Translations under genes and position numbers: made by a program | Assembly: GCA_026129685.1 (NCBI GenBank) | Contig: JAHCHO010000006.1 | Span: 186,001-250,000, forward strand | DNA from: Fimbriimonadaceae bacterium | GTDB lineage: Bacteria; Armatimonadota; Fimbriimonadia; Fimbriimonadales; Fimbriimonadaceae | Direction of reading: 5' to 3' | DNA length: 64,000 nt | Notes under the pieces: generated by a model | Told to the model about the DNA's origin: nothing | What the model saw: only the letters and a program-made list of their open reading frames with translations | The model's database searches: none | Shown here: piece after piece, positions 1 through 64,000 of the stretch | Layout of the letters: the number at the start of each line of letters is the position of its first letter | How positions within the stretch are numbered: the first letter of the stretch is position 1

Positions 1-1095
1 GCTTCCGCCCGCATCCACCAATAGGCCGATCCCAAACTGGCCGAAGCCCTGGCACAACGTGTCCGAAACGCGGTCGTCCTGTCCGGACTCGTCCACGAAG
101 AGCCCCACCCCCGCGAGGCCCGCGCCCATGGCGAGCGATCGGGTCCGGTAGGTGTCGTTCCCGCCGCCGTCATAGGCGATGCCCACCCCGACCAGACCCG
201 CGCCCAGATTGAGGTCCCCAACTTCGTACACGTCGTTCCCGTCGAGATCGATGAGCACCGAGCAGTAGCCGACGCCCGCCCCGTGTCGGCCCACGTACCG
301 GTCGTCTCCACCCAGGTCGAGCGTCAGCATCGCGTTCGTGTCGGTGTGCAGTTCGGCGTCCTTCCCCCCCACCACGATCGGGATGCCGTCCACCACGAAG
401 CGAGTCGCCCTGATCTCGGAGAACTGGTTGGTCATCCGCCGGAGATCCGTGACGCAAGCCTCCACGACCGACGCGAGCGAGGCCGCCGCGCCCGCAATCC
501 GGGCCAAGTCCACCTTCGCCACCAGCCCGAACACCCGCGCTCGGTCCTTGCTCGCGTTCTTCACGAACGAAAACGTGACGCCCGCCTCCTCGACCGCCAG
601 GCCGGGAAGGCTGTCGATCAAGAGTCTTCGCTCTTCCGGCGTCAGCGTCGCCGTCGCCCGCTTCACCTCCTCGTTCCCCGCCTTGATGGCGGCGACCAAG
701 CGCGCCACGACCGGCCTAACGGGCCCCAAGTTCGCGGGAACCGCGTTGAGCATCGTGGATGACGCCTCCGGATAGACCCCCGGCGACCCGGTGCCTCCGA
801 GGAGAGTGCGCGCGGTCGCCAGAATCCGGGAAGGCCGCTGGCTCAGCGCCTCGCGATGAAGCGCCATCAAGCGATCCGCCGCGTCGAGCGGCTTGTCGAG
901 CGACAGATTTACCAGATCGAGGCGCCCCGGATCGGCGAAGGGCTTCCGCTCGAACTCAAGGTCCTTGAGCGTCATGTTCCCCACGAATAACGCCCGCTCG
1001 ACCCCGCGCCGCTCCGCTTCGCTCAACTGGGCGGACCCCAGGGGAACGAGGGCCACGAGCGCGACCAAACCGACGATCCTCAATCGAGTTGCCAT
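1..1095 (-). CDS. Secreted protein with Asp/Gly-rich C-terminal repeats (3' end outside window)
   Basis: Minus-strand gene starting at ATG 1095 and still open at base 1, so at least 365 residues. It begins with a signal peptide (MATRLRIVGLVALVALVPLG, then SAQ). The middle is an alpha-rich region without a family I recognise. From about residue 260 there are repeated acidic/glycine motifs (LGGDDRYVG, LDGNDVYEVG, GGGNDTYRT, ESGQDDRV), resembling calcium-binding RTX-type or beta-helix turns, so surface or extracellular placement is likely. Its start overlaps the end of the upstream ApgM-like gene by 16 bases, implying co-transcription. Function unknown; the missing C-terminus could change the call. 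Confidence 0.75.
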   Translation of the reverse strand, partial: MATRLRIVGLVALVALVPLGSAQLSEAERRGVERALFVGNMTLKDLEFERKPFADPGRLDLVNLSLDKPLDAADRLMALHREALSQRPSRILATARTLLGGTGSPGVYPEASSTMLNAVPANLGPVRPVVARLVAAIKAGNEEVKRATATLTPEERRLLIDSLPGLAVEEAGVTFSFVKNASKDRARVFGLVAKVDLARIAGAAASLASVVEACVTDLRRMTNQFSEIRATRFVVDGIPIVVGGKDAELHTDTNAMLTLDLGGDDRYVGRHGAGVGYCSVLIDLDGNDVYEVGDLNLGAGLVGVGIAYDGGGNDTYRTRSLAMGAGLAGVGLFVDESGQDDRVSDTLCQGFGQFGIGLLVDAGGS

Positions 1096-2201
1096 AAGCA
1101 TCCAGCTTCCACCGTATCCGAAACGGTGCGACGAGCCACGCGCCGATCCTCGAGGCCACGCTCGTCGAACGGAATCGCGTTGCGCTCGCGGCCTGGGCTT
1201 TCGTACCACAATGCCAGCCCGTCGTGCCCCGCCTCTTGGTTCGCAGGGGCCACGACTAACAGACGGATCGGCTCGGCCAAAGAACGCTCGAAGATGGGCG
1301 CCAGCCACTCACGATCCCATTCCTGCACCCACCGCTCCAACTCGTCCCGTTTCGATTCCGCCCGAAGCGCCGCCGGCATCTCGTCCACGACGAAAGTCAG
1401 GGACCGCTCGAGGCACCCCTGGGCGGACGACCTCAACGTCGCCGACAGCCCGCGCCCCGAGGTCAACGGCACCGGCCGGTAGCCTACGAGCCGCGACAGG
1501 CCCCGCGTTCGTAAGGACCTGGATTCCACCCAAGCCGGCTCTCCCCGTTCGATCGCCAGATTCGGCAACCGTCCGCGAACCCCCTGGCCCCACGGCCACA
1601 ACACGTTCAGCGGCGGCAACCCCTCTTCGCGGCGACGCCGGTTGAACTCGAGTTCGTCCAGCAGGTTGACCGAGTCGTCGATGAAGCGTCGCAACAGCGT
1701 CGCCCCGTCCCCTTCCGGAAAACGTCCCTCGATCCGGCCGCCCGCCAACGCGTCCGGGCGGGTCGTCGCCAATTCGAGCGAACCGTCCTCCCAGACCAGT
1801 CCGTGGTCCAAGCCGCTTCCCGCCACGAACGTGAGCGTCCGCGTGTTCAACCGTCCTGCCGCCGCGACGATCGCCGTCCGCTCCGCCTCGCTCGGCGACC
1901 CGGCGGGTCTCGCGGCGCACCCGTCGTGCAGCGAGAGCACCGACGCGTGGAAATGCACCGAACGATCCGGCGGGTCCGCCCCCATCGCGGCCACGACCAA
2001 GGGACCCTGCGCGATCACGATCCGCGCGGGGTCGACGCCCAGCCACGCCGCTTCCGGGGTGGTCGCCTCCGGTTCGGGAACAAGCCGCGACACCTCCCCA
2101 CGAGCGGCCAATTTCGCCAGCGTCTCCGCTCGCGCCGTCGCGCGCTCCTCGGCATCGGGCGATCCGATCAGACCCGGGGCCACGAAGACGATGCGTCGCA
2201 T
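1080..2201 (-). CDS. ApgM-like (archaeal-type phosphoglycerate mutase) protein, probably inactive
   Basis: 373 residues with the layout of the cofactor-independent, archaeal-type phosphoglycerate mutase family (alkaline-phosphatase fold). The segment LNVLWPWGQG matches the family's xxWxWGQG signature, and a C-terminal AGHDG matches the metal-site GHD motif. The N-terminal metal motif, normally DGxGD, reads APGLIGSP. The region that should carry the catalytic Ser (GSDTAH in active enzymes) reads EATTPEAAWLGVDP. Loss of both makes catalysis doubtful; it may bind a phosphorylated ligand or be decaying. A CATAAT hexamer (minus strand, 2210-2215) lies 8 bases before the ATG, suggesting its own leaderless start although a small gene lies just upstream. 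Confidence 0.7.
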   Translation of the reverse strand: MRRIVFVAPGLIGSPDAEERATARAETLAKLAARGEVSRLVPEPEATTPEAAWLGVDPARIVIAQGPLVVAAMGADPPDRSVHFHASVLSLHDGCAARPAGSPSEAERTAIVAAAGRLNTRTLTFVAGSGLDHGLVWEDGSLELATTRPDALAGGRIEGRFPEGDGATLLRRFIDDSVNLLDELEFNRRRREEGLPPLNVLWPWGQGVRGRLPNLAIERGEPAWVESRSLRTRGLSRLVGYRPVPLTSGRGLSATLRSSAQGCLERSLTFVVDEMPAALRAESKRDELERWVQEWDREWLAPIFERSLAEPIRLLVVAPANQEAGHDGLALWYESPGRERNAIPFDERGLEDRRVARRTVSDTVEAGCLWQLD

Positions 2202-2210
2202 TGCCCTCGA

Positions 2211-2534
2211 TTATGGACGCCCGTCCGAAGGCACCGCCGTCCGCCGCTCCGGCACCGAGAGCGCGCCGGCCTCGTAGAGCCGCGTGACCGCCGTGAACAT
2301 CGCCGTCACCAGCACGCTGAGGGCAAGAAGCCCGAAGGCGGCCTCGAGCCAACGCAACCCGACGCGTAGCGCGAACCGATCTTGCCGGCTCATGCTCCTG
2401 CGAACCCGCGCCCGCCAAGGCGACGGCACCAGCGCCACGCTGCCTCGCCGCAAACGCTTCATCGAGGGCCGGCGCATAAGCCACAACATCGCCGCCCACA
2501 CGCCTCGCGCGAGCGGTCGCGCCACGAACCTCAA
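2211..2534 (-). CDS. Small basic single-pass membrane protein, unknown
   Basis: 107 residues. The first half is strongly basic (many Arg). One hydrophobic helix of about 22 residues (around WLEAAFGLLALSVLVTAMF) is followed by a short tail. It sits 9 bases upstream of the ApgM-like gene on the same strand and is probably co-transcribed with it. No family recognised. The coding claim rests on the clean transmembrane segment and position, so confidence is moderate. Confidence 0.5.
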   Translation of the reverse strand: MRFVARPLARGVWAAMLWLMRRPSMKRLRRGSVALVPSPWRARVRRSMSRQDRFALRVGLRWLEAAFGLLALSVLVTAMFTAVTRLYEAGALSVPERRTAVPSDGRP

Positions 2535-2607
2535 CGCCCCCTTCCTCGCAACGGTCTTCGAGATCCTTTCACGGGTACCCCCCTTCTACGGCGGATACAC
2601 TGGGCGC

Positions 2608-3561
2608 GTGAGCCCGCGCCTCCTTCTCTCCCTCGTCCCCGTCGTGTTGCTGGCGCTTCCCACTGGTCGCCAAGACCTCAAGCCGTTCGCCCAGATCGCC
2701 CACCCGCCGATCGACGAGACCTCCGGCATGGTGAAGAGTCGAAGGTATCACGACGTGTACTGGGTCCACAACGACAGCGGCGACGTGGCCCGCGTCTTCG
2801 CCCTTCGTCCGGACGGCAGCCTGATCGTCCCCGAGTACCTCCGCAAGGACTTCCGCGCCGACCACGAAAAGAGCGACCTTGCCCCCTATGCCGGAATCGC
2901 TATCGAGGGGGCGTCGAACATCGACTAGGAGGACGTCACAATCTTGGGCGACGACCTCGTGCTGGCCGACACCGGGAACAACGGCAACGGGCGAAGGGAC
3001 TTGGGCGTCTACCTCGTCCGCGAACCCAACCCCCTCGCCGTGGACCGGGCGCGGGCTTGGCGTTGGGTGCCGATCGCTTACCCGGACCAAACCGAGTTCC
3101 CCGGCACGAAGCGCTGGGAGTTCGACTGCGAGGCCGTCTTCGCCTTCCGGGGCAAGCTCTGGTTCCTCACCAAGCACCGTGCCAACGGCAGCATTCTCTT
3201 CCCCGCCAACGGAACCAATCTCTATCGCCTCGACGGGCTGCGATCGGACCGCGTGAACGTCCTTGCCCGAACCGACGGCAAGACCGACCTTGGCGGCTGG
3301 GTCACCGCCGCCGACGTTTCCCCCGATGGGCGAACGCTGGCCGTCCTCTGCCAGGCCCCCGTCGCCTCCGCGTGGCTGTTCGAACTTCCCAGAACCGGGG
3401 ACAAACTCCTCTCCGGCCCATCGCGGCGGCTGGTTCTCCATGGCGCCCGGCAGGCCGAAGCCATCGCCTGGGAGTCGAACACCCACGTTCGCGTCGCCAA
3501 CGAGCAACGAGACATCTTCCGCCTGAACGTCGCCGATTTCGCCCCGGCCGTCGCTCGATAG
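2608..3561 (+). pseudogene. Secreted beta-propeller-like protein interrupted by an in-frame TAG
   Basis: A GTG start at 2608 opens a signal peptide (VSPRLLLSLVPVVLLALP). The same frame runs to a stop at 3559-3561 (317 codon positions) and is broken only by TAG at 2926-2928, codon 107. The protein continues coherently on both sides: before it IAIEGASNID, after it EDVTILGDDLVLADTGNN. Related secreted proteins of this type commonly read D-W-E-D here, so one G-to-A change (TGG to TAG) explains the break. Motifs such as WVHNDSGD, ADTGNN and ADVSPDGRTLAVL look like blades of a PD40/WD40-like propeller. It may be a true pseudogene, a read-through gene or a sequencing error. Confidence 0.75.
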
Positions 3562-3563
3562 CC

Positions 3564-3592
3564 TTGACGAGTCGGTCCGGTTTTGCTAGACT
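3564..3592 (+). promoter_or_regulatory. Sigma70-type promoter for the barrel-protein/lipoprotein pair
   Basis: TTGACG at 3564-3569, a 17-base spacer, then TAGACT at 3587-3592. The predicted start is about 40 bases before the ATG at 3639, and AAGGA (3626-3630) serves as ribosome binding site, so this transcript has a normal leader, unlike many genes in the window. Confidence 0.7.
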
Positions 3593-3638
3593 AACGCACC
3601 GAACGGCCCACTGGCCTCGTTCGGCAAGGATTCCCTCC

Positions 3639-4436
3639 ATGGTCCATTCCGCGTTTCGGTCTCTTTCGGTCGTCGGCGCACTCGCCGGGTCGGCCCTCGT
3701 CATGTCCCAAACGGCGGGAGGGTCCGAGAGGCTGATCAACCTCGATCCCTCCGGTCCCCTTGGCGTCGGCAAGGTCCGTGCCGACGCGTCGTTCGCCTTT
3801 CACAAAGGGGACGAGGGTCGAACGTACATGAGCGCCTCTGCCGGGTTCGGGCTCTCGCCTGGGTGGGAAGTCGGCCTGCGCACCTCGGGTGCCCGCCGAG
3901 GCAGCTTCGCCGGCCCTGGCTTCACCATCGACACCGGCGGCCGCGATTTCGAGATTTACGCGAAGTACGCCATCACCGCCCTTCCCGGATTGACGGTGAC
4001 CGGAGGGGTGAGCTTCCCGGACACCCCCGCCCAGGACAAGCAGTTCGTGACGGCCGCCGCGATGTACGCCGTCCCCAACCCGGGACAGAGCCACCGTCTC
4101 TACGTCGGCGCCAAGGCCGCCATGCGCGCCGACAGCAACATCTGGGCGCTCTGCGGCGGGTTCGCCGCTCCCGTCGGCAACGGCGTCGAAATCGTCGGCG
4201 ACGTGACCGGCATCCTGCGCGGCAACAACACGATCGGCACCGACTCCGGCAACCGCACGAAACGCGCCGTCTTCGGTCTCGGCCTTCGCTACACGCCCAA
4301 GCTGGCGGAAGGGACTCCCACGGCGTCGGTCACCCTGGGCCTGAGCAACGGCCTCGGCTCGACCACCGGCTTCAGCATGACCCCCGCCCTCGGCGGCTCG
4401 ATGGCGTTGACGCTCGGCGTCTCAGTGAGGAACTGA
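3639..4436 (+). CDS. Small outer-membrane beta-barrel protein
   Basis: 265 residues with an N-terminal signal peptide (cut near SQTAGG). The mature part alternates short amphipathic strands with Gly/Asn-rich turns (YMSASAGFGLSPGWEVGLR, FGLGLRYTPKL) and ends in strands, typical of small porin-like barrels of unknown substrate. The ATG at 3639 is preceded by AAGGA. The next gene, a lipoprotein, starts 2 bases after the stop, so they form an operon driven by the promoter at 3564-3592. No specific family assigned. Confidence 0.7.
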   Translation: MVHSAFRSLSVVGALAGSALVMSQTAGGSERLINLDPSGPLGVGKVRADASFAFHKGDEGRTYMSASAGFGLSPGWEVGLRTSGARRGSFAGPGFTIDTGGRDFEIYAKYAITALPGLTVTGGVSFPDTPAQDKQFVTAAAMYAVPNPGQSHRLYVGAKAAMRADSNIWALCGGFAAPVGNGVEIVGDVTGILRGNNTIGTDSGNRTKRAVFGLGLRYTPKLAEGTPTASVTLGLSNGLGSTTGFSMTPALGGSMALTLGVSVRN

Positions 4437-4438
4437 CG

Positions 4439-5605
4439 ATGAAGCGAACCGTTCTCCTTCTCTTTGTCTCCGCCTGCCTCGTCTGGGCCGCCCTCGGTTG
4501 CGGCGGCGCGGGGCGAACCTACGTTCCAGACGTGACGGGCGGCGTCGGCTTCACCCTCGCCGGCGGAGGCACCTCGACCGTCGCCCCCGGCGCTTCCGCC
4601 ACCTATACCTTTACCGTCGCCCTCGCCTCGTCGGGAGGGAGAACGGCGGATTCCGTTGCCATGGCGATCGCCGGCCTGCCCGCCGGAGCGACTGCGAGTT
4701 TCAACCCGAATCCGGTTCCCCTTCGGTCCTCGGGGCACGACACCCTCCTCACCGTCGTCACGTCCGCGGCGACCCCGGCGGGCACCTACCCGCTGACCGT
4801 CTCCGCGACCGGCGGCAATGTCACGCGCACCCGACCCGCCACGCTCGTCGTCTCCGCCGTCGCCCCCGGCTTCAACCTGCGTGGGGGCGGCCAAGCCGCC
4901 GTCGCGCCGGGAGGCACCGCGGTGTTCGACATCGGGGTCTCCCGCTCGAACCCCCAGGACGTTCGAAGCGGCGACCAGGTGTCCCTGCGCGTGTTGAGCG
5001 GCGCTCACCCCTCGATGACGACGTCCTTCGACACGAACCCCGTGACCCTCGGGGCCACCGAGTTCGTCAGCCACCTCACCGTCGTCACGGGCAGTACGAC
5101 CCCGCCCGGCGCCTACACCCTCGTGATAGAAGGCACGAACGGAACCGAGACGAAAACGACGTCCGTGTCCCTGACCGTCGCCGATCCCGGCGCGTTCGAA
5201 CTCATCGTCACCCCGGTGGACCCCTTCGTCGCCGACGAGGACGGTGTCCCGTTCGGAGCCGACAAGGAAGCGTCGTACACCGTCACGATGAAGACGCCCA
5301 CTGCCTTCGTGGGAACGGTCGACCTGTCATGGACCCTGGAAGCCGGCAAAGCCCCGAGCGGCAACGGCGGCGTCCTTTTCGGCGTGTTCCAGCGGGGCGC
5401 CGAGACCGCGGTGAACCCCCTCACCCTCACCTTCCCCGGAGGCGCGCCGAGCCAAACGGTGACCCTCTTCGTGCGCCGCGCCGGGTCGCTGAACTTCACG
5501 GGCGTGCGGACGTTCCGGGTGGTCGCCACCCCGAGCGCCGGAAGCGCCCCGCTTTCGACGACCGACACGGTGACGATTCGCGACAACACCCCCGGCGGCG
5601 GCTAA
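4439..5605 (+). CDS. Lipoprotein with Ig-like repeats
   Basis: 388 residues. The lipobox LGCGG lies near residue 20 after a short signal peptide, so the protein should be lipid-anchored. Two homologous modules follow (GGGTSTVAPGASATYTFTV and GGGQAAVAPGGTAVFDIGV), each ending in PAGTYPLTV or PPGAYTLVI, characteristic of bacterial Ig-like folds of the NEW3 type. A third, longer region carries Calx-beta-like strands. It has no catalytic motif and is presumably structural or adhesive. It follows the barrel gene by 2 bases and ends at a strong bidirectional terminator. Confidence 0.8.
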   Translation: MKRTVLLLFVSACLVWAALGCGGAGRTYVPDVTGGVGFTLAGGGTSTVAPGASATYTFTVALASSGGRTADSVAMAIAGLPAGATASFNPNPVPLRSSGHDTLLTVVTSAATPAGTYPLTVSATGGNVTRTRPATLVVSAVAPGFNLRGGGQAAVAPGGTAVFDIGVSRSNPQDVRSGDQVSLRVLSGAHPSMTTSFDTNPVTLGATEFVSHLTVVTGSTTPPGAYTLVIEGTNGTETKTTSVSLTVADPGAFELIVTPVDPFVADEDGVPFGADKEASYTVTMKTPTAFVGTVDLSWTLEAGKAPSGNGGVLFGVFQRGAETAVNPLTLTFPGGAPSQTVTLFVRRAGSLNFTGVRTFRVVATPSAGSAPLSTTDTVTIRDNTPGGG

Positions 5606-5611
5606 AACAAA

Positions 5612-5641
5612 GGACGGGGCCACCGAAGGGTGGCCCCGTCC
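5612..5641. terminator. Bidirectional intrinsic terminator between convergent genes
   Basis: Perfect 13-bp stem (GGACGGGGCCACC at 5612-5624, complement at 5629-5641) with the tetraloop GAAG. It sits between the lipoprotein stop (5605) and the cNMP-binding protein stop (5660) on the opposite strand. A-rich sequence on the left gives a U-run for the minus-strand transcript. Confidence 0.75.
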
Positions 5642-5659
5642 GGAACGCTATACCGGAAC

Positions 5660-6112
5660 CTAGTGACCGCGCGCCAACAGGGCGTCCAACTGCACGTTCG
5701 TCGATCGGATGCGAGCGCTGAGGATGCGAGCGATGTTTCGGTAGATCACCATCGCCATCATCGGACTGGAATCCATTAGCTCCCGGAAACGGTCCGCCGG
5801 AATCCGCGCGACTCGCGTCTGTCCGACGCTCGTCACCGTCGCCGAGCGCGGCGCGTCGTCGACCAGCGAAATCTCGCCCAACAGGCTGCCCTCGCCCAGC
5901 TCGGCGATCACCTCGCCGGAGAACGACTTGATCTTCACCGAGCCTTCCAGCACGATGAATAGGTCGGAGTTGCGGTCGAACTGGCGGACGATCGTCGCCC
6001 CGCCGTCGAAGGATTCTTCCTCCGCGATGCGCCAAACCCCCTCGATCACGTCATCGGGAAGGTCCTTGACGAGGTAGCTCGAAAAGACGGCCTGGCGGGT
6101 GTTCATGGGCAT
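5660..6112 (-). CDS. Cyclic-nucleotide-binding domain protein
   Basis: 150 residues, essentially one cNMP-binding jelly-roll. The phosphate-binding cassette is visible as LLGEISLVDDAPRSATV: the Glu that contacts ribose and the Arg that contacts the cyclic phosphate are both kept, so ligand binding is plausible. There is no HTH, kinase or transporter domain, so it probably acts through a partner. It is convergent with the lipoprotein gene and upstream of nothing obviously co-transcribed. A start at the second Met (residue 3) is equally possible. Confidence 0.8.
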   Translation of the reverse strand: MPMNTRQAVFSSYLVKDLPDDVIEGVWRIAEEESFDGGATIVRQFDRNSDLFIVLEGSVKIKSFSGEVIAELGEGSLLGEISLVDDAPRSATVTSVGQTRVARIPADRFRELMDSSPMMAMVIYRNIARILSARIRSTNVQLDALLARGH

Positions 6113-6158
6113 GGCTCACCGTGATTGTGACCGCAACGGCGAGACCGTCGCAAGGAAA

Positions 6159-6893
6159 TCAGGACCCGGGCAGAAACGGGTTGACCCGCTCCTTCATCGC
6201 CTCTTCCGCGAGGCGCTCCTGTTCGGCGTACAAGGCCGGCGGCAACTCGATCCGACCGTACGTGCACACGCTCTCCTCGGTCCGCACCGCCCAGCCCGCG
6301 TCCCCGAAACTGTAGTGCCACCACTCGTCGCGGCAGTTGGAGAATCCCGCCGCCAGCATCGCCTCGACGAGCAGAAACCGACGACGACGAGCTTCCTCGG
6401 TCAAGCCGATCGCATAGGTCGCCGCCGCCTCGAATCGCTCGTAAGGCGCCGAGACGTCGACGACCTCACCCGCCGGGTCGCACAGGTGAACGTCCACCGC
6501 CCCTCCCGTGCAGTGACCGGGCGGCGCCTTCTGGTCGGTGGGAGCGATCCAGCGCAGAATCGTCCTTCGAATCGAACCACGGGTTCGGTCCGGCCAAGCC
6601 TCCCGCGCGCATTCGTGGAAGAAGTCGTAAATGCGCTGTTGCCGCGCCAGGGGTCGCCAGGCGTCCACCACGCCGATCCGGTACTCGTCCGGCAACGCGC
6701 GCGCGGCGCGTTCGAGCATCGCCGCCACCCCGGCGCGCAGGTACGGGATCACCGTGGGCCGAAGGATCAGAACGCTCGGGCACGCCTTGCGAAGGTCCAC
6801 GAGGGGCTCCCCGTTATCGCGCTCGATCACGCGGTTCAGCGCCCGGATCGGCTCGGGCCGACCTTTCGTGCGATCCCACCGCGCGCGAGCCAC
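6159..6893 (-). CDS. D-alanyl-D-alanine dipeptidase, VanX/DdpX-like (peptidase M15D)
   Basis: 244 residues, GTG start. Zinc ligands and catalytic residues of the M15D family are visible: GHCTGGAVDVHL (His127, Asp134) and EWWHYSF (Glu190, His193). No signal peptide is present, so it should hydrolyse D-Ala-D-Ala in the cytoplasm, in peptidoglycan recycling or D-Ala use. It starts 3 bases after the stop of the SLBB export gene and is probably in the same transcript. There are no vanA/vanH-like neighbours, so a role in glycopeptide resistance is not indicated. Confidence 0.85.
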   Translation of the reverse strand: MARARWDRTKGRPEPIRALNRVIERDNGEPLVDLRKACPSVLILRPTVIPYLRAGVAAMLERAARALPDEYRIGVVDAWRPLARQQRIYDFFHECAREAWPDRTRGSIRRTILRWIAPTDQKAPPGHCTGGAVDVHLCDPAGEVVDVSAPYERFEAAATYAIGLTEEARRRRFLLVEAMLAAGFSNCRDEWWHYSFGDAGWAVRTEESVCTYGRIELPPALYAEQERLAEEAMKERVNPFLPGS

Positions 6894-6896
6894 CCC

Positions 6897-8021
6897 CTAG
6901 GGTCGTCCCCCCGGCCATCGAAACCGTCGCAGCAGTTCGTCGAGTTGCATCCGGACGACGCCCGGCTTTCCTTCCGGCACCAGCACCGTGTCGCCCGCCT
7001 TCAGCGGCACATCGGCGGCGAGGCCGCGCATGATCGTCTGCAGGTCGTGCGTCGTGCGAACTTGCTGGGCTCCGTTGATCCGAATCAGCACCACGCGGCT
7101 CAGGTCGCCCTTTTCGAGGGCGCCGCCCACCGCGTTCACCGCCTTAAGCAACGTCGGCGCGTCCTCCAGGTCGAGGATCGAGGGACGGCGCACCATCCCG
7201 TCCACCCCGACGAAGGAGCGCCGCTCCGCCATCGCGACCCGGACCACATCGCCCGGCTCCAAGGCGAAGGCCACCGTTTCCGTCGGATGGTTGAGCCGCG
7301 CCACCGTCCGGTCGCCCCGACTCACCTCGACGCCGTCGGTTCGACCGACCGACGTGAGGCCTCCCGCCCCCGCGATCAGGTCGGCCACGCTCATGCCCCG
7401 CACAAACCGAATTGCTCCTGGCCGGGCGACCGCCCCAAACGCGAACACCTCGCGCACACGAGTCGAGACCGGAAACCGTACGTCGTCGCCCGCGCGCAAC
7501 TCGGGGTCGTGCCCCGGTTCGCCCATCTGGGCGCGCTCGTAGTCCACGACCAAGGTCTCGCCCGTCTGGGCGACGATCTCGATCTTGCCCAGGTCGCACG
7601 CCTCGGAAGGACGCGCCAACCGAACCAGGTCCCCGAGCCGCATGCCTTCCGTAAGCCAGACCTCGCCCGGCTTCTCCACCGCTCCCGAAAACCGGATCGG
7701 CAGGTCGTCCCGAACGAGGACTTGCCCCGTGAGGCCGTCGGCGAGCGCCAACCCCTGTTCGCGCAACGAGGCGAGGATTCGTGCGACCGCTTCCTCGACC
7801 GGGAGCCCCGCGACCACGACCGGCGCGAAAGGCTCGAGCCGAACCGTTCCCGTCGCCTCGATGGCATAGTCGCGGCTTACCGAAGGTTCGTCGGGGGCGT
7901 TCAGCCGAATGCGGTCGCCGACCGCCAAGCGCCGCTGGCCCAGCGCCACCGTCGCCAAGCAGACCACCAACACGAGGCACGTCGCGAGACGCGCCCAAGC
8001 TCCAGGGCGTTCCGGGTTCAT
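6897..8021 (-). CDS. Polysaccharide export protein with SLBB domains
   Basis: 374 residues from ATG 8021, chosen because GGAG lies 7 bases upstream; a GTG two codons earlier is the alternative. A signal peptide ends near TVALGQ. The N-terminal part (VGDRIRLNAPDEPSVSRDYAIEATGTVRL) matches the Poly_export/Wza N-domain. Two or three soluble-ligand-binding beta-grasp units follow (FSGAVEKPGEVWL, FAFGAVARPGAIRF, FVGVDGMVRRPSIL). It likely forms or gates a periplasmic/outer-membrane conduit for exopolysaccharide. A sugar transferase lies far away at 50.5 kb, so this is not a compact eps cluster. Confidence 0.8.
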   Translation of the reverse strand: MNPERPGAWARLATCLVLVVCLATVALGQRRLAVGDRIRLNAPDEPSVSRDYAIEATGTVRLEPFAPVVVAGLPVEEAVARILASLREQGLALADGLTGQVLVRDDLPIRFSGAVEKPGEVWLTEGMRLGDLVRLARPSEACDLGKIEIVAQTGETLVVDYERAQMGEPGHDPELRAGDDVRFPVSTRVREVFAFGAVARPGAIRFVRGMSVADLIAGAGGLTSVGRTDGVEVSRGDRTVARLNHPTETVAFALEPGDVVRVAMAERRSFVGVDGMVRRPSILDLEDAPTLLKAVNAVGGALEKGDLSRVVLIRINGAQQVRTTHDLQTIMRGLAADVPLKAGDTVLVPEGKPGVVRMQLDELLRRFRWPGGRP

Positions 8022-8058
8022 TGCCACTCCATACGACGGGTCAGCGCCGACGATCGGT

Positions 8059-9639
8059 TCAACCGTGCAACCGTCGCTCGAAGATGTCCATGTCGTCGCG
8101 ATCCACGTAACCGTCGTAGTTCGCGTCCAGGATATACCGCCAGCCCGCCAGCAAGCGACCCCGCACGCTCTTGCCCGAGAACTGGAGGTACCGCATGATC
8201 GTGTCCATGTCCGCCATGTCGAACACGCCGTCCATATTGACGTCGCCCTTGACGTACAAGACGACCGCCCCGGGTGCGTACCTCCCGAAGGTGGACCCGC
8301 CGTCGCTCGCCTTCAGAAAGACGTACCACAGCCCGCGCGTCAAAGACGCCGTGTTCACGTTCGCTCGGCCGTCGGTTCCCGGCAATCGGTCGTAACCGGG
8401 GACCGGAACCGAGGTGTTCTTGTCGAACACCGTCGGATTCGTGTGCAGGAAGACCCCCACCGTCACCGGGTCGCCGTCCGGATCGGACGAAGTCCAAGCG
8501 ATTGGGAACGCCTCGCGATGAAGCTCGACGTAGTGGACGCCTGAGACCGGCTCCTGAACGTTGATCACCGGCGGGTTGTTGCCGGCAGGCTCGATCGTCA
8601 GCGTGTATTTGGGATTCGTTCCCGAATAGGGGAAAACCCGGATGTAGTAGGTCCCGGCGGGTCGACCGCTGAGGGAGACCTGCTCCGTGTTCGTCGCGCT
8701 CGCGCTGCTCGCGAGGCGCGTTCCGCTCGAGTTGTACAACTCGAGGTCGATGTCGCCGTCCGGCAACGCCGACTCCATGCGGATGTAGTCCCCCGACGAG
8801 CCCGCATTGTTCATCCGGAACTTGTACCAGTCGTTCGCGTCCTCCACCGACAAGTTGGGGATGACCCGCAGCGCGTTCACCAGCCCCAGGTTCGGGCTCT
8901 GCTTCACCCCCTCCGGACGGGCGTCCGTGATGGCGCGCGTGTCGTTGTCCTCGTAGGCGTCCGGAACCAAGGGGGGAGGCGCCTCGATCGTGACCTGGAT
9001 GCGCTTGATGTTGTTCGTCTCGTCCGACTCGACCAGGTTGTTGTTCGGATCCACCTCGACCTCGAGCCAGTACGTTCCGTCCGGGATGCTCGTGATGTCG
9101 ATCCACTGGTCGGCGAGGTACTTCGAGTACACGTCCGCCCAGCCCGGGGTCAGGCCCTGCACTATCGCGCCGCAGGATCGGTAATTGCCGTTCGGGTCGT
9201 AGCTCGGGTTCGACGTGTCGTAGATGTGGAGATCGAGGATGCAGAAGCTCGTCTTCGAGCCCTCCGCCAGCGTCACGCCGACCCCGCCGCCGGGGAGCAC
9301 CGGCTTCAACCGATAGTGGCACCAGTCGTCGAAGTGGATGTGGCTGTGCCCCGCGTGGTAGGTGAAGGTTCCCGCCTGCCGCTCCCACCAAGTCCCGTCC
9401 GTGCGGTAGATGCGCTGGTTGACCTGTTGCGTGTTGCCGTTGACCGCCCCGCCGCGAATCTCCAATCGCCCCAGTCCGATGTTGGGCGTCCCCGTGCTGA
9501 AGCGCAGCAGCTTGTGGCCCGCGATCTCCGTCGTGTCGATCACGCGATCGTAGAGTTGATCCTCCCAGATCGTGATGTCCGGAAGCAGATCCTGTGCGGC
9601 CATCCCGATGGCCGCGCCGAAGAGCAGGGTGGTGAGCAT
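8059..9639 (-). CDS. Secreted lysyl-oxidase-like protein with PPC and dockerin-like domains
   Basis: 526 residues. After a signal peptide (cut near AAQD), residues about 20-225 resemble bacterial lysyl oxidase: a copper-binding-type His cluster HAGHSHIHF (His95, 98, 100, 102) and the terminal motif YWLEVEVDPNNNLVESDETN. Residues about 235-350 form a bacterial pre-peptidase C-terminal (PPC) domain (ANDWYKFRM, DIDLELYNSSG, GTYYIRVFPYSG). After an Ig-like stretch, the last 70 residues hold two EF-hand-like dockerin repeats (GDVNMDGVFDMADMD and LDANYDGYVDRDDMD). GGAGG precedes the ATG. Oxidative cross-linking of extracellular protein is the family role; substrate unknown. Confidence 0.8.
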   Translation of the reverse strand: MLTTLLFGAAIGMAAQDLLPDITIWEDQLYDRVIDTTEIAGHKLLRFSTGTPNIGLGRLEIRGGAVNGNTQQVNQRIYRTDGTWWERQAGTFTYHAGHSHIHFDDWCHYRLKPVLPGGGVGVTLAEGSKTSFCILDLHIYDTSNPSYDPNGNYRSCGAIVQGLTPGWADVYSKYLADQWIDITSIPDGTYWLEVEVDPNNNLVESDETNNIKRIQVTIEAPPPLVPDAYEDNDTRAITDARPEGVKQSPNLGLVNALRVIPNLSVEDANDWYKFRMNNAGSSGDYIRMESALPDGDIDLELYNSSGTRLASSASATNTEQVSLSGRPAGTYYIRVFPYSGTNPKYTLTIEPAGNNPPVINVQEPVSGVHYVELHREAFPIAWTSSDPDGDPVTVGVFLHTNPTVFDKNTSVPVPGYDRLPGTDGRANVNTASLTRGLWYVFLKASDGGSTFGRYAPGAVVLYVKGDVNMDGVFDMADMDTIMRYLQFSGKSVRGRLLAGWRYILDANYDGYVDRDDMDIFERRLHG

Positions 9640-9725
9640 GGGCGTTGGAGCCTCCGGACCGACGGCCCAGGAGTGCGCTATAGTGTAACACCGCTTTGGG
9701 GCGCCAACCCTCGGTTTCTCACGCC

Positions 9726-10610
9726 ATGTTCATGTTCGCCGCCGCCACCTTGGTCTCTTCCGCCGACGCCGATCTGGGCCCGATCGAACCGCTGAAGACG
9801 GTGGCCTCCGGTCTCAGGTTCACCGAGGGGCCCGCCTCCGACGCCGCCGGCAACCTCTACTTCACCGACATCCCCGCCAACCGGATCATGGTCCTCCGAC
9901 CCGACGGGAAGCTCGAGGTGTTCCTCGAGGACAGCAAGGCCGCGAACGGCCTGCTCTACCGCTTCGGCAAGCTCTACGCCTGCCAGGGCGGCGCGCCCGC
10001 CGTCAGCACTGTGGATCTCCTGACCAAAGCCGTGACCCCGCTCGTTCAGGCCTACGACGGCAAGCCGCTCAACGCCCCCAACGACCTCACGGTGGACGCC
10101 CACGGCGGCGTCTACTTCACCGATCCCCTCTTCGGCGAAGGACCCCTCTCCCAAGGCCTGATGGGCGTGTACTACACCTCCGCCAAAGGCGAGACCAACC
10201 GCCTCGTCGGCAACCTCCCATGGCCCAACGGCATTGCCCTCTCCCGGGACGAAAAGACCCTCTACGTCCTCCCTACCGGCGACCCCTACCTGCGCGCTTA
10301 CGACGTCCTGAAGCCGGGGGTCCTTGGCCCCGAGCGACGACTCTACGAGTTCGAGAACCCCAACAAGAGCGACTTCCCCGGGGGGGATGGGATGACGATC
10401 GACGAGCAGGGCAACCTCTACCTCACCGCCGTCAACCTGAAGCAGGTGGTCGTCGTCTCGCCCGAGGGCAAACGCCTCGCCGCCCTCGACGTGCCGGTGA
10501 GCCCGACCAACTGCGTCTTCGGCGGCAAGGACCTCCGCACCCTCTACGTCACCGGCGCCGACTCCCTGTTCGCCACGCGCCTCAAGGTGCGGGGCTGGCG
10601 GCCGAAGTAG
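9726..10610 (+). CDS. SMP-30/gluconolactonase-family protein
   Basis: 294 residues from ATG 9726 (an upstream in-frame TTG at 9696 is less likely). A short hydrophobic N-terminus suggests export. Family motifs of the six-bladed SMP-30/LRE propeller are clear: RFTEGPASDAAGNLYFTD, APNDLTVDAHGGVYFTD, LPWPNGIALSRDEKTLYV and GGDGMTIDEQGNLYLTA. The Glu in TEGP and the Asn/Asp in PND and PNG positions are the usual metal and lactone ligands. It likely hydrolyses sugar lactones. It is divergent from the lysyl-oxidase gene (TATAGT at 9679-9684 is a candidate -10), and its last 29 bases overlap the convergent MFS gene. Confidence 0.8.
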   Translation: MFMFAAATLVSSADADLGPIEPLKTVASGLRFTEGPASDAAGNLYFTDIPANRIMVLRPDGKLEVFLEDSKAANGLLYRFGKLYACQGGAPAVSTVDLLTKAVTPLVQAYDGKPLNAPNDLTVDAHGGVYFTDPLFGEGPLSQGLMGVYYTSAKGETNRLVGNLPWPNGIALSRDEKTLYVLPTGDPYLRAYDVLKPGVLGPERRLYEFENPNKSDFPGGDGMTIDEQGNLYLTAVNLKQVVVVSPEGKRLAALDVPVSPTNCVFGGKDLRTLYVTGADSLFATRLKVRGWRPK

Positions 10611-11802
10611 TCGGCACCCGATCCGGAATCAGCCGGGTCGCCAGGAACGCCGCGATCGCCACGAACACCCCGATCCAGAACGGCGTCTGGTAGTGCTGGA
10701 GGCCCTGCGCCTGCCACAGCCAGGCCCCAAGCACGGGCACCGTCACCGCCGCGACGTGGTTCATCGTCACCCCCATCGCCGTGCTCGGCGTGAACTCCCC
10801 CGGCCGCACGATCCGGTGCAGAAACGTGTTGAACCCGATGCTGAACCCGAACGCCACCCGATCCAGCACGAACAGGACGCACAGCACCTCGCGGTTCGGG
10901 ATGAGGGCGTAGCCGACGAACACCCCGATCAGGAACAGCGAGTAGAACGTGAGCGGTCCCCGCTCGCCCACCCGGTCGAACAGCCGTCCGATCCTCGGCG
11001 CCGTCATCGTCACGAGGATCGTGCTCGCGAACTGCAGCCCGAGCATCGTGCTCAGGTCCACCTTGTAGACCAAGATCAGCGTGAGGGCGGCGAACGTGCC
11101 CACGATCTGCCGGCGACACCCGTCCAAGAACGACAGCAGGTAGTACAGCCCGTACTCCCGTCGAAACAGAAATGGCTGCCGCCTCGCCCCCGAAGCGTGG
11201 TGCGAGAGGCCAAGGCAAAGAAACCCGCCCGCCGCGATGCACACCCCCGCCCCGACGAAGTACACCTCGTACGGTAGCTTCTTGAAGGCCAGCGACAGCC
11301 CATAGGCCACGCTGAGCGCGAGCAGATTGCCCAGACCGCCGACCGAGCCCATCCGCCCCAGGTGCCGTCCCCCCTCCTTCCCCTTCGCCAGGCTCAGGGT
11401 GATCGCCGGCGACACCGTCGCCCAGACGTGGAACCCCACCGACCAGACGATGCTGATCCCGACGAGCGGCCAGTATTGGAGGAACCGCCCCGTCAGGCCC
11501 ATCCCGAGCGCCATCACGAGCAACCCGACCGCCGCCACCCGCGCCTCCGCCAAGGCGACGAGCGACCCCGCCAGAACCGCCGCCAACAGCCCGGGAATCT
11601 CGCGAAACGACTCGAGCGCCCCCGCATGCAGGGGGGTCGCGTGCATCCCGTCCCGGAGGTAGTTCTGGAACACCCCGTTGTAGATCGCGAACCCGAACGA
11701 GTACAGGAACGTGAGCGCGATGAGCAACCGCCAATCCCGCGCGAGCGTCGGATCCTGGTTCGGTTCGTCGCTCCGCGAGACGGGCGGTGGGTCGGCGGTC
11801 AT
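10582..11802 (-). CDS. MFS transporter
   Basis: 406 residues with about 12 hydrophobic helices, starting LLIALTFLYSFGFAIYNGVF after a polar 25-residue head. The loop after helix 4 (LAKGKEGGRHLGRMGSVGGLGNL) and a second-half loop (RIGRLFDRVGER) are typical of major-facilitator exporters and permeases. The substrate cannot be read from sequence. TAACCT sits 9 bases before the ATG on the minus strand. Its 3' end overlaps the convergent SMP-30 gene. Confidence 0.8.
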   Translation of the reverse strand: MTADPPPVSRSDEPNQDPTLARDWRLLIALTFLYSFGFAIYNGVFQNYLRDGMHATPLHAGALESFREIPGLLAAVLAGSLVALAEARVAAVGLLVMALGMGLTGRFLQYWPLVGISIVWSVGFHVWATVSPAITLSLAKGKEGGRHLGRMGSVGGLGNLLALSVAYGLSLAFKKLPYEVYFVGAGVCIAAGGFLCLGLSHHASGARRQPFLFRREYGLYYLLSFLDGCRRQIVGTFAALTLILVYKVDLSTMLGLQFASTILVTMTAPRIGRLFDRVGERGPLTFYSLFLIGVFVGYALIPNREVLCVLFVLDRVAFGFSIGFNTFLHRIVRPGEFTPSTAMGVTMNHVAAVTVPVLGAWLWQAQGLQHYQTPFWIGVFVAIAAFLATRLIPDRVPTTSAASPAP

Positions 11803-11867
11803 CGGTGGGGCAGGTTACCCGCCCTCGATCGCCTCACCGGCTGGGGCGCCGGCCGCAGCGACTTTGG

Positions 11868-12542
11868 CTAGCGAGCAGTCTCGTCTTTCGGCTTCGGCGG
11901 CTTGCGCCAGTCTTTGCGCACGTCCGTGTCGAAGTCGTTGGGCACGTACATCACGGAGCCGTCGAAGCACAGCAGCGTGGTGCTGTCGCCGTGCGCCGTC
12001 CTGTACGCTCGTTGATCTACCGGATGCTCGTAGTACGTGATGTCGCTCGCGTAGCCGTCGCGCGGGTGGATGACTTGAGAGAGGTTGAGGGTCACAAAAC
12101 CTTCAGTACTGATCAACTCCGATATCGCCCTGTCGCCGCGGCCCACCGCTCCCAGAAAGTGCCTGGTAGAGTAGTTTGTGAATCGATAGTCATCGCCGAA
12201 CACGGCGACCATGGGCCCTAGCTTCTTCGCCTCTTCGCACCAGAACGCGGCCTCGGGCACGCCCCCGATCGACTTGAGGCTCTCCTTCCACTTGAGCGGC
12301 TCGGCTTTCGCCTTGCGCTTCGTGATGAACGTCGTATCGTCGTTGGTGCGGTAGGGTGGTATCCAGCCGTCGTTCGCCTCCGCGTAAACGAGCAACCCTA
12401 CGCCGATCTTGCGCAGGTTGCCCAGGCACGAATCGACCGGGTTCGGCGCCGACGCCACCGCGACACAACCCGCGAGCACCGCCACCACCCCAAGCGCCAA
12501 AGACGACCGACCAGAGTTGGAACGTCGGGGCTTCACGAGCAC
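11868..12542 (-). CDS. Lipoprotein with a pilin-head-like domain, cassette copy 1
   Basis: 224 residues, GTG start overlapping the end of the upstream Cys-rich gene (12533-12542). The N-terminus is a lipoprotein signal (ALGVVAVLAGC), not a class III prepilin leader. It is followed by LGNLRKIGVGLLVYAEANDGWIPPY, which closely resembles the helix-to-head segment of DUF1559/type II pseudopilins of Planctomycetes and Armatimonadota. The C-terminal AHGDSTTLLCFDGSVMYVP matches their closing HxxGxxxxxxDGxV strand. It looks like a pilin globular head re-anchored as a lipoprotein. An identical-length paralogue lies exactly 1114 bases away. Confidence 0.7.
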   Translation of the reverse strand: MLVKPRRSNSGRSSLALGVVAVLAGCVAVASAPNPVDSCLGNLRKIGVGLLVYAEANDGWIPPYRTNDDTTFITKRKAKAEPLKWKESLKSIGGVPEAAFWCEEAKKLGPMVAVFGDDYRFTNYSTRHFLGAVGRGDRAISELISTEGFVTLNLSQVIHPRDGYASDITYYEHPVDQRAYRTAHGDSTTLLCFDGSVMYVPNDFDTDVRKDWRKPPKPKDETAR

Positions 12543-12874
12543 GCCTCGTTACAGCGAAAGGTCGTCGTCGAGGTCCCCGTCTCCGAACTCCCCGTGCAGT
12601 CCGAGTACTGCCACCAGATCGGGTGGCAGGTGTGAACCATGGGCTGCTCCAAGCACGGGACGTACTTCTTGCATCCGGTGGCGGGCACGGTTCGGTGCTT
12701 ACCGAGGATCGTCGCACAGGCCCGGTAGCACGCGTCCTGATTGGCACAACACGGATTGTCGCCCGACAAGGTCTCCTGATTGCTCGCGTAGGCGAGCACT
12801 CCCACAAGGATCATCGGTGCGACCGACGTCGCCATCGCGATCCGAATCCAGACACTCGGTCTTCGACCGCTCAT
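12533..12874 (-). CDS. Secreted ten-cysteine protein, cassette copy 1
   Basis: 113 residues. An N-terminal hydrophobic helix (IAMATSVAPMILVGVLAYA) acts as signal or anchor. The remaining 80 or so residues hold ten cysteines (GDNPCCANQDACYRAC, then GCKKYVPC, HTC, DC, RC and AC), implying a disulfide-rich extracellular domain. No known family recognised. The stop overlaps the start of the pilin-head-like lipoprotein gene, so the two are translationally coupled. Its paralogue at 13647-13988 is near-identical from SNQETLSG to WWQYSDCTGSSE but differs at the N-terminus and in a short segment before the last two Cys. Confidence 0.65.
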   Translation of the reverse strand: MSGRRPSVWIRIAMATSVAPMILVGVLAYASNQETLSGDNPCCANQDACYRACATILGKHRTVPATGCKKYVPCLEQPMVHTCHPIWWQYSDCTGSSETGTSTTTFRCNEACS

Positions 12875-12981
12875 TTCGATACCTCCGTGATTCCCGCCTC
12901 AACCCTGCGCACGGGTCCCCTGCTTGGCTACCCCAATCATCCGCGCCTTGTCAAGACCCGTCCGAAAGTCCCGTTCGCGGA

Positions 12982-13656
12982 TTAGGGCGTGGACCCGTCT
13001 TTCGGCTTCGGCGGCTTGCGCCACTCCTTGCGCACGTCCGAGTCGAAGTCCAGGGGCACGTAGGCCACGCTGCCGTCGAACATCACCATCGAGTAGCCTT
13101 TCCCGTGCGCCGTATTGAACACGTTGGGGTCTTGCGGCGCCTCGCTGTACGCGATATCGCACGCATAACCGTCGCGCGGGTTGACAACGCTTGCCAGGTT
13201 AAGAGTCACGAAACCCTGCGGGCTGATCAGTTCCGAAATCGCTTTGTCGCCCCGGCCCACCGCTCCGAGGAACCCCATAGTCGAATAGCTCGTGTGCGCG
13301 TAGTCGTCGCCGAAGAGCGACTTCTTGGGGCCCAGCCTCTTAGCCTCGTCGCACCAGAACGCGGCCTCCGCCACTCCCCCGACCGATTTCAAGCTCTCCT
13401 TCCACTTTAGCGGCTCGGCTTTTGCCTTGCGTTTCGTGATGAACGTCGTCTCGTCGTTGGTGCGGTACGGCGGGATCCAGCCGTCGTTCGCCTCCGCGTA
13501 CACGAGAAGGCCGACGCCGATCTTGCGCAGGTTGCCCAGGCAAGCGTCAACCGGGTTCGGGGCCGACGCGACGGCGACGCAACCGGCGAGCGCCGCCACC
13601 ACCCCGAGCAACATGGGCGACCGATTCGAGCCCGAGCATCGGGGCTTCACGAGCAC
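12982..13656 (-). CDS. Lipoprotein with a pilin-head-like domain, cassette copy 2
   Basis: 224 residues. The GTG at 13656 is chosen by exact correspondence with copy 1 (each boundary is shifted by 1114 bases); an open frame continues upstream but has no copy-1 counterpart. The lipobox VVAALAGC is followed by LGNLRKIGVGLLVYAEANDG. Divergence from copy 1 is concentrated in the middle (KKSLFGDDYAHTSYSTMGF against MVAVFGDDYRFTNYSTRHF) and near the C-terminus, consistent with an old duplication under selection. It overlaps the upstream Cys-rich gene by 10 bases. Confidence 0.7.
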   Translation of the reverse strand: MLVKPRCSGSNRSPMLLGVVAALAGCVAVASAPNPVDACLGNLRKIGVGLLVYAEANDGWIPPYRTNDETTFITKRKAKAEPLKWKESLKSVGGVAEAAFWCDEAKRLGPKKSLFGDDYAHTSYSTMGFLGAVGRGDKAISELISPQGFVTLNLASVVNPRDGYACDIAYSEAPQDPNVFNTAHGKGYSMVMFDGSVAYVPLDFDSDVRKEWRKPPKPKDGSTP

Positions 13657-13988
13657 GCCTCGCTGCAGCGGAACGTCGTTTCGGCGACCCCGTTCTCCGA
13701 ACTCCCCGTGCAGTCCGAGTACTGCCACCAGATCGGATTGCAGGTGTGCACCATGGGTTGCTCCAGGCACGGGACGTACTTCTTGCATCCGGTGGCGGGC
13801 ACGGTTCGGTGCTTACCGAGGATCGTCGCACAGGCCCGGTAGCACGCGTCCTGATTGGCACAACACGGATTGTCGCCCGACAAGGTCTCCTGATTGCTCG
13901 CGTAGGCGAGGACGCCAACCAAGAACGCAACGACGACCGACATCGCCATCGCGACCTTGGTCCACCGATTCGAATTCGGTCTGTTCAT
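13647..13988 (-). CDS. Secreted ten-cysteine protein, cassette copy 2
   Basis: 113 residues; a second version of the disulfide-rich protein, with the same ten cysteines and an N-terminal membrane or signal helix (VAMAMSVVVAFLVGVLAYA). It is the first gene of the duplicated array on this strand. AGGAGG lies about 10 bases before the ATG. Upstream is TAGAGT directly abutting a 13-base G tract (minus-strand sense), which may make promoter spacing variable. Function unknown. Confidence 0.65.
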   Translation of the reverse strand: MNRPNSNRWTKVAMAMSVVVAFLVGVLAYASNQETLSGDNPCCANQDACYRACATILGKHRTVPATGCKKYVPCLEQPMVHTCNPIWWQYSDCTGSSENGVAETTFRCSEACS

Positions 13989-14012
13989 CTCGGAGCCTCC
14001 TGGTGCACTCTA

Positions 14013-14025
14013 CCCCCCCCCCCCC
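14013..14025. repeat. C13 homopolymer (G13 on the minus strand) in a promoter spacer
   Basis: Thirteen consecutive C on the + strand. Read on the minus strand it is G13 directly followed by the -10-like TAGAGT, then AGGAGG and the ATG at 13988. TTGGGA lies 20 bases and TTGGCC 13 bases upstream of TAGAGT, so tract length sets the -35/-10 spacing. Confidence 0.7.
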
Positions 14026-14179
14026 GGCCAATTCCCAATCGGACTGAGCAGAAAGTCCCAGGCTGCCGCTTCCAGACGCGCGCCCGAAATGCTCAATCGC
14101 CCGTTCCCTTGGGCTCAGCCGTGTGAAGCGATCGGGATCGCCGGAAGACGGGGCGGACCCGTCGTATGATAGGGGACTG

Positions 14180-15097
14180 ATGATCCCCGTTCTTGCCTTC
14201 GCTCTCTGGGCCTCCGCGCAGACCCCGCCCGAGCCTGTATACCGCTCGCGCGGCGACTACGACCCGAAGAACGCCCTCACCGCCCTCGAGATCACCAAAA
14301 TCGAGGGCGACTACGTGCCCTTCTACCACGAGCCCGCCAAGCCCGACCTCTGCCCTGGTTCGCGCATCACGGTGCGCATCACCGTGCGCAACACGGGCAA
14401 AACCCCGTTGCGAATGCCGGACTTCGTCCTCTACGAGGCGAACATGAAGCGGCCGTGGATGACGACGAACGCCGTTGTGGACGGGCCCCGGTCGAATCGC
14501 GTTCAAACGGGCGGCAACATTCACCTGCGCGGCAACGAGCGTGTCCTGCTCAAGCCGGGCGAGGCGATCACCCTCAGTCACTCGCCGCCCATTCCGGAAG
14601 GGCCCTGGAATCCGCTCAAGATCGAGGCGCGGTTGGCCCTCCGCGCGGTGGACGACCTGATCTTCGTCGGTCACCGCACACCCTTCCGCGCCACCCTCGC
14701 CCTGAACGCGCCGAACTACCACGCCGTCCAAGGCTCGGGCGTCTTCAAGGGTCTGCAGGGCCGTCCCCTGGACCAGACCACCCAGTGGCGCGGCGTCATG
14801 ATGTACGTGTGCGAGGGCCCCGTGGTGGGCGGTCCCGTCAGCGTCCAGTGCCGCATCAAGCGCAAGAACTCGAACTCCCCCGCGATCATGGGAGGCACCG
14901 GGCACGACACGCACGACGGCCGGTTCTACCTCGACACCACGACCGAATCGCGAGGCGAGATCGACTGGGCGCGCGGCGAGTTTTCCGTCAAGGTCGGATG
15001 CCCGACGCACGGCATGTCCCGGTTGCTCACCGACGCGAATCCCTCCGACGACACCATGATCCTGTCGGCGACCGCCGAAGGGGGGTCCGCGCCATAA
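14180..15097 (+). CDS. Secreted protein of unknown function
   Basis: 305 residues from ATG 14180, preceded by TATGAT at 9 bases. A short signal peptide (MIPVLAFALWASAQ) is followed by a beta-rich domain (ITVRITVRNTGKTPLRMPDFVLY, an NEW3/BsuPI-like strand pattern) and a second domain with GGTGHDTHDGRFYLDT. No enzymatic motif. The following secreted gene begins 10 bases after its stop, with CATAAT in the gap, so the pair may be one unit or separately started. Confidence 0.65.
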   Translation: MIPVLAFALWASAQTPPEPVYRSRGDYDPKNALTALEITKIEGDYVPFYHEPAKPDLCPGSRITVRITVRNTGKTPLRMPDFVLYEANMKRPWMTTNAVVDGPRSNRVQTGGNIHLRGNERVLLKPGEAITLSHSPPIPEGPWNPLKIEARLALRAVDDLIFVGHRTPFRATLALNAPNYHAVQGSGVFKGLQGRPLDQTTQWRGVMMYVCEGPVVGGPVSVQCRIKRKNSNSPAIMGGTGHDTHDGRFYLDTTTESRGEIDWARGEFSVKVGCPTHGMSRLLTDANPSDDTMILSATAEGGSAP

Positions 15098-15107
15098 TTC
15101 CCTCGGT

Positions 15108-16094
15108 ATGATCGCCTGCGCCGTCTCCTTGCTGCTCCTCCAGAAGGCCGACTTCGCCCTCCCCTCCTTGGCCGCGTTCGACGGAACGAGATGGGGCGAG
15201 ATCGCGCTCGGCGAGTCCACCGACGGCTCCCTCAAGCGGCGGTTCGCAACCGCCAAGGCCAAGGTCCGGCCCGAGGCGATCGCCCTTCGCGCCGACAAGC
15301 CGGACGTCGAGGTCGAGGTCCTCCTCGACGGACGCGGCGACAAAGCGCGCGCCGGCGGGGTGCACCTCAAGTACGAGACCCCCCGACTCCTGCGCGACCT
15401 CGTGGCCGAACTCGGCCCCTCCGAACCCCGGTTCCTGCCCGATCGCTGGGAGGACTGGCAGGTCGCCGTCTTCCCATCGAAGGGGGTCCTCGCCCAGGTG
15501 GCCGGCGGCGAGAGCGTGCTCCGGGTCCTTCTCTGTGCCCCCGAACGCGTCGGCGCCTCCCTCCGCATCCTCTCCCCGGACCGAACCAACCTCGTGCGAA
15601 GACCCGACCCCGGCGAGGACTGGGATCGCGTGGTCCGCTTCGGCCGTGTGACCGTCAACGTGGACGTGCCCCGCAAGAACCGTCCCGCCGAAATCGCGAA
15701 CCGCGACCTCGACCGCCTCCAGGAGGACGCCGCCTACGACGCCCGGCGCACCCGCGGACGGGGCTCGATCGCCTACGAGCGTGGTGAGGACGGCGTGTAC
15801 GACCTCACCATCCGCGCCGGCGAGTGGAACGACAAGGGCAAGGCCTCGATCACCGTGAGCGCCAACTTCCGTGGCGAGACCCCCTACGGACCGGTGATCG
15901 CCTACGGCACCGCCACCGACACCGTGAGCTACGACTACCGCAACCGCATCTACCGAGTCGTCGAACGGGCGCTGGACGCCCTGGACCAGGACGTTTCGAA
16001 CAAGGTCAAGAAGCTCGGCCCGCCCCCGCTGGACAGCCAGCGCCATGAAGCCTGGCGTCAGATTCTCGCCGACGCCGCCCCCTTCCGCTCGTAA
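15108..16094 (+). CDS. Secreted protein of unknown function
   Basis: 328 residues with a very short hydrophobic leader (MIACAVSLLLLQKADFALP). The body is an unrecognised alpha/beta domain with WGEIALGESTDGSLKRRF near the N-terminus, a motif shape seen in proteins that compare two related sequence halves. CATAAT lies 9 bases before the ATG. It precedes the ABC sugar importer by 39 bases and may be transcribed with it. No function assigned. Confidence 0.6.
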   Translation: MIACAVSLLLLQKADFALPSLAAFDGTRWGEIALGESTDGSLKRRFATAKAKVRPEAIALRADKPDVEVEVLLDGRGDKARAGGVHLKYETPRLLRDLVAELGPSEPRFLPDRWEDWQVAVFPSKGVLAQVAGGESVLRVLLCAPERVGASLRILSPDRTNLVRRPDPGEDWDRVVRFGRVTVNVDVPRKNRPAEIANRDLDRLQEDAAYDARRTRGRGSIAYERGEDGVYDLTIRAGEWNDKGKASITVSANFRGETPYGPVIAYGTATDTVSYDYRNRIYRVVERALDALDQDVSNKVKKLGPPPLDSQRHEAWRQILADAAPFRS

Positions 16095-16133
16095 CCGGCA
16101 GGAAGCGCGCGCCAAGCCCCGAAGCCAGGGACC

Positions 16134-17000
16134 GTGAAGCGCCGTCGCGTGGGATGGCTGTTCGTCGCCCCTTGGCTGGTCGGCTTCGTCGTCTTCACCC
16201 TCTATCCGTTCCTGACGAGCGTCTACCTCTCGTTCACCCGCTACGACGTGGTTTCCCCCGCCAAGTGGGTCGGGCTCGCGAACTACCGGGCCCTCTTCAC
16301 CGACGACGACCTCTTCGGGAAGTCGCTCTTGGTCACGTTCAAGTACGCCTGCATCGCCGTGCCCGTCGGGATCGTGGCAGGGGTCGCCCTCGCCCTCCTG
16401 CTCAACGTGGACATCAAGGGCCAGTCCGTCTTCCGCACCCTCTTCTTCCTCCCCTCCATCGTGCCGGGAGTAGCCACCGCGACGGTGTTCGTTTGGATCC
16501 TCAACCCGGAGATCGGCCTCGTGAACGGGTTGCTGAAGAACGCCGGGGTCATCGGCCCCAACTGGCTCGGCGACAGCTTTTGGGCGTTCTACAGCCTGAT
16601 CTTCATGGGCCTCTGGGGCGTCGGCGGAAGCATGGTGATCTACCTTGCCGGCCTCAAGGACGTGCCCGTGCAACTCTACGAGGCGGCCCTCCTCGACGGG
16701 GCCGGCCCTTGGGAGCGAACCCGCCGCGTCACCCTTCCGCTCCTCACCCCCGTCATCTTCTTCAACCTGGTGATGGGGGTGATCGGCGCGTTTCAGTACT
16801 TCGACGGCGCTTTCATCATGACCCGGGGCGGCCCCGAGGACAGCACTCTGTTCTACGCCCTCTACATGTTCTACCGGGCCTGGCGCTACATGGATATGGG
16901 CTACGCCAGCGCGATGGCCTGGATTCTGTTCGCCCTCGTCGTCGGGCTGACCGGTCTCGTCTTCGCGACCCAGAGAAGGTGGGTCCACTATGGCGCTTAG
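16134..17000 (+). CDS. Sugar ABC transporter permease, MalF/UgpA type
   Basis: 288 residues, GTG start. Six hydrophobic segments and the inner-membrane EAA loop contacting the ATPase are visible (YEAALLDGAGPWERTRRVTLP). The N-terminus GWLFVAPWLVGFVVFTLYPF is characteristic of carbohydrate uptake family 1 permeases. It forms a heterodimer with the permease at 18326-19195. The gene overlaps the solute-binding-protein gene by 11 bases. No ATP-binding subunit lies nearby, so a shared MsmK-type ATPase encoded elsewhere is inferred. Confidence 0.9.
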   Translation: MKRRRVGWLFVAPWLVGFVVFTLYPFLTSVYLSFTRYDVVSPAKWVGLANYRALFTDDDLFGKSLLVTFKYACIAVPVGIVAGVALALLLNVDIKGQSVFRTLFFLPSIVPGVATATVFVWILNPEIGLVNGLLKNAGVIGPNWLGDSFWAFYSLIFMGLWGVGGSMVIYLAGLKDVPVQLYEAALLDGAGPWERTRRVTLPLLTPVIFFNLVMGVIGAFQYFDGAFIMTRGGPEDSTLFYALYMFYRAWRYMDMGYASAMAWILFALVVGLTGLVFATQRRWVHYGA

Positions 17001-18336
17001 GAGCCTCCGCGCGAAGGGGCTGCTGCTCGCCCTGGCCTTCGTCGCGCTGATGGCGTTCGTCGTGTGGCCGAAGGCGACCCCCCGCAAATACCCCGACCGA
17101 ATCCCCGTCCGTTACTGGCACATGTGGACCGCCGAATGGGCGGACGTGATCCAGCGCATCTGCGACGCCTTCAACGAGAGCCAATCGACCTACGAGGTGA
17201 TCCCCCTGATCATCCCCGGAAGCGTCGGCGACACCAAGCCCCTCCTCGGCGTTGCCGGCGGCGACCCGCCCGACGTGATGACCCACTGGGCGAGCGTGAT
17301 CCCGAGCTGGGCGGCTGCGGACTGGCTCGTCCCCCTCGACGCCTTCATGTCGAAGGAGGAGCTCGCCGACTTCGAGCGCGAAACCTACCCCGTCGCCCGC
17401 CAGATCGGCATGTACCGAGGAAGGCTGTTCGCGATCGGCGTCGGACTGAACGCCTTCGGCCTCTACTACCTGCCCGACCAACTCGCGGAGGTCGGCGTCA
17501 CCCCCAAGACCTTCCCCCGAACCCTTGAGGAGTTGGCCGATCTGGGGACCAAGCTCAACCAATGGGACAAGCGCGGCAATCTGACGCGCCTTGGCTTCCA
17601 ACCCTCCTGGTTCTCCAGCCTCTGCGAGAGCTACGGCGGCGGCCTATACGATTGGAGCACCGGCCGACTCACGCTGAACACGCCCGAAAACCTCCGCGCG
17701 CTCGAGTTCATCACCGCCGAGCGAAAGAAGGTCGGCTTCGAAACGGTGAACCGCTTCAACGCCGGCCTGGACACCGGTTCCTTCGCCGGCGGATGGCCCT
17801 TCATCGGCGGCGCTCTGTCCATTACTTACGACGGCCAATGGCGCGTGGAGCAGATCGGGAAGTACGCGCCAACCCTGAACTACCGCACGATCCCTTTGCC
17901 CCCGCCAAAGGGTGGGGTTCCCCTTGCCGGCACGACCAACGGCAACTTCATGATTATCCCTCGCGGCGCCAAGCAGCCCCAGGGCGCCTGGGAGTTCATC
18001 AAGTTCTGGTCGGGACTTTCCGACCCGGCGCGTGCGGCCAAGTTCTACACCTGGGGCGGGTGGCTTCCGATCAACGACCGCATCGCCCAATCGCCCGACT
18101 ACCGGGCCTACCTGCGCCGGTACCCCCAGTTCCAGACCTTTGTGGACGTCCTCCGCAGTCCGCACTACACCACGCTGCCCCCCGTCGCCTACCAGCAGTT
18201 CCTCAGCGATCGCGCCACCCGCGCCGAGGATCTCTCGGTTCGCGGAACGCTCGCTCCCAGGGAGGCCCTGCGCCGTTTCGAACAAGAGGTCGCCCACGAG
18301 ATTCGTCGGCGCAAGGAGTTGGGCTATGTCGAATAG
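16990..18336 (+). CDS. ABC transporter sugar-binding protein, family 1
   Basis: 448 residues. An N-terminal hydrophobic helix (GLLLALAFVALMAFVVW) without an obvious lipobox anchors or exports it. The fold signature of extracellular solute-binding family 1 follows: PVRYWHMWTAEWADVIQRICDAF, GGDPPDVMTHWAS near the cleft and LAGTTNGNFMIIPRGAKQPQGAWEFIKFW in the C-lobe. It delivers an oligosaccharide to the two permeases. It lies between the permease genes and overlaps both, so expression is coupled. The nearby fucosidase (23.5 kb) hints at glycan use but does not fix the substrate. Confidence 0.85.
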   Translation: MALRSLRAKGLLLALAFVALMAFVVWPKATPRKYPDRIPVRYWHMWTAEWADVIQRICDAFNESQSTYEVIPLIIPGSVGDTKPLLGVAGGDPPDVMTHWASVIPSWAAADWLVPLDAFMSKEELADFERETYPVARQIGMYRGRLFAIGVGLNAFGLYYLPDQLAEVGVTPKTFPRTLEELADLGTKLNQWDKRGNLTRLGFQPSWFSSLCESYGGGLYDWSTGRLTLNTPENLRALEFITAERKKVGFETVNRFNAGLDTGSFAGGWPFIGGALSITYDGQWRVEQIGKYAPTLNYRTIPLPPPKGGVPLAGTTNGNFMIIPRGAKQPQGAWEFIKFWSGLSDPARAAKFYTWGGWLPINDRIAQSPDYRAYLRRYPQFQTFVDVLRSPHYTTLPPVAYQQFLSDRATRAEDLSVRGTLAPREALRRFEQEVAHEIRRRKELGYVE

Positions 18337-19195
18337 CCTAACCGGCCCGACTCTCGCCCAGAAAGCGACCGTTTGGGCGGCCCTCGCCATCCTCGCCGTC
18401 CCCGCCGCCCTTCCCCTGGTCTGGATGGTGTCCACCTCGCTGAAGGCCGATACCCAGATCTACAACGCCGTCGGCTCGGGCGCGGGCGCGGTCTCCCTCC
18501 GGAGCCTGATCCCGGACCCGGTTCGGTGGGACAATTACCCGGCCGCCCTCCAGACGGTCCCGCTGGTGGACTACCTAAGGAACACGATCCTTCTCTGCGT
18601 CGTCTCGATCCTCGGCGCGGTGGGCAGCAGCGCGATCGTGGCTTACGGATTCGCGCGGACCGAGTTCCGCGGTAGGCACGCGTTGTTCTTGCTGATGATC
18701 TCGACGATGGCCCTTCCCGGCCAAGTGACGATGATCCCTCGCTTCGCGATGTTCAAGGAGTTCGGTTGGTACGGCACCTACCTGCCCCTCCTCGTCCCGG
18801 TGTTCTTCGCGTCTCCCTTCTTGGTCTTCCTCTTGACGCAGTTCTTCAAGACCCTCCCCAACGAGATGTCCGAAGCGGCGGTCGTCGACGGCGCGACCGA
18901 CTGGGCGATCTTCACCCGTATCGTGTTGCCGCTCTCGAAGCCCGCCCTCGCCACCTGCTCCTTGTTCACCTTCTTGGGCGCCTGGAACGACTTCTTCGGC
19001 CCGTTGCTCTACATCAACGACCCCGCCAAGTACACGCTCGCCTACGGCCTCCAGCAGTTCCTGTCCGCCTACGGCGGCAAATGGGCTCAACTGATGGCCG
19101 CTTCGACCCTCTTCACGCTGCCGATCGTGGTGCTGTTCTTCCTGGCCCAGAAGACCTTCATCCAGGGAATCGCGACCACCGGCGGCAAGGGATAG
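18326..19195 (+). CDS. Sugar ABC transporter permease, MalG type
   Basis: 289 residues from ATG 18326, overlapping the binding-protein gene by 11 bases. Six transmembrane helices and the EAA motif (SEAAVVDGATDWAIFTRIVLP) are present. The segment LMISTMALPGQVTMIPRF is typical of MalG-family partners. It completes the importer of permease, binding protein and permease; the ATPase is not in the operon. It ends 3 bases before the stop of a convergent pseudopilin gene. Confidence 0.9.
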   Translation: MSNSLTGPTLAQKATVWAALAILAVPAALPLVWMVSTSLKADTQIYNAVGSGAGAVSLRSLIPDPVRWDNYPAALQTVPLVDYLRNTILLCVVSILGAVGSSAIVAYGFARTEFRGRHALFLLMISTMALPGQVTMIPRFAMFKEFGWYGTYLPLLVPVFFASPFLVFLLTQFFKTLPNEMSEAAVVDGATDWAIFTRIVLPLSKPALATCSLFTFLGAWNDFFGPLLYINDPAKYTLAYGLQQFLSAYGGKWAQLMAASTLFTLPIVVLFFLAQKTFIQGIATTGGKG

Positions 19196-19198
19196 CGC

Positions 19199-19597
19199 TT
19201 AGGTGCCGTCGACCCCGGGCGTGTAGCCGGGTCCGCCCGCACTGGCCGCGTCGTCGTGGTCCGGGACCGTGCAGTGGATCGTGAACGGCGGCGTCGAGAG
19301 GTCGACGTAATACTCGCCCCCCGCCGGGCAAAGAGGCTCGATCGGTAGGTCGAGCAGCGATTCGTGGACCGGCGCCGCGATCGGGCCGTACGGTTCGCCC
19401 GAGTAAACCCGCTTCGCCTCGACCGCGTTCGCGATCGTCTGCATGTTGTGGCGGCACGTCTTCTTCTCCGAGTCGCGGACCGCACTCATGTAAAGGGGCA
19501 AAGCAATCGCCATGAGGACCGCCATGATCAGCGTGACGATCAGAAGCTCCACCAAGGTGAACGCGCGGCGACGGGCAAGGGCTCGATTGGTCGGCAC
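19199..19597 (-). CDS. Type II/IV pseudopilin-like protein
   Basis: 132 residues from GTG 19597, chosen because TTGAGGA lies about 8 bases upstream and it places a short basic leader before the prepilin site RRRAFTLVELLIVTLIMAV; the open frame extends further upstream. The Glu five residues into the mature helix is kept. The head contains a single Cys pair (KKTCRHNM and LCPAGGEYYVD) and ends GYTPGVDGT. It should be processed by prepilin peptidase and assembled into a type II secretion or type IV pilus system. It is isolated from other pil/gsp genes and divergent from lysA. Confidence 0.75.
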   Translation of the reverse strand: MPTNRALARRRAFTLVELLIVTLIMAVLMAIALPLYMSAVRDSEKKTCRHNMQTIANAVEAKRVYSGEPYGPIAAPVHESLLDLPIEPLCPAGGEYYVDLSTPPFTIHCTVPDHDDAASAGGPGYTPGVDGT

Positions 19598-19706
19598 AAG
19601 GGTCCTCAACCGGATTGTCGGCACGCGAACCGGGATTCCGTCCTCCCATTTCGACGGGGACGCGTACGGCCCGACCCCCAAACGAGCCTGTGCCATAATC
19701 CGCCCA

Positions 19707-21026
19707 ATGCCCCACCCTGGTTCGGACGATCGTTTTCGCCTCACGGAGAGCCAGGCGCGCGACCTCGCCGAGGCGTTTGGAACCCCCCTGTACGTCGTGG
19801 ACGAGGGCCATTTCCGCGCGAGAATCCGCCGCTACCGAGCCGCCTTCGCCGCCGCCGAGCCGAACGGCGAGATCACCTTCGCCTCGAAGGCCAACAGCAC
19901 CCTCGCGATCCTCGCCATCGCCCACCATGAAGGATGCCTGATCGACGTCGCGAGCGAAGGCGAGTTCCGCGCGGCGCTCCTCGCGGGTGTTCCCCCCGGT
20001 CGTTGCCACCTCCATGGCAACAACAAGTCCGCCCACGAACTCCGGTTCGCGTTCGAGACGGGCATCGGCCAGATCGTGGTCGACAACTTCGCCGAGATCG
20101 AGACGATCGCCGAACTCGCCCACCACCACCCCTGCCCCGAACTCGTCCTTCGCCTCGCCCCTGGCGTCGACCCGATCACCCACGCCAAGATCTCCACCGG
20201 CCAGGCGGACACCAAGTTCGGCTTCAACGTGAGCGACGGTTCCGCCGAACGAGCCACCCGCCGCATCCTCGACCACGGACTGCCCCTTGCGGGCTTCCAC
20301 TGCCACGTCGGCTCCCAACTCCTCGATCCCGAGGCGCAGGTCACGGGCGGGCAGATCATCGCCGAATTCGCCGTCAGGATGCGTCACGAGACCGGGTTCG
20401 CCGCGAAAGTCCTGAACGTGGGCGGCGGACTCGGCATCCGCTATACCGACGCCGACCAACCGATGGCGGTCGAGGACTATTGCGCGGCGATCGTGCGTTC
20501 GGTTCGCGGAGCCCTCGAAGGCACCGGTCTGACCCCGCGCTTGGTCCAAGAACCGGGTCGGTCCCTGGTCGGCGAGTCCGGAGTGACTCTCTACACGGTG
20601 GGGGTGATCAAACGCGTGCCCGCCAAGGAGATCGGCACCCGAACCTACGTCTCGGTGGACGGTGGCCTGAGCGACAACCCCCGCCCCGCCCTCTACGGCT
20701 CGCCGTACCCGGTCGAGCGCGTCTCCCCCGCCAACGACGCCCCGGCGATGACCGTCACCGTCAGCGGCAAGCACTGCGAGACCGACCGCCTCTTTCCCGA
20801 TATCGGCCTCCCGAACGACCTTCGTGAAGGCGACCTGCTCCAGGTCCTCTGCACGGGCGCCTACAACAGCGCGATGGCGAGCAACTACAACCGATACCCG
20901 CGCCCGGCCACCGTCCTGCTGACCGGCGAAGGACCCGCGCTCGTCCAACGTAGGGAATCTTGGGAAGAGCTGTTTTCCCGCGAAGCGATCCCCGCCTCGC
21001 TCGCCCGGGAGACCGTGACCGCCTGA
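19707..21026 (+). CDS. lysA: Diaminopimelate decarboxylase
   Basis: 439 residues, standard length for the fold-type III PLP enzyme converting meso-diaminopimelate to lysine. The PLP lysine sits in ITFASKANSTLAIL. GFHCHVGSQL, VLNVGGGLGI and EPGRSLVGESG are the conserved cofactor and dimer motifs, and VSGKHCETDRL carries the substrate-site Cys. CATAAT at 19694-19699 is 7 bases before the ATG, so the mRNA is probably leaderless. The stop overlaps the ATG of the M50 protease gene (TGATG). Confidence 0.93.
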   Translation: MPHPGSDDRFRLTESQARDLAEAFGTPLYVVDEGHFRARIRRYRAAFAAAEPNGEITFASKANSTLAILAIAHHEGCLIDVASEGEFRAALLAGVPPGRCHLHGNNKSAHELRFAFETGIGQIVVDNFAEIETIAELAHHHPCPELVLRLAPGVDPITHAKISTGQADTKFGFNVSDGSAERATRRILDHGLPLAGFHCHVGSQLLDPEAQVTGGQIIAEFAVRMRHETGFAAKVLNVGGGLGIRYTDADQPMAVEDYCAAIVRSVRGALEGTGLTPRLVQEPGRSLVGESGVTLYTVGVIKRVPAKEIGTRTYVSVDGGLSDNPRPALYGSPYPVERVSPANDAPAMTVTVSGKHCETDRLFPDIGLPNDLREGDLLQVLCTGAYNSAMASNYNRYPRPATVLLTGEGPALVQRRESWEELFSREAIPASLARETVTA

Positions 21027-21727
21027 TGGAAATCCCCCCGATCGAGCAACTGATCCCCCTCGCCATCGTGATCTTCCTCGCGATCGGCCTGCACGAGTAC
21101 GCCCACTGCAAGATGGCGGACGCGGCCGGCGACCCCACCCCCGGCATCCACGGGCGCGTCACCCTGAACCTCACCAAGCACTTCGAACTCGTCGGCACCC
21201 TGGTGATCTGCTTCACGATGCTCTCGGGCTACGGGATCGGCTGGGGCAAACCCGCTCCGATGGACCCGCGCAAAATGCGCAACCCAAGGTGGGACTTCTT
21301 CGCCGCCGTCGCCGCCGGCCCGATCACGAACCTGCTCCAGGCGAGCGTGTACGCCATGGGCATTCGGCTGCTCTTGGCGGGAGGCAACCCGCACTCTGTT
21401 CCCACGATGCTGTACTTCCTGCTCCTGTACGGCGTGCTCTGCAATCTAGGGCTCTTCGTCTTCAACCTGATACCCCTCGGCCCGCTCGACGGACACTGGT
21501 TGGTCGGCCTCTTGATGCCCGACCGGATGCAACTCGCCTGGTACCGCTTCAACCGGCAGGTGGGCACCTTCCTTCTCCTTGGCTTGGTCCTTCTCGGCCG
21601 ACCCCTGATCGAAGGGCTGAAGTCGGCCGGCATCGTACCGCTCACTGCTCCCGAGTCCGTGTTCGGCATCATTCTGGGGGCGCCGATCGACTTCCTCTTC
21701 CGCTTCCTGACCGGTTTCGCCCTGTGA
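21026..21727 (+). CDS. Site-2-protease-family membrane protein (peptidase M50)
   Basis: 233 residues, mostly hydrophobic. The zinc motif HEYAH (His23, Glu24, His27) lies in the first helix and the third ligand in NLIPLGPLDGHW, both diagnostic of M50/S2P proteases. The loop with WGKPAPMDPRKMRNPRWD is typical of the short Rv1735/YwhC-like subgroup, which lacks PDZ domains. It probably cleaves a membrane-bound regulator or signal-peptide remnant. It is translationally coupled to lysA by a one-base overlap. Confidence 0.85.
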   Translation: MEIPPIEQLIPLAIVIFLAIGLHEYAHCKMADAAGDPTPGIHGRVTLNLTKHFELVGTLVICFTMLSGYGIGWGKPAPMDPRKMRNPRWDFFAAVAAGPITNLLQASVYAMGIRLLLAGGNPHSVPTMLYFLLLYGVLCNLGLFVFNLIPLGPLDGHWLVGLLMPDRMQLAWYRFNRQVGTFLLLGLVLLGRPLIEGLKSAGIVPLTAPESVFGIILGAPIDFLFRFLTGFAL

Positions 21728-21737
21728 CCCGACGACG

Positions 21738-22556
21738 ATGAGAGAACCCGAACCGACCGAAGCGCCGTCGCCCGAGCCGTCCGCGCCCCTCGCCGGCGTG
21801 CGCGCCGTCTACTTCGACCTCGACGACACCCTCTGCGGCTACTGGGACGCCGCCAAAGAGGGACTCCTGTCCGCCTTCGAGAAGCACCGGCCCGGCGACG
21901 CGCCGCAGGAGTGGGTCCTCGACTGGGGTCGCGCCTTCCACGAGTTCAGCCCGACCGTCAAGAAGGAGCCATGGCGCGAGCACTACCTTCGCTCCGGCCA
22001 GGAGACTCGCACCGAGTTGATGCGCCGCACGCTCGCGCGGCGAGGCATCCGCGACGAAGCCCTCGCCCAGTCGCTCAGCACCACCTACGCCGAGGAAAGA
22101 AACGAAAGGCTCAGCCTCTTCCCCGAGGCCCTCGGCGTGCTCCAAGCCCTCCACGGTCGTTACCCCTTGGGACTGATCACCAACGGACCCGCCGACGTCC
22201 AGCGCGAGGAAATAGAAACCCTCGGCATCGGGGAGTACTTCGAGAACGTGTTCATCGAGGGCGAACTCGGAGAGGGCAAGCCTCACCTGAGCGTCTTCCG
22301 GCTCGCGGAAGAGGCGGTCGGCGAAACCCCGGATCGTCTGCTTTTCGTCGGCAACAGCTACGGCCACGACATCGCCCCCGCCAACGCCGCCGGTTGGCAT
22401 ACCGTGTGGGTCCGCCGCCCCTCCGACGTCGCTCCGAGCTCCAAAACCGGCCGCCCCGAAGAGGTCCCGGAGGGCAGCCCCCGTCCCGAGTACGTGATCG
22501 CCGACCTCCGCGAGTTGCTCCCCCTCCTCGGACCCTCTCCCGTACCGGGCGGGTAG
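21738..22556 (+). CDS. HAD-superfamily hydrolase
   Basis: 272 residues. All HAD motifs are present: I, VYFDLDDTL; II, LGLITNGP; III, the Lys in GKPHLSVF; IV, LLFVGNSYGHDI. The C1 cap arrangement resembles the YjjG/pyrimidine 5'-nucleotidase subgroup. A Pro/Glu-rich N-terminal stretch and a C-terminal tail are extra. Likely a phosphatase for a small nucleotide or sugar phosphate; substrate not readable. It lies 10 bases after the M50 gene. Confidence 0.8.
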   Translation: MREPEPTEAPSPEPSAPLAGVRAVYFDLDDTLCGYWDAAKEGLLSAFEKHRPGDAPQEWVLDWGRAFHEFSPTVKKEPWREHYLRSGQETRTELMRRTLARRGIRDEALAQSLSTTYAEERNERLSLFPEALGVLQALHGRYPLGLITNGPADVQREEIETLGIGEYFENVFIEGELGEGKPHLSVFRLAEEAVGETPDRLLFVGNSYGHDIAPANAAGWHTVWVRRPSDVAPSSKTGRPEEVPEGSPRPEYVIADLRELLPLLGPSPVPGG

Positions 22557-22567
22557 GATTCGGCGGC

Positions 22568-23119
22568 ATGACGACGCGAGAGAGACTCGACCGGCTTCGC
22601 GAGGAGTTCTGGAAGCTCGCCGACGAAGCGCGCGCTCTGGATCTCAGTCCGGCCCAACTGGCTTGGAAACCGCAACCCGACCGGTGGAGCGTCGGCCAGA
22701 TTTTCGAGCACCTTGCTCTCACCGGAGACCCCTACCTCCCCAAAATGCGCTCCCTCCTCGACGCCCACGCCGGAGAGGGCGACCCGGACCTTCCCTACCG
22801 AAACACCTTCCTCGGACGATTCATCATCAAGGCGGCCGGCCCGGACGGCAACGCGCCCGTCCCCAAGATCTTCCTCCCCACCCGCAACGACCACGACGCG
22901 CGCGTCGTGGACGCCTTCGTGGCCCAACAGGAAACCATCCTCGACCTCATCGCCCGGTCCTACGACGCGCCGATCCTGCGCCTCAAAGTCGCCAGCCCCG
23001 CCGCCAAGTTCCTCAAATTCACCTTCGCCGACGTCTATATGCTCCTGGCCGGACACGGACGCCACCACCTGAACCAGGTGCGCGCCCTGACGGCAGACCC
23101 CGGCTTCCCCGCCGCCTGA
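22568..23119 (+). CDS. DinB-family four-helix-bundle protein
   Basis: 183 residues from ATG 22568. The DinB/YfiT pattern is present: a first helix ending at PDRWSVGQIFEHLALTGDPY and a last helix GHGRHHLNQVRAL, whose histidines with the first HL form the metal site. Members act in bacillithiol or mycothiol-type thiol transfer or remain uncharacterised. TAGGAT lies 8 bases upstream, suggesting an independent leaderless start despite the close HAD gene. Confidence 0.8.
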   Translation: MTTRERLDRLREEFWKLADEARALDLSPAQLAWKPQPDRWSVGQIFEHLALTGDPYLPKMRSLLDAHAGEGDPDLPYRNTFLGRFIIKAAGPDGNAPVPKIFLPTRNDHDARVVDAFVAQQETILDLIARSYDAPILRLKVASPAAKFLKFTFADVYMLLAGHGRHHLNQVRALTADPGFPAA

Positions 23120-23273
23120 CCGTCCCCAAAAGGCCCACCCGCCAACCGCCCCTCGTAGGGCGAAGGACCGGCTTTGCGGCCCGGGCCTTGGCTTGCGGGG
23201 CTCGATCCCCTATCCTATCCGGTATGTTCGGCGGCCACCCGCCGTCGGAAGAACTGATTGTCGCAGGAAAACC

Positions 23274-23471
23274 ATGAGAACCGTTACCGCCATCCTCGTC
23301 GCGATCGTCGCGCTGTTCGTCGGCTTCAAGATCGTCCTGCCTCTGGTGGGCGCCGCCCTGAACCTCCTGTCCGGCCTCGTCACCCTGGCCGTCGTCGCGG
23401 GCATCCTCTACGTCGTCTACGCGATCGTGGCCCGCAAGCCCCTCGGCCGCGGCGGACGAAGCCTGCCCTGA
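23274..23471 (+). CDS. Small two-helix membrane protein
   Basis: 65 residues from ATG 23274, with GCAGGAAAA just upstream as ribosome binding site. Two hydrophobic helices (ILVAIVALFVGFKIVLPLV and LLSGLVTLAVVAGILYVVYA) are followed by a short basic tail. No family recognised. It is convergent with the fucosidase gene, whose stop is 4 bases away. Confidence 0.6.
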   Translation: MRTVTAILVAIVALFVGFKIVLPLVGAALNLLSGLVTLAVVAGILYVVYAIVARKPLGRGGRSLP

Positions 23472-23475
23472 GGGC

Positions 23476-25548
23476 TCAGCGCGCGAGGTTCTCCCCCGGG
23501 ATCGGCCCTTTGGCGATCCCGGGTCCCTGCCACGACACCTCGAGTCCTAAGCCGCCCGTCGCGTTGAAGTACTCCACCCGTATCCGGTGGTAGCCGGCCC
23601 GCAGGGGCGCGGATCCCGACTTCTCCTCCATCCCGTGGAGGCCGTCGTTCTCCACGATCTGCCGGTCGTCCACGTACAGACGGCTCCCATCGTCGCTCCT
23701 CGTGAAGAACGTGTAGACCCCGTCCTTCGGCGCGAGCACGACCCCCTCGAACGTGAACGCGATGTGATCGTCGCGCTTTCGCAACCCAATGTCGAACCCC
23801 GGCGAGGTCCCCGACCCCGTCGCCACCGCCTCCTTCATCTGGTCCAGCGTCTGCCAACCTCGCTCGTAATACGTGTAGCGGAGACCCGGGTCCGGCTTGC
23901 GCACGAACGTGGTCGCCGGCCAAAGGTCGGCCGTCTCGAACCGCCGCAAAGCCCGGGTTGCGGGCCGGAAACTCGTCCGCCCGTCGAACCAGGCCGCCGC
24001 CTTCACCGTCGCCGTCTTGCCGACCAAGAACGGACCCCGGTACCGCGTCGAACTCGGCGTCGGCTCCGACCCGTCCAGGGTGTACCGAACCTGGGCTCCG
24101 GGCACCGTGCATTCGAGCGTGACCGTGGTCTCTCCCACGAACGCGTCCCCGTCCGTCGCGATCGTCGCTTCCGGCGTCCCCAAGTACACCGAGACCGTTG
24201 ACAGCGTCGGGCACGCCCGGGCGTCCACGATCCGAACCGTCAGCCGGCGCGCCCGTGCCGCCGGGAACCGCACGATCCGCTTGTAGCCGATCGTCGTCCC
24301 CTTCCCGACCGGACGGCCGTCCGCGAGCAGTTCGAAAGCCCGTACCCGCTGACCGAGCGCGATGTGCTCCTGCAAGACGACGTGGTCGAAGGTCGTCGGG
24401 CGACCGAAGTCCAGCGTCACCTCCCCGCCCGTCGTTCCGTCCGCCGTGGCCCAGTACGTGTCGGCCTTCCCGTCGCAAACCCGTTCCGGCCCGAACCCGG
24501 CGCCCCGGGAAACGCCCGTGGCCGCCACCCCGAACGCAAGGTCCTTCGCGAAAGTCGCCTCGCGCCAGGCCCGAAACTCCTTCAGCGCGGCGATGTCGTT
24601 CGCATGAATCAGTCCCCGCGTGTCCGGTGGAACGTTGAGCAGCGAGGTTCCCCCGTGTCCTGTCGAGCGGTAGAAGATCTCCTTGAGTTGTTCGAGCGAC
24701 TTGACCTTGTCGTTTTCGCTCGCCCGCCAGAACCAACCTGGACGGATCGACGTGTTGCACTCGCTCGGCGCGTAGATCGTGCCGTTTTCGTCGCCCTCGT
24801 ACAGCACCGTCTTGTCCCCTGCATAGCCCGGTTCGATGCCCGTCGGCAGAAAGGACCAGTTCGTCTCGCCGACGTATCCGCCCTCGTTCCCCACCCACCG
24901 AACGTCGCCGCCGTCGTGGAAGATCACCGCCCGAGGCGCGCACTCCCGCACCGTCGCGATGAACCGCGGCCAATCGTAGACTTGGCGCTTCCCGTTCGGC
25001 CCTTCCCCGTTCGCGCCGTCGAACCAAACTTCCTTCACTTCCCCATAGTTCGTCAACACCTCCCGCAAGGTCTTGACGAACACGTCGTTGTACTCCGGCG
25101 TGCCGTAGGTGGGGTGGTTGCGGTCCCAGGGCGAAAGGTAGACCCCTAGCCACAGACCCGCCTCCCGGCACGCGTCGCTCAGTTCCCGCAACACGTCGCC
25201 CTTTCCGCCCTTCCACGGGCTCGCCTTCACGCTGTGTTCGGTGTACGCGCTCGGGAACAGCGCGAATCCGTCGTGGTGCTTCGCGGTGAGGATCACGCCC
25301 GTCATCCCCGCCTCCTTGAACGCGCGCACCCACTGCCGCGCGTCGAGTTCGGTCGGATTGAAGACGCGGGGATCTTCCGTGCCGTGCCCCCACTCCAAGC
25401 CCGTGAAGGTGTTCGGCCCAAAGTGGACGAAGGCGTAGTACTGCCGGTCGTGCCAGGCCAGTTGGTTCGCGGACGGAAGAGGGCCGATCGGCTTGGGCGG
25501 AGGGACGGTCTGCGCGAGCGTCATGAGCGAAATCACCAGCGGAAGCAT
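23476..25548 (-). CDS. Secreted GH29 alpha-L-fucosidase with F5/8, chitobiase-C-like and PA14 domains
   Basis: 690 residues from ATG 25548. Signal peptide MLPLVISLMTLAQ. Residues about 15-345 are the GH29 barrel: YYAFVHFGPNTFTG, GVILTAKHHDGFALFPS, LGVYLSPWDRN and VKEVWFDGANGEG, whose Asp is the family nucleophile. An F5/8-type carbohydrate-binding domain follows (CDGKADTYWAT), then an Fn3-like chitobiase C-terminal unit (VRYTLDGSEPTPSSTRY) and a C-terminal PA14 domain (YTFFTRSDDGSRLYVDD). It should release alpha-L-fucose from extracellular glycans. No dockerin or sorting signal is present. Confidence 0.88.
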   Translation of the reverse strand: MLPLVISLMTLAQTVPPPKPIGPLPSANQLAWHDRQYYAFVHFGPNTFTGLEWGHGTEDPRVFNPTELDARQWVRAFKEAGMTGVILTAKHHDGFALFPSAYTEHSVKASPWKGGKGDVLRELSDACREAGLWLGVYLSPWDRNHPTYGTPEYNDVFVKTLREVLTNYGEVKEVWFDGANGEGPNGKRQVYDWPRFIATVRECAPRAVIFHDGGDVRWVGNEGGYVGETNWSFLPTGIEPGYAGDKTVLYEGDENGTIYAPSECNTSIRPGWFWRASENDKVKSLEQLKEIFYRSTGHGGTSLLNVPPDTRGLIHANDIAALKEFRAWREATFAKDLAFGVAATGVSRGAGFGPERVCDGKADTYWATADGTTGGEVTLDFGRPTTFDHVVLQEHIALGQRVRAFELLADGRPVGKGTTIGYKRIVRFPAARARRLTVRIVDARACPTLSTVSVYLGTPEATIATDGDAFVGETTVTLECTVPGAQVRYTLDGSEPTPSSTRYRGPFLVGKTATVKAAAWFDGRTSFRPATRALRRFETADLWPATTFVRKPDPGLRYTYYERGWQTLDQMKEAVATGSGTSPGFDIGLRKRDDHIAFTFEGVVLAPKDGVYTFFTRSDDGSRLYVDDRQIVENDGLHGMEEKSGSAPLRAGYHRIRVEYFNATGGLGLEVSWQGPGIAKGPIPGENLAR

Positions 25549-25620
25549 GGTGACCTCATTATGCCGCCAAACCGAACCTACGGCGTCCCGCCGACAGGCT
25601 GGCTCCAACCCCGGCCCCCT

Positions 25621-25695
25621 TGTCATTCTGAGCGGAGTGAAGAATCCCGAAAAGCGCCCGGCCCTGTCATTCTGAGCGAAGCGAGGAATCCCGAA
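25621..25695 (+). repeat. Two copies of a dispersed-type 31-bp repeat
   Basis: TGTCATTCTGAGCG begins copy A (25621-25651) and copy B (25665-25695), 44 bases apart; they differ at four positions. They lie between the divergent 5' end of the fucosidase gene and the 3' end of a lipoprotein gene. Similar elements are known to be scattered in intergenic regions of many environmental bacteria. Confidence 0.7.
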
Positions 25696-25735
25696 TGGCG
25701 CCCGCCCGACGGACCCCCGGCCTCCAACCTGGTGG

Positions 25736-26260
25736 TCAGCCCTTCTTCTTCACGTACGTGATGGTGACCAGCGTCGACCCGTTCTCCGCCACCGCGTTCA
25801 CGTTCACCTCGTGGCCCGACTTCGTCTTCCCCACCACGTAGGCCACCGCGTCGTCGGCGTACTGGTCCTCGACCGTCAGCTGCTTCGCGAAGTGCTCGAT
25901 CACCAGCTTCGGCGCGTCGGGCGTCTTTCGTCCGAAGGTGAACTCCTCCGTACCCGCCGTGTCCGCCTTCGCCCCCGACCCGGCGTCCGGCTTCGCGCCC
26001 GGGTATTCCGTGATCTCGAGGCCGCTCATCGCCGACGTGGTCTTCACCGCGTCCACTTTCGGAGCGGGTTTCTTGGGTTCGGGCGTCGGCTCCGCCATGG
26101 CCACGGGCGACTCGCCGGACGGCGCGGGTTGCTCCGTGGTCGCCTCCGGGCCACTCACCGGCTTGGGCGACTCCTCCGGCTTGCTTGGGCCACAGCCGGC
26201 CAACCCGAAACTCACGACGAACACCCAGGCGAGCGCAAAGCGGCGAACCATCGTTAGCAT
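25736..26260 (-). CDS. Lipoprotein with Pro-rich linker
   Basis: 174 residues from ATG 26260 (ATG 26251 is the alternative). Lipobox FGLAGC near residue 22. A Pro/Glu/Ala-rich linker of about 50 residues leads to a compact alpha/beta domain (GLEITEYPGAKPDAG, PKLVIEHFAKQLTVEDQY, NVNAVAENGSTLVTITYV) resembling small secreted domains in which EYPGA opens the fold. It is divergent from the RluD-type gene; the 34-base gap carries that gene's promoter. Function unknown. Confidence 0.7.
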   Translation of the reverse strand: MLTMVRRFALAWVFVVSFGLAGCGPSKPEESPKPVSGPEATTEQPAPSGESPVAMAEPTPEPKKPAPKVDAVKTTSAMSGLEITEYPGAKPDAGSGAKADTAGTEEFTFGRKTPDAPKLVIEHFAKQLTVEDQYADDAVAYVVGKTKSGHEVNVNAVAENGSTLVTITYVKKKG

Positions 26261-26288
26261 TGTCGGTCGGAACCCCACTGGATACAAT
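26260..26288 (+). promoter_or_regulatory. Promoter of the RluD-type gene, leaderless
   Basis: TTGTCG at 26260-26265, a 17-base spacer and TACAAT at 26283-26288. Only 6 bases separate the -10 from the ATG at 26295, so transcription should start at or next to the start codon. Confidence 0.7.
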
Positions 26289-26294
26289 ACTCGA

Positions 26295-27194
26295 ATGCGC
26301 TTTGAGGCGGACGCCGCCGAGAGACTCGACAAGTTCCTCGCCCGCGTTCTGCCCCAGCATTCGCGCACCCGGCTCAAGAAGGTTATCGAGGAAGGCGGCG
26401 TCCTCGTGGACGGCGTCGTCCGCCTCCCCGCCCACAAGCTCGACGCCGGCATGGTCGTCGAGATCGGCGAGGTCCCCCCCACCCCGCCCCACGACGCCGA
26501 ACCTTTCGCGATGGACCTTCGCGTCCTCTACGAGGACGACTTCCTCCTCGTCATCGACAAGCCGCGCGGCCTCGCCGTCCACCCCACCCGATCCCAGAAG
26601 GCGCCCACCCTCGTCAACGCCCTCCTCGCCCGGCCGCACTCCCTCAGCACCGCCGGCGGAGGGTATCGGCCGGGCATCGTCCATCGTCTCGACAAGGAGA
26701 CCACCGGCCTCATCGTCGTCGCTAAAACGGACGGCGCGCACGTCCTCCTCGCCAAGCAGTTCGCCGCCAAGACCGCCGAACGACGCTACGTCGCCGCCGT
26801 CAAAGGATGCCCCGCCGAGGAGCGCTTCACCGTGAACGCGCCGATCGGCCGCGATCCCCACAGCCCCATCAAGATGGTGGTCCTCGAAGGCGGCAAGGAC
26901 GCCGTCACCCACGTGCGTCTCCTCCGCCGTCTCGACCAAGGCGCCCTTGTCGGTTGCCGGCTCGAAACCGGCCGAACCCACCAGATACGCGTCCACCTGG
27001 CCGCCGTGGGCCACCCCGTCTTGGGCGACCACCTCTATGCCCCCCGGGAGTATCGGGACGGGCCGATGCAGCTTCACGCCGCCCTCCTACGGTTCGTCCA
27101 CCCCGCGACCGGTGAGACCCTCTCCTTCTTCACGCCCGCTCCCGAAGACTTTCTCGCGCCCGACTTCCTCGAGTCCGACCTCGCCGACCTTTGA
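26295..27194 (+). CDS. RluA/RluD-family 23S rRNA pseudouridine synthase
   Basis: 299 residues. An S4 RNA-binding domain occupies about residues 8-60 (RLDKFLARVLPQHSRTRLKKV). The catalytic domain carries the family signature GIVHRLDKETTGL with the nucleophile Asp133, and ETGRTHQIRVHLA near residue 240. It converts uridine to pseudouridine in RNA, most often helix 69 of 23S rRNA for RluD-like members; the exact site is not readable. Driven by the leaderless promoter just upstream. Confidence 0.88.
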   Translation: MRFEADAAERLDKFLARVLPQHSRTRLKKVIEEGGVLVDGVVRLPAHKLDAGMVVEIGEVPPTPPHDAEPFAMDLRVLYEDDFLLVIDKPRGLAVHPTRSQKAPTLVNALLARPHSLSTAGGGYRPGIVHRLDKETTGLIVVAKTDGAHVLLAKQFAAKTAERRYVAAVKGCPAEERFTVNAPIGRDPHSPIKMVVLEGGKDAVTHVRLLRRLDQGALVGCRLETGRTHQIRVHLAAVGHPVLGDHLYAPREYRDGPMQLHAALLRFVHPATGETLSFFTPAPEDFLAPDFLESDLADL

Positions 27195-27221
27195 GGCCCT
27201 CGCCGGTACCATAGGACCCGC

Positions 27222-28832
27222 ATGGAGCCCATCCGATCTGTCGCGAACGTCCACGACGACGAGCATCGCGCCAACCGCGAAGCGATGAACGGCGTGATGG
27301 CCGAGTTCCGCGCCAAACTCGCCGAGGCGATGCTGGGAGGCGGAGAGAAGGCGGTCGCCCGGCACAAGGGCCGCGGCAAACTCCTCGCCCGTGAACGGAT
27401 CGAGGTCCTCCTCGACCCCGCCGCGCCCTTCCTCGAGTTCAGCGCCCTCGCCGCCAACGGCATGTACGACGGCGGCGCCCCCGGCGCTGGCATCGTCACC
27501 GGCATCGGCCGCATCCACGGTCGCGAGTGCGTCCTTGTCGCCAACGACGCGACCGTCAAGGGCGGCACCTACTTCCCGATCACCGTCAAAAAGCACCTTC
27601 GAGCCCAGGAGATCGCCCTCGAAAACCGGCTTCCCTGCGTGTACCTGGTGGACTCCGGCGGTGCCTTCCTCCCCCTCCAAAGCGAGGTCTTCCCCGACCG
27701 CGACCACTTCGGACGCATCTTCTACAACCAGGCCAACCTCTCCGCCCGAGGCATCCCCCAGATCTCCGCCGTCCTCGGCTCCTGCACCGCCGGCGGCGCC
27801 TACGTGCCCGCGATGAGCGACGAGACCGTCATCGTCCGCAACCAGGGCACCATCTTCCTCGGCGGCCCGCCTCTCGTCAAGGCCGCCACCGGCGAGGAGG
27901 TCACCGCCGAGGACCTCGGCGGCGGCGACGTCCACACCCGCCTGAGCGGCGTCGCCGACCACCTCGCCGAAAGCGACGAGGACGCCCTCCGCATCGTCCG
28001 CAACATCGTCGAGAACCTCGGCGCTCCCCCCGAACGGTCCCGCGCCGACGACGTCGAACCCGAGGACCCCCTCTACGACCCCGAGGACCTCTATGCCCTC
28101 GTTCCCTCCGAATCCCGCCGTCCGATGGCGATGCGCGAGGTCCTCGCCCGCATCCTCGACGGTTCACGCTTCCACGAGTTCAAGGCCAACTACGGCGTGA
28201 CCCTCCTTTGCGGCTTCGGTCGGTTCTACGGCCGCCTCGCCGGGGTGCTCGCCAACGACGGCATCCTCTTCAGTGAGTCGGCCCTCAAGGGCGCGCACTT
28301 CATCGAACTCTGCAACCAAAGGGGGATCCCCCTGGTGTTCGTCCAGAACATCGCCGGATTCATGGTCGGCCGCAAGTACGAGGCCGAGGGCATCGCCAAG
28401 AACGGCGCGAAACTCGTGACCGCCGTCAGCACCGCGAACGTGCCCAAGTTCACCGTCATCGTCGGCGGTTCCTACGGAGCGGGCAACTACGGCATGTGCG
28501 GGCGCGCCTACGGCCCCCGGCAGCTCTGGATGTGGCCGAACGCCCGCATCTCCGTGATGGGCGGCGAACAGGCGTCGAACGTGTTGCTGACGGTGAAGAT
28601 GGAGCAACTCGCCGCCCAAGGCCGCACGATGACGCCCGAGGAGCAGGACGCCTTCCGCGCCCCGATCCTGCAGACCTACGCCGACGAATCCTCCGCCTAC
28701 TTCTCCACCGCCCGCCTCTGGGACGACGGCATCCTCGACCCCCTCGACACCCGCCGCGTCCTCGCCCTCGGCATCGAGGCCGCCCGCAACGCCCCCTCTC
28801 CCCCGGCCGGATTCAGCCTATACCGGATGTGA
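27222..28832 (+). CDS. Acyl-CoA carboxylase carboxyltransferase (beta) subunit
   Basis: 536 residues, full length for the biotin-dependent carboxyltransferase family. [21 protein letters not shown] and [17 protein letters not shown] are close to methylcrotonyl-CoA carboxylase beta subunits. The C-terminal half shows [20 protein letters not shown] and [13 protein letters not shown], the second crotonase-fold oxyanion region. It transfers carboxyl from biotin to an acyl-CoA. No biotinylated alpha subunit lies nearby. With the acyl-CoA dehydrogenase at 29.9 kb it suggests leucine or branched-acyl catabolism, but propionyl-CoA cannot be excluded. Confidence 0.85.
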
Positions 28833-28989
28833 GGACCGATGACGAATAGGGATGAAGCGTCGCCGATTGCAGAATCCCGCTTCACGGGCGGAACCGATCC
28901 TCAGAGCTCGTCAGTAGGCGACCAAACCCTGGAGCCGACCCGCTTGCCCCCCCGGGAAGGGCGATTCGCGCTAGATTCAGGCGGTTGCG

Positions 28990-29238
28990 ATGGACTATGA
29001 ACTGACCCAGCACGCCCGCGATGCGCTGGAAAAGCGCGAGATCGACGTCGTGTGGATGGAGCGAACGGTGGCTCGACCGGAATGGACTGAGTCCGACCCC
29101 GTGGATTCCGACCTGGAACACCGCCTTGCCGCGATTCCTGAATTCGGCGATCGCGTGTTGCGGGTCATTGTGAACCGCAAGGCCTCGCCTTTGCGGGTCG
29201 TCACGGCATACTTTGATCGCAGAAGGAACAAACCATGA
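28990..29238 (+). CDS. DUF4258 protein, putative toxin-like partner
   Basis: 82 residues. LTQHARDALEKREI at the N-terminus and VLRVIVNRKASPLRVVTAYFDRR at the C-terminus are the DUF4258 pattern, a small RelE/BECR-like fold often found in toxin-antitoxin-style pairs. The stop overlaps the ATG of the DUF2283 gene (ATGA), so translation is coupled. A TAGATT hexamer lies 12 bases upstream of the ATG. RNase activity is not demonstrated for this family. Confidence 0.75.
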   Translation: MDYELTQHARDALEKREIDVVWMERTVARPEWTESDPVDSDLEHRLAAIPEFGDRVLRVIVNRKASPLRVVTAYFDRRRNKP

Positions 29239-29447
29239 AGCTGAAAGTGGACGGGCAAGCGGACGCCCTGTACCTGACCCTGAGCGAGGCGCCGACAAGT
29301 CGCTCCGAAGAGGTATCGCCGGGGATCATCCTGGACTATGACGATCAGGGCCGGGTCGTTGGCATCGAGATGCTGTACTTGTCGAAACGTGCGCCGCAGA
29401 CCGACATCGGGCGGCTGTTGTTCGAGTCCGTGCCACGGGTGGCATGA
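29235..29447 (+). CDS. DUF2283 protein, putative antitoxin-like partner
   Basis: 70 residues, a complete DUF2283 domain: KVDGQADALYLTLSE, SPGIILDYDDQGRVVGIEMLYLSKR. Such genes regularly sit directly downstream of DUF4258 genes, as here with a four-base overlap. No DNA-binding motif is visible. It probably binds and controls its partner. Confidence 0.75.
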   Translation: MKLKVDGQADALYLTLSEAPTSRSEEVSPGIILDYDDQGRVVGIEMLYLSKRAPQTDIGRLLFESVPRVA

Positions 29448-29665
29448 ATCCACCCGTCGATGTTTCGAGCAAGTCACCAGGTTGGGCCCTGCCCCGACTA
29501 CGGGTGGCGGCCATTGGGCGGAAGGCGCTCAATGCAACCATGGCCGCTCGCGACAGTTTCTCGCGTCGGTTGACCGTTCGTCCTTTCAATCCCTAGAACG
29601 TCGAGAGATCGGCAGCCGTGACCCTTCGATGCTTGGGAAGACTCGCGCCGCGCGCGAGAGGATGA

Positions 29666-29868
29666 ATGACGGGAATGACGGGAACGCCCGTCCGCGCGAC
29701 GAACCAAAACGGCCAAGCGCGCGACAACGCGGTGCGCGCAACAATGGAAATGACGGGAATGACGGGAACGCCCGTCGGCGCGACGAACCAAAGCGGCCAA
29801 GCGTGCGACAACACGGTGCGCGCAACAATGGAAATGACGGGAATGATGGGAGCGCCCGCCGGCGCCGA
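29666..29868. repeat. 84-bp minisatellite, 2.4 copies
   Basis: Units begin at 29666, 29750 and 29834 with ATGACGGGAATGA and contain GCGACGAACCAAA and GTGCGCGCAACAATGG. The unit is 28 codons long, so several frames stay open through it, but none has independent support as a gene. It fills most of the gap between the DUF2283 gene and the 3' end of the acyl-CoA dehydrogenase gene. Confidence 0.85.
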
Positions 29869-29870
29869 CC

Positions 29871-31076
29871 CTACACTTCGGGGCCGAACGGCCACGTGGG
29901 CAACGTGTGTTTGAGCGGCCGATCCTCCCGGTAGCCGAGTTCGTACTCCGCCTGCATCAGGGTGTGAATCTCGCGAGTGCCCTCGTAGATCACTGCCCCC
30001 CGCGAGTTGCGGAAGTGACGCTCGACCGGGAACTCGTCGCAGAAGCCGTACGCCCCGTGGATCTCGATCGCGTCGTTCGCCGACTCGAACGCCGCGTTGC
30101 AGTTCTGCCACTTGGCCAGGCTCACCTCGCGGGTGTGGCGCTGCCCGGTGTTCTTCATCCAGCCGACCTTGTAGTACAGGAGCCGACCGATGTCCCGACT
30201 CGCCACCATCTTCGCGATCATCTGCTGGACGAGCTGCTTCTTGCCGATCTCTTCGCCCCCGACCTTCCGATCGTGGCAGTACTTCACGCTCGCCTCGAGG
30301 CACGCCGTCACGATTCCGACCGCGCCGCTGGCCACCGTGTACCGGCCGTGGTCGAGCGCCGACATCGCCACCCGGAACCCGTCTCCCTCGTCGCCGAGCC
30401 GGTTCTCCGCCGGTACCCGCAGGTTGTCGAAGAAGATTTCGCCCGTGTTGCCCGCCCGCACCCCGAGCTTTCCCTTGATCGCCCGGCTGCTGAACCCGGG
30501 CCGATCCCGCTCCACGATGAACGCCGTCAGGCCGTTCGCCTTGGACTTGGCGTTCGGGTCGGTCACCGCCACCACCAAGAACCGGTCCGCATAGTCCGCC
30601 AGGCTGATCCACGTCTTCTGGCCGTTCAGCACGTACTCGTCTCCGGAACGCTCCGCCCGGGTCTTGATGTTCACCGCGTCCGACCCCGCGTTCGGTTCCG
30701 TCAAGGCGAACCCGCCGACCGCCTGGCCGGTGGCAAGCGAAGGAAGCCACCGTTGCTTCTGCTCCGCCGTTCCCCACTGCAGAACGGTCAAGCTATGAAG
30801 GCCGCTGTGGACGCTCATCACGACCCGCGCGCTCGTGTCGCCCCGCTCCAACTCCTCGCACACGATGCCGAGGCTGACGTAATCGGTGTCCATCCCGTCG
30901 TACTTCGCCGGAATCGAGACGCCGAGCAGGCCCGCCGCCGCCATCTTCTTGAGTTGGGAGGCGTCGCTGACGTGCTCCCGGTCCCGCTCGCGCAACCCGG
31001 GCACGATCTCTTGATCGGCGAACTTGCGTGCGGTCTCGCGAACGAGATCGTGTTCCGGGGAAAGGGCGAAATCCAT
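29871..31076 (-). CDS. Acyl-CoA dehydrogenase
   Basis: 401 residues, normal length. Family motifs present: GFALTEPNAGSDA (FAD/substrate site), QKTWISLADYADRFLVV and the C-terminal DAIEIHGAYGFCDEFPVERHFR, which includes the region of the catalytic base. It oxidises acyl-CoA to enoyl-CoA, passing electrons to ETF. TACAAT (minus strand, 31084-31089) lies 7 bases before the ATG, so the transcript is probably leaderless. Chain-length or branch specificity is not readable, but the nearby carboxyltransferase fits leucine degradation. Confidence 0.9.
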   Translation of the reverse strand: MDFALSPEHDLVRETARKFADQEIVPGLRERDREHVSDASQLKKMAAAGLLGVSIPAKYDGMDTDYVSLGIVCEELERGDTSARVVMSVHSGLHSLTVLQWGTAEQKQRWLPSLATGQAVGGFALTEPNAGSDAVNIKTRAERSGDEYVLNGQKTWISLADYADRFLVVAVTDPNAKSKANGLTAFIVERDRPGFSSRAIKGKLGVRAGNTGEIFFDNLRVPAENRLGDEGDGFRVAMSALDHGRYTVASGAVGIVTACLEASVKYCHDRKVGGEEIGKKQLVQQMIAKMVASRDIGRLLYYKVGWMKNTGQRHTREVSLAKWQNCNAAFESANDAIEIHGAYGFCDEFPVERHFRNSRGAVIYEGTREIHTLMQAEYELGYREDRPLKHTLPTWPFGPEV

Positions 31077-31181
31077 GGCTTCGATTGTACCGGGGACCCC
31101 TCGGCCCGGGCCGGAAGGGACCCCGCCTCGTACTCCGCCGCCCCACGTCCGCGAGCTTGGTCCCAGATTGGACTCCAGACC

Positions 31182-31210
31182 TTGCTTTCGGTCGGTCCGC
31201 CTGCCATAAT
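31182..31210 (+). promoter_or_regulatory. Promoter of the tRNA-Asp/tRNA-Phe pair
   Basis: TTGCTT at 31182-31187, a 17-base spacer and CATAAT at 31205-31210, with the first tRNA base at 31224. No second promoter is apparent in the 21 bases between the two tRNAs. Confidence 0.75.
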
Positions 31211-31223
31211 CTCGAATCGCCGC

Positions 31224-31299
<76 letters not shown>

Positions 31300-31320
31300 G
31301 TTTTGAACCCGTTTCCGCGT

Positions 31321-31396
31321 GCCGCGGTAGCTCAGTTGGTAGAGCAAAGGACTGAAAATCCTTGGGTCGCCGGTTCGAGTCCGGCCTGCGGCACCA
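31321..31396 (+). tRNA. tRNA-Phe (GAA)
   Basis: 76 bases with encoded CCA. The acceptor GCCGCGG pairs with CTGCGGC; the anticodon GAA is at 31354-31356 within ACTGAAAATC; the T arm is CCGGTTCGAGTCCGG. It lies 21 bases after tRNA-Asp and 85 bases before cmr1. Confidence 0.97.
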
Positions 31397-31446
31397 CCCC
31401 ACCCACCGGACCGACCGTGTCCCCTCCGCAACCGTTGGGACCCAAC

Positions 31447-31475
31447 TTGACAGAACCTGGTGAACTTGCTATGCT
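31447..31475 (+). promoter_or_regulatory. Near-consensus promoter of the cmr operon
   Basis: TTGACA at 31447-31452 (perfect -35), a 17-base spacer and TATGCT at 31470-31475. Only GGGTCC separates it from the cmr1 ATG at 31482, so the mRNA should begin at or within a base or two of the start codon. No Shine-Dalgarno sequence fits between. Confidence 0.8.
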
Positions 31476-31481
31476 GGGTCC

Positions 31482-32753
31482 ATGAGGGTCGCGAGCGTGG
31501 GTGCCCCAAGCTTCACCGGCGAAGCGGGACGTTGGACGGAGTTGGCGGATGTTCGGGTGGATTTGGCGACGCCGATGCTGGGCGGGGGTTCCCGGGCGGG
31601 CCATCCCGACCTGGATCAGCCGTTTCGCCCGAGTGCGATTCGCGGGGCTTTGCGACGTTGGTGGCGGGCGACCAACGTCTTCGCCAGTCCGGCGGACCTG
31701 CGGAGCCGGGAACGCGCCCTCTGGGGGATGGCGGACGCGGAAGGCCCTTCGTCGAGCCTTGTGCGGGTCGAGGTCGATCAAACGTCTTCCAGCGAACTCC
31801 GCATCCTGCGCGACGCGGGCAACCTCGTCCCGGATTACGCGAAGGGCATCCTGATCGAACCGAGGACGGGCATCCGCGCCGTATCCGACGAGCATGCGAT
31901 CCGCATCCTCCCCACCGGCTCGTTTCGGCTGGTCGTTTCGGTTCGGTCCGATCGGTTCGCGACCGACGACTCGCCCGCGATAACCGGGGCGCAGAAGAGC
32001 GAGGTCCTTCGCGCCCTCGCCGCGTGGCTGCTCTTCGGCGGCATCGGAGCGCGGACCCGGCGCGGGTTCGGGGCGCTTCGGTGGGAGGGCTTCGGCGCGC
32101 AAGCCCACCTCACCGGGCTGGCGGGTCCGCAGAACCCGAACTTCCTGGTCAGCGGCTTCACTTCGTTGGTCGGCGCCTGGCTCTTCCTGAAGAGCGCTCA
32201 GGATTCGAACCGGGCCTGGCACCAGGCGATCGAGACCCTCCGCGATTTCCGCAAGGGCCAGGTGGGGGCTCAGCGGCAGGGGCACGGTCCAAACAGCCAC
32301 TCGCCCTGGCCGGAGGCCGACTCGATTAGGCAGGCCCAAGGCGTACCCACGCTCCGGCCCCTTCCCAGACAGACTTTTCCGCGCGCGGAGTTGGGGCTCC
32401 CCCTCCAGTTTCGGAGCGCGCGACCGGGCAGACAGAACAACTTCGGGCCCATCGCGGGCGAGTTCGTCGAGAGTTGGGTGCCGACGACCAACGGGCAAAC
32501 GCGTTTGGCCTCGCCGGTACTCGTCAAGCCGATCCTGTGGAACGGCCAATGGTGGGCGGGGCTGGTCCTCCTAACCCGGGGTCGCATCCGTCGACCGGGT
32601 CTCACAACCGACGCGAGAGGCTATCCGGACAATCTGCTCGGAGTTCCCGGGTACGCGGGGGCAAGACAACCAAAGGACGACATCCTGGACGTGCTGAGAT
32701 TCATGCTCGGACAACCGACGCTCTATGGATACACGGCGGTGACGCTGCCGTGA
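31482..32753 (+). CDS. cmr1: Type III-B CRISPR RAMP protein Cmr1
   Basis: 423 residues. RAMP hallmarks: the first beta strand leading to ATPMLGGG, the helix FRPSAIRGALRRWWRA and the Gly-rich loop FGGIGARTRRGFGAL typical of Cmr1. It caps the target-RNA 3' end of the Cmr complex. The ATG at 31482 is supported by the leaderless promoter; a GTG five codons in is the alternative. First gene of six; it overlaps cmr2 by 4 bases. Confidence 0.92.
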   Translation: MRVASVGAPSFTGEAGRWTELADVRVDLATPMLGGGSRAGHPDLDQPFRPSAIRGALRRWWRATNVFASPADLRSRERALWGMADAEGPSSSLVRVEVDQTSSSELRILRDAGNLVPDYAKGILIEPRTGIRAVSDEHAIRILPTGSFRLVVSVRSDRFATDDSPAITGAQKSEVLRALAAWLLFGGIGARTRRGFGALRWEGFGAQAHLTGLAGPQNPNFLVSGFTSLVGAWLFLKSAQDSNRAWHQAIETLRDFRKGQVGAQRQGHGPNSHSPWPEADSIRQAQGVPTLRPLPRQTFPRAELGLPLQFRSARPGRQNNFGPIAGEFVESWVPTTNGQTRLASPVLVKPILWNGQWWAGLVLLTRGRIRRPGLTTDARGYPDNLLGVPGYAGARQPKDDILDVLRFMLGQPTLYGYTAVTLP

Positions 32754-34381
32754 AGTACCTCGTGCAAATCTCGCTCGGGCCGGTGCAGGGGTTCATCGCC
32801 GCGAGCCGCAAGACGCGGGACCTGGCGGTCGGGTCGGCCCTCCTCGCCAAACTGTCGCAGGTGGCGGCAGAGGAGTTGGGGCGTCAGGGCGCGAGCCTGA
32901 TTTTCCCGCCGGACGCGAGTCAACCGGCGGCGAACATCCTTCTCGCGACGCTCGAAAGCGACCCGAAATCGGCGGCGGAAGGCGCAAAGGCGAAGGTGCT
33001 CGCCCGGTTGAAGGAAGAGGTCGCCACAGGGGCCAGGGATGCCGGCGTCCTCGTCGATCCCTCGGCGGACCTGACCGAGCAGGCCGAAAAGCTCCTCGAG
33101 TGGTTCGCCGCCTGGGCGCCGATCACGAACGACGACTTTGCGGCGGCGCGGAAGCGCGTCGGCGCGCTCATGGCCGGGCGCAAAGCGACGCGCGACTTCC
33201 CTCCCGCGCCGGCGGACGACGGCCGGCCGAAGAGCCCACTCGATCCCTCGTTCCCGGGCGTGCTGCGGGTCGACGGTCGAACCTACCAAGTCCGCACGGA
33301 GACCGACGTTCGGGTCAAACCCCGCGAGCACCTGGACGCGGTTGGGCTCGTGAAGCGGTTCGGAACGTTCGAGGGCGTCGCCAAACGGTACGCCTCGACG
33401 CGCGAAATCGCGGTCGGCATGGGCGCCCTCAGCCCGGAAGAGACCAACCCGTTACTGGAGTTGGAGAGAATGCTGAAGGGGCACGAGGGTCTCTGCGACG
33501 TGGACGAGGCCCTTTTTGGCGAGACCGACGGCTTGCCCCCGGAACTCAAGGCACAGGTCGACGCGGAGGTGAAAGCGATCCGATTCGACCGCAAGCCAAG
33601 GCCCTACTACTGCGTCCTTCACGGCGACGGCGACGCGATGGGCAAGTTGCTGGACCACTTGTCCCAACAAGGCGAAACCGCGTTGCGGGGTTTCAGCGTC
33701 GCGCTGAGCGGGTTCGCCAGCAAAGTGCACGGCATCGTGACGCAGCATCACGGCGTGTGCGTCTACGCGGGCGGCGACGACGTGGTGGCCCTCGCGCCGA
33801 TGGACACGGCGGTGGAACTGGCGAAGGCGGTTCAACAAGCCTTCGACGCGACGATGAAGACGTGGGCCGACGGGTTGACGCCCAAGCCGGACCTGCTGCC
33901 CACCTTTACGATGGGCGTCGCGGCGGTCCACGTGATGGACAACCTGCAGGAGTCGGTGAAGTTCGCCCAACTGCTCGAAAAGCGGGGCAAGAAGGAGGAC
34001 TTTGGAGACAACAGGAAGAAGAACGCGCTCGTCGTCGGGGCCAAGCCCCGGTCCGGCGGCGAAGTTTGCGTGGCGGGACGGTGGGACGATCAGTTCGCCG
34101 ACCGCTTCGTCGCCCACCGGGAGCACCTCAGAGAAGGCCGGCTACCGCGCGGCTTCCCCTACGAGATGCGGGCACTCGCCCAGGAACTGACGGACTTTGC
34201 CAAGGAGCCCACGATGGTGGCGATGGCCGACGAACTGGCCGCCATGGAGGTCGCGCGCATCCTGCGCAAGAAGCAAGCCGACCGGGACTACGCGCCACCG
34301 CCGATCGCTTCGGTGGCGGAACTCCGGCGCTATGCGGACATGCTCCTCGTGGCGCACTTCTTCACCCGGGAGGGCGAATGA
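32750..34381 (+). CDS. cmr2: Cas10/Cmr2, cyclic-oligoadenylate synthase subunit without HD domain
   Basis: 543 residues, GTG start overlapping cmr1 (GTGA). It begins directly with the Cmr2 N-terminal ferredoxin-like motif KYLVQISLGPVQGFIAASRK. There is no HD nuclease domain, which makes it much shorter than the roughly 850-residue archetype. Both palm regions are present: LHGDGDAMGKLL near residue 290 and the catalytic VYAGGDDVVAL with GGDD at 341-344. It should therefore make cyclic oligoadenylate on target-RNA binding but not cleave ssDNA through HD. Confidence 0.92.
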   Translation: MKYLVQISLGPVQGFIAASRKTRDLAVGSALLAKLSQVAAEELGRQGASLIFPPDASQPAANILLATLESDPKSAAEGAKAKVLARLKEEVATGARDAGVLVDPSADLTEQAEKLLEWFAAWAPITNDDFAAARKRVGALMAGRKATRDFPPAPADDGRPKSPLDPSFPGVLRVDGRTYQVRTETDVRVKPREHLDAVGLVKRFGTFEGVAKRYASTREIAVGMGALSPEETNPLLELERMLKGHEGLCDVDEALFGETDGLPPELKAQVDAEVKAIRFDRKPRPYYCVLHGDGDAMGKLLDHLSQQGETALRGFSVALSGFASKVHGIVTQHHGVCVYAGGDDVVALAPMDTAVELAKAVQQAFDATMKTWADGLTPKPDLLPTFTMGVAAVHVMDNLQESVKFAQLLEKRGKKEDFGDNRKKNALVVGAKPRSGGEVCVAGRWDDQFADRFVAHREHLREGRLPRGFPYEMRALAQELTDFAKEPTMVAMADELAAMEVARILRKKQADRDYAPPPIASVAELRRYADMLLVAHFFTREGE

Positions 34382-35496
34382 ACCACTACACGATTCAGCC
34401 GCTGGACCCGCTCGTCTTGGGCGACGGACGGCCGTTCAGCACCGATCCGGGTGCGCTGGCGGCGGGCGGGCTCTTGTTGCCGATGCCGAGCACCTTGGCC
34501 GGCGCGGTCCGTACCGCGATAGGACGCGCTCAGACCCCGCCGGATTGGGCGACCCTGCGCACGGTGCCCGTCCACGGGCCGCTGTTCACGGCGAACGGCA
34601 CCGTCCGCGTCCCCATGCCGGCGGACGCGGTCCTGATGTCGGAAGGCGACGAACTCCGCCTCGCGCGCGCCCGACCCACCGAGTTGGGCGACGGTGAGGG
34701 GACGGACCTACCGGAAGGCCTGACGCCGGTCGGACTGCCCTCTGGGACGAATGAACTCGAACCCAGCAAGCACGACCCGCCCCGGTGGATGAGCCTCGAC
34801 CAACTGGCCGCCTGGTACGCCGATGGGAAGTTGTTCGACACCGAGGGGCAATACGGAGTCTGGAAGGTCCCCCTCAAGGACGGCAAGCCGCCGTGGGACG
34901 ACGACTCGGCCGTCCATATCGAGAAGGACCTGCGCGTGCACGTCGGCATCAGCCACGCGACGCAAGCCGCCGAGAAGGGCATGCTGTACCAGACCACCGG
35001 AGCGGCCTACCGGCAAGGTCAGGCGCTGTTGGTCCGCACGGATGGCTCGGTGCCGTCCGGGGCGATGCCGCTCGGGGGCGAGCGTCGGCTTGGGTGCCTT
35101 TCCGAAGGCGGCGCGAACGCTTGGACATGCCCCGACGGGGTCCGGGAAGGGCTGAAGACCGCCACCAAAGTCGCCATGGTTCTCGCGACGCCCGCCGTCT
35201 TCGAACTTGGGTTCGGGCCGCAGGACCTCCCGAACACCCTTAACGCGACGGTCGCTCTGGTTGCCGCCGCGATGTCGCGCCGCGAGGCGGTCTCCGGCTG
35301 GGACCTCGCCAAGGGCGGCCCGAAGCCCGTCCGCTGGCTGGCGCCCGCCGGCTCCGTCTACTGGCTCGAGATCCCAAGCGGTGAGGGCGAGAAACTCGCC
35401 GATCGCTGGCTCCAACCCGTGTCCGACCATCCCGACGATCGTCGGGACGGCTTCGGCCTCGCCGTCTTCTTTCCGACCACCTGGGGAACGCACTGA
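34378..35496 (+). CDS. cmr3: Type III-B CRISPR protein Cmr3
   Basis: 372 residues, ATGA overlap with cmr2. The Cas5-like RAMP start IQPLDPLVLGDGRPF, the loop LPMPSTLAGAVRTAIG and the family-specific HVGISHATQAAEKGMLYQT are visible. It binds the crRNA 5' tag and contacts Cas10. The end overlaps the cmr4 ATG by one base. Confidence 0.92.
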   Translation: MNHYTIQPLDPLVLGDGRPFSTDPGALAAGGLLLPMPSTLAGAVRTAIGRAQTPPDWATLRTVPVHGPLFTANGTVRVPMPADAVLMSEGDELRLARARPTELGDGEGTDLPEGLTPVGLPSGTNELEPSKHDPPRWMSLDQLAAWYADGKLFDTEGQYGVWKVPLKDGKPPWDDDSAVHIEKDLRVHVGISHATQAAEKGMLYQTTGAAYRQGQALLVRTDGSVPSGAMPLGGERRLGCLSEGGANAWTCPDGVREGLKTATKVAMVLATPAVFELGFGPQDLPNTLNATVALVAAAMSRREAVSGWDLAKGGPKPVRWLAPAGSVYWLEIPSGEGEKLADRWLQPVSDHPDDRRDGFGLAVFFPTTWGTH

Positions 35497-36368
35497 TGCA
35501 CCACCGAATCTTGACCCTACGAACGATCACACCGCTTCACGTCGGCACCGGCCAGTCGGTCGGCACCACGGACCTTCCGATCGCCCGCGAGAGAACGACC
35601 GGCTGGCCGATGGTGCCCGGCTCGAGCGTCAAGGGCGCGCTCAAGGAGGTGGCTCGCGAGGGGCGAGTCACTAGCCGCGACAAAGCGTCAGGCGACCAGG
35701 CGGACAAGGACCTCGCTTACCTGTTCGGGTCGCCGGACAGCAGGAACGCGGCGGCGGGCGCCCTGGCGATCACCGACCTCCGGTGCCTGCTGTTTCCGGT
35801 ACGGTCGGTGGCGGGGACTTTTGCCTACGCGACCTCAAGCGGTGCCATCCAGCGTGCCAACGAGCTCCTGGCGGCGGCGGGCAAGGCGACGGTTGGCGTG
35901 GAAGCCGCACCTGACGGGACCGCCATCGTCTCGGCGACGACGGTTCTGAAGGTGGCGACGCTCGGCAGGGTGGTCCTGGAGGACCTCGACCTCACGCCCC
36001 GGGACCTAGGCGGAGCCGACCCGACAAGCCGTCTCGCCGCGCTGACCGGCATCGCCGAAGCCGAGTTGGGCAAGCGCCTCGCGGTGTTGCCCGACGATAT
36101 CTTCACCTACCTGACGAAGACGGCCACCGAGGTCACAACCCACGTGACGCTCGACTTCGTGACCCGAACGGCCTCCCCCGGGATGCTCCGGAGCGAGGAA
36201 CGGGTCCCCTCGGAAGCGATGTTTCTCGGACTGGCCATGGTGGACGGGCTGTCCAAAGACAAGGACAAGGCGACTCAACACCTTGACGCGTTGAACGGCA
36301 AGTACTGCCAGTTCGGCGGCAAGGGCAGCGTCGGCAACGGCCTCTGCCGCGTGGGGGTGACCTCGTGA
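35496..36368 (+). CDS. cmr4: Type III-B CRISPR backbone RNase Cmr4
   Basis: 290 residues. Cas7-type RAMP: TPLHVGTGQSVGTTDLPIARE, GWPMVPGSSVKGALKE and the C-terminal YCQFGGKGSVGNGLCRV. Asp26 matches the position of the catalytic Asp that cleaves target RNA every six bases in characterised Cmr4 proteins, so RNA cleavage is expected. Overlaps cmr5 by 4 bases. Confidence 0.93.
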   Translation: MHHRILTLRTITPLHVGTGQSVGTTDLPIARERTTGWPMVPGSSVKGALKEVAREGRVTSRDKASGDQADKDLAYLFGSPDSRNAAAGALAITDLRCLLFPVRSVAGTFAYATSSGAIQRANELLAAAGKATVGVEAAPDGTAIVSATTVLKVATLGRVVLEDLDLTPRDLGGADPTSRLAALTGIAEAELGKRLAVLPDDIFTYLTKTATEVTTHVTLDFVTRTASPGMLRSEERVPSEAMFLGLAMVDGLSKDKDKATQHLDALNGKYCQFGGKGSVGNGLCRVGVTS

Positions 36369-36724
36369 GGACGGTGGACCAGAAACTGCTCGAATGGGCG
36401 CACAAGTCGGTGAACGATGCGATCGGCAACTCCGACTGCAAGCGCAAAGAGTTCAAGACGGCGGTCAAGGGGGCGCCCGCCTTCGTGCAGGGATGCGGCC
36501 TCGCCCAAGCGGTGGCCTTCTGGCGGGCCAAAAAGGGCGAGATGGGTCGGATGCTGACCTACCTGGAAGGCGCACCTGAGCTTACGAATCTTGCGGAGCG
36601 GGCGCGAACCAAGGGGCTCGAGGAGTACGCGTTCCTGACCTTGCGAACCCAGCACGCCCTCGTCTTCCTCAAGCGGATGGTGGACGCCCACATCGAGGGG
36701 GAGGAGGAAGCGAGGGACTCATGA
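36365..36724 (+). CDS. cmr5: Type III-B CRISPR small subunit Cmr5
   Basis: 119 residues, GTG start, all-alpha. VQGCGLAQAVAFWRAKKG and the closing helix LRTQHALVFLKRMVDAH are the Cmr5 pattern. It lines the inner face of the complex with Cas10. Four-base overlaps on both sides. Confidence 0.88.
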   Translation: MRTVDQKLLEWAHKSVNDAIGNSDCKRKEFKTAVKGAPAFVQGCGLAQAVAFWRAKKGEMGRMLTYLEGAPELTNLAERARTKGLEEYAFLTLRTQHALVFLKRMVDAHIEGEEEARDS

Positions 36725-37740
36725 GAACGTGTCTGAAGGCCCTGGTTGAGGCGGGACAACTCGACCAGCCTGGTCTATTGATCGAGCGCTTCTTCCCGAT
36801 CGGCGATAAGAACGAAGACGAGAAGGCGAGGTTCCGCTATCGGGTCGCTTCAGCGGGGGCTCCCGAAGCGTATCGAAGCGCGTACACACGCTGGAACCAG
36901 GCTCTTGCGGAGGCGTCCTTCTGGACCTTCGAGGCGACCCTCAAGACCCGGCTCACGATCGGCCTCGGCGTCGCCAACCCGAGCGAAAACGGGATCGCGC
37001 TCCAACGCACCTTTGGCGTGCCCGTCATCCCCGGCTCGACGATCAAGGGCGCGCTCCGGTCGTGCGCGTTCGAGTTGTGCGGGTTGCACGACAACGTCAA
37101 GCCCCAGTGGAAGCGGGAAGAGGCGCCCGTAGCGGCCCGGCCGGCCCTCGAGGTCTTTGGCGCGGCGGACGCGATGGCGGCCGTGACCTGTTTCGACGCC
37201 TGGTGGGTCCCGACCGGGAAGCCGTTCTGCGTCGAGACGTGGACGCCTCACCACCAGAAGTATATGACCCAGGGGGCGGACCTGCCGCTCGAGTCCGACG
37301 ATCCGAACCCGATCGGCCTGTTCGCGGTGCCCAAGGGGGCCAAGTTCCGGTTCGCCTTCCAGGTTCCCGATCCGCAAGCCGAGTGGATCGCCGCCCTCGC
37401 AGATGTGGTCCGATTGGCGCTCGAGCGTGGGTTGGGCGCAAAGCACTCTCAAGGGTACGGCCGGTTCACGGTTCCGGAACTGGTCCCGGGCGGGCCGGTC
37501 CGAGATGATCGCGGACAAAGGCCCCAAGAGGTCGTCGTCCTGACGGACGGCCAACACCATGTTGCGGGCATGTTCCGCGTGCGCGGAAAAAGCCGCGAGG
37601 TGGAGTTTCCGGGGGGCCAAACTCGACCCGTTCTCGATCCGCCGAACCTGGAAGATGGGACCCCCGTCACCGTGCGCGTGAACGTCACCAAAGGCCAGAT
37701 CCAACGCGAGATTCAGGGAAAAAACGTGCGGCCCCGGTAG
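36721..37740 (+). CDS. cmr6: Type III-B CRISPR RAMP protein Cmr6
   Basis: 339 residues. FGVPVIPGSTIKGALRSCA and GLGAKHSQGYGRF are diagnostic of Cmr6. A C-terminal extension of about 80 residues (after VPELVPGG) has an OB-like strand pattern (VTVRVNVTKGQIQREIQGK), larger than usual and of unknown role. Last gene of the operon; tRNA-Pro lies 28 bases downstream on the opposite strand. Confidence 0.92.
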   Translation: MRTCLKALVEAGQLDQPGLLIERFFPIGDKNEDEKARFRYRVASAGAPEAYRSAYTRWNQALAEASFWTFEATLKTRLTIGLGVANPSENGIALQRTFGVPVIPGSTIKGALRSCAFELCGLHDNVKPQWKREEAPVAARPALEVFGAADAMAAVTCFDAWWVPTGKPFCVETWTPHHQKYMTQGADLPLESDDPNPIGLFAVPKGAKFRFAFQVPDPQAEWIAALADVVRLALERGLGAKHSQGYGRFTVPELVPGGPVRDDRGQRPQEVVVLTDGQHHVAGMFRVRGKSREVEFPGGQTRPVLDPPNLEDGTPVTVRVNVTKGQIQREIQGKNVRPR

Positions 37741-37767
37741 GTCCGAGGTGGAGCGTGCCGCGTTTCG

Positions 37768-37844
37768 TGGTCGGGGCGGCGGGATTCGAACCCACGACCC
37801 TCTGCTCCCAAAGCAGATGCGCTACCAGGCTGCGCTACGCCCCG
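37768..37844 (-). tRNA. tRNA-Pro (TGG)
   Basis: 77 bases with encoded CCA. The acceptor CGGGGCG pairs with CGCCCCG; the anticodon TGG lies in the loop TTTGGGA between TCTGC and GCAGA; the T loop is GGTTCGAATCC. Convergent with the cmr operon. Confidence 0.97.
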
Positions 37845-37890
37845 ACAGAAGCCGAACTGTACCCGGACCCGACCGATGCGGGCGGGAGCG

Positions 37891-38811
37891 TCAACCCCGG
37901 AACAGGGACTTCAGAATGAAGAACAGGTTCGCCGGACGCTCGGCGAGTCGACGGCTGAAGTACGGGTACCAACTGTCCCCATAGGGAACGTACACGCGCA
38001 CCCGGTAGCCGGCGTCTTTCAGCGACTGCTGGAGGTCCCGTCGGATGCCGAACAGCATCTGGAACTCGAAGCTCGCCCGGTCAAGGCCCTTCTCCTTCTC
38101 GAAAGCCCGGAGCGAGTCGATGATCCGCTCGTCGTGGGTGGCGATCGCCGGGTAATTGCCGCTCTCCATCAGCCGTTTCGACTGGGCAACGTAGGCGCGA
38201 TCGGTATCCGCCTTGTCCTTGTAGGCGACGGACTCGGGTTCCAGGTACGCGCCTTTGACCAGGCGGATGCGGATGCCCGCGCGCACGGCCTCCTCGACGT
38301 CGTCGGTCGTTCGGAACAGGTAGCTCTGGAGCACGGTGCCCGTGTTGCGATGGTCTTCGAAGGCCCGGTAGACGATGTCGAGGGTGCGCTGCGTGTACGC
38401 GGAGGCTTCCATATCGACGCGCACGAAGTTGCCAACCTCCTCGGCCGCCGCGAGTACCTCGCGGTAGTTGCGCTCGGCAAAAGCAACGCCCTGGTCGAGA
38501 CCGCACTGGGTGAGTTTGATCGAGATGTTGATCCGGTCCGCCTGGGGTGACCGGGCGATGCGACGCAGCATCTCGATGTAGGTGTTTTTGGCCAGCAGGG
38601 CCTCGGCCTCGGACTTGGTGTTCTCGCCGAGGTTGTCGAGGGTGACTAGGTAGCCCGACGCCGCGAGCGTCTCGGCCACGGCGAGGGACTCCTCCAGGGT
38701 GTCTCCGGCGATGAAGCGCTTGACGACGCCCCGGAACAACCGTGATCGGCGGACCATGCGCTTGACGAACGACAACTCAGAGGCACGGATGATCGCCGAC
38801 CGGAGCAACAT
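37891..38811 (-). CDS. Proline dehydrogenase
   Basis: 306 residues from ATG 38811 (TAGAAT lies 10 bases upstream on the minus strand). Monofunctional ProDH: ISIKLTQCGLD, IRLVKGAYLEPESVAYKDK and the C-terminal VPYGDSWYPYFSRRLAERP, whose Arg pair binds the proline carboxylate. It oxidises proline to pyrroline-5-carboxylate with FAD. The P5C dehydrogenase partner is not in the window. Confidence 0.9.
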   Translation of the reverse strand: MLLRSAIIRASELSFVKRMVRRSRLFRGVVKRFIAGDTLEESLAVAETLAASGYLVTLDNLGENTKSEAEALLAKNTYIEMLRRIARSPQADRINISIKLTQCGLDQGVAFAERNYREVLAAAEEVGNFVRVDMEASAYTQRTLDIVYRAFEDHRNTGTVLQSYLFRTTDDVEEAVRAGIRIRLVKGAYLEPESVAYKDKADTDRAYVAQSKRLMESGNYPAIATHDERIIDSLRAFEKEKGLDRASFEFQMLFGIRRDLQQSLKDAGYRVRVYVPYGDSWYPYFSRRLAERPANLFFILKSLFRG

Positions 38812-38916
38812 TGCGGGTTCGATTCTACTCAGCGGGCATGGAGCCGCACCGGGAAGGCCCGGCAAGGGGTGCCAGACATTGACTTATGGTTCGCCGCCCT
38901 GCGACGATAGCGAAGA

Positions 38917-39600
38917 GTGATCCCAATTCGCGACAACCTGATGAGCCGAACCACGCCGATCATCACGTGGACGCTCGTCGTGTTGAACGCGGTGCTGTAC
39001 TTCTGGGACCGAATGGGAGGCTGGTTCGGGCCTGGATTGGTGTTCGCCGACCTCCAAATGCGGCCCATCGAGGTCGTGTCGGGGTTGACGGGCGGGGATC
39101 GCTTCGGGCTGGTGACGGTCTTTACCTCGATGTTCCTTCACGGGACGCTATGGCATCTCATCGGCAACCTCATCTTTCTGACCGCGTTCGGCCAGGCGGT
39201 CGAAGCGGCTCTCGGTCCGGTGCGGTACACCCTCTACTACCTTTTTTGGGGAGTGTGCGCGGCGGCGGCCCACATCCTGATGGGGCCGACGAGCGATATC
39301 CCGACCCTTGGGGCTTCGGGGGCGATCGGGGGAGTCCTTGGCTGTTACTTCTTGCTCTTCCCGGGCAGCCAAGTCCAGTTCATGGTGCCGCCCGTGTTCT
39401 TTTTCACCTTCGTGGTTCGGGCGTGGGTGTTGTTGGGCTTCTGGTTTCTCTGGCAGATTCTCTTCCCCCAGGAAGGTGTGGCGAACTGGGCTCACGCAGG
39501 GGGGTTCCTTGCGGGCATGGTAACCGTCCTCATACTTGGCGGTCGTGAGCGCGTGTTGCGCGGCCGTCCCACCACCGAAGACGATGACTTCGACGTCTAG
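38917..39600 (+). CDS. Rhomboid-family intramembrane serine protease
   Basis: 227 residues, GTG start. Six helices with the catalytic Ser134 in LGASGAIGG, His193 in NWAHAGGFLAG and the oxyanion-side HLIGNLIFL. It cleaves single-pass membrane proteins. The 3' end overlaps the DUF5693 gene by 17 bases. Confidence 0.88.
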   Translation: MIPIRDNLMSRTTPIITWTLVVLNAVLYFWDRMGGWFGPGLVFADLQMRPIEVVSGLTGGDRFGLVTVFTSMFLHGTLWHLIGNLIFLTAFGQAVEAALGPVRYTLYYLFWGVCAAAAHILMGPTSDIPTLGASGAIGGVLGCYFLLFPGSQVQFMVPPVFFFTFVVRAWVLLGFWFLWQILFPQEGVANWAHAGGFLAGMVTVLILGGRERVLRGRPTTEDDDFDV

Positions 39601-41410
39601 ATTCCCACGCTGGCTCCTGCCCGCCTCGTTGGTCGCCACGGCGCTGCTTTCGTGCGTTTCGCTTTCCTACCGGTACCGAATCGAACAGCGGAACCGGGCG
39701 ACGGGCATCGCGGTCGAGATGGACGCGGTGCGGGAGATCGCGGCCAGCCAGGGTGTCCTGCCCGACGACGCTCTCTCCGGACTCCGTGATGCCGGCCTGA
39801 CGGCGGTGGTCTTGTCCGAGCAAACGGTCGAGGATCTCAGCAAGTCCGGCCAACTCCGCATGGATGCCGAGGGAACGATTCTCGCGCCGAAGGCGATTTT
39901 GGATCGAATCGACCAAGGCGTCCGGCGCCGGTTTCCGCTTGCTCAGGTCGAGCGAACCGACGACGGTCTCTCGCTGAACCTGCCCAACGACTTGGCCTTG
40001 CGAGCCTCCGTCGGCATCGACCCCTTGGAGGCGGCCCGGGTTGGGCGCAACGGGTTGGAGGTGATCGCTCGCCACTCGAACGTGCTCGGGGTGCAAGACT
40101 CCTACGTGAAGGGCATGATCGAGGACTCGTCCTCCAAGGGTGCAAGGTATTTTCTGCCCCAGGGCGAGCAAGTTCTCGGTCGACGCGACGCGATCAAGTC
40201 CCTGGTGGAGGCCCTCCGCGTCCATGACACCCGCTATCTCTCGCCCGAGTTCGCCAAGATCACCGGCGACGCGAACGTCAAGCTCGACGCACCGGAGTTG
40301 GTCGTGCGGCTGCACGCCGCTCAAGCGGCCGAGTTGGACCGGATGACCGAATCCGAGATCGTCGAGCGGTACGTCAAGGCGGCGAGAGAACGGAACATCC
40401 GCATGTTGCTGGTTCGTCCGGCGGGGGGTGCGGGCGACGCGGCCCTGCGCGAGTTCGGCGACCTCCTTGCCCAGATCAAGGTCGAGGTGCTCAAGGAAGG
40501 TGGCGGGGTCGGGGAGGGTAAGCCGTTCGAAGACCCGCGGGTGCCCAAAGCGCTCTTTGTCCTGATCGCGCTTGCGTCGGCTCCCACGCTGCTTTCGGTG
40601 GGGTTCGCCTTCGTGTCTTCCTCCCGGGGCCGATGGGCCGGGTCGTTGCTCGTCGCGCTGTTGGCCTTGGGCGCCTATGCCGACTCGATCCGACCCTACT
40701 CGGCCCTCGCGATCGCGACCCTTCTGCCGATCGCGGCGTTCCTGTGGGTCGACGAATACAGGCCACGCTTCTGGGCACTGGGCTACCTGACGGCCAGCAT
40801 GATCAGCCTCGTCGGCGGACTGGCGGTCGCGGGCCTCATGAACAGCCTGGAGTACACCATCCAGGCGGACATGTTTACCGGCGTCAAGGTAGCGCACTTC
40901 CTGCCGATCGCCGTCGTGGCCGCCTGGGCGATCGGGAAGCTGACCTCGTTCCGTTCGCTATTCGGCCAACCGATGGTCTGGGGTCCCACCCTCCTCATCG
41001 TTTTGGGGCTCGGATTCCTCGTCTTCATGCAGAGCCGCACCGGGAACGACAACCCGGCGGGCGTTTCCAGCCTGGAACTCCGGATTCGGTCGATGCTCGA
41101 GGCGTTCCTCGTGGTGCGCCCACGCACCAAGGAGTTTCTAATCGGCCACCCGGCGATGGCGTTCGGGATGGCGCTCCTGACCGCTACTCGGCCCGCCAAG
41201 CCAGGATGGGGCGCGCACGGAACGACGATCGCCGCGTTGCTCGTCGTCGGTTCGATCGGCCAGACCAGCGTGGTGAACACCATGTGCCACTTCCACACGC
41301 CGCTCACGGTCAGCCTGACGCGCATCGGGATCGGACTCCTGCTCGGCGGTATACTCGGTGGGCTCATTTGGGTCGCCGCGCGAGGGCGCATCCTGAGAAA
41401 CGTGAACTAG
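39584..41410 (+). CDS. DUF5693 multi-pass membrane protein
   Basis: 608 residues from ATG 39584. An N-terminal anchor (LLPASLVATALLSCVSLSY) is followed by an exported domain of about 270 residues and then ten or so transmembrane helices. This is the DUF5693 organisation, regularly encoded just upstream of csaB as here (2-base gap). Probably part of cell-wall polymer pyruvylation or S-layer assembly, by context only. Confidence 0.8.
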   Translation: MTSTSRFPRWLLPASLVATALLSCVSLSYRYRIEQRNRATGIAVEMDAVREIAASQGVLPDDALSGLRDAGLTAVVLSEQTVEDLSKSGQLRMDAEGTILAPKAILDRIDQGVRRRFPLAQVERTDDGLSLNLPNDLALRASVGIDPLEAARVGRNGLEVIARHSNVLGVQDSYVKGMIEDSSSKGARYFLPQGEQVLGRRDAIKSLVEALRVHDTRYLSPEFAKITGDANVKLDAPELVVRLHAAQAAELDRMTESEIVERYVKAARERNIRMLLVRPAGGAGDAALREFGDLLAQIKVEVLKEGGGVGEGKPFEDPRVPKALFVLIALASAPTLLSVGFAFVSSSRGRWAGSLLVALLALGAYADSIRPYSALAIATLLPIAAFLWVDEYRPRFWALGYLTASMISLVGGLAVAGLMNSLEYTIQADMFTGVKVAHFLPIAVVAAWAIGKLTSFRSLFGQPMVWGPTLLIVLGLGFLVFMQSRTGNDNPAGVSSLELRIRSMLEAFLVVRPRTKEFLIGHPAMAFGMALLTATRPAKPGWGAHGTTIAALLVVGSIGQTSVVNTMCHFHTPLTVSLTRIGIGLLLGGILGGLIWVAARGRILRNVN

Positions 41411-41412
41411 GC

Positions 41413-42495
41413 GTGCCCCTACTTGTTCTGGCCGGTTACTTCGGGTGCGGGAACCTCGGTGACGAAGCGGTTCTGCTCGGTTTCGTTCACGGCCTAGAAG
41501 GGTCGGGGTACGACGTCACCGTACTGAGCGAGTCTCCGGAAGAAACCCAGCGCCGCTTTGGTCTTCGCGCGGTCGCCCGGCGAAACTTCGGCGAGGTCGG
41601 CAAGGCCCTCGAAGGCTGCGACGCCCTCGTCTTCCCCGGCGGCTCCATCTTCCAGGACGCCACTTCCGTCAAGTCGGTCGCCTACTATGCTTCCCTGGTC
41701 AAGATGGCCAAGAAGGCGGGCAAGAGGGTGTTTCTGGTGGGCCAAGGGGTCGGACCACTCGGCTCGTTCTTCGGTCGGCGCATGGCGGCGAGCGCCTTCA
41801 ATCAGGCCGACTTTGTGGCGGTTCGCGACCCGGAATCGTTGCAGACCTTAAAGGACCTCGGCGTGAAGACCCGGATGAAGATCACGGCCGACACTGCCCT
41901 GCTCATCCCGAACGCCGACCCAGGGCCGGACAACGCGAGTTTCACCGTCGGCGATATGAAGACGGTCGGCATCGCGCCGCGTCCCCTGCCCGGCGTGAAG
42001 CCAACGGTCGCGGTCAAGATGTTCGGGGACTTGGCGCGGCTGATGGTCCAATCGGGCATCATGCCCGTCTTCCTCGAGATGGACGCCAAGAGCGACGGGC
42101 CGATGATCGTGGCGATCGGGCAGGCTCAGGGCGGCAAGGTCCCCGAGATTCGCAAACTCACCTCGCCGATCGAGGCGGAGGGACGGATCGCGCGGATGGA
42201 GGCGCTCATCGCCGTTCGACTGCACGCGGGCATCCTCGCGGCAAAGGTTGGCGTCCCTCCCTTCATGGTCGGTTACGATCCGAAGGTAACGTCCTTTGCC
42301 AAGTTGATGGGGCTTCCCCGCATCCCCTCGCTGGACGGCTTGACCGCGTCGCGGCTCTTCGACCAGTTTCAGGCCTTCTACAAGGAACGGGCTCACCATT
42401 CGCGCGTCCTAGAGTCGAAGATGCCCGAGTTGATCGCCCTTGCCCGCGAAAACGTCTCGCTCGTCCTCGAATCCTTGGGCGGGGCGCGCGCTTAG
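41413..42495 (+). CDS. csaB: Polysaccharide pyruvyl transferase CsaB
   Basis: 360 residues, GTG start. GYFGCGNLGDEAVL near the N-terminus, FPGGSIFQDATS and the C-terminal RLHAGILAAKVGVPPFMVGYDPK are the CsaB pattern (GT-B-like pyruvyltransferase). CsaB adds pyruvate ketal to a secondary cell-wall polysaccharide that SLH domains bind. In this organism it implies SLH-anchored S-layer or outer-envelope proteins; the neighbouring barrel protein may be a client. Confidence 0.87.
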   Translation: MPLLVLAGYFGCGNLGDEAVLLGFVHGLEGSGYDVTVLSESPEETQRRFGLRAVARRNFGEVGKALEGCDALVFPGGSIFQDATSVKSVAYYASLVKMAKKAGKRVFLVGQGVGPLGSFFGRRMAASAFNQADFVAVRDPESLQTLKDLGVKTRMKITADTALLIPNADPGPDNASFTVGDMKTVGIAPRPLPGVKPTVAVKMFGDLARLMVQSGIMPVFLEMDAKSDGPMIVAIGQAQGGKVPEIRKLTSPIEAEGRIARMEALIAVRLHAGILAAKVGVPPFMVGYDPKVTSFAKLMGLPRIPSLDGLTASRLFDQFQAFYKERAHHSRVLESKMPELIALARENVSLVLESLGGARA

Positions 42496-42498
42496 CGT

Positions 42499-45063
42499 AT
42501 GTCGGGCCGGTTCTTTCGCCCCTGGCTGATCCTCGCGCTGGCGGCGGTCGGCTTTCCGGTTCAAGCAGCGCACCGGATCGACTTGCCCAGTTGGATTCGG
42601 GCTAAGGTTCTGAGCCGCGTCGAGGTGAGCGGATACCGAACATTTGGCTTGCACTCGCACCAGGTGGACGGGGACGTCGAGTCCTTCAATTCGCTCAACT
42701 ACTCGGGTCAGGGTGGACGACGGTACACCGATATCGGCAACGTCAATATTGTCGGCCGTAAGGTCCTCGACGTGCTGAACTTCAACCTCTTCCTGACGGA
42801 CAGCCGGTTCCGCGACCCTCAGGCCCGAAACGTCAGCCTCGACTATGTCCGCGGACCATTGGAGATCAACGCAGGCGACATCCGGGGTCGACTGACGAAC
42901 TCGAACCGCTTCACTCCTTTCGCCAAGACGCTCCAGGGGGTTCAAGCGGGCTTCCGAAGAGGACGCGTCGAACTCCGGGCGGTACGCAGCGAGGCCAAGG
43001 GCAGTCCTCGCACCGTTTCCTTGCAGGGGAACAATTCGGCGGGACCGTACTACCTCCAAACCAGCCAGGTCATCGCGGGTTCGGAGAGCGTCGAGGTGGA
43101 CGGGGTTGCGCAGGTCCTTGGCTCGGACTACACGATCAGCTACGAGATCGGGGCGATCACCTTTGTGGGCAAGATCGTCGCCCCGACGAGTACGATCGTG
43201 GTCACCTTCGAGGCGTTCGGCTTCAACGCGCCGCGCGGCACGGTACAGGGCTTTGGTGGAACCTACGACTTTGGCCGAGCGGGCCGACTCGGCGTGACGC
43301 TCCTGTCCCAGAAGACGGCCGGGGCGGGTGCGCTGAGCACGCGCAGCGAGCTTTTCCAGGGATTTGGCGCGCCTTCGACGCCCTACGTTCTCGAGTTCGA
43401 ACCGCTCCCCGGCCGTCCAATCGCGATCCGGGTGGACGGCGTTCTGCAGTTGTTGGGAGTGGACTACACCTTTTCCCCGGACAACCCCGCCGTGTTCTTC
43501 TTCACGCGGTTCGTGCCTTCAACGAGCACGATCGAGGTGGTTTACACGCCGAAGCCGACGACCACGGTTGACGGGGATCGCGAGGTGCTCGGACTGGACT
43601 ACCGTCTTCCTTTGGGGACCCGAGGTCAGAACGGCACCATCACCTTGACCCAAGCTCGGGGGCGCCTCAAGAGTGACGTGAACCCCCTGAGCGGTACCGC
43701 TCGTGGCATCGACCTCGACTACCGAGCCAAGCAATGGAGCCTACGCACCTCGCTTCGCGACGTGCCGGAGGGGTTCGTGTCGGTCGAATCCCGGACGTTC
43801 AACCGAAATGAAAAGGCGTGGGACACCCAGCTTCAGTACCAACCCGGAAGCGGTTGGGTGTTCGCGGCGACGCAGCGCAACGCGAGCATCGCCAACCGAA
43901 GGACCGACGCCCAGGGCAATGTGATCGTAGACCAAGCGCGGGTCACCGAGTTGAGAACGTCGGCCAACTACGGCAAGGACGGATCGGGTCCCGCTTGGCG
44001 CATCGAGCACGTTCGGACCGCGAGCCGACTCCGTGGCGACGAGACTCGCCTCGACAACACGGAACTCAGCGGGAGCCGAACCTTCGGCAAGCTGGCCACC
44101 ACCTTCGGCCTGGGACATCAGGGCGGGCGGGGCCCGGTCACCACCGGTGCGACCACCAAGGAGGGCACCGTCGCCCTGGACACGGTTCGGCTGGGCGCGC
44201 GCTACAACCCGTCGCCCGAGACCGCTCTTTCGGCCCGCGCAAGCCTCAGCACGATACGAAGCGACGGTAAGACGGGCAAGGGCAACGATGTCACCCTGGC
44301 GGGATCGTACAACCCGTCCGGACGCCTGTCCGCGAACGTCGGCTATGGAATCAGCCGTAGCGGCGAACTTGCCACTCTGGGTCGCCTGCAGAATGGGAAC
44401 GGGTTCGGGTACGGCGGCAACGGATTCACCGGCGGCGCGGAGGGCAACGGGTTTGCCGTCGGCCCAACCGACCTGGTGTACTGGACGAGTTCCCTGTCGT
44501 GCCGCCTGAGCGAACGCGCCGGTATCGAAGGTTACGCCTACACGCGGCGACAGACCGGCTCGGTGACGTCGAACACGGAGAACACGACGATCGGCATGGC
44601 GTTCGACTACGATCTCGGGCGGCAGACGAACCTGTTCCTTTCTTTCGACGACAGCCGAACGCGCTTCCTCGACTCACCGTCCAAATCGGACGCCCGAACC
44701 CTTAGCGCCTCCGTCACGGGAGTGCCGCCCGGCCGGCTGAGCTATCGGCTCGGGATCAGCGCCCTGCTCTCGGGAGGATCCTCGAACTTGGGTCAGGACG
44801 CGACCACGTACGGGCTGAACCTGGTCTACCGTCTGAACGCCCGCCAGCGGTTGCTCTTCGACGCCCAGATCGGTCAGACGCGCCTGTATTTGCCTCAAGA
44901 CGACGCCTCGCTCGCTTTGGGCTGGACGTACCAAATCTATAAGAGCGTCGGCATTACAGGGTGGTACCGTTACCGCAACCTAAGGAACCTCGACCCAACG
45001 GTTCAGACCGGCGCCTACCGGTCACGGGGCTTCGACCTGGAGCTTACCTTCAACTTTCGTTAG
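42499..45063 (+). CDS. Large outer-membrane beta-barrel protein
   Basis: 854 residues, starting 3 bases after csaB. Signal peptide cut near VQAAHR. Residues about 190-370 hold two tandem domains with AGSESVEVDGVAQVLGSDYTI and GRPIAIRVDGVLQLLGVDYTF, each closing with a TSTIVVTF or TSTIEVVYT strand. The remainder is a long series of amphipathic strands with Gly/Asn-rich turns, ending FDLELTFNFR. No plug or TonB box recognised. Probably a structural or secretin-like envelope protein. Confidence 0.75.
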   Translation: MSGRFFRPWLILALAAVGFPVQAAHRIDLPSWIRAKVLSRVEVSGYRTFGLHSHQVDGDVESFNSLNYSGQGGRRYTDIGNVNIVGRKVLDVLNFNLFLTDSRFRDPQARNVSLDYVRGPLEINAGDIRGRLTNSNRFTPFAKTLQGVQAGFRRGRVELRAVRSEAKGSPRTVSLQGNNSAGPYYLQTSQVIAGSESVEVDGVAQVLGSDYTISYEIGAITFVGKIVAPTSTIVVTFEAFGFNAPRGTVQGFGGTYDFGRAGRLGVTLLSQKTAGAGALSTRSELFQGFGAPSTPYVLEFEPLPGRPIAIRVDGVLQLLGVDYTFSPDNPAVFFFTRFVPSTSTIEVVYTPKPTTTVDGDREVLGLDYRLPLGTRGQNGTITLTQARGRLKSDVNPLSGTARGIDLDYRAKQWSLRTSLRDVPEGFVSVESRTFNRNEKAWDTQLQYQPGSGWVFAATQRNASIANRRTDAQGNVIVDQARVTELRTSANYGKDGSGPAWRIEHVRTASRLRGDETRLDNTELSGSRTFGKLATTFGLGHQGGRGPVTTGATTKEGTVALDTVRLGARYNPSPETALSARASLSTIRSDGKTGKGNDVTLAGSYNPSGRLSANVGYGISRSGELATLGRLQNGNGFGYGGNGFTGGAEGNGFAVGPTDLVYWTSSLSCRLSERAGIEGYAYTRRQTGSVTSNTENTTIGMAFDYDLGRQTNLFLSFDDSRTRFLDSPSKSDARTLSASVTGVPPGRLSYRLGISALLSGGSSNLGQDATTYGLNLVYRLNARQRLLFDAQIGQTRLYLPQDDASLALGWTYQIYKSVGITGWYRYRNLRNLDPTVQTGAYRSRGFDLELTFNFR

Positions 45064-45089
45064 CGCCCTTACCCTAGCGCATTGTGCCA

Positions 45090-45240
45090 TAAATCAAAAG
45101 AGGCCACAGGGATAGTGGGAGCCGACCTGCTGGGACACTTCTCAGCCGTTTCAGGATCGGAGGCCCGCTGAGGAGCTATTGGTTACGATCCTTGTTGTCT
45201 TGGTCGGGCCCTATCCGAGTGGCCTTCGGGTTGCTTTCGC
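45090..45240 (-). ncRNA. Candidate 6S-like structured RNA
   Basis: A minus-strand transcript predicted from the strong promoter at 45247-45275 folds into a long interrupted rod. Paired segments: 45219-45225 with 45101-45107 (7 bp), a 2x2 internal loop, 45211-45216 with 45110-45115 (6 bp), 45209-45211 or adjacent with 45117-45119, and 45202-45207 with 45122-45127 (6 bp). The apical part can form 45154-45159/45186-45191 or, mutually exclusively, 45141-45146/45167-45172. The 3' helix strand runs into CTCTTTTGATTT, a plausible terminator tail. Length, rod shape and isolated consensus promoter resemble 6S RNA; family identity is inference. Confidence 0.5.
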
Positions 45241-45246
45241 TACTCT

Positions 45247-45275
45247 ATTATAGGCGGGATTTCGGGCCGACGCAA
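45247..45275 (-). promoter_or_regulatory. Consensus promoter for the minus-strand structured RNA
   Basis: Read on the minus strand: TTGCGT (45275-45270), a 17-base spacer, then a perfect TATAAT (45252-45247). It faces away from the ferredoxin gene and towards the barrel-protein 3' end, so it serves no protein gene. Confidence 0.75.
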
Positions 45276-45458
45276 GGCCCGGGCGAAAAGTCCTGCGAGT
45301 TCATCTTTCGCCTCCGACTCTGGCCTCTTTCGGCACTGACGACTCGTCCGCAGGGTTTGCCCCTCGTGTAATTTGGGTCACCGGCCGGGCCGAGCCCTAC
45401 GGACGAGTACCGGGCCGCCGATCACGATCGGGCGCGCGGTTCAGTATCATGGACGAGC

Positions 45459-45788
45459 ATGCACACGATCACGGTTCAGGGATTCGGCGCGTTCGAAGTC
45501 GCCGAAGGCACGCGGCTCGTTCGGGCCCTCGAGGAGAACGGGGTCGACGTCAGCCACCGTTGCGGCGGTCAGGCCCGTTGCACGACTTGTCGGGTCAAGT
45601 TCGTTTCCGAGGAGCCACCGATGCGTACCGAGGAGAAGCAGTGTCTGGCGGAGGACGGGGTGCTCGGGGCCTTTCGACTGAGTTGCCAGATTCTGGTGGA
45701 CCGCGATATGGAGTTCGACGTGCTGATGCGCGCGAGCGTAGAGGGCTGGGAGCCAGGACCCACCCCCGCCGCCCACTTGGAGCCCTGA
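45459..45788 (+). CDS. [2Fe-2S] ferredoxin
   Basis: 109 residues. The plant/adrenodoxin-type cluster ligands are Cys35, Cys41, Cys44 (SHRCGGQARCTTC) and Cys76 (LSCQI). Electron carrier; partner unknown. TATCAT at 45445-45450 lies 8 bases before the ATG, suggesting a leaderless start. The LemA gene follows after 3 bases. Confidence 0.88.
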   Translation: MHTITVQGFGAFEVAEGTRLVRALEENGVDVSHRCGGQARCTTCRVKFVSEEPPMRTEEKQCLAEDGVLGAFRLSCQILVDRDMEFDVLMRASVEGWEPGPTPAAHLEP

Positions 45789-45791
45789 ACG

Positions 45792-46337
45792 ATGATCTGG
45801 ATTCCGGTCGTTGCCCTCGCCTTGGTTCTCGGGGTCTTCATCCTTCAGTACAACAAGCTGATCGGGATGCGCCAACTCGTCCGCAACGGCTGGGCGGACG
45901 TGGACGTCTACCTGAAACGGCGCGCCGACCTCGTGCCTCAGATCGCAGAGGCCGTGCGAGGTTATGCGAGCCACGAGCGGGCTTTGCTCGAGGCGGTCGC
46001 CACCGCCCGCAACCAGGCGATCGCGAGCGGCTCCAACCTGGCCTTGCGGGCCCCCGCGGAAAGTGACCTCACGACGGGTCTGGCGCGCATCGTCATGCTT
46101 AAGGAGGCGTACCCCGAGTTGAAGGCGAGCGAAAACTTCCTCGGCCTCCAGAACGACCTGCGCGAGACCGAGAAGCTGATCGCGAGCGCCCGGCAGTACT
46201 ACAACGCCTGCGTGCGCGACCTCAACACGGCGATCGAAGCGTTCCCCAGCAACCTGGTAGCGGGAGTCGCCGGGGTCCGGCCGCAGGAGTTCTTCGAACT
46301 CGACGACGCCGTCGAGCGCGAGGCACCAAAGGTATGA
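45792..46337 (+). CDS. lemA: LemA family protein
   Basis: 181 residues. One N-terminal helix (IWIPVVALALVLGVFILQYN) followed by the LemA helical bundle: NGWADVDVYLKRRADLVPQIAEAVRGYA and LQNDLRETEKLIASARQYYNACVRDLN. A membrane-anchored periplasmic or cell-surface bundle of unknown biochemical role. Co-directional with the ferredoxin and apt genes. Confidence 0.9.
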   Translation: MIWIPVVALALVLGVFILQYNKLIGMRQLVRNGWADVDVYLKRRADLVPQIAEAVRGYASHERALLEAVATARNQAIASGSNLALRAPAESDLTTGLARIVMLKEAYPELKASENFLGLQNDLRETEKLIASARQYYNACVRDLNTAIEAFPSNLVAGVAGVRPQEFFELDDAVEREAPKV

Positions 46338-46347
46338 TCGAAGCCAG

Positions 46348-46869
46348 ATGAGCGACCTCCTGGCGAAGTCCCTGATTCGGGACGTGCCCGACTTTCCCAA
46401 ACCCGGAATCCTCTTCAAGGACATCACGCCCGTGTTGCACAGCCCGGCGGCGATGGCCGAGGTAACCCGGTTGCTGGCCGACGACGCCCGCGAGCACCAT
46501 GCCGACCTCATCATTGGGATCGAGAGCCGGGGCTTCATCTTCGGATTGCCGGTGGCGATGGAACTCGGTCTCCCCTTCGCTCCGGTTCGCAAGCACGGCA
46601 AGTTGCCGTACGAGCGGATCGCGGAGGAGTACGCACTCGAGTACGGGACCAACATCGTCGAGATGCACATCGACGCGGTGGACCCAGGCCAAAGGGCTTA
46701 CATCGTGGACGATCTGCTCGCCACCGGCGGAACGGCGGCGGCGGCCGCGCGTCTAGTGGAACGACAGAACGGGAAGGTGTGCGGATTCGGCTTTGTCGTC
46801 GAGCTCTGCTTCCTGAACGGTCGCAAGGCGATCGAGGACTACCCGGTTTGCGCCCTGATCGGATATTGA
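46348..46869 (+). CDS. apt: Adenine phosphoribosyltransferase
   Basis: 173 residues, standard length. VPDFPKPGILFKDITPVL at the N-terminus, GIESRGFIFGLPVAMELG and the PRPP loop AYIVDDLLATGGTAAAA identify Apt. It salvages adenine to AMP. TATGAT lies 9 bases before the ATG, inside the LemA stop region. Confidence 0.93.
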   Translation: MSDLLAKSLIRDVPDFPKPGILFKDITPVLHSPAAMAEVTRLLADDAREHHADLIIGIESRGFIFGLPVAMELGLPFAPVRKHGKLPYERIAEEYALEYGTNIVEMHIDAVDPGQRAYIVDDLLATGGTAAAAARLVERQNGKVCGFGFVVELCFLNGRKAIEDYPVCALIGY

Positions 46870-46879
46870 ACCAGCACCC

Positions 46880-47317
46880 ATGAAAGCTCTTCGCCCCATT
46901 CTGGCCCTCGGTCTCTACTTCTCGATCGTGCCCGTCGCGTCCGTCGCGCAGCTGGCCGAAGCGACCACGGAACTCACGGTGGATCAGGTGCTCGCCGAAG
47001 CGGACAAGCACGACAAGGCCGACAGCGTGACCGTCAAGGGCACCGTCGTGGAGTTTGTCCAGAAAACCTCTCGCCTGGGGCACCCGTACTTCACCTTCAA
47101 ACTGAAGGGCGACAAGGGCGAGGTCAACGTTTACTCGCGGGGCAAGGCCGACGAAAAGGTCAAGGACAAGGCGAAGGTGGTCGTAACGGGCAAGTTCCGC
47201 AAGTCCAAGCAGGTCGCCGACTTCACCGTCAAGAACGAGATCGACGCAACGGTTCCCGACCCCAAACAAACGCCTACCGGGTCCCGTGCCAAGTACGGGA
47301 TCAAGGTTGTCGGCTGA
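46880..47317 (+). CDS. Secreted OB-fold protein
   Basis: 145 residues with a signal peptide (cut near VAQLAEA). The mature domain, SVTVKGTVVEFVQKTSRLGHPYFTFKLKGDKGEVNVYSRGKA, is an OB-fold resembling exported nucleic-acid-binding or tRNA-anticodon-like small domains. The role outside the cytoplasm is unknown. Located 10 bases after apt. Confidence 0.65.
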   Translation: MKALRPILALGLYFSIVPVASVAQLAEATTELTVDQVLAEADKHDKADSVTVKGTVVEFVQKTSRLGHPYFTFKLKGDKGEVNVYSRGKADEKVKDKAKVVVTGKFRKSKQVADFTVKNEIDATVPDPKQTPTGSRAKYGIKVVG

Positions 47318-47336
47318 GACGCGAAGCGGCCTTTCC

Positions 47337-47359
47337 GGCGCGAGGGTAACCTTCGCGCC
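47337..47359 (+). promoter_or_regulatory. Inverted repeat overlapping the prpB promoter
   Basis: A 10-bp inverted repeat (GGCGCGAGGG at 47337-47346, partner at 47350-47359, one G-T pair) with loop TAA directly abuts the GTG start of prpB at 47360 and overlaps the -10-like TAACCT (47347-47352). Either an operator or an mRNA-start hairpin; no regulator is encoded nearby. Confidence 0.4.
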
Positions 47360-48259
47360 GTGATTCGCAAGCTCCCTGCATCGCCAGGTCGCGCGTTGCG
47401 CGACCTAATGGCTCAGGACATCGTCGTGCTTCCTGGCGTGTTCAACGCGCTGAGCGCGAAGGTCGCCTTCGACCAGGGCGCGAAGGCGCTTTACATCACG
47501 GGCGCGGGAGTGACCAACGCGAATCTCGGCGTGCCGGACATCGCCCTGATCACTTTGGGCGAGATGGCGGAGCAGGCCAACCGGGTCACCCAGGTTGCCC
47601 CGATCCCGGCGATCGCCGACGCGGATACCGGTTACGGCGCCTCCCTGAGCGTCATGCGCACGGTGCGCGAGTTCGAAAGGGCGGGGGTCGCGGGCCTACA
47701 CCTCGAGGACCAGGCGAGTCCGAAGCGTTGCGGCCATCTCGACGGCAAGGAACTGGTATCGCCTTCGGAGATGGCAAAGAAGGTTCTGGCGGCCAGCGAG
47801 ACCAAATCCGACCCGGACTTCCTGATCGTCGCACGGACCGATGCGCGCGGGGTCGAGGGAATCCACGCGGCGATCGAACGAGCCAAGCGGTACGTGGACG
47901 TCGGGGCGGACGCGGTCTTCCCGGAAGGGCTGACCACGGAAGCCGAATTCGAGGCCTTCCGACGGGCGTTGGACGTCCCGCTCTTGGCGAACATGACCGA
48001 GTTCGGAAAGACGCCGATCATCCCGGTTTCCAGGTTCCGCGAGCTTGGGTACAATCTCGTAATCTTCCCCATGACCGCGTTCCGGGTCATGTTGAAGGCG
48101 ATTTCCGAGGCCTATGGCGAGTTGCTCGCGGCCGGGACGCAGGAAGGACTGCTCCCTCGGATGCACACGCGGGCACAGCTCTACGAGACGGTCGACTACC
48201 CGGCGTTCGAGCGCCTTGATTCGGACTGGTCCAACCGGGTGGATCGCCGATCGACCTAG
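47360..48259 (+). CDS. prpB: Methylisocitrate lyase-type enzyme
   Basis: 299 residues, GTG start. Isocitrate lyase/PEP-mutase fold: PAIADADTGYGASLSV binds Mg, and DQASPKRCGHLDGKEL holds the KRCGH active-site Cys. LIVARTDARGVEG and PLLANMTEFGKTP are typical of PrpB. It cleaves 2-methylisocitrate to pyruvate and succinate. Followed 42 bases on by a citrate/methylcitrate synthase, supporting a methylcitrate pathway for propionyl-CoA. Confidence 0.82.
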   Translation: MIRKLPASPGRALRDLMAQDIVVLPGVFNALSAKVAFDQGAKALYITGAGVTNANLGVPDIALITLGEMAEQANRVTQVAPIPAIADADTGYGASLSVMRTVREFERAGVAGLHLEDQASPKRCGHLDGKELVSPSEMAKKVLAASETKSDPDFLIVARTDARGVEGIHAAIERAKRYVDVGADAVFPEGLTTEAEFEAFRRALDVPLLANMTEFGKTPIIPVSRFRELGYNLVIFPMTAFRVMLKAISEAYGELLAAGTQEGLLPRMHTRAQLYETVDYPAFERLDSDWSNRVDRRST

Positions 48260-48301
48260 GGTCGCCGTTGGCCAGTCTGGCAGAGCGAGGACACGGACGC
48301 A

Positions 48302-49438
48302 ATGAGCGCAACGACTTATCCGAATTACAGCCCCGGCCTCGAAGGCGTGGTCGCGGGCGTCACGAGCATCAGCGAGATCGACAGCGACCGAAGCAGTCTG
48401 GTCTACCGAGGGATCAACGTCCACGAACTGGCGGAGCACGGCTCCTACGAGGAAACGTGCTACCTGCTCCTCAACCGTCGCATGCCCCGGCGGGAAGAAC
48501 TGGACCAGTTCCGGATGCTCGTGGGCGACGAGCGCGACGTTCCGTCGGGCGTGTACGAAGCGATCAAGCAACTGCCTCCCAGCACCCATCCCATGGACAT
48601 GCTGAAGGTGGCGTACGCCGTCCTCGCGCCGTACGACCCGGACTATGAGAACAACGACCACGATGCGAACGTCCGCAAGGCGATCCGCATCAACGCCAAG
48701 GCGGGGACGATCGCGGCGAACGGCTACCGGATTCTGCACGGATTGCACCCGATCGCGCCGGATTCCTCGCTGGGGACCGCGGCCAACTTCCTTTACTGCC
48801 TTTCGGGGGAGAAGCCAGACCCGTACACCGAGAAGGTGATGGATGCCTCGCTCACACTCTACGCCGAACACGGATACAACGCTTCGACGTTCGCTTGCCG
48901 GGTGACGGTCGCGACCCTCAGCGACCTTTACAGCGGGATGGTCAGCGGCATCGGCACCCTCAAGGGTCCCCTTCATGGCGGCGCCAACGAGGAGGCGATG
49001 CGGATGATCCTCGAAATTGGCGACCCGTCGAACGCCGAGTCTTGGTTGCGCAACGCGATGGCCCACAAGAAGAAGATCATGGGCTTTGGGCACCGCGAGT
49101 ACAAGAAGGGGGATAGCCGGGCCTTCTACCTCAGTCGCGTCGCGAAAGAGATCGGCATTCGCAAAGGCATCACGACGTACGGCGAGATCGCGGACACCCT
49201 GGAGCGGATCATGCTCGAGGAAAAGGGCATCTATCCGAACGTCGACTTCCCCGCCGCCTACGCCTACTATCTCCTGGGTATTCCGATCGAGCTCTATACT
49301 CCCATTTTCGTGGTCGCTCGGACCGCCGGTTGGTGCGCCCACGCGATCGAGCAGCTCGACAACAACCGCCTGATCCGGCCGACCTGCATCTACGACGGAC
49401 CGGCCAACGTGGCCTACGTTCCCGTCGACGAGCGCTAA
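48302..49438 (+). CDS. prpC: Citrate synthase family, probably 2-methylcitrate synthase
   Basis: 378 residues. Active-site signature GFGHREYKKGDSRAFYLS and the substrate His in GPLHGGANEEAM; a short Gram-positive-type single-domain enzyme length. The neighbouring prpB-like lyase argues for 2-methylcitrate synthase, but ordinary citrate synthase cannot be excluded since the two are hard to separate by sequence. GAGGA precedes the ATG. Ends at a strong terminator. Confidence 0.8.
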   Translation: MSATTYPNYSPGLEGVVAGVTSISEIDSDRSSLVYRGINVHELAEHGSYEETCYLLLNRRMPRREELDQFRMLVGDERDVPSGVYEAIKQLPPSTHPMDMLKVAYAVLAPYDPDYENNDHDANVRKAIRINAKAGTIAANGYRILHGLHPIAPDSSLGTAANFLYCLSGEKPDPYTEKVMDASLTLYAEHGYNASTFACRVTVATLSDLYSGMVSGIGTLKGPLHGGANEEAMRMILEIGDPSNAESWLRNAMAHKKKIMGFGHREYKKGDSRAFYLSRVAKEIGIRKGITTYGEIADTLERIMLEEKGIYPNVDFPAAYAYYLLGIPIELYTPIFVVARTAGWCAHAIEQLDNNRLIRPTCIYDGPANVAYVPVDER

Positions 49439-49444
49439 GAACCG

Positions 49445-49476
49445 ACGGTCCGGACGAGCCAATTGGTCCGGACCGT
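49445..49476 (+). terminator. Intrinsic terminator after prpC
   Basis: Perfect 11-bp stem ACGGTCCGGAC (49445-49455) with its complement at 49466-49476, a 10-base loop, followed by TTTGTT. Lies between convergent prpC and the diguanylate cyclase gene. Confidence 0.8.
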
Positions 49477-49482
49477 TTGTTC

Positions 49483-50394
49483 CTAGACAACCCGGAAGCG
49501 GCCCCGCCGCTTGGCGAGGTACATGCTCCGATCGGCCGCACCCAGAAGCTCCTGGAGACTCGCGGGCCGCTCCGGGTCGAGGATGGCCCAGCCGACCGAC
49601 GTCTCGACCGACTCCGCCACGGTCTCCGAAAGGCGTCGCCGCAGGCGAGCCTCCATCAGGAGCGTATCGGCGCGCGAAGCGTCTTCGGCCAGTGCCACGA
49701 ACTCGTCGCCGCCGATGCGCCCCAGGACGTCGCTCGCGCGAAACGACCGGCGCATCGCGTCGGCCAGTGTTACAAGAGCACGGTCGCCGGCCTCGTGGCC
49801 AAAGGTGTCGTTGATGCGCTTCATGCCGTCCAGGTCGAGGTAGGCCAAGACGGCGGGCGCCTTGCGGCGCAACAACGAGGCAAGACGTTCCTGGGCCACG
49901 AGGAGGAAGCCCCGTCGGTTGTAGAGGCGGGTCAGTTCGTCGACCAGGGCCATACGGCGCAGCTCTCGTTCGCGGCGACTTCGGACGAGTCCAAGCCGGA
50001 CGGCCCGGCCGAAGTCCTCGCCTTCGATGGAGGAGAAGGGCAACACGTCCTGAATCCCCCACTCGACGAAGCGGCGGGCCGACTCCTCGGACGCGTCGGC
50101 CAGCAAGAGCATGGCCGTATCGCGGGCCAACCGGGTCACCACCGAACGCTCGGAGACCCCCAGTTGGGTCAGCACGACGAGATCGGCCCCGTGTTCCGAC
50201 TCCAATTCGGCGAGCGACACCTTGGCGAGGATCACTGGCGCGGGCGTGAGAACCAAGGACGCGGCGTGCGCCAGAGCGCGCGCGCGGCGGGCGTCGCGTT
50301 CGACGATCGCAACCCGCACGGGTTCGGCGTTCTTGGGGACCGGTCGATTCAGGCTCATGGACGAAAGGAACGCACGAACGGCGCGTCCCTGCAT
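49483..50394 (-). CDS. GGDEF-domain diguanylate cyclase
   Basis: 303 residues. The N-terminal 125 residues resemble a response-regulator receiver fold (VRVAIVERDARRARALAHAA), but the phospho-acceptor Asp is not clear. The C-terminal GGDEF domain is intact: DELTRLYNRRGFL, YLDLDGMKRINDTFGHEAGD and the catalytic RIGGDEFVALAE. It should make cyclic di-GMP. It lies next to an exopolysaccharide sugar transferase on the same strand, a common regulatory target. Confidence 0.88.
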   Translation of the reverse strand: MQGRAVRAFLSSMSLNRPVPKNAEPVRVAIVERDARRARALAHAASLVLTPAPVILAKVSLAELESEHGADLVVLTQLGVSERSVVTRLARDTAMLLLADASEESARRFVEWGIQDVLPFSSIEGEDFGRAVRLGLVRSRRERELRRMALVDELTRLYNRRGFLLVAQERLASLLRRKAPAVLAYLDLDGMKRINDTFGHEAGDRALVTLADAMRRSFRASDVLGRIGGDEFVALAEDASRADTLLMEARLRRRLSETVAESVETSVGWAILDPERPASLQELLGAADRSMYLAKRRGRFRVV

Positions 50395-50451
50395 CGGTAG
50401 ACGAACCAGGCGCGCCGGCCGTTCCTGGCGGCGGGACCCAATGCCCTTTGG

Positions 50452-51174
50452 TCAGTAGGCGCCGACGCCACGGATGGCGGCGACGGGGGTCAGGGCCAGG
50501 ATCTTCAGGTCGAGCCAGAAGCTCATCTCCGCGATATAGCGGAGGTCGAGGTCGATCCACTCTTCGAAGCTGAGTTCACATCGGCCCATGATCTGCCAGT
50601 AGCAGGTCATGCCGGGGCAGACGCTGAGCCGCTCGAGGGCGCGCTCGTCGTACTGCTCGACCTCGTTCGGGAGGGGCGGGCGCGGTCCGACCAGGCTCAT
50701 CTGCCCGACTAGGACGTTGACAAGCTGAGGCAGTTCGTCGAGGCTGTATCGCCGCAGAAATCGGCCGACGGGGGTGATCCGAGGGTCTTCCCTGATCTTG
50801 AAGATGGGGCCGTCCTTCTCGTTGCGCTCCTTGATCCGCTGGAGCTCCCGGTCGGCGTCTTGGCGCATCGAGCGGAACTTCATGAAACCAAAGGTGCGAC
50901 CGCCGAGGCCACACCGACGGGAGACGTACAGCACCGGGCCAGGACTCGATAGCTTGACGGCGATGGCGCAGGCGACGAGGATCGGGCTGAACAAGGCGAT
51001 CAGAACCGAAGAAGCGACGATATCGAAGATTCGCTTGGCGGTCGCGTAGGCGACTCGGCGCGGTTCGACCAGGAGGGGCTCTTCGCCTCCCGTACGGCGC
51101 GCCTCAACCCAGGCGCTCATGAGCGCCGAACGTTCGGATCGTTCGCTGGAAACCTGGGTTTGGGCGTCGGACAT
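50452..51174 (-). CDS. Exopolysaccharide sugar-phosphate transferase
   Basis: 240 residues. One N-terminal transmembrane helix (VASSVLIALFSPILVACAIAV) and the bacterial sugar transferase domain with KFRSMRQDADREL, RFLRRYSLDELPQLVNVL, MSLVGPRPPLPNEVEQY and the C-terminal YWQIMGR. It transfers the first sugar phosphate to undecaprenyl phosphate to begin repeat-unit assembly. It lacks the long multi-pass N-terminus of WbaP. Confidence 0.9.
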   Translation of the reverse strand: MSDAQTQVSSERSERSALMSAWVEARRTGGEEPLLVEPRRVAYATAKRIFDIVASSVLIALFSPILVACAIAVKLSSPGPVLYVSRRCGLGGRTFGFMKFRSMRQDADRELQRIKERNEKDGPIFKIREDPRITPVGRFLRRYSLDELPQLVNVLVGQMSLVGPRPPLPNEVEQYDERALERLSVCPGMTCYWQIMGRCELSFEEWIDLDLRYIAEMSFWLDLKILALTPVAAIRGVGAY

Positions 51175-51660
51175 ACCTCTATCAGTCGGCGCAACGACAC
51201 GTCGGACGCACGGCGTAACACGACGGACCCCTGGCCACGCACCGACCTTGCTAACGTACCCGCTTTCAGGTTCGCGCCGCCGCGATCGAGTCTCCTCGTC
51301 CGGTTCAGACGCCGGCCATGTAGGTTCTGATAGGGCCGGTCGAGCCCTATGGGGCCATCGCGGTTCTCGTCGAGGTCCCGAATTGGACGGTCTGAGAGGG
51401 AATCCGCACTTTTATCACGGCCAGTGACGGAACCCTACGGCGATGTGTACACGTTTACGCCTTGGGACCGGCATTGCTACAGAAATGTTCAGCGGGGCGC
51501 GCGCACAGCGATGTTCTTGCGCGAGAGGACCTCATAGCCTCCTATCTTGGCGAGAGGGTATGGGTCAGCCGGCCCGGCACTTTGTTGGGCAGGCGGATGG
51601 CAGGCAGACGAAGAGACGCTCCACCCGCCCAGCGTCTCAAGGCCAGGGCCACACCCCGCG
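51175..51660. other. 486-bp gap, no gene identified
   Basis: Between the sugar-transferase 5' end and the 3' end of the next minus-strand gene. Short open frames here show no protein-like composition. I searched by eye for a cyclic di-GMP riboswitch on the minus strand and saw no convincing core. It probably contains the promoter and leader of the sugar transferase gene. Confidence 0.6.
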
Positions 51661-52398
51661 CTATAGCGCTTGCCCCAGATCCTGGGTCACGGCGTGATCG
51701 TCCGGAACGGTCGTCGGCACCCGGGCGAGACGTTCGCGAAGGGCAGCGGACTCGTCGGCGATCTTCGTCTCGAGCCTGTCGGTGAGCGCGCGGGCGGCTT
51801 TGTGGTTCATGCGTAGCATCGCCCGGAAGCCGATCGCACCGGTGGCCAGAAGGCACGCGGCGACGCCAAGGCCCTGAGCGACAAGGCCCCTCTCCCCCAT
51901 GGCGCTCGCCGCGATGACGCTGCCGATAATCGCCGGATACAGGCTCACGAAGAAGGCGACAAAGGCGTTCGACTTCACGCTCAAGCGGGTCCGGCCATTG
52001 CGCGAGGCGACGGCGATGCTCGCCATACCCCACCCGGTATAGGTGTTCCCTTTCAGCATCCGACCGATCTGCATCACCTGGCTGTTGCGCCCTCCGGTAT
52101 GGAGGTGCTCCATCACCACGTCAAAGTCCTCAGGAGCAAGTTCGCCCTCTATAACGCGTTCGAAGGTCTCGGTGAAGTGAAGGAGGCCGCGATGGCTGAC
52201 GGGCGCGTTGCCCTCGCGGACGGCCTGATCGAGAAACCGCGAGTCGATGCCCGCCTCTTCGGCAATGCGGCGCAACTCGTCGTAGGTGATGCCGGGGACG
52301 TAGCCCCGCCCTTCCGACGCCGACTCCTGCAGGTGGACCGCCCGTTGGACGATCTGGGCCGCTTCCTGTTCGCTGAAGACCTTCTTGGGACCGTCCAT
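51661..52398 (-). CDS. Two-helix membrane protein of unknown function
   Basis: 245 residues. The N-terminal cytoplasmic segment EAAQIVQRAVHLQESA...GITYDELRRIAEEAGIDSRFLDQAV is a recurring SHOCT-like helical module in predicted membrane regulators. Two central helices (AFVAFFVSLYPAIIGSVIAA, LVAQGLGVAACLLATGAI) are followed by a C-terminal coiled coil. Function unknown. It borders the prophage remnant. Confidence 0.65.
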   Translation of the reverse strand: MDGPKKVFSEQEAAQIVQRAVHLQESASEGRGYVPGITYDELRRIAEEAGIDSRFLDQAVREGNAPVSHRGLLHFTETFERVIEGELAPEDFDVVMEHLHTGGRNSQVMQIGRMLKGNTYTGWGMASIAVASRNGRTRLSVKSNAFVAFFVSLYPAIIGSVIAASAMGERGLVAQGLGVAACLLATGAIGFRAMLRMNHKAARALTDRLETKIADESAALRERLARVPTTVPDDHAVTQDLGQAL

Positions 52399-52455
52399 GG
52401 GGATCGGCCCTCATTGTAGGCCGGTGCCACGTCACCGCGTGACGCCCGGAGCCTG

Positions 52456-52586
52456 GTGGGGACGTCGGTGACGAACCGGGCGACGGGGACGGAGATCAAG
52501 ATCTCCGGCTACGCCGTCAAGAAGAAGACCGAAGGCCCCAAATCCAAGTCGCCCTGCTTCTGGCGATTCAGCCCATTCTGTCCGAG
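52456..52586 (+). pseudogene. Left edge of the prophage remnant: 3' fragment of a protease copy
   Basis: Reads GTSVTNRATGTEIKISGYAV, then shifts frame near 52545 into VALLLAIQPILSEM. This matches the order TNRPYIKRMPPIDKK...PLLLAMEPILAEM found intact at about 53270-53380, so it is the decayed tail of a further copy of the duplicated phage protease region. No start codon. Confidence 0.5.
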
Positions 52587-53952
52587 ATGGTTCCGTTCGG
52601 CGAACCAGTTCCGGACAAGAAGAACAGGCCGAACGTGAAGGCGTTCCACTACTACACGCTTCCCCTGCTCGCGTCGGGCGTGGAAGACACGCTCGTGGTG
52701 CAGGTGCGAGAAGATTTGAACGGCCACCTGTTCTACGACTGGGGTCTGGACGACACAAAGACCCGCCAGGCTCCGGTGCTTGGGCGCGTGGCCCCAGACG
52801 GTCCGGTCGTTGGCCTTGGCGGGCCTCTGGAGAAGATCATAGCCCAACTCACGGAAGACTGGACCCCGCCACGGCCCAAAGTCTTCTTTCTCTCGTCGCT
52901 CGGCGCGTCGAAGGACCTGTACCGGGCGCAAGTCCTGCGCTGCGGGCACTGGGACTACCCCGGTTTCGAGGGCGGGTTCGAGGGGACCCCGACGGTGCTC
53001 CGCGAGATGAAGGCGCACTTCGACGACGGCGCCAAGGGGTACGAGGTGCCGTTGAACGTGGAGCACGACGACGAGCGTCCGGCCGGTTGGGTGAAGGGCG
53101 TCGAGTTGACGCCGGACGGCACGGCGCTGTTCGCGCTGTTCGAGATCACGGACGGGGACGCGCGGCGCCGGGTGGAGGAAGGGAGCCTGGCGTACGTGTC
53201 GAGCGAGCTCGACTTCGCCTGGTTCGACCCGGAGGACAAGCGCGAGAAGAAGGTCTTCGAAGGGCTGGCGCTCACGAACCGCCCCTATATCAAGCGGATG
53301 CCCCCGATCGACAAGAAGGAGTTCGGCGCTCCCGCCACGGTTCCGCTGTTGCTCGCGATGGAGCCGATCCTGGCGGAGATGACTCTCCTCAAGTCGGAAC
53401 CGGATCGCATGGGTCGCCACGGAGTCAAGGCGTTCCACTATTACGCGCTTCCCCTGCTCGCGTCGGGCGTGGAAGACGCGCTCGTGGTGCAGGTGCGAGA
53501 AGACCAGAACGGTCACCTCTTCTACGACTGGGGCTTGGACAACGCTAAGGCCCAGCTGGCTCCGGCGCATGACCCCGAGGGGTTCAGACGACCCGGTTTG
53601 GCCAGTGGGCCTATGGAGAAGATCATAGCCCAACTCACGGAGGACTGGACCCCGCCCCGGCCCAAAGTCTTCTTTCTCTCGGCGCTCGGCGCGTCGACGA
53701 AGGACATGTACCGGGCGCACGTTCTGCGCTGCGGTCACTGGGACTACCCCGGTTTCGAGGGCGGCTTCGAGGTGACGCCGGCGGTGCTTCGCGAGATGGC
53801 GGCGCACTTCGACGACGGCGCCAAGGGGTACGAGGTGCCGTTGAACGTGGAGCACGACGACGAGCGGCCGGCGGGTTGGGTGAAGGGCGTCGAGTTGACG
53901 CCGGACGGCACGTCGCTGTTTGCGCGGTTCGGGATCACGGACGGGGACGCGG
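52587..53952 (+). pseudogene. Rearranged Mu-like phage protease region, tandemly duplicated
   Basis: One open frame containing two copies of a unit of about 789 bp. Each copy has a PBECR-like module (KAFHYYTLPLLASGVED, NGHLFYDWGLD), then a phage Mu gpI-type prohead protease (DDGAKGYEVPLNVEHDDERP, AGWVKGVELTPDG, SLAYVSSELDFAWFDPEDK only in copy 1). Copy 2 stops at FGITDGDA, where it jumps at about 53952 into portal sequence in another frame. The protease would mature phage heads; here it is fused and truncated, so it is a remnant. The open frame continues past the junction only as an out-of-frame shadow. Confidence 0.7.
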
Positions 53953-54981
53953 GTAACAACCGGTCCCGACGGGCAGGTGGTGCCGGACAAGGCGTCGAGC
54001 CAGACGGCGGAGACGGGGACGTACAACCTGGGGGAGACGCAGATCGAGCTGTTCCTGGAGAACGCGGAGGCGATCCTGGACGATCTGAAGGGCGCGATCG
54101 AGGAGCAGGTGCTGCGGGACTTCGTGGACTACAACTTCGGGGCTTCGGCGCCTCGTCTGGAGATCGTGTTCCAGCCGCTCGACGCGAAGATCAAGCGGAT
54201 GCTGCTCTCGGCGCTGATCGGTCTGCTGGCGCAGGGCCCGGTGGGTCTGGCGGACGGCCGGGAGGTGGAGGCGGACTGGGAGGGCCTGGCGAAGGACGCG
54301 GGGGTTCCGCTGACGGTCGTGGACGCGCGGGACCGGGCTCGACGGCTTGTGCAGGCGGCGCGGGAGCGCCTGGCGGGGCTGGGGGACGAGGGGGAGGCTC
54401 CGAAGGGGGCGGATCTCTCGGAGCGAGCGCGGCTGATCGGCGGCAACTGGCGAGAGGAGGACCATCCGCGCGCCGACGATGGGAAGTTCGGCGACGGGCC
54501 GGGCGGGGACGAAGCGAAGGACGACGCGCGCACTTACGAGCCGCGCATCGAGGAGCATCCGGAGTTCACGCCGGAGCACGTGGTGGACGGGGTGAACCCG
54601 ACGGGGTATGGGGTGTTCGGCCCACAGTACGGGTCGCTGAGCGGAGATGGGCACGCGGCGGTCGCCCACTTGGCGAAGACGAAGGGCGGAGAGGTGCCCG
54701 GGGCATTGTCCAACCCAGCGGTCGGCTCGATCGACTTGGTCTGGGGGAACGAACAAGCCGGTCTGTGCAAGATCATGCACAAGCACCCCGAGGTGATCAC
54801 GGAGCTGCCCGAGATTGTCGCAGTTCTCGAACCGATGAGGTCTGGACGAGACCGCGTTCAGTTGGGCGACGATCGCTACACCGCCGTCGTCAAGTTGGTC
54901 TATCGAGCAGGGGCCGAGGAGACCACCAAGACCTGGTTGCTGACCGCCTTTGAGGACACGAAGCGGACGGGCGGAAGCTGA
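53953..54981 (+). pseudogene. Phage portal C-terminal fragment with PBECR-type RNase toxin domain
   Basis: No start codon of its own; begins VTTGPDGQVVPDKASSQTAE. The first 150 codons (LGETQIELFLENAEAILDDL, RDFVDYNFGASAPRLEIVF) look like the C-terminal part of a DUF935-type portal. After an acidic linker, PTGYGVFGPQYGSL, GSIDLVWGNEQAGLCKIMHKHP and TWLLTAFED match the phage barnase/EndoU/colicin-like (PBECR) RNase modules carried at the ends of phage structural proteins. The N-terminal half of the portal is deleted. The domain itself looks intact. Confidence 0.65.
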
Positions 54982-55134
54982 ACGCGGACGACGGACCGGC
55001 GCTCTGTTTCGCGGAGCGAATCAAGGTGACGGACTCCTCACCTCGCCTCCGCCCATGAATCCAGTATACGACAAGGATCGTCGTTTTGGGTTCGGATGCG
55101 ACTTTCGCACCTTGCGGGCGCGTCTTTGGGCGCG

Positions 55135-55350
55135 ATGGTCACGCAAGCCGATCTCGACAACCGATTCGTCTATCACGCGCCGTTGCCGGGTCAAACGGAG
55201 CGCTACCGGTCCCTGCGGGATCAGGCCAAGAGCCTGGCGGAGGCGATCGTGGCGGGCACGCCCGAATCCCGCGAGCAGTCTCTGGCATTGACCAACCTCG
55301 AGCAGGCGATCATGTGGGCCAACGCGGCGATCGCGAGGAACGAGCGGTGA
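55135..55350 (+). CDS. acb2: Acb2/Tad1-family phage anti-defence protein (cyclic-oligonucleotide sponge)
   Basis: 71 residues from ATG 55135; an in-frame ATG at 55096 would add 13 residues. NRFVYHAPLPGQTERYRSLR, the central helix and the close SREQSLALTNLEQAIMWANA match the Acb2 (DUF7681) helical-hairpin family. Characterised members are hexamers that sequester cyclic di- and trinucleotides and block CBASS. The conserved NRFxYHxP...QxERYxxLR and ALTxLExAxMWANAxIAR residues are all present, so binding is plausible. It sits between phage structural remnants and overlaps the next gene by 4 bases. The family assignment is from memory of the motif, not a search. Confidence 0.75.
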   Translation: MVTQADLDNRFVYHAPLPGQTERYRSLRDQAKSLAEAIVAGTPESREQSLALTNLEQAIMWANAAIARNER

Positions 55351-55637
55351 GGCGACGCTGGGCTGCGGCGGTCGGGATGCTCGCCCTGGTGGCGGCGACG
55401 GCGGTGCTCTCGCAGGAGGCGCGGCGGGATCCGCCGCCGGTGCTACTGCGGAACTACGAGGAGGCGGCGCTGCACATGGACGCGCACGGGATCGAGGTCC
55501 ATCGGGTCGAGTGGTCGGGGCGTTGGCTGTACGTCGCGGGCGGGGTGGTGCTCGTTCGCGACGAGGACGGGGTCTCGCGTCCGTTCTCGCCCTCGGTGGG
55601 CGACCTGGGCCGGGTGTGGGTCGGAGGTCGCTCGTAA
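55347..55637 (+). CDS. Small secreted phage-associated protein, unknown
   Basis: 96 residues, GTG start overlapping the acb2-like stop (GTGA). Signal-peptide-like N-terminus WAAAVGMLALVAATAVLSQ; the rest is a compact beta domain (VEWSGRWLYVAGGVVLVRDED). Stop codon is immediately followed by the next phage gene's ATG. Could be envelope-targeted; no family recognised. Confidence 0.6.
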   Translation: MRRRWAAAVGMLALVAATAVLSQEARRDPPPVLLRNYEEAALHMDAHGIEVHRVEWSGRWLYVAGGVVLVRDEDGVSRPFSPSVGDLGRVWVGGRS

Positions 55638-55928
55638 ATGGCCAACGCCCTGTACGACAAGGCACGGGAGTCCTTCCTGAAGGGGGAGATCTCCTGGAGC
55701 GGGGACAACGTGAAGGTCGTGCTCCTGGACCTGGCGGACTACGCGCCGGACCTGGCGAACGACCAGTACCTTTCGGACATCCCGGCGGGGGCGCGGGCGG
55801 CGACGAGCGGGAACCTCTCGGGCAAGACGACTTCGGCGGGGGTGGCGGACGCGGACAACGTCACGTTCGCCACGGTGACGGGGGACCCGAGCGAGGGCTT
55901 CAGGCGTCGGGGTAGATCTCGCGGGTGA
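55638..55928 (+). pseudogene. Phage structural protein truncated at dnaA
   Basis: 96 codons, but only about the first 86 are phage-like: MANALYDKARESFLKGEISW, VKVVLLDLADYAPDLAND, YLSDIPAGARA. This is the start of a common phage tail or head protein. After FATVTGDPSEG the frame runs into the antisense of the dnaA 3' end (55900), giving a nonsense tail. The break marks the right boundary of the prophage remnant. Confidence 0.75.
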
Positions 55929-57273
55929 GACGCTGGATCGAGTCCCTCAGTTCTTGGTCGGCGGCGATCATCTCGTTCGCCCGCTGGAAGCTGTGCATGA
56001 CCGAGGTGTGGTCGCGGTTACCGAACCGGCGGCCGATCTGCTTCCAACTGTCGCCGGTGATCTTCCGCATAAGATAGACGGCCATGTGGCGAGCGTGGGC
56101 GATTGGGGCCTTGCGACTCGGGCCGACGATCTCGTCGTAAGGGATACCGTAGTAGCGGCTCACAGCGGCGACGATCTGCTCGATGCCCGGTTTCTGCGAT
56201 CCGTTGCGGTAGTCGCGCTCGATAACCTGGTGCGCGAGGTCGAGGTCGACGATGGCGCCATCGAGGCTCGCATGGGCGACGATCTTGGTGAGGGCGCCCT
56301 CCAGAGTGCGGATGTTGCCGGGGACGACCTCGGCCAGGTACATCGCCACGGCCGGCTCGAGGAGGATGCCCTCGCGCTCGGCCTTCTTCAGGACGATCGC
56401 GCAACGAGTTTCGGTGTCGGGCGGCTGGATGTCGGCGAGGAGGCCGGCCTCGAACCGCGACTTTAGGCGCTCGTCCAGGCCGTACAACTCGCGCGGAGGC
56501 TGGTCGCTCGTGATGACGATCTGCTTGCCGTGGACCTGGAGGTAGTTGAACATGTGGAACACCTCCTCTTGGGTCTTGGCCTTACCGACGATGAACTGGA
56601 CGTCATCGAGCAACCAGACGGCGAGGCCTTTGATCGCCTTGCGAAACTGCTCGGTACGGTTAGCCTGGAGCGACTGGACGAACGACTCGACGAACTGCTG
56701 GGCGGACACGTACTGGATGGGCATCGCCGGGTGGTTCTGCCGGATTTCCCGCGCGATCGCGTGCAAGAGGTGGGTTTTGCCAACGCCCGACACCCCATAG
56801 ATGAAGAGGGGGTTGTACTTCGATCCGGGCTCCTCGGCGACGGCGCGCGCGCCGGCGAGGGCGAGGCGGTTGCTCTGCCCCTTGACGAACGAGTCGAAGG
56901 TGTAGCGCTCGTCCAGGACGAAGGCGGGCGACGGTTCGGCTTCGGGGGCGGCAAGGGTCACCGTTTCGGACTTGGCGGCGGCCTTCTTATCGCGGGTTTC
57001 GCTGACGAACTCGATCTTAACGGTCTCGCCAAGTTCGTCGGAGAGCATGGCGGCCATCGTGTTGCCGTACTTCTCGCGAACCCAGTCGGCGACGAAACGA
57101 CCGGGGGACTCGAACGAGGCGACGCCGTCGTCGAGGGCTCGGGGCTTGAGGGGACGGATGAAGCGGGCCAGCCAAGCGGGCGGGAGGTCGGGCGCGATGC
57201 GACGAACCACCTGTTCCCATGCGGCTCGCAATCGGATGCGATCTTGCGGGTCTTCGAGGCTGTATTGGTCCAT
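55900..57273 (-). CDS. dnaA: Chromosomal replication initiator DnaA
   Basis: 457 residues from ATG 57273, chosen because it starts the conserved domain I (WEQVVRRIAPDLPPAWLARFI). AAA+ domain: Walker A YGVSGVGKTHLLHAIA, Walker B VWLLDDVQFI and sensor regions. Domain IV ends with GRRFGNRDHTSVMHSFQRA, the DnaA-box-binding signature. It opens the replication origin. dnaN is not adjacent; neighbours are a CBS gene upstream and the phage remnant directly at its stop codon. A G11 tract (+ strand) lies 65 bases before the start. Confidence 0.96.
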   Translation of the reverse strand: MDQYSLEDPQDRIRLRAAWEQVVRRIAPDLPPAWLARFIRPLKPRALDDGVASFESPGRFVADWVREKYGNTMAAMLSDELGETVKIEFVSETRDKKAAAKSETVTLAAPEAEPSPAFVLDERYTFDSFVKGQSNRLALAGARAVAEEPGSKYNPLFIYGVSGVGKTHLLHAIAREIRQNHPAMPIQYVSAQQFVESFVQSLQANRTEQFRKAIKGLAVWLLDDVQFIVGKAKTQEEVFHMFNYLQVHGKQIVITSDQPPRELYGLDERLKSRFEAGLLADIQPPDTETRCAIVLKKAEREGILLEPAVAMYLAEVVPGNIRTLEGALTKIVAHASLDGAIVDLDLAHQVIERDYRNGSQKPGIEQIVAAVSRYYGIPYDEIVGPSRKAPIAHARHMAVYLMRKITGDSWKQIGRRFGNRDHTSVMHSFQRANEMIAADQELRDSIQRLTREIYPDA

Positions 57274-57337
57274 CGGCGCGTTCAGTCCAGGTTCAGTCAC
57301 GCTCTCCCAAGGGCAAACGATGCCGCCACCGAGCGGT

Positions 57338-57348
57338 GGGGGGGGGGG
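57338..57348. repeat. G11 homopolymer upstream of dnaA
   Basis: Eleven G on the + strand (C11 in the dnaA-sense strand), immediately beside a small hairpin CCACC-GAGC-GGTGG. It lies in the dnaA leader or promoter region. Confidence 0.7.
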
Positions 57349-57486
57349 ATGAGAGCGACGTCTATAAGATAGCCCTTTTCGTGGGGCGTCGGGAGGAATA
57401 TTTGGGGCGATTATCGTTCGTCGGTACGGGCGGCTACCGAGGGGTAGACGACCGTTCGCCCATCGGCATCGCAGTACACTCGGGGG

Positions 57487-57879
57487 GTGACACTGCGCGA
57501 AGTGATGCATGCGCACCTGCCCACGCTCACGCGCCACAGCACGGTTCGGGACGCGGTGGACAAGATGGACATCTACCAGTTTCCAGCCCTAGTGGTGGTC
57601 GGCGACGACATGGAGCCGATCGGGGTGGTGACGGAGGGGGACCTGTGCCGCGCGGCCTTCGACCGAGGGAACGCGACGACGATGGCGGGGGAGCCGGCGA
57701 GCAAGTTCGGCACGACGGGACCCACGACGATGGGGCTCGACGCGGAGATTGGGGACGCTTTCCACCGCATGCTTATGAGCGGCCTGACGATTCTGCCGGT
57801 GGTGGACGGCGGTCGCTTGGCGGGGGTCGTTCTGCGGGTGGATCTGATGCAGGCGATGATGATGGACATCGCGCAGTAG
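57487..57879 (+). CDS. Tandem CBS-domain protein
   Basis: 130 residues, GTG start; two CBS motifs only: MTLREVMHAHLPTLTRHSTV with VVTEGDLCRAAFD, then SGLTILPVVDGGRLAGVVLRVDLM. It likely senses adenine nucleotides and regulates a partner. TACACT at 57475-57480 lies 6 bases before the GTG, so a leaderless mRNA is predicted. Divergent from dnaA. Confidence 0.82.
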   Translation: MTLREVMHAHLPTLTRHSTVRDAVDKMDIYQFPALVVVGDDMEPIGVVTEGDLCRAAFDRGNATTMAGEPASKFGTTGPTTMGLDAEIGDAFHRMLMSGLTILPVVDGGRLAGVVLRVDLMQAMMMDIAQ

Positions 57880-57904
57880 AAACAGGAGCGATGGTGAACA
57901 CACG

Positions 57905-58354
57905 ATGATCGACGTTGGCGACGCCTTTCCCGAGTTCCGACTACCCGACCAGGACGGCCATCTGGTCTCGTCGAGCGATCTGCTCGGCGGACGGACGGTG
58001 GTGTACTTCTATCCGAAGGACGACACCTCGGGTTGTACGACGGAGGCCTGTGAGTTCCGGGACCGACTTCCCTCGTTCGCGGGCGTCCGGGTGCTCGGGG
58101 TGAGTCCGGACTCGCCCCGGTCGCACCGCAAGTTCGCCGACAAGCTCGGCCTCGGCTTCACGCTCTTGGCGGACGAGGAACGGACTTTGGCGGAAGCGTG
58201 CGGCGTCTGGGTCGAGAAGAGCCTGTACGGCAAGAAGTACATGGGGGTCGAGCGGACGACGTTCTTGCTCGACGAACAGGGAACGGTCACCCATGTTTGG
58301 CGCAAAGTGAAGCCTGCGGGCCATGCGGACGAGGTTCGCCGGGTCCTTGCCTGA
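57905..58354 (+). CDS. bcp: Thioredoxin-dependent peroxiredoxin (Bcp type)
   Basis: 149 residues. FYPKDDTSGCTTEACEFRD gives the peroxidatic Cys44 and resolving Cys49 of atypical 2-Cys PrxQ/Bcp. GVERTTFLLDEQG closes the fold. Reduces hydrogen and lipid peroxides. The start overlaps a six-codon frame (ATG 57891 to TGA 57908) preceded by AGGAG, possibly for coupled initiation. Confidence 0.92.
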   Translation: MIDVGDAFPEFRLPDQDGHLVSSSDLLGGRTVVYFYPKDDTSGCTTEACEFRDRLPSFAGVRVLGVSPDSPRSHRKFADKLGLGFTLLADEERTLAEACGVWVEKSLYGKKYMGVERTTFLLDEQGTVTHVWRKVKPAGHADEVRRVLA

Positions 58355-58429
58355 CCTGGGTCTCCGAGGTTCCGGGTGGTATGTTCGGCTACCGGGGCCG
58401 TTCCCAAGCGTCCTCTCACGGCAGATTCT

Positions 58430-59206
58430 ATGAAGAAGACCGCGCCCTTGATTCGCAACATGAAGGCCTCCGGGGAGAAGGTCGTTTGCGTCACCGCCTA
58501 CGACCTCCCCACCGGCTTGGCGGCGGAGCGCGCGGGCGTCGATCTCGTTCTGGTCGGCGACTCGCTGGGCAACGTGGTGCTGGGGTTGGACAGCACGTTG
58601 CCGGTCACGCTGGAAGATATGGCCAGGCATACGGCGGCGGTTCGACGGGCGGTACGCACCCCGATGCTGGTCTCGGACATGCCTTTTGGCACCTACGAGG
58701 GAGACCCTAGCGCGGCGCTGGCGAGCGCGGTGACGCTGATGCGGGCCGGGGCGGAGGGGATCAAGTTGGAGGGCGTGCACGAAGCGGCGATACGCACGAT
58801 CGCGCGGGCGGGGATACCGGTCATGGGGCATCTCGGATTCACGCCGCAACACGTTCACGAGTTTGGGGGCCATAGGGTCCAGGGACGGGAGGATGGGGCG
58901 CGAGTCGTCGAGGAGGCGCTTCGTCTGGCTTCGCTCGGCGTTTTCGCGATCGTTCTCGAACTGATTCCGGCGACGTTGGCGGAAGAGGTCACGCGCCAAG
59001 TGGCCTGCCCGACGATCGGGATCGGGGCGGGACCCGGTTGCGACGGGCAGATTCAGGTGTTCCACGACCTAGTCGGGCTGGCGGACAAGCAGTATCGGCA
59101 CGCAAGACGTTATGCGGAGTGCGGAGAAGCTTTCCAGCGCGCGCTCGAGGGCTATCGCGACGACGTCAAGCAAGGGGGATTTCCGACGGAGGATCACGGC
59201 TTCTGA
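58430..59206 (+). CDS. panB: 3-methyl-2-oxobutanoate hydroxymethyltransferase
   Basis: 258 residues from ATG 58430. VTAYDLPTGLAAERAGVDLVLVGDSLGNV, MPFGTYEGDP and GHLGFTPQHVHEFGG are PanB signatures. VLELIPATLAEEVTRQV and GIGAGPGCDGQ complete the barrel. First step of pantothenate synthesis from ketoisovalerate. Its stop overlaps the unusual CTG start of panC. Confidence 0.95.
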   Translation: MKKTAPLIRNMKASGEKVVCVTAYDLPTGLAAERAGVDLVLVGDSLGNVVLGLDSTLPVTLEDMARHTAAVRRAVRTPMLVSDMPFGTYEGDPSAALASAVTLMRAGAEGIKLEGVHEAAIRTIARAGIPVMGHLGFTPQHVHEFGGHRVQGREDGARVVEEALRLASLGVFAIVLELIPATLAEEVTRQVACPTIGIGAGPGCDGQIQVFHDLVGLADKQYRHARRYAECGEAFQRALEGYRDDVKQGGFPTEDHGF

Positions 59207-60030
59207 AGGTCGTCCGGTACCCCAACGAACTCGAGCGTCCCCTGAGGGGGTCGGTCGGCTTCGTACCGACGATGGGGGCGTTTCACGAGGGGCATCTGGA
59301 GCTAATGCGGCGTGCCCGCGCCGAATGCGATCACGTGGTGGTATCGCTTTTCGTCAATCCGACGCAGTTCGCGCCTCACGAGGATTTGGCGCGTTACCCG
59401 CGAGACTTCGATCGCGACCGGGGGCTAGCGGAGGCGGTAGGGGTGGACGAGTTGTTCGCGCCTGACGAAAGGACGATGTACCCCCGCAAGACCACGGTGG
59501 TTACCGTATCGGAGGTTTCGGACGACTTCGAAGGAGCGGTGCGTCCCGGGCACTTCGCGGGGGTCGCCACGGTCGTGCTGAAGCTCTTTAACATGGTGCG
59601 TCCGGATTTGGCCTACTTCGGCCTAAAGGACCTTCAACAGTGTGCGGTCATCCGTCGCATGGTGGAAGACTTGAACGTGCCGGTACGGCTCTCGTTCGTC
59701 GAGACCCACCGCGAAGAAAACGGACTCGCCATGTCGAGCCGGAACGTCTACCTTTCTCCGGAGGAGCGAATGGTCGCGCCGACGTTGTACCGGTCCTTGG
59801 CCGTTTGCGCGACAGCCGTGGCGGAGGCGAGGGACGCTTCTTCGGTGGCGGAAAAGCTTAGAGAATGCCGCGAGGGGATCGAGACGGCAGGGATGGCCGT
59901 CCAGTACTTAGCGCTGGTAGATCCGGATACCATGCGAGAAGTCTCGCTCCCAAGGTCGCATTCGCGATTGATCGTCGCGGCAAAGTTGGGTAGCATACGG
60001 TTGATAGACAACGTGGCCGTCGCGCCTTAG
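59203..60030 (+). CDS. panC: Pantothenate synthetase
   Basis: 275 residues from a CTG start at 59203. GFVPTMGAFHEGHLELM (HIGH-type motif), SLFVNPTQFAPHEDLARYPR, FNMVRPDLAYFGLKDLQQ and MSSRNVYLSPEER are diagnostic. No ATG, GTG or TTG occurs at a suitable place. CTG is preceded by GGAGGA 9 bases away and overlaps the panB stop (CTGA), and this start gives the usual length. It condenses pantoate and beta-alanine with ATP. Confidence 0.92.
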   Translation: MKVVRYPNELERPLRGSVGFVPTMGAFHEGHLELMRRARAECDHVVVSLFVNPTQFAPHEDLARYPRDFDRDRGLAEAVGVDELFAPDERTMYPRKTTVVTVSEVSDDFEGAVRPGHFAGVATVVLKLFNMVRPDLAYFGLKDLQQCAVIRRMVEDLNVPVRLSFVETHREENGLAMSSRNVYLSPEERMVAPTLYRSLAVCATAVAEARDASSVAEKLRECREGIETAGMAVQYLALVDPDTMREVSLPRSHSRLIVAAKLGSIRLIDNVAVAP

Positions 60031-60104
60031 CGCGCAGTTCGGGTTTGTGCGAGCGACTCGTGGGCGATACGGTCTCGGTGTTTCCGGTAGACGAGGCAAA
60101 ATCG

Positions 60105-60518
60105 ATGTCGACGAAAAACGTCAAAAGCGTCAAGAACTCCTTGAAATTCAAGGCGGTACCCCGGGAAGGGGCGCTCACGGTGCGGGTCGGGGTTAAGAAG
60201 TTCGTGCTTCCCCTCGAGGCCCGAATCCTAAGCGGCGATGGCTACCTGTTCCTTTCCTTCTCCGCTCTCTCCGAGTTGTTCCGCGTGAGCGAGCGCGGTC
60301 TGACCGCGATGGCCCAAGACGCGGACGCGACCGAGGCCTACGAAAAGCTGAACCCGGGTCGTCGCCGATCGCGGCGCAAGGGCGCGGCTCCTGCCGAACT
60401 CCCCGAGGACCTCGCGAAGGCGCTGTCGGCGATTCCCGAGGGCTTCCGCCTGGGCTTCGACGCCAACGGGGCACCTCGGCTCGTGAAGACCCGGAATCGA
60501 CGCAAGAAGAACGCTTAG
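60105..60518 (+). CDS. Small basic protein, unknown
   Basis: 137 residues from ATG 60105 (an earlier in-frame start at 60045 is possible). A lysine-rich N-terminus, a central conserved-looking segment (FVLPLEARILSGDGYLFLSFSALSELFRVSERGL) and a basic tail ending RNRRKKNA. Possibly nucleic-acid or ribosome associated by charge; no family recognised. Ends before a strong terminator. Confidence 0.65.
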   Translation: MSTKNVKSVKNSLKFKAVPREGALTVRVGVKKFVLPLEARILSGDGYLFLSFSALSELFRVSERGLTAMAQDADATEAYEKLNPGRRRSRRKGAAPAELPEDLAKALSAIPEGFRLGFDANGAPRLVKTRNRRKKNA

Positions 60519-60536
60519 GCGGCTTCTTGGCGCATT

Positions 60537-60573
60537 GAAGACGGGGCGATGGCCATGCCATCGCCCCGTCTTC
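60537..60573. terminator. Bidirectional intrinsic terminator
   Basis: Perfect 17-bp stem (GAAGACGGGGCGATGGC at 60537-60553, complement at 60557-60573) with a 3-base loop, between the small basic protein and the convergent lpd gene. Confidence 0.85.
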
Positions 60574-60586
60574 GCCGCATCTGGAC

Positions 60587-62017
60587 TCACATTTTGTGGA
60601 TGGCGTGCCCGGCGGCGTCCTCAAAGGCCTCGAGGACGGCTTCGGACATCGTCGGATGGGCATGGATCGTGTCGGTCATGTACTCCAAGGTCGCTTCGAG
60701 TTTGATCGCGACGACTCCCTCGTGGATCATATCGGTCACGTGCGCCCCGATCATGTGAACGCCAAGGACCTCGCCGTACTTCTTGTCGGCCACGACCTTG
60801 ACGAATCCGTCCTGTTCGGTGCTGGCCATGGCCTTGCCAAGAGGCCGAAACAGGAACTTGCCAATGGTGACATCGTGCCCCTGGCCGCGGGCGTCCTCTT
60901 CGCTGAGGCCGACGGAGGCGACTTCGGGGACAGTGTACACGCAGGCGGGGAGGGCGCGGTAGTCCACCTTCTTGTCGGCGCCGGTGATGGCGTTCGTAAC
61001 GGCCACGATGCCTTCGTGGGACGCCATGTGGGCGAGGGCGAGGTGGCCGGGTAGGTTGCTGACGATATCGCCGATCGCGTAGATGTGGGGGGCATGGGTC
61101 CTCATGCTGCCGTCCACGACGTGGACTCCGCGACGATCGGTCTCGACCCCAGCCTTGTCGAGATTCACGCCCTCGATGTTGGCTTTGCGCCCGACGCCCA
61201 AAAGCACGACCTCGACCTCGACCTCTTCGGTCTCGACGCCCTTCTTCACGAAACACTTCCAGCCGTTCGCGGTCTTCTCGCACTTTTCGAGGGTCGCGCC
61301 GGTCTTGACCTGGATGCCCTTGCGAGCCAGGAGTTTGCCAAGTTCGACGCCGAGATCGGCGTCCATGCCGGGGATCAGGTTCGGCATCATTTCGACGACG
61401 GTGACCTTGGATCCAAGTCCGTTGAACACGTAGGAGAACTCCGCGCCGACGGCGCCGCCACCGAGGATGAGCATGCTCTTGGGCACGAAGGGGGCGTTGA
61501 CGGCGTCGTCGGAGGTCCACACGTTCGCCTCGGCTTTTCCCTCGAGACCGGGAATGCTCAGGTGGATGACGGACGAGCCCATGGCGAGGACGAAATGCTT
61601 GGCACGGATCGTGCGGGTGTCGCCGTCCTTCTTGACCTCGATGGTATGAGGATCGACGAAGGAGGCGAAACCCTCGACGTGCTGGACTCCGTTCTTCTTG
61701 AACAGCATGCCGACGCCGCCGCGTTGGGTCTGCACGATCTTGTCCTTCCGGGCGATCATCGCGGCGAAGTCCATCTTGGATTCGCCGGCGACCTTGACAC
61801 CGAGTTTGTCGGCGTGCCGGACGTGCTCCAACCGTTCGACGGAAGCGATCAGGGCCTTGCTCGGAATGCAGCCCCAGTTGAGGCACGTGCCGCCGAGGTA
61901 CTCCTTCTCGACGCAAATCACTTTGGCTCCGAGTTGGGCGGCGCGGATCGCGGCGACGTAACCGCCAGGCCCGGCGCCAATGACGACAAGGTCGGCATCG
62001 AATTGCTCGTTCGGCAT
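60587..62017 (-). CDS. lpd: Dihydrolipoyl dehydrogenase
   Basis: 476 residues from ATG 62017 (AAGGAA about 8 bases upstream). FAD motif DLVVIGAGPGGYVAAI, redox disulfide GGTCLNWGCIPSK, NAD motif LILGGGAVGAEF and the dimer-interface HAHPTMSEAV with the catalytic His. It reoxidises dihydrolipoamide in 2-oxoacid dehydrogenase or glycine cleavage complexes. An in-frame ATG at 62146 would add 43 Pro/Ala-rich residues; TAGAAT lies 16 bases before that ATG, so the longer form may be made. No E1/E2 genes nearby. Confidence 0.93.
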   Translation of the reverse strand: MPNEQFDADLVVIGAGPGGYVAAIRAAQLGAKVICVEKEYLGGTCLNWGCIPSKALIASVERLEHVRHADKLGVKVAGESKMDFAAMIARKDKIVQTQRGGVGMLFKKNGVQHVEGFASFVDPHTIEVKKDGDTRTIRAKHFVLAMGSSVIHLSIPGLEGKAEANVWTSDDAVNAPFVPKSMLILGGGAVGAEFSYVFNGLGSKVTVVEMMPNLIPGMDADLGVELGKLLARKGIQVKTGATLEKCEKTANGWKCFVKKGVETEEVEVEVVLLGVGRKANIEGVNLDKAGVETDRRGVHVVDGSMRTHAPHIYAIGDIVSNLPGHLALAHMASHEGIVAVTNAITGADKKVDYRALPACVYTVPEVASVGLSEEDARGQGHDVTIGKFLFRPLGKAMASTEQDGFVKVVADKKYGEVLGVHMIGAHVTDMIHEGVVAIKLEATLEYMTDTIHAHPTMSEAVLEAFEDAAGHAIHKM

Positions 62018-62193
62018 AGGGAATTCCTTGGGGGAGGGGGCCTCGATCTCGGAGATGTCGCGAATCAGCGACTCAACCGGGGCGGGCGGCGCGGTGGCAG
62101 GTCCGTTGGTGGGGGTCGCCGACATCGGGGATGGCTCGCGGGTCATGGTCGAGGCGACCCCGATTCTACCTTTCCGGGTGGAATCCAGGGTCG

Positions 62194-62634
62194 TCAGGAC
62201 CGGTCGCGCTCGCTCGGCGTCGAGGCGAAGGCCGAAAGGATGAAATAGCACCCGACGGGAACGGTAACGCAGGCCGAGAGGAACGCCATGATGCCGGCGC
62301 CGGCGGAGCCGCGAAAGCGATCCATTTCCATCAGCCAGGCGACGAGCCACGGCACCGCGATCAGGAAGACGCCGGAGGCAAGGTAGGCCCAGCGATGGCC
62401 GCCGTCCGATCGGCGGCGAAGGAACGTTCCGGGCATCACGGTAAAGCGCAGTGCGAACCCAACGATCAGGGCGCACACCCCGAGGTTCAAGAACCCACCG
62501 CGCCAAGTCACGAGCGCAAACCGCTGACCGAACAAGGGGAGCACGAAGAGAACTCCCGCGACGATCAGCGAGAACAGGCCAAGGGCCACCAAGGCGGCGG
62601 CCAACCGATCGATCGCCGAGCGCGCGGGGTTCAT
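62194..62634 (-). CDS. Four-helix membrane protein, unknown
   Basis: 146 residues with four predicted transmembrane helices (AALVALGLFSLIVAGVLFVL, GFLNLGVCALIVGFALRF, YLASGVFLIAVPWLVAWL, IMAFLSACVTVPVGCYFILS). No family recognised. Directly upstream of lpd on the same strand; could be in the same transcript. Confidence 0.7.
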   Translation of the reverse strand: MNPARSAIDRLAAALVALGLFSLIVAGVLFVLPLFGQRFALVTWRGGFLNLGVCALIVGFALRFTVMPGTFLRRRSDGGHRWAYLASGVFLIAVPWLVAWLMEMDRFRGSAGAGIMAFLSACVTVPVGCYFILSAFASTPSERDRS

Positions 62635-62793
62635 TGGTTTTACTCCTCGGCCTTCGGAACAATTAGCGCATGTTCACGACGCCTTGCCCAGCATTATGGC
62701 GTTCCTCTCGCGGTCCAACGCCCCCGTACCCGGCGACAGACCGGTCCTTGCCCCACAGCCGAGTCCCAGCGGCGAAAGTCCGTCTCCCAAGGC

Positions 62794-63303
62794 TCAGGAC
62801 GCGTCCCGTTCCTTGCGGCGGAACAGAAGGTCGGGATCGGCGTTCGCTCTTTTGTCGGTCGGGACCGCCTTGAGGGTCTTGCCTCCGTCCTGAACCAGCA
62901 GTTCGAGTTCGTTTCGGTCTCCTCCGAAACTCAGATGGAACTCGCCTTTGGGATCGTCTTTGCTTTCGGTATAAGTGGCGTCGGGCTTGAGAACGATTCG
63001 ATCTCCCTGGATCGTGTAGGTGCCGGTCACGGGAAAGATCATCGTGAGCACGAAGGTGCGGTCCGGCTTCAGTTCCAGAGCGATGGCCTGAGCGATGCCC
63101 TTGGCGAGGGCCCGACCAAACTCCTCGGCGGGGTTCCGGCTCGACTCGGCGCTTGACCCGCCCGTGCCGTCGGCAAAGCCGAAGTCGGCCCGATACTCTC
63201 CGGCCAAGCGCTCGGGAGTGTAGCCGCTCGCGAACAGGTTCATTTTCTGGCACCCGGACAGGGCGACCACCAATCCGATCAGCCCTGCGCAGACGGTTCG
63301 CAT
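62794..63303 (-). CDS. Lipoprotein with lipocalin-like beta domain
   Basis: 169 residues. Lipobox ALSGC at about residue 18. The rest is beta-rich with LKPDRTFVLTMIFPVTGTYTIQGDRIVLKP, a pattern of small lipocalin-like or copper-resistance NlpE-like lipoproteins. TACAAT (minus strand, 63310-63315) is 6 bases before the ATG, so leaderless. Function unknown. Confidence 0.72.
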   Translation of the reverse strand: MRTVCAGLIGLVVALSGCQKMNLFASGYTPERLAGEYRADFGFADGTGGSSAESSRNPAEEFGRALAKGIAQAIALELKPDRTFVLTMIFPVTGTYTIQGDRIVLKPDATYTESKDDPKGEFHLSFGGDRNELELLVQDGGKTLKAVPTDKRANADPDLLFRRKERDAS

Positions 63304-63419
63304 GCGACCATTGTAGGGGAGATCGGTGGCTCGAGTGGGCCTTACGGCGCCAGCCCGCCTCGAACCGGGGACCCCTTTGTACCTACGCCTCTTCGCGCCT
63401 CCCGCTAAACTGCCCGTTC

Positions 63420-64000
63420 ATGGTCCTTACCGAGGGTATCGCCAAGCACTTCCGTGACCCCAAGCGGGGAACGGTGAAGGCGGTCGACGGCGTTTCGTTC
63501 CGCGCCGAACCCGGTCAGATCTTCGGCCTGCTGGGGGTCAACGGCGCCGGGAAGACCACGTTGTTGCGGTTGCTCTCGACGGTGCTTCGCCCCACCTCGG
63601 GGCGCGCCAGCGTCGCCGGATACGACGTTTCGACGCATGGAGAGGACGTACGAAGGTCGATCGGGTTCATGTCCACGTCGACCGCCCTGTACGGTCGGCT
63701 CACCGTCCGCGAACAGCTGGAGTACTTCGCCGGACTCTACGGCCTGAAGGGGGCGTACGCGCGGAACCGGGTGGAGGCGGCGATCGAGAAGCTGAACATC
63801 GGCCCGTTCGCGGACGGGCTCTGCGACAAGTTCTCGACGGGACAGAAGCAGCGGGTCAGCATCGCGCGCACGATCCTTCACGATCCTCCGGTTCTGTTCT
63901 TCGACGAACCGACGACGGGGCTGGACGTGGTCACGAGCCAGATCGTTCTCGGCTTCATCGAGGCGGAGCGGCGTTCGGGCAAGACGGTCGTGTTCTGCAC
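63420..64000 (+). CDS. ABC transporter ATP-binding protein, NatA-like (3' end outside window)
   Basis: 193 codons visible. Walker A GLLGVNGAGKTTLL, Q-loop region, signature FSTGQKQRVSIART and Walker B PVLFFDEPTTGLD are present. The order and YGRLTVREQLEYFAGLYGL resemble sodium/drug exporters of the NatA/CcmA group. TAAACT at 63406-63411 is 8 bases before the ATG. The permease gene should follow beyond the window. Confidence 0.9.
   Translation, partial: MVLTEGIAKHFRDPKRGTVKAVDGVSFRAEPGQIFGLLGVNGAGKTTLLRLLSTVLRPTSGRASVAGYDVSTHGEDVRRSIGFMSTSTALYGRLTVREQLEYFAGLYGLKGAYARNRVEAAIEKLNIGPFADGLCDKFSTGQKQRVSIARTILHDPPVLFFDEPTTGLDVVTSQIVLGFIEAERRSGKTVVFC

What the first reader, a model, noticed from the sequence alone, without database searches (positions are those of the whole stretch)
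55135..55350. Acb2-like cyclic-nucleotide sponge in a prophage remnant of a host with a cOA-competent Cmr system
The 71-residue protein keeps the conserved residues of the Acb2/Tad1 helical-hairpin family, whose studied members sequester cyclic di- and trinucleotides against CBASS. The same chromosome encodes a Cas10 with intact GGDD 20 kb away, which should make cyclic oligoadenylates. A retained sponge in an otherwise broken prophage could now tune the host's own signalling, or be a relic of a phage countering an unseen CBASS or type III effector. This family in a probable Armatimonadota genome appears unusual.
Basis: partly seen in the sequence, partly recalled or inferred. Interest (0 to 1): 0.8.

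Follow-up and report, generated by a model that had tools for sequence, protein, structure and literature searches.

The report
Phage anti-CBASS sponge gene in remnant
A short stretch of dead phage DNA next to the chromosome's dnaA gene still carries an intact gene for a small phage protein of a known family that soaks up bacterial alarm molecules, and the same genome has the kind of alarm system (CBASS) that this family is known to defeat.

Summary
The 71-aa ORF at 55135-55350 (+) matches Pfam PF24729 (Acb2/Tad1 hairpin) at 62 bits (cut-off 27; E 5e-17), a score like those of the proven Acb2 proteins of phages T4 (71) and PaMx33 (66). It also matches PHROG 1454, still listed as 'unknown function'. 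AlphaFold2 gives the expected short helix plus two-helix hairpin (pLDDT 97). The known cyclic-dinucleotide tyrosine (T4 Y8) and its basic partner are kept as Y13/R28, and R46/T53 align with PaMx33 R67/T74. The gene lies in a 3.4-kb Mu-like phage remnant cut off at the 3' end of dnaA. Homologues occur in 227 phage records.

The host does encode a CBASS operon on another contig: CD-NTase related to cAAG synthases, E2, and TIR-SAVED effector, predicted to signal with a cyclic trinucleotide. The simplest account is an ordinary phage anti-CBASS sponge left in a decayed prophage. Nothing here supports host use. Sponge activity and expression are untested. It is a new member of a known kind.

The parts
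55135..55350 (+). acb2-like gene, 71 aa, intact; N-terminal helix 4-11, hairpin helices 20-41 and 46-69; putative ligand residues Y13, R28, R46, T53
55347..55637 (+). 96-aa ORF overlapping the acb2 stop by 4 nt (GTGA), hydrophobic N-terminus, no family match
55638..55898 (+). PHROG 644 phage gene, truncated (profile 4-94 of 174) at the dnaA 3' end
53920..54981 (+). C-terminal fragment of Mu-type portal (PF06074 positions 244-309 of 336) fused to a PBECR1 nuclease-like domain
52587..53951 (+). Head-maturation-protease/LPD3 ORF, present as two tandem copies about 789 nt apart, second copy truncated
52456..55899 (.). Approximate extent of the phage remnant, between a host gene (51661-52398, -) and dnaA; not matched in same-genus genomes
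55900..57537 (-). dnaA; its stop codon marks the right edge of the remnant
   Evidence: TIGR00362, 458 bits
32750..34381 (+). cas10/cmr2, GGDD intact, no HD domain found; part of cmr1-cmr6 operon 31482-37740

Best explanation
The gene encodes an Acb2-family cyclic-oligonucleotide sponge from a Mu-like phage that infected this lineage. In its phage it would assemble (by analogy, as a hexamer), bind cyclic di- and/or trinucleotides made by the host's CBASS cyclase, and so keep the effector (here a TIR-SAVED NADase) from being switched on. The phage has since been reduced to a 3.4-kb remnant against dnaA. The acb2 ORF is still intact but is most likely a leftover that is not, or hardly, expressed. 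Shown here: family membership, predicted monomer fold, conserved residues, phage surroundings, and a CBASS operon in the same genome. Inferred: hexamer, ligand binding, anti-CBASS activity, which nucleotide, and lack of host use.
For: PF24729 62 bits, E 5e-17, with T4 Vs.4/Acb2 71 bits and PaMx33 Acb2 66 bits on the same model. AF2 model pLDDT 96.8 with helices 4-11, 20-41, 46-69, the layout described for Acb2 (PMC12043709). T4 Vs.4 (7uq2, Z 6.5) and Acb2 (8h2x 6.4, 8h2j 6.3) are at or near the top of the structural comparison. Y13 and R28 sit at the same 15-residue spacing as T4 Y8/K23 and PaMx33 Y11/K26; R46 and T53 match PaMx33 R67/T74; Y13, R28 and R46 are invariant in the 19-sequence alignment. 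T4 Acb2 Y8A loses dinucleotide binding (PMC12657218). Homologues in 227 phage records and 19 IMG/VR loci; beside portal or terminase genes in Gordonia phage ChisanaKitsune and in prophage genes of a same-family genome. Host CBASS: CD-NTase, E2 and TIR-SAVED in overlapping order; TIR-SAVED is activated by cA3 (PMC10419184), and Acb2 binds cA3 and cAAG more tightly than dinucleotides (PMC12043709).
Against: No binding or expression data. Sequence similarity to the experimentally tested Acb2 proteins is remote (profile of close relatives: T4 15.5 bits, PaMx33 1.6 bits). A two-helix hairpin is a common shape: unrelated helical proteins reach the same Z, and Foldseek E-values are above 0.4. Three other acb2-carrying genomes of the phylum have no CD-NTase hit, so co-occurrence with CBASS is no statistical argument (22 of 291 genomes have one).
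Confidence: 0.75

Rival explanations
1. The sponge has been kept by the host after prophage decay and damps its own CBASS or type III signalling (a domesticated buffer).
For: The ORF is intact with all 9 invariant and 4 nearly invariant family columns kept while its neighbours are truncated; the host encodes CBASS and type III signalling genes.
Against: Remnant absent from the two same-genus genomes held; no Shine-Dalgarno-like sequence or sigma-70-like promoter seen, though several host genes also lack the former; short genes survive neutral decay by chance; no close orthologue was found for a dN/dS test.
Confidence: 0.07
2. The main target of the sponge is cyclic oligoadenylate made by type III-B (Cmr) CRISPR, as the title implies.
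For: Two Cmr loci with intact GGDD Cas10 in the genome; a Csx1-type CARF-HEPN effector; a review notes that Acb2 capture of cA3 could affect type III immunity (PMC12043709).
Against: Csx1-type effectors usually use cA4 (general knowledge), a larger ring than reported Acb2 ligands; no cA3-type effector was identified beside the window's Cmr genes; the CBASS effector present is of the cA3-responsive TIR-SAVED type.
Confidence: 0.08
3. A family member with the same hairpin but another ligand (for example gcADPR, as in Tad1) or no nucleotide ligand.
For: The best PDB sequence hits of the single sequence are Tad1 proteins through the shared SRE...ALTxxEEALMW helix; most of this PHROG is uncharacterised.
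Against: Lacks Tad1's N-terminal beta domain (71 aa, all helical model); retains the Acb2 dinucleotide-site tyrosine and basic residue; profile match to a solved chain called 'Acb2 homolog 43' (9ptq, E 2e-8).
Confidence: 0.1

Closest known systems
Acb2 of phages PaMx33 and T4 (Vs.4), Pfam PF24729
   Same: Same Pfam domain over its full length with similar scores, short helix plus two-helix hairpin, tyrosine and basic residue at the same 15-residue spacing
   Different: Shorter (71 vs 88-93 aa): the loop between the two long helices lacks the roughly 20-residue insertion of T4/PaMx33; K to R at the basic position; direct sequence similarity very low
'Acb2 homolog 43' (PDB 9ptq)
   Same: Closest solved chain by profile (E 1.8e-8); shares the compact hairpin and RE-S...T-LE-A motif
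   Different: Low identity; lacks the tyrosine of the FxYH motif in the aligned stretch (reads FDTH)
PHROG 1454 / uncharacterised homologues in Paenibacillus, Gordonia and Mycobacterium phages
   Same: Up to about 66-70% identity to the nearest members, same length, same SREQSLALTNLEQAIMWANAAIARNE block
   Different: Those lie in complete phages or larger viral contigs; this one in a remnant
Tad1 (Thoeris anti-defence 1)
   Same: C-terminal hairpin helix motif
   Different: Tad1 has an added N-terminal beta domain that is absent here

Membership tests
Acb2 (PF24729) | Match to the curated Pfam profile above its cut-off | tested here: met
   62.2 bits against cut-off 27, positions 2-58 of 58
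Acb2 (PF24729) | Short N-terminal helix plus two long antiparallel helices | tested here: met
   AF2 model, pLDDT 96.8, helices 4-11, 20-41, 46-69
Acb2 (PF24729) | Cyclic-dinucleotide site: tyrosine (T4 Y8/PaMx33 Y11) and basic residue 15 positions on | tested here: met
   Y13 and R28; role of T4 Y8 from PMC12657218; role of the basic residue from memory
Acb2 (PF24729) | Homo-hexamer | not testable with these tools
   Only monomer prediction available
Acb2 (PF24729) | Binds cyclic di-/trinucleotides without cleaving them | not testable with these tools
   Needs ITC or gel-shift assays
Acb2 (PF24729) | Carried by phages or prophages | tested here: met
   227 phage records; phage genes on both sides in the window
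Tad1 | N-terminal antiparallel beta domain before the hairpin | tested here: not met
   71 aa, no strand in the model
Type II CBASS (host operon, outside the window) | CD-NTase, E2-like protein and effector in one operon | tested here: met
   L044 8985-10046, 10036-10485, 10422-11627, overlapping genes

The most novel reading that the evidence does not exclude
After its prophage decayed, the host kept an expressed Acb2 as a buffer that sets the firing threshold of its own cyclic-trinucleotide CBASS (or Cmr) alarm, a domesticated viral sponge.
Probability: 0.06. Interest if true: 0.75.

Novelty: new member of a known kind. Interest (0 to 1): 0.27.

Why it matters
It extends experimentally grounded annotation (cyclic-nucleotide sponge) to PHROG 1454, a widespread phage family still listed as unknown function, and gives a matched pair in one genome: a sponge gene and a CBASS operon whose predicted messenger is of the class that Acb2 binds best. 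As a biological claim it is ordinary phage counter-defence; only host domestication would be surprising.

Tried and rejected
Panoptes (mCpol, which would punish a sponge): only a sub-threshold hit, and that is a second Cas10. Thoeris STALD domain: no hit, but no positive control rang, so absence is not shown. Empty-site comparison: left gene and dnaA are not on the same contig in same-genus G141, so the insertion history could not be rebuilt. tblastx of the remnant against a second Mu-portal locus (C12) gave only compositional noise, and tblastn found none of the remnant's other genes in the acb2-bearing loci. The two protease copies differ with dN/dS about 0.42 (175 codons): some constraint, but it says nothing about acb2. 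Foldseek and VIA scores alone do not discriminate for a two-helix hairpin. Co-occurrence of acb2 and CBASS across the phylum: 1 of 4 carriers, not informative. Papers on the Acb2 binding-site mutants K26 and R67 were not in the library; those residue roles rest on memory.

Full report
Observation. The ORF at 55135-55350 (+) is real, 71 codons without a stop. It matches Pfam PF24729, 'Acb2/Tad1, hairpin domain', at 62.2 bits over positions 2-58 of 58 (cut-off 27, E 5.2e-17) and PHROG 1454 at E 9e-25. It is the only place in the 3.94-Mb genome above the cut-off. On the same Pfam model the proven Acb2 proteins of T4 (Vs.4) and PaMx33 score 71.4 and 66.1 bits, so the annotation is about as firm as theirs.

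Protein. In an alignment of 19 sequences, the window protein plus relatives from IMG/VR and from two genomes of the same bacterial family, the relatives share 33-66% identity with it; Y13, H14, P16, R28, P43, R46, E47, A51 and A62 are invariant. Aligned with PaMx33 and T4 Acb2, Y13 matches Y11/Y8 and R28 matches K26/K23 at an identical spacing of 15, and R46 and T53 match PaMx33 R67 and T74. Mutation of Y8 in T4 Acb2 disrupts dinucleotide binding (PMC12657218). That R67 belongs to the trinucleotide pocket is from memory, not tested here. The AF2 model (pLDDT 96.8) has helices 4-11, 20-41 and 46-69 and no strand, the published Acb2 layout (PMC12043709); Tad1's beta domain is missing. VIA-align puts T4 Vs.4 first (Z 6.5) and Acb2 chains at 6.3-6.4, but unrelated hairpins tie with them. 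The nearest solved chain by profile is 9ptq, 'Acb2 homolog 43' (E 1.8e-8).

Surroundings. Between a host gene (51661-52398, -) and dnaA (55900-57537, -; TIGR00362 458 bits) lie about 3.4 kb of phage DNA: two tandem copies of a head-maturation-protease/LPD3 ORF 789 nt apart, the second truncated; the C-terminal piece of a Mu portal fused to PBECR1; acb2; a 96-aa ORF overlapping the acb2 stop; and a PHROG 644 gene cut off where dnaA ends. In the two same-genus genomes held, this stretch matches only through its host flanks, the dnaA 3' end in both and a short left-flank stretch in one. The association with packaging genes recurs: in Gordonia phage ChisanaKitsune the homologue overlaps the portal gene, in genome G081 it lies beside a terminase gene with a portal of the same PHROG (113) close by, and in G157 it sits between a holin and a gene next to the terminase genes. 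Homologues also lie next to single-stranded-DNA-binding or ArpU-like genes in Paenibacillus phages, so the gene moves between phage modules. 227 phage records carry one.

Host signalling systems. The same genome has a CBASS operon on contig C13 (L044): a CD-NTase (SMODS; related to CD-NTase 9sa4 and to cAAG synthases such as 7d48), an E2 protein and a TIR-SAVED effector (relative of 7qqk). TIR-SAVED enzymes are activated by cA3 (PMC10419184), and Acb2 binds cA3 and cAAG more tightly than dinucleotides (PMC12043709). The Cmr operon of the window (31482-37740) has a Cas10 with GGDD and no HD domain detected, but no CARF gene or repeat array was found beside it. A Csx1-type CARF-HEPN protein lies on C12 and a second Cmr locus with cas1 and a reverse transcriptase on C11. 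Csx1 proteins usually answer to cA4 (general knowledge), so CBASS is the better match for the sponge.

Judgement. The most economical account is a standard phage anti-CBASS sponge preserved in a young or slowly decaying remnant. Host domestication is not excluded but has no positive support: no close orthologue was found, no sigma-70-like promoter or Shine-Dalgarno-like sequence was seen (the latter is also missing from several host genes), and the acb2 carriers in the phylum do not track CBASS. It is a new member of a known kind.

Noticed in passing
L044 8985-11627 (G000:C13:18985-21627): Host CBASS operon: CD-NTase, E2 and TIR-SAVED effector in overlapping genes.
   Followed up: partly
L080 6528-15491 (G000:C11:39528-48491): Second type III-B (Cmr) locus with GGDD Cas10, Cas1 and a nearby reverse transcriptase on the opposite strand, suggesting RNA spacer acquisition.
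   Followed up: partly
L045 8329-9555 (-) (G000:C12): Csx1-type CARF-HEPN effector with no cas genes recognised in the few neighbours scanned.
   Followed up: partly
window 53920-54981: Mu-type portal C-terminus fused to a PBECR1 nuclease-like domain, with LPD3-bearing ORFs upstream: a polyvalent-protein type phage module.
   Followed up: no
window 52635-53162 and 53424-53951: Tandem duplication of the head-maturation protease/LPD3 region, 85-96% identical DNA by block, dN/dS about 0.42.
   Followed up: partly
L074 13759-15348 (G000:C12:179759-181348): Nearly full Mu-type portal gene standing among what look like host genes, apparently an orphan phage gene.
   Followed up: partly
L076 3989-4204 and other Paenibacillus phage records: Acb2-family proteins deposited as 'phosphomannomutase' or 'putative phosphomannomutase', an evident misannotation.
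   Followed up: no
window 31482-37740: Cmr operon with no Cas1/Cas2, CRISPR array or CARF gene recognised nearby; possibly relies on the C11 locus.
   Followed up: partly
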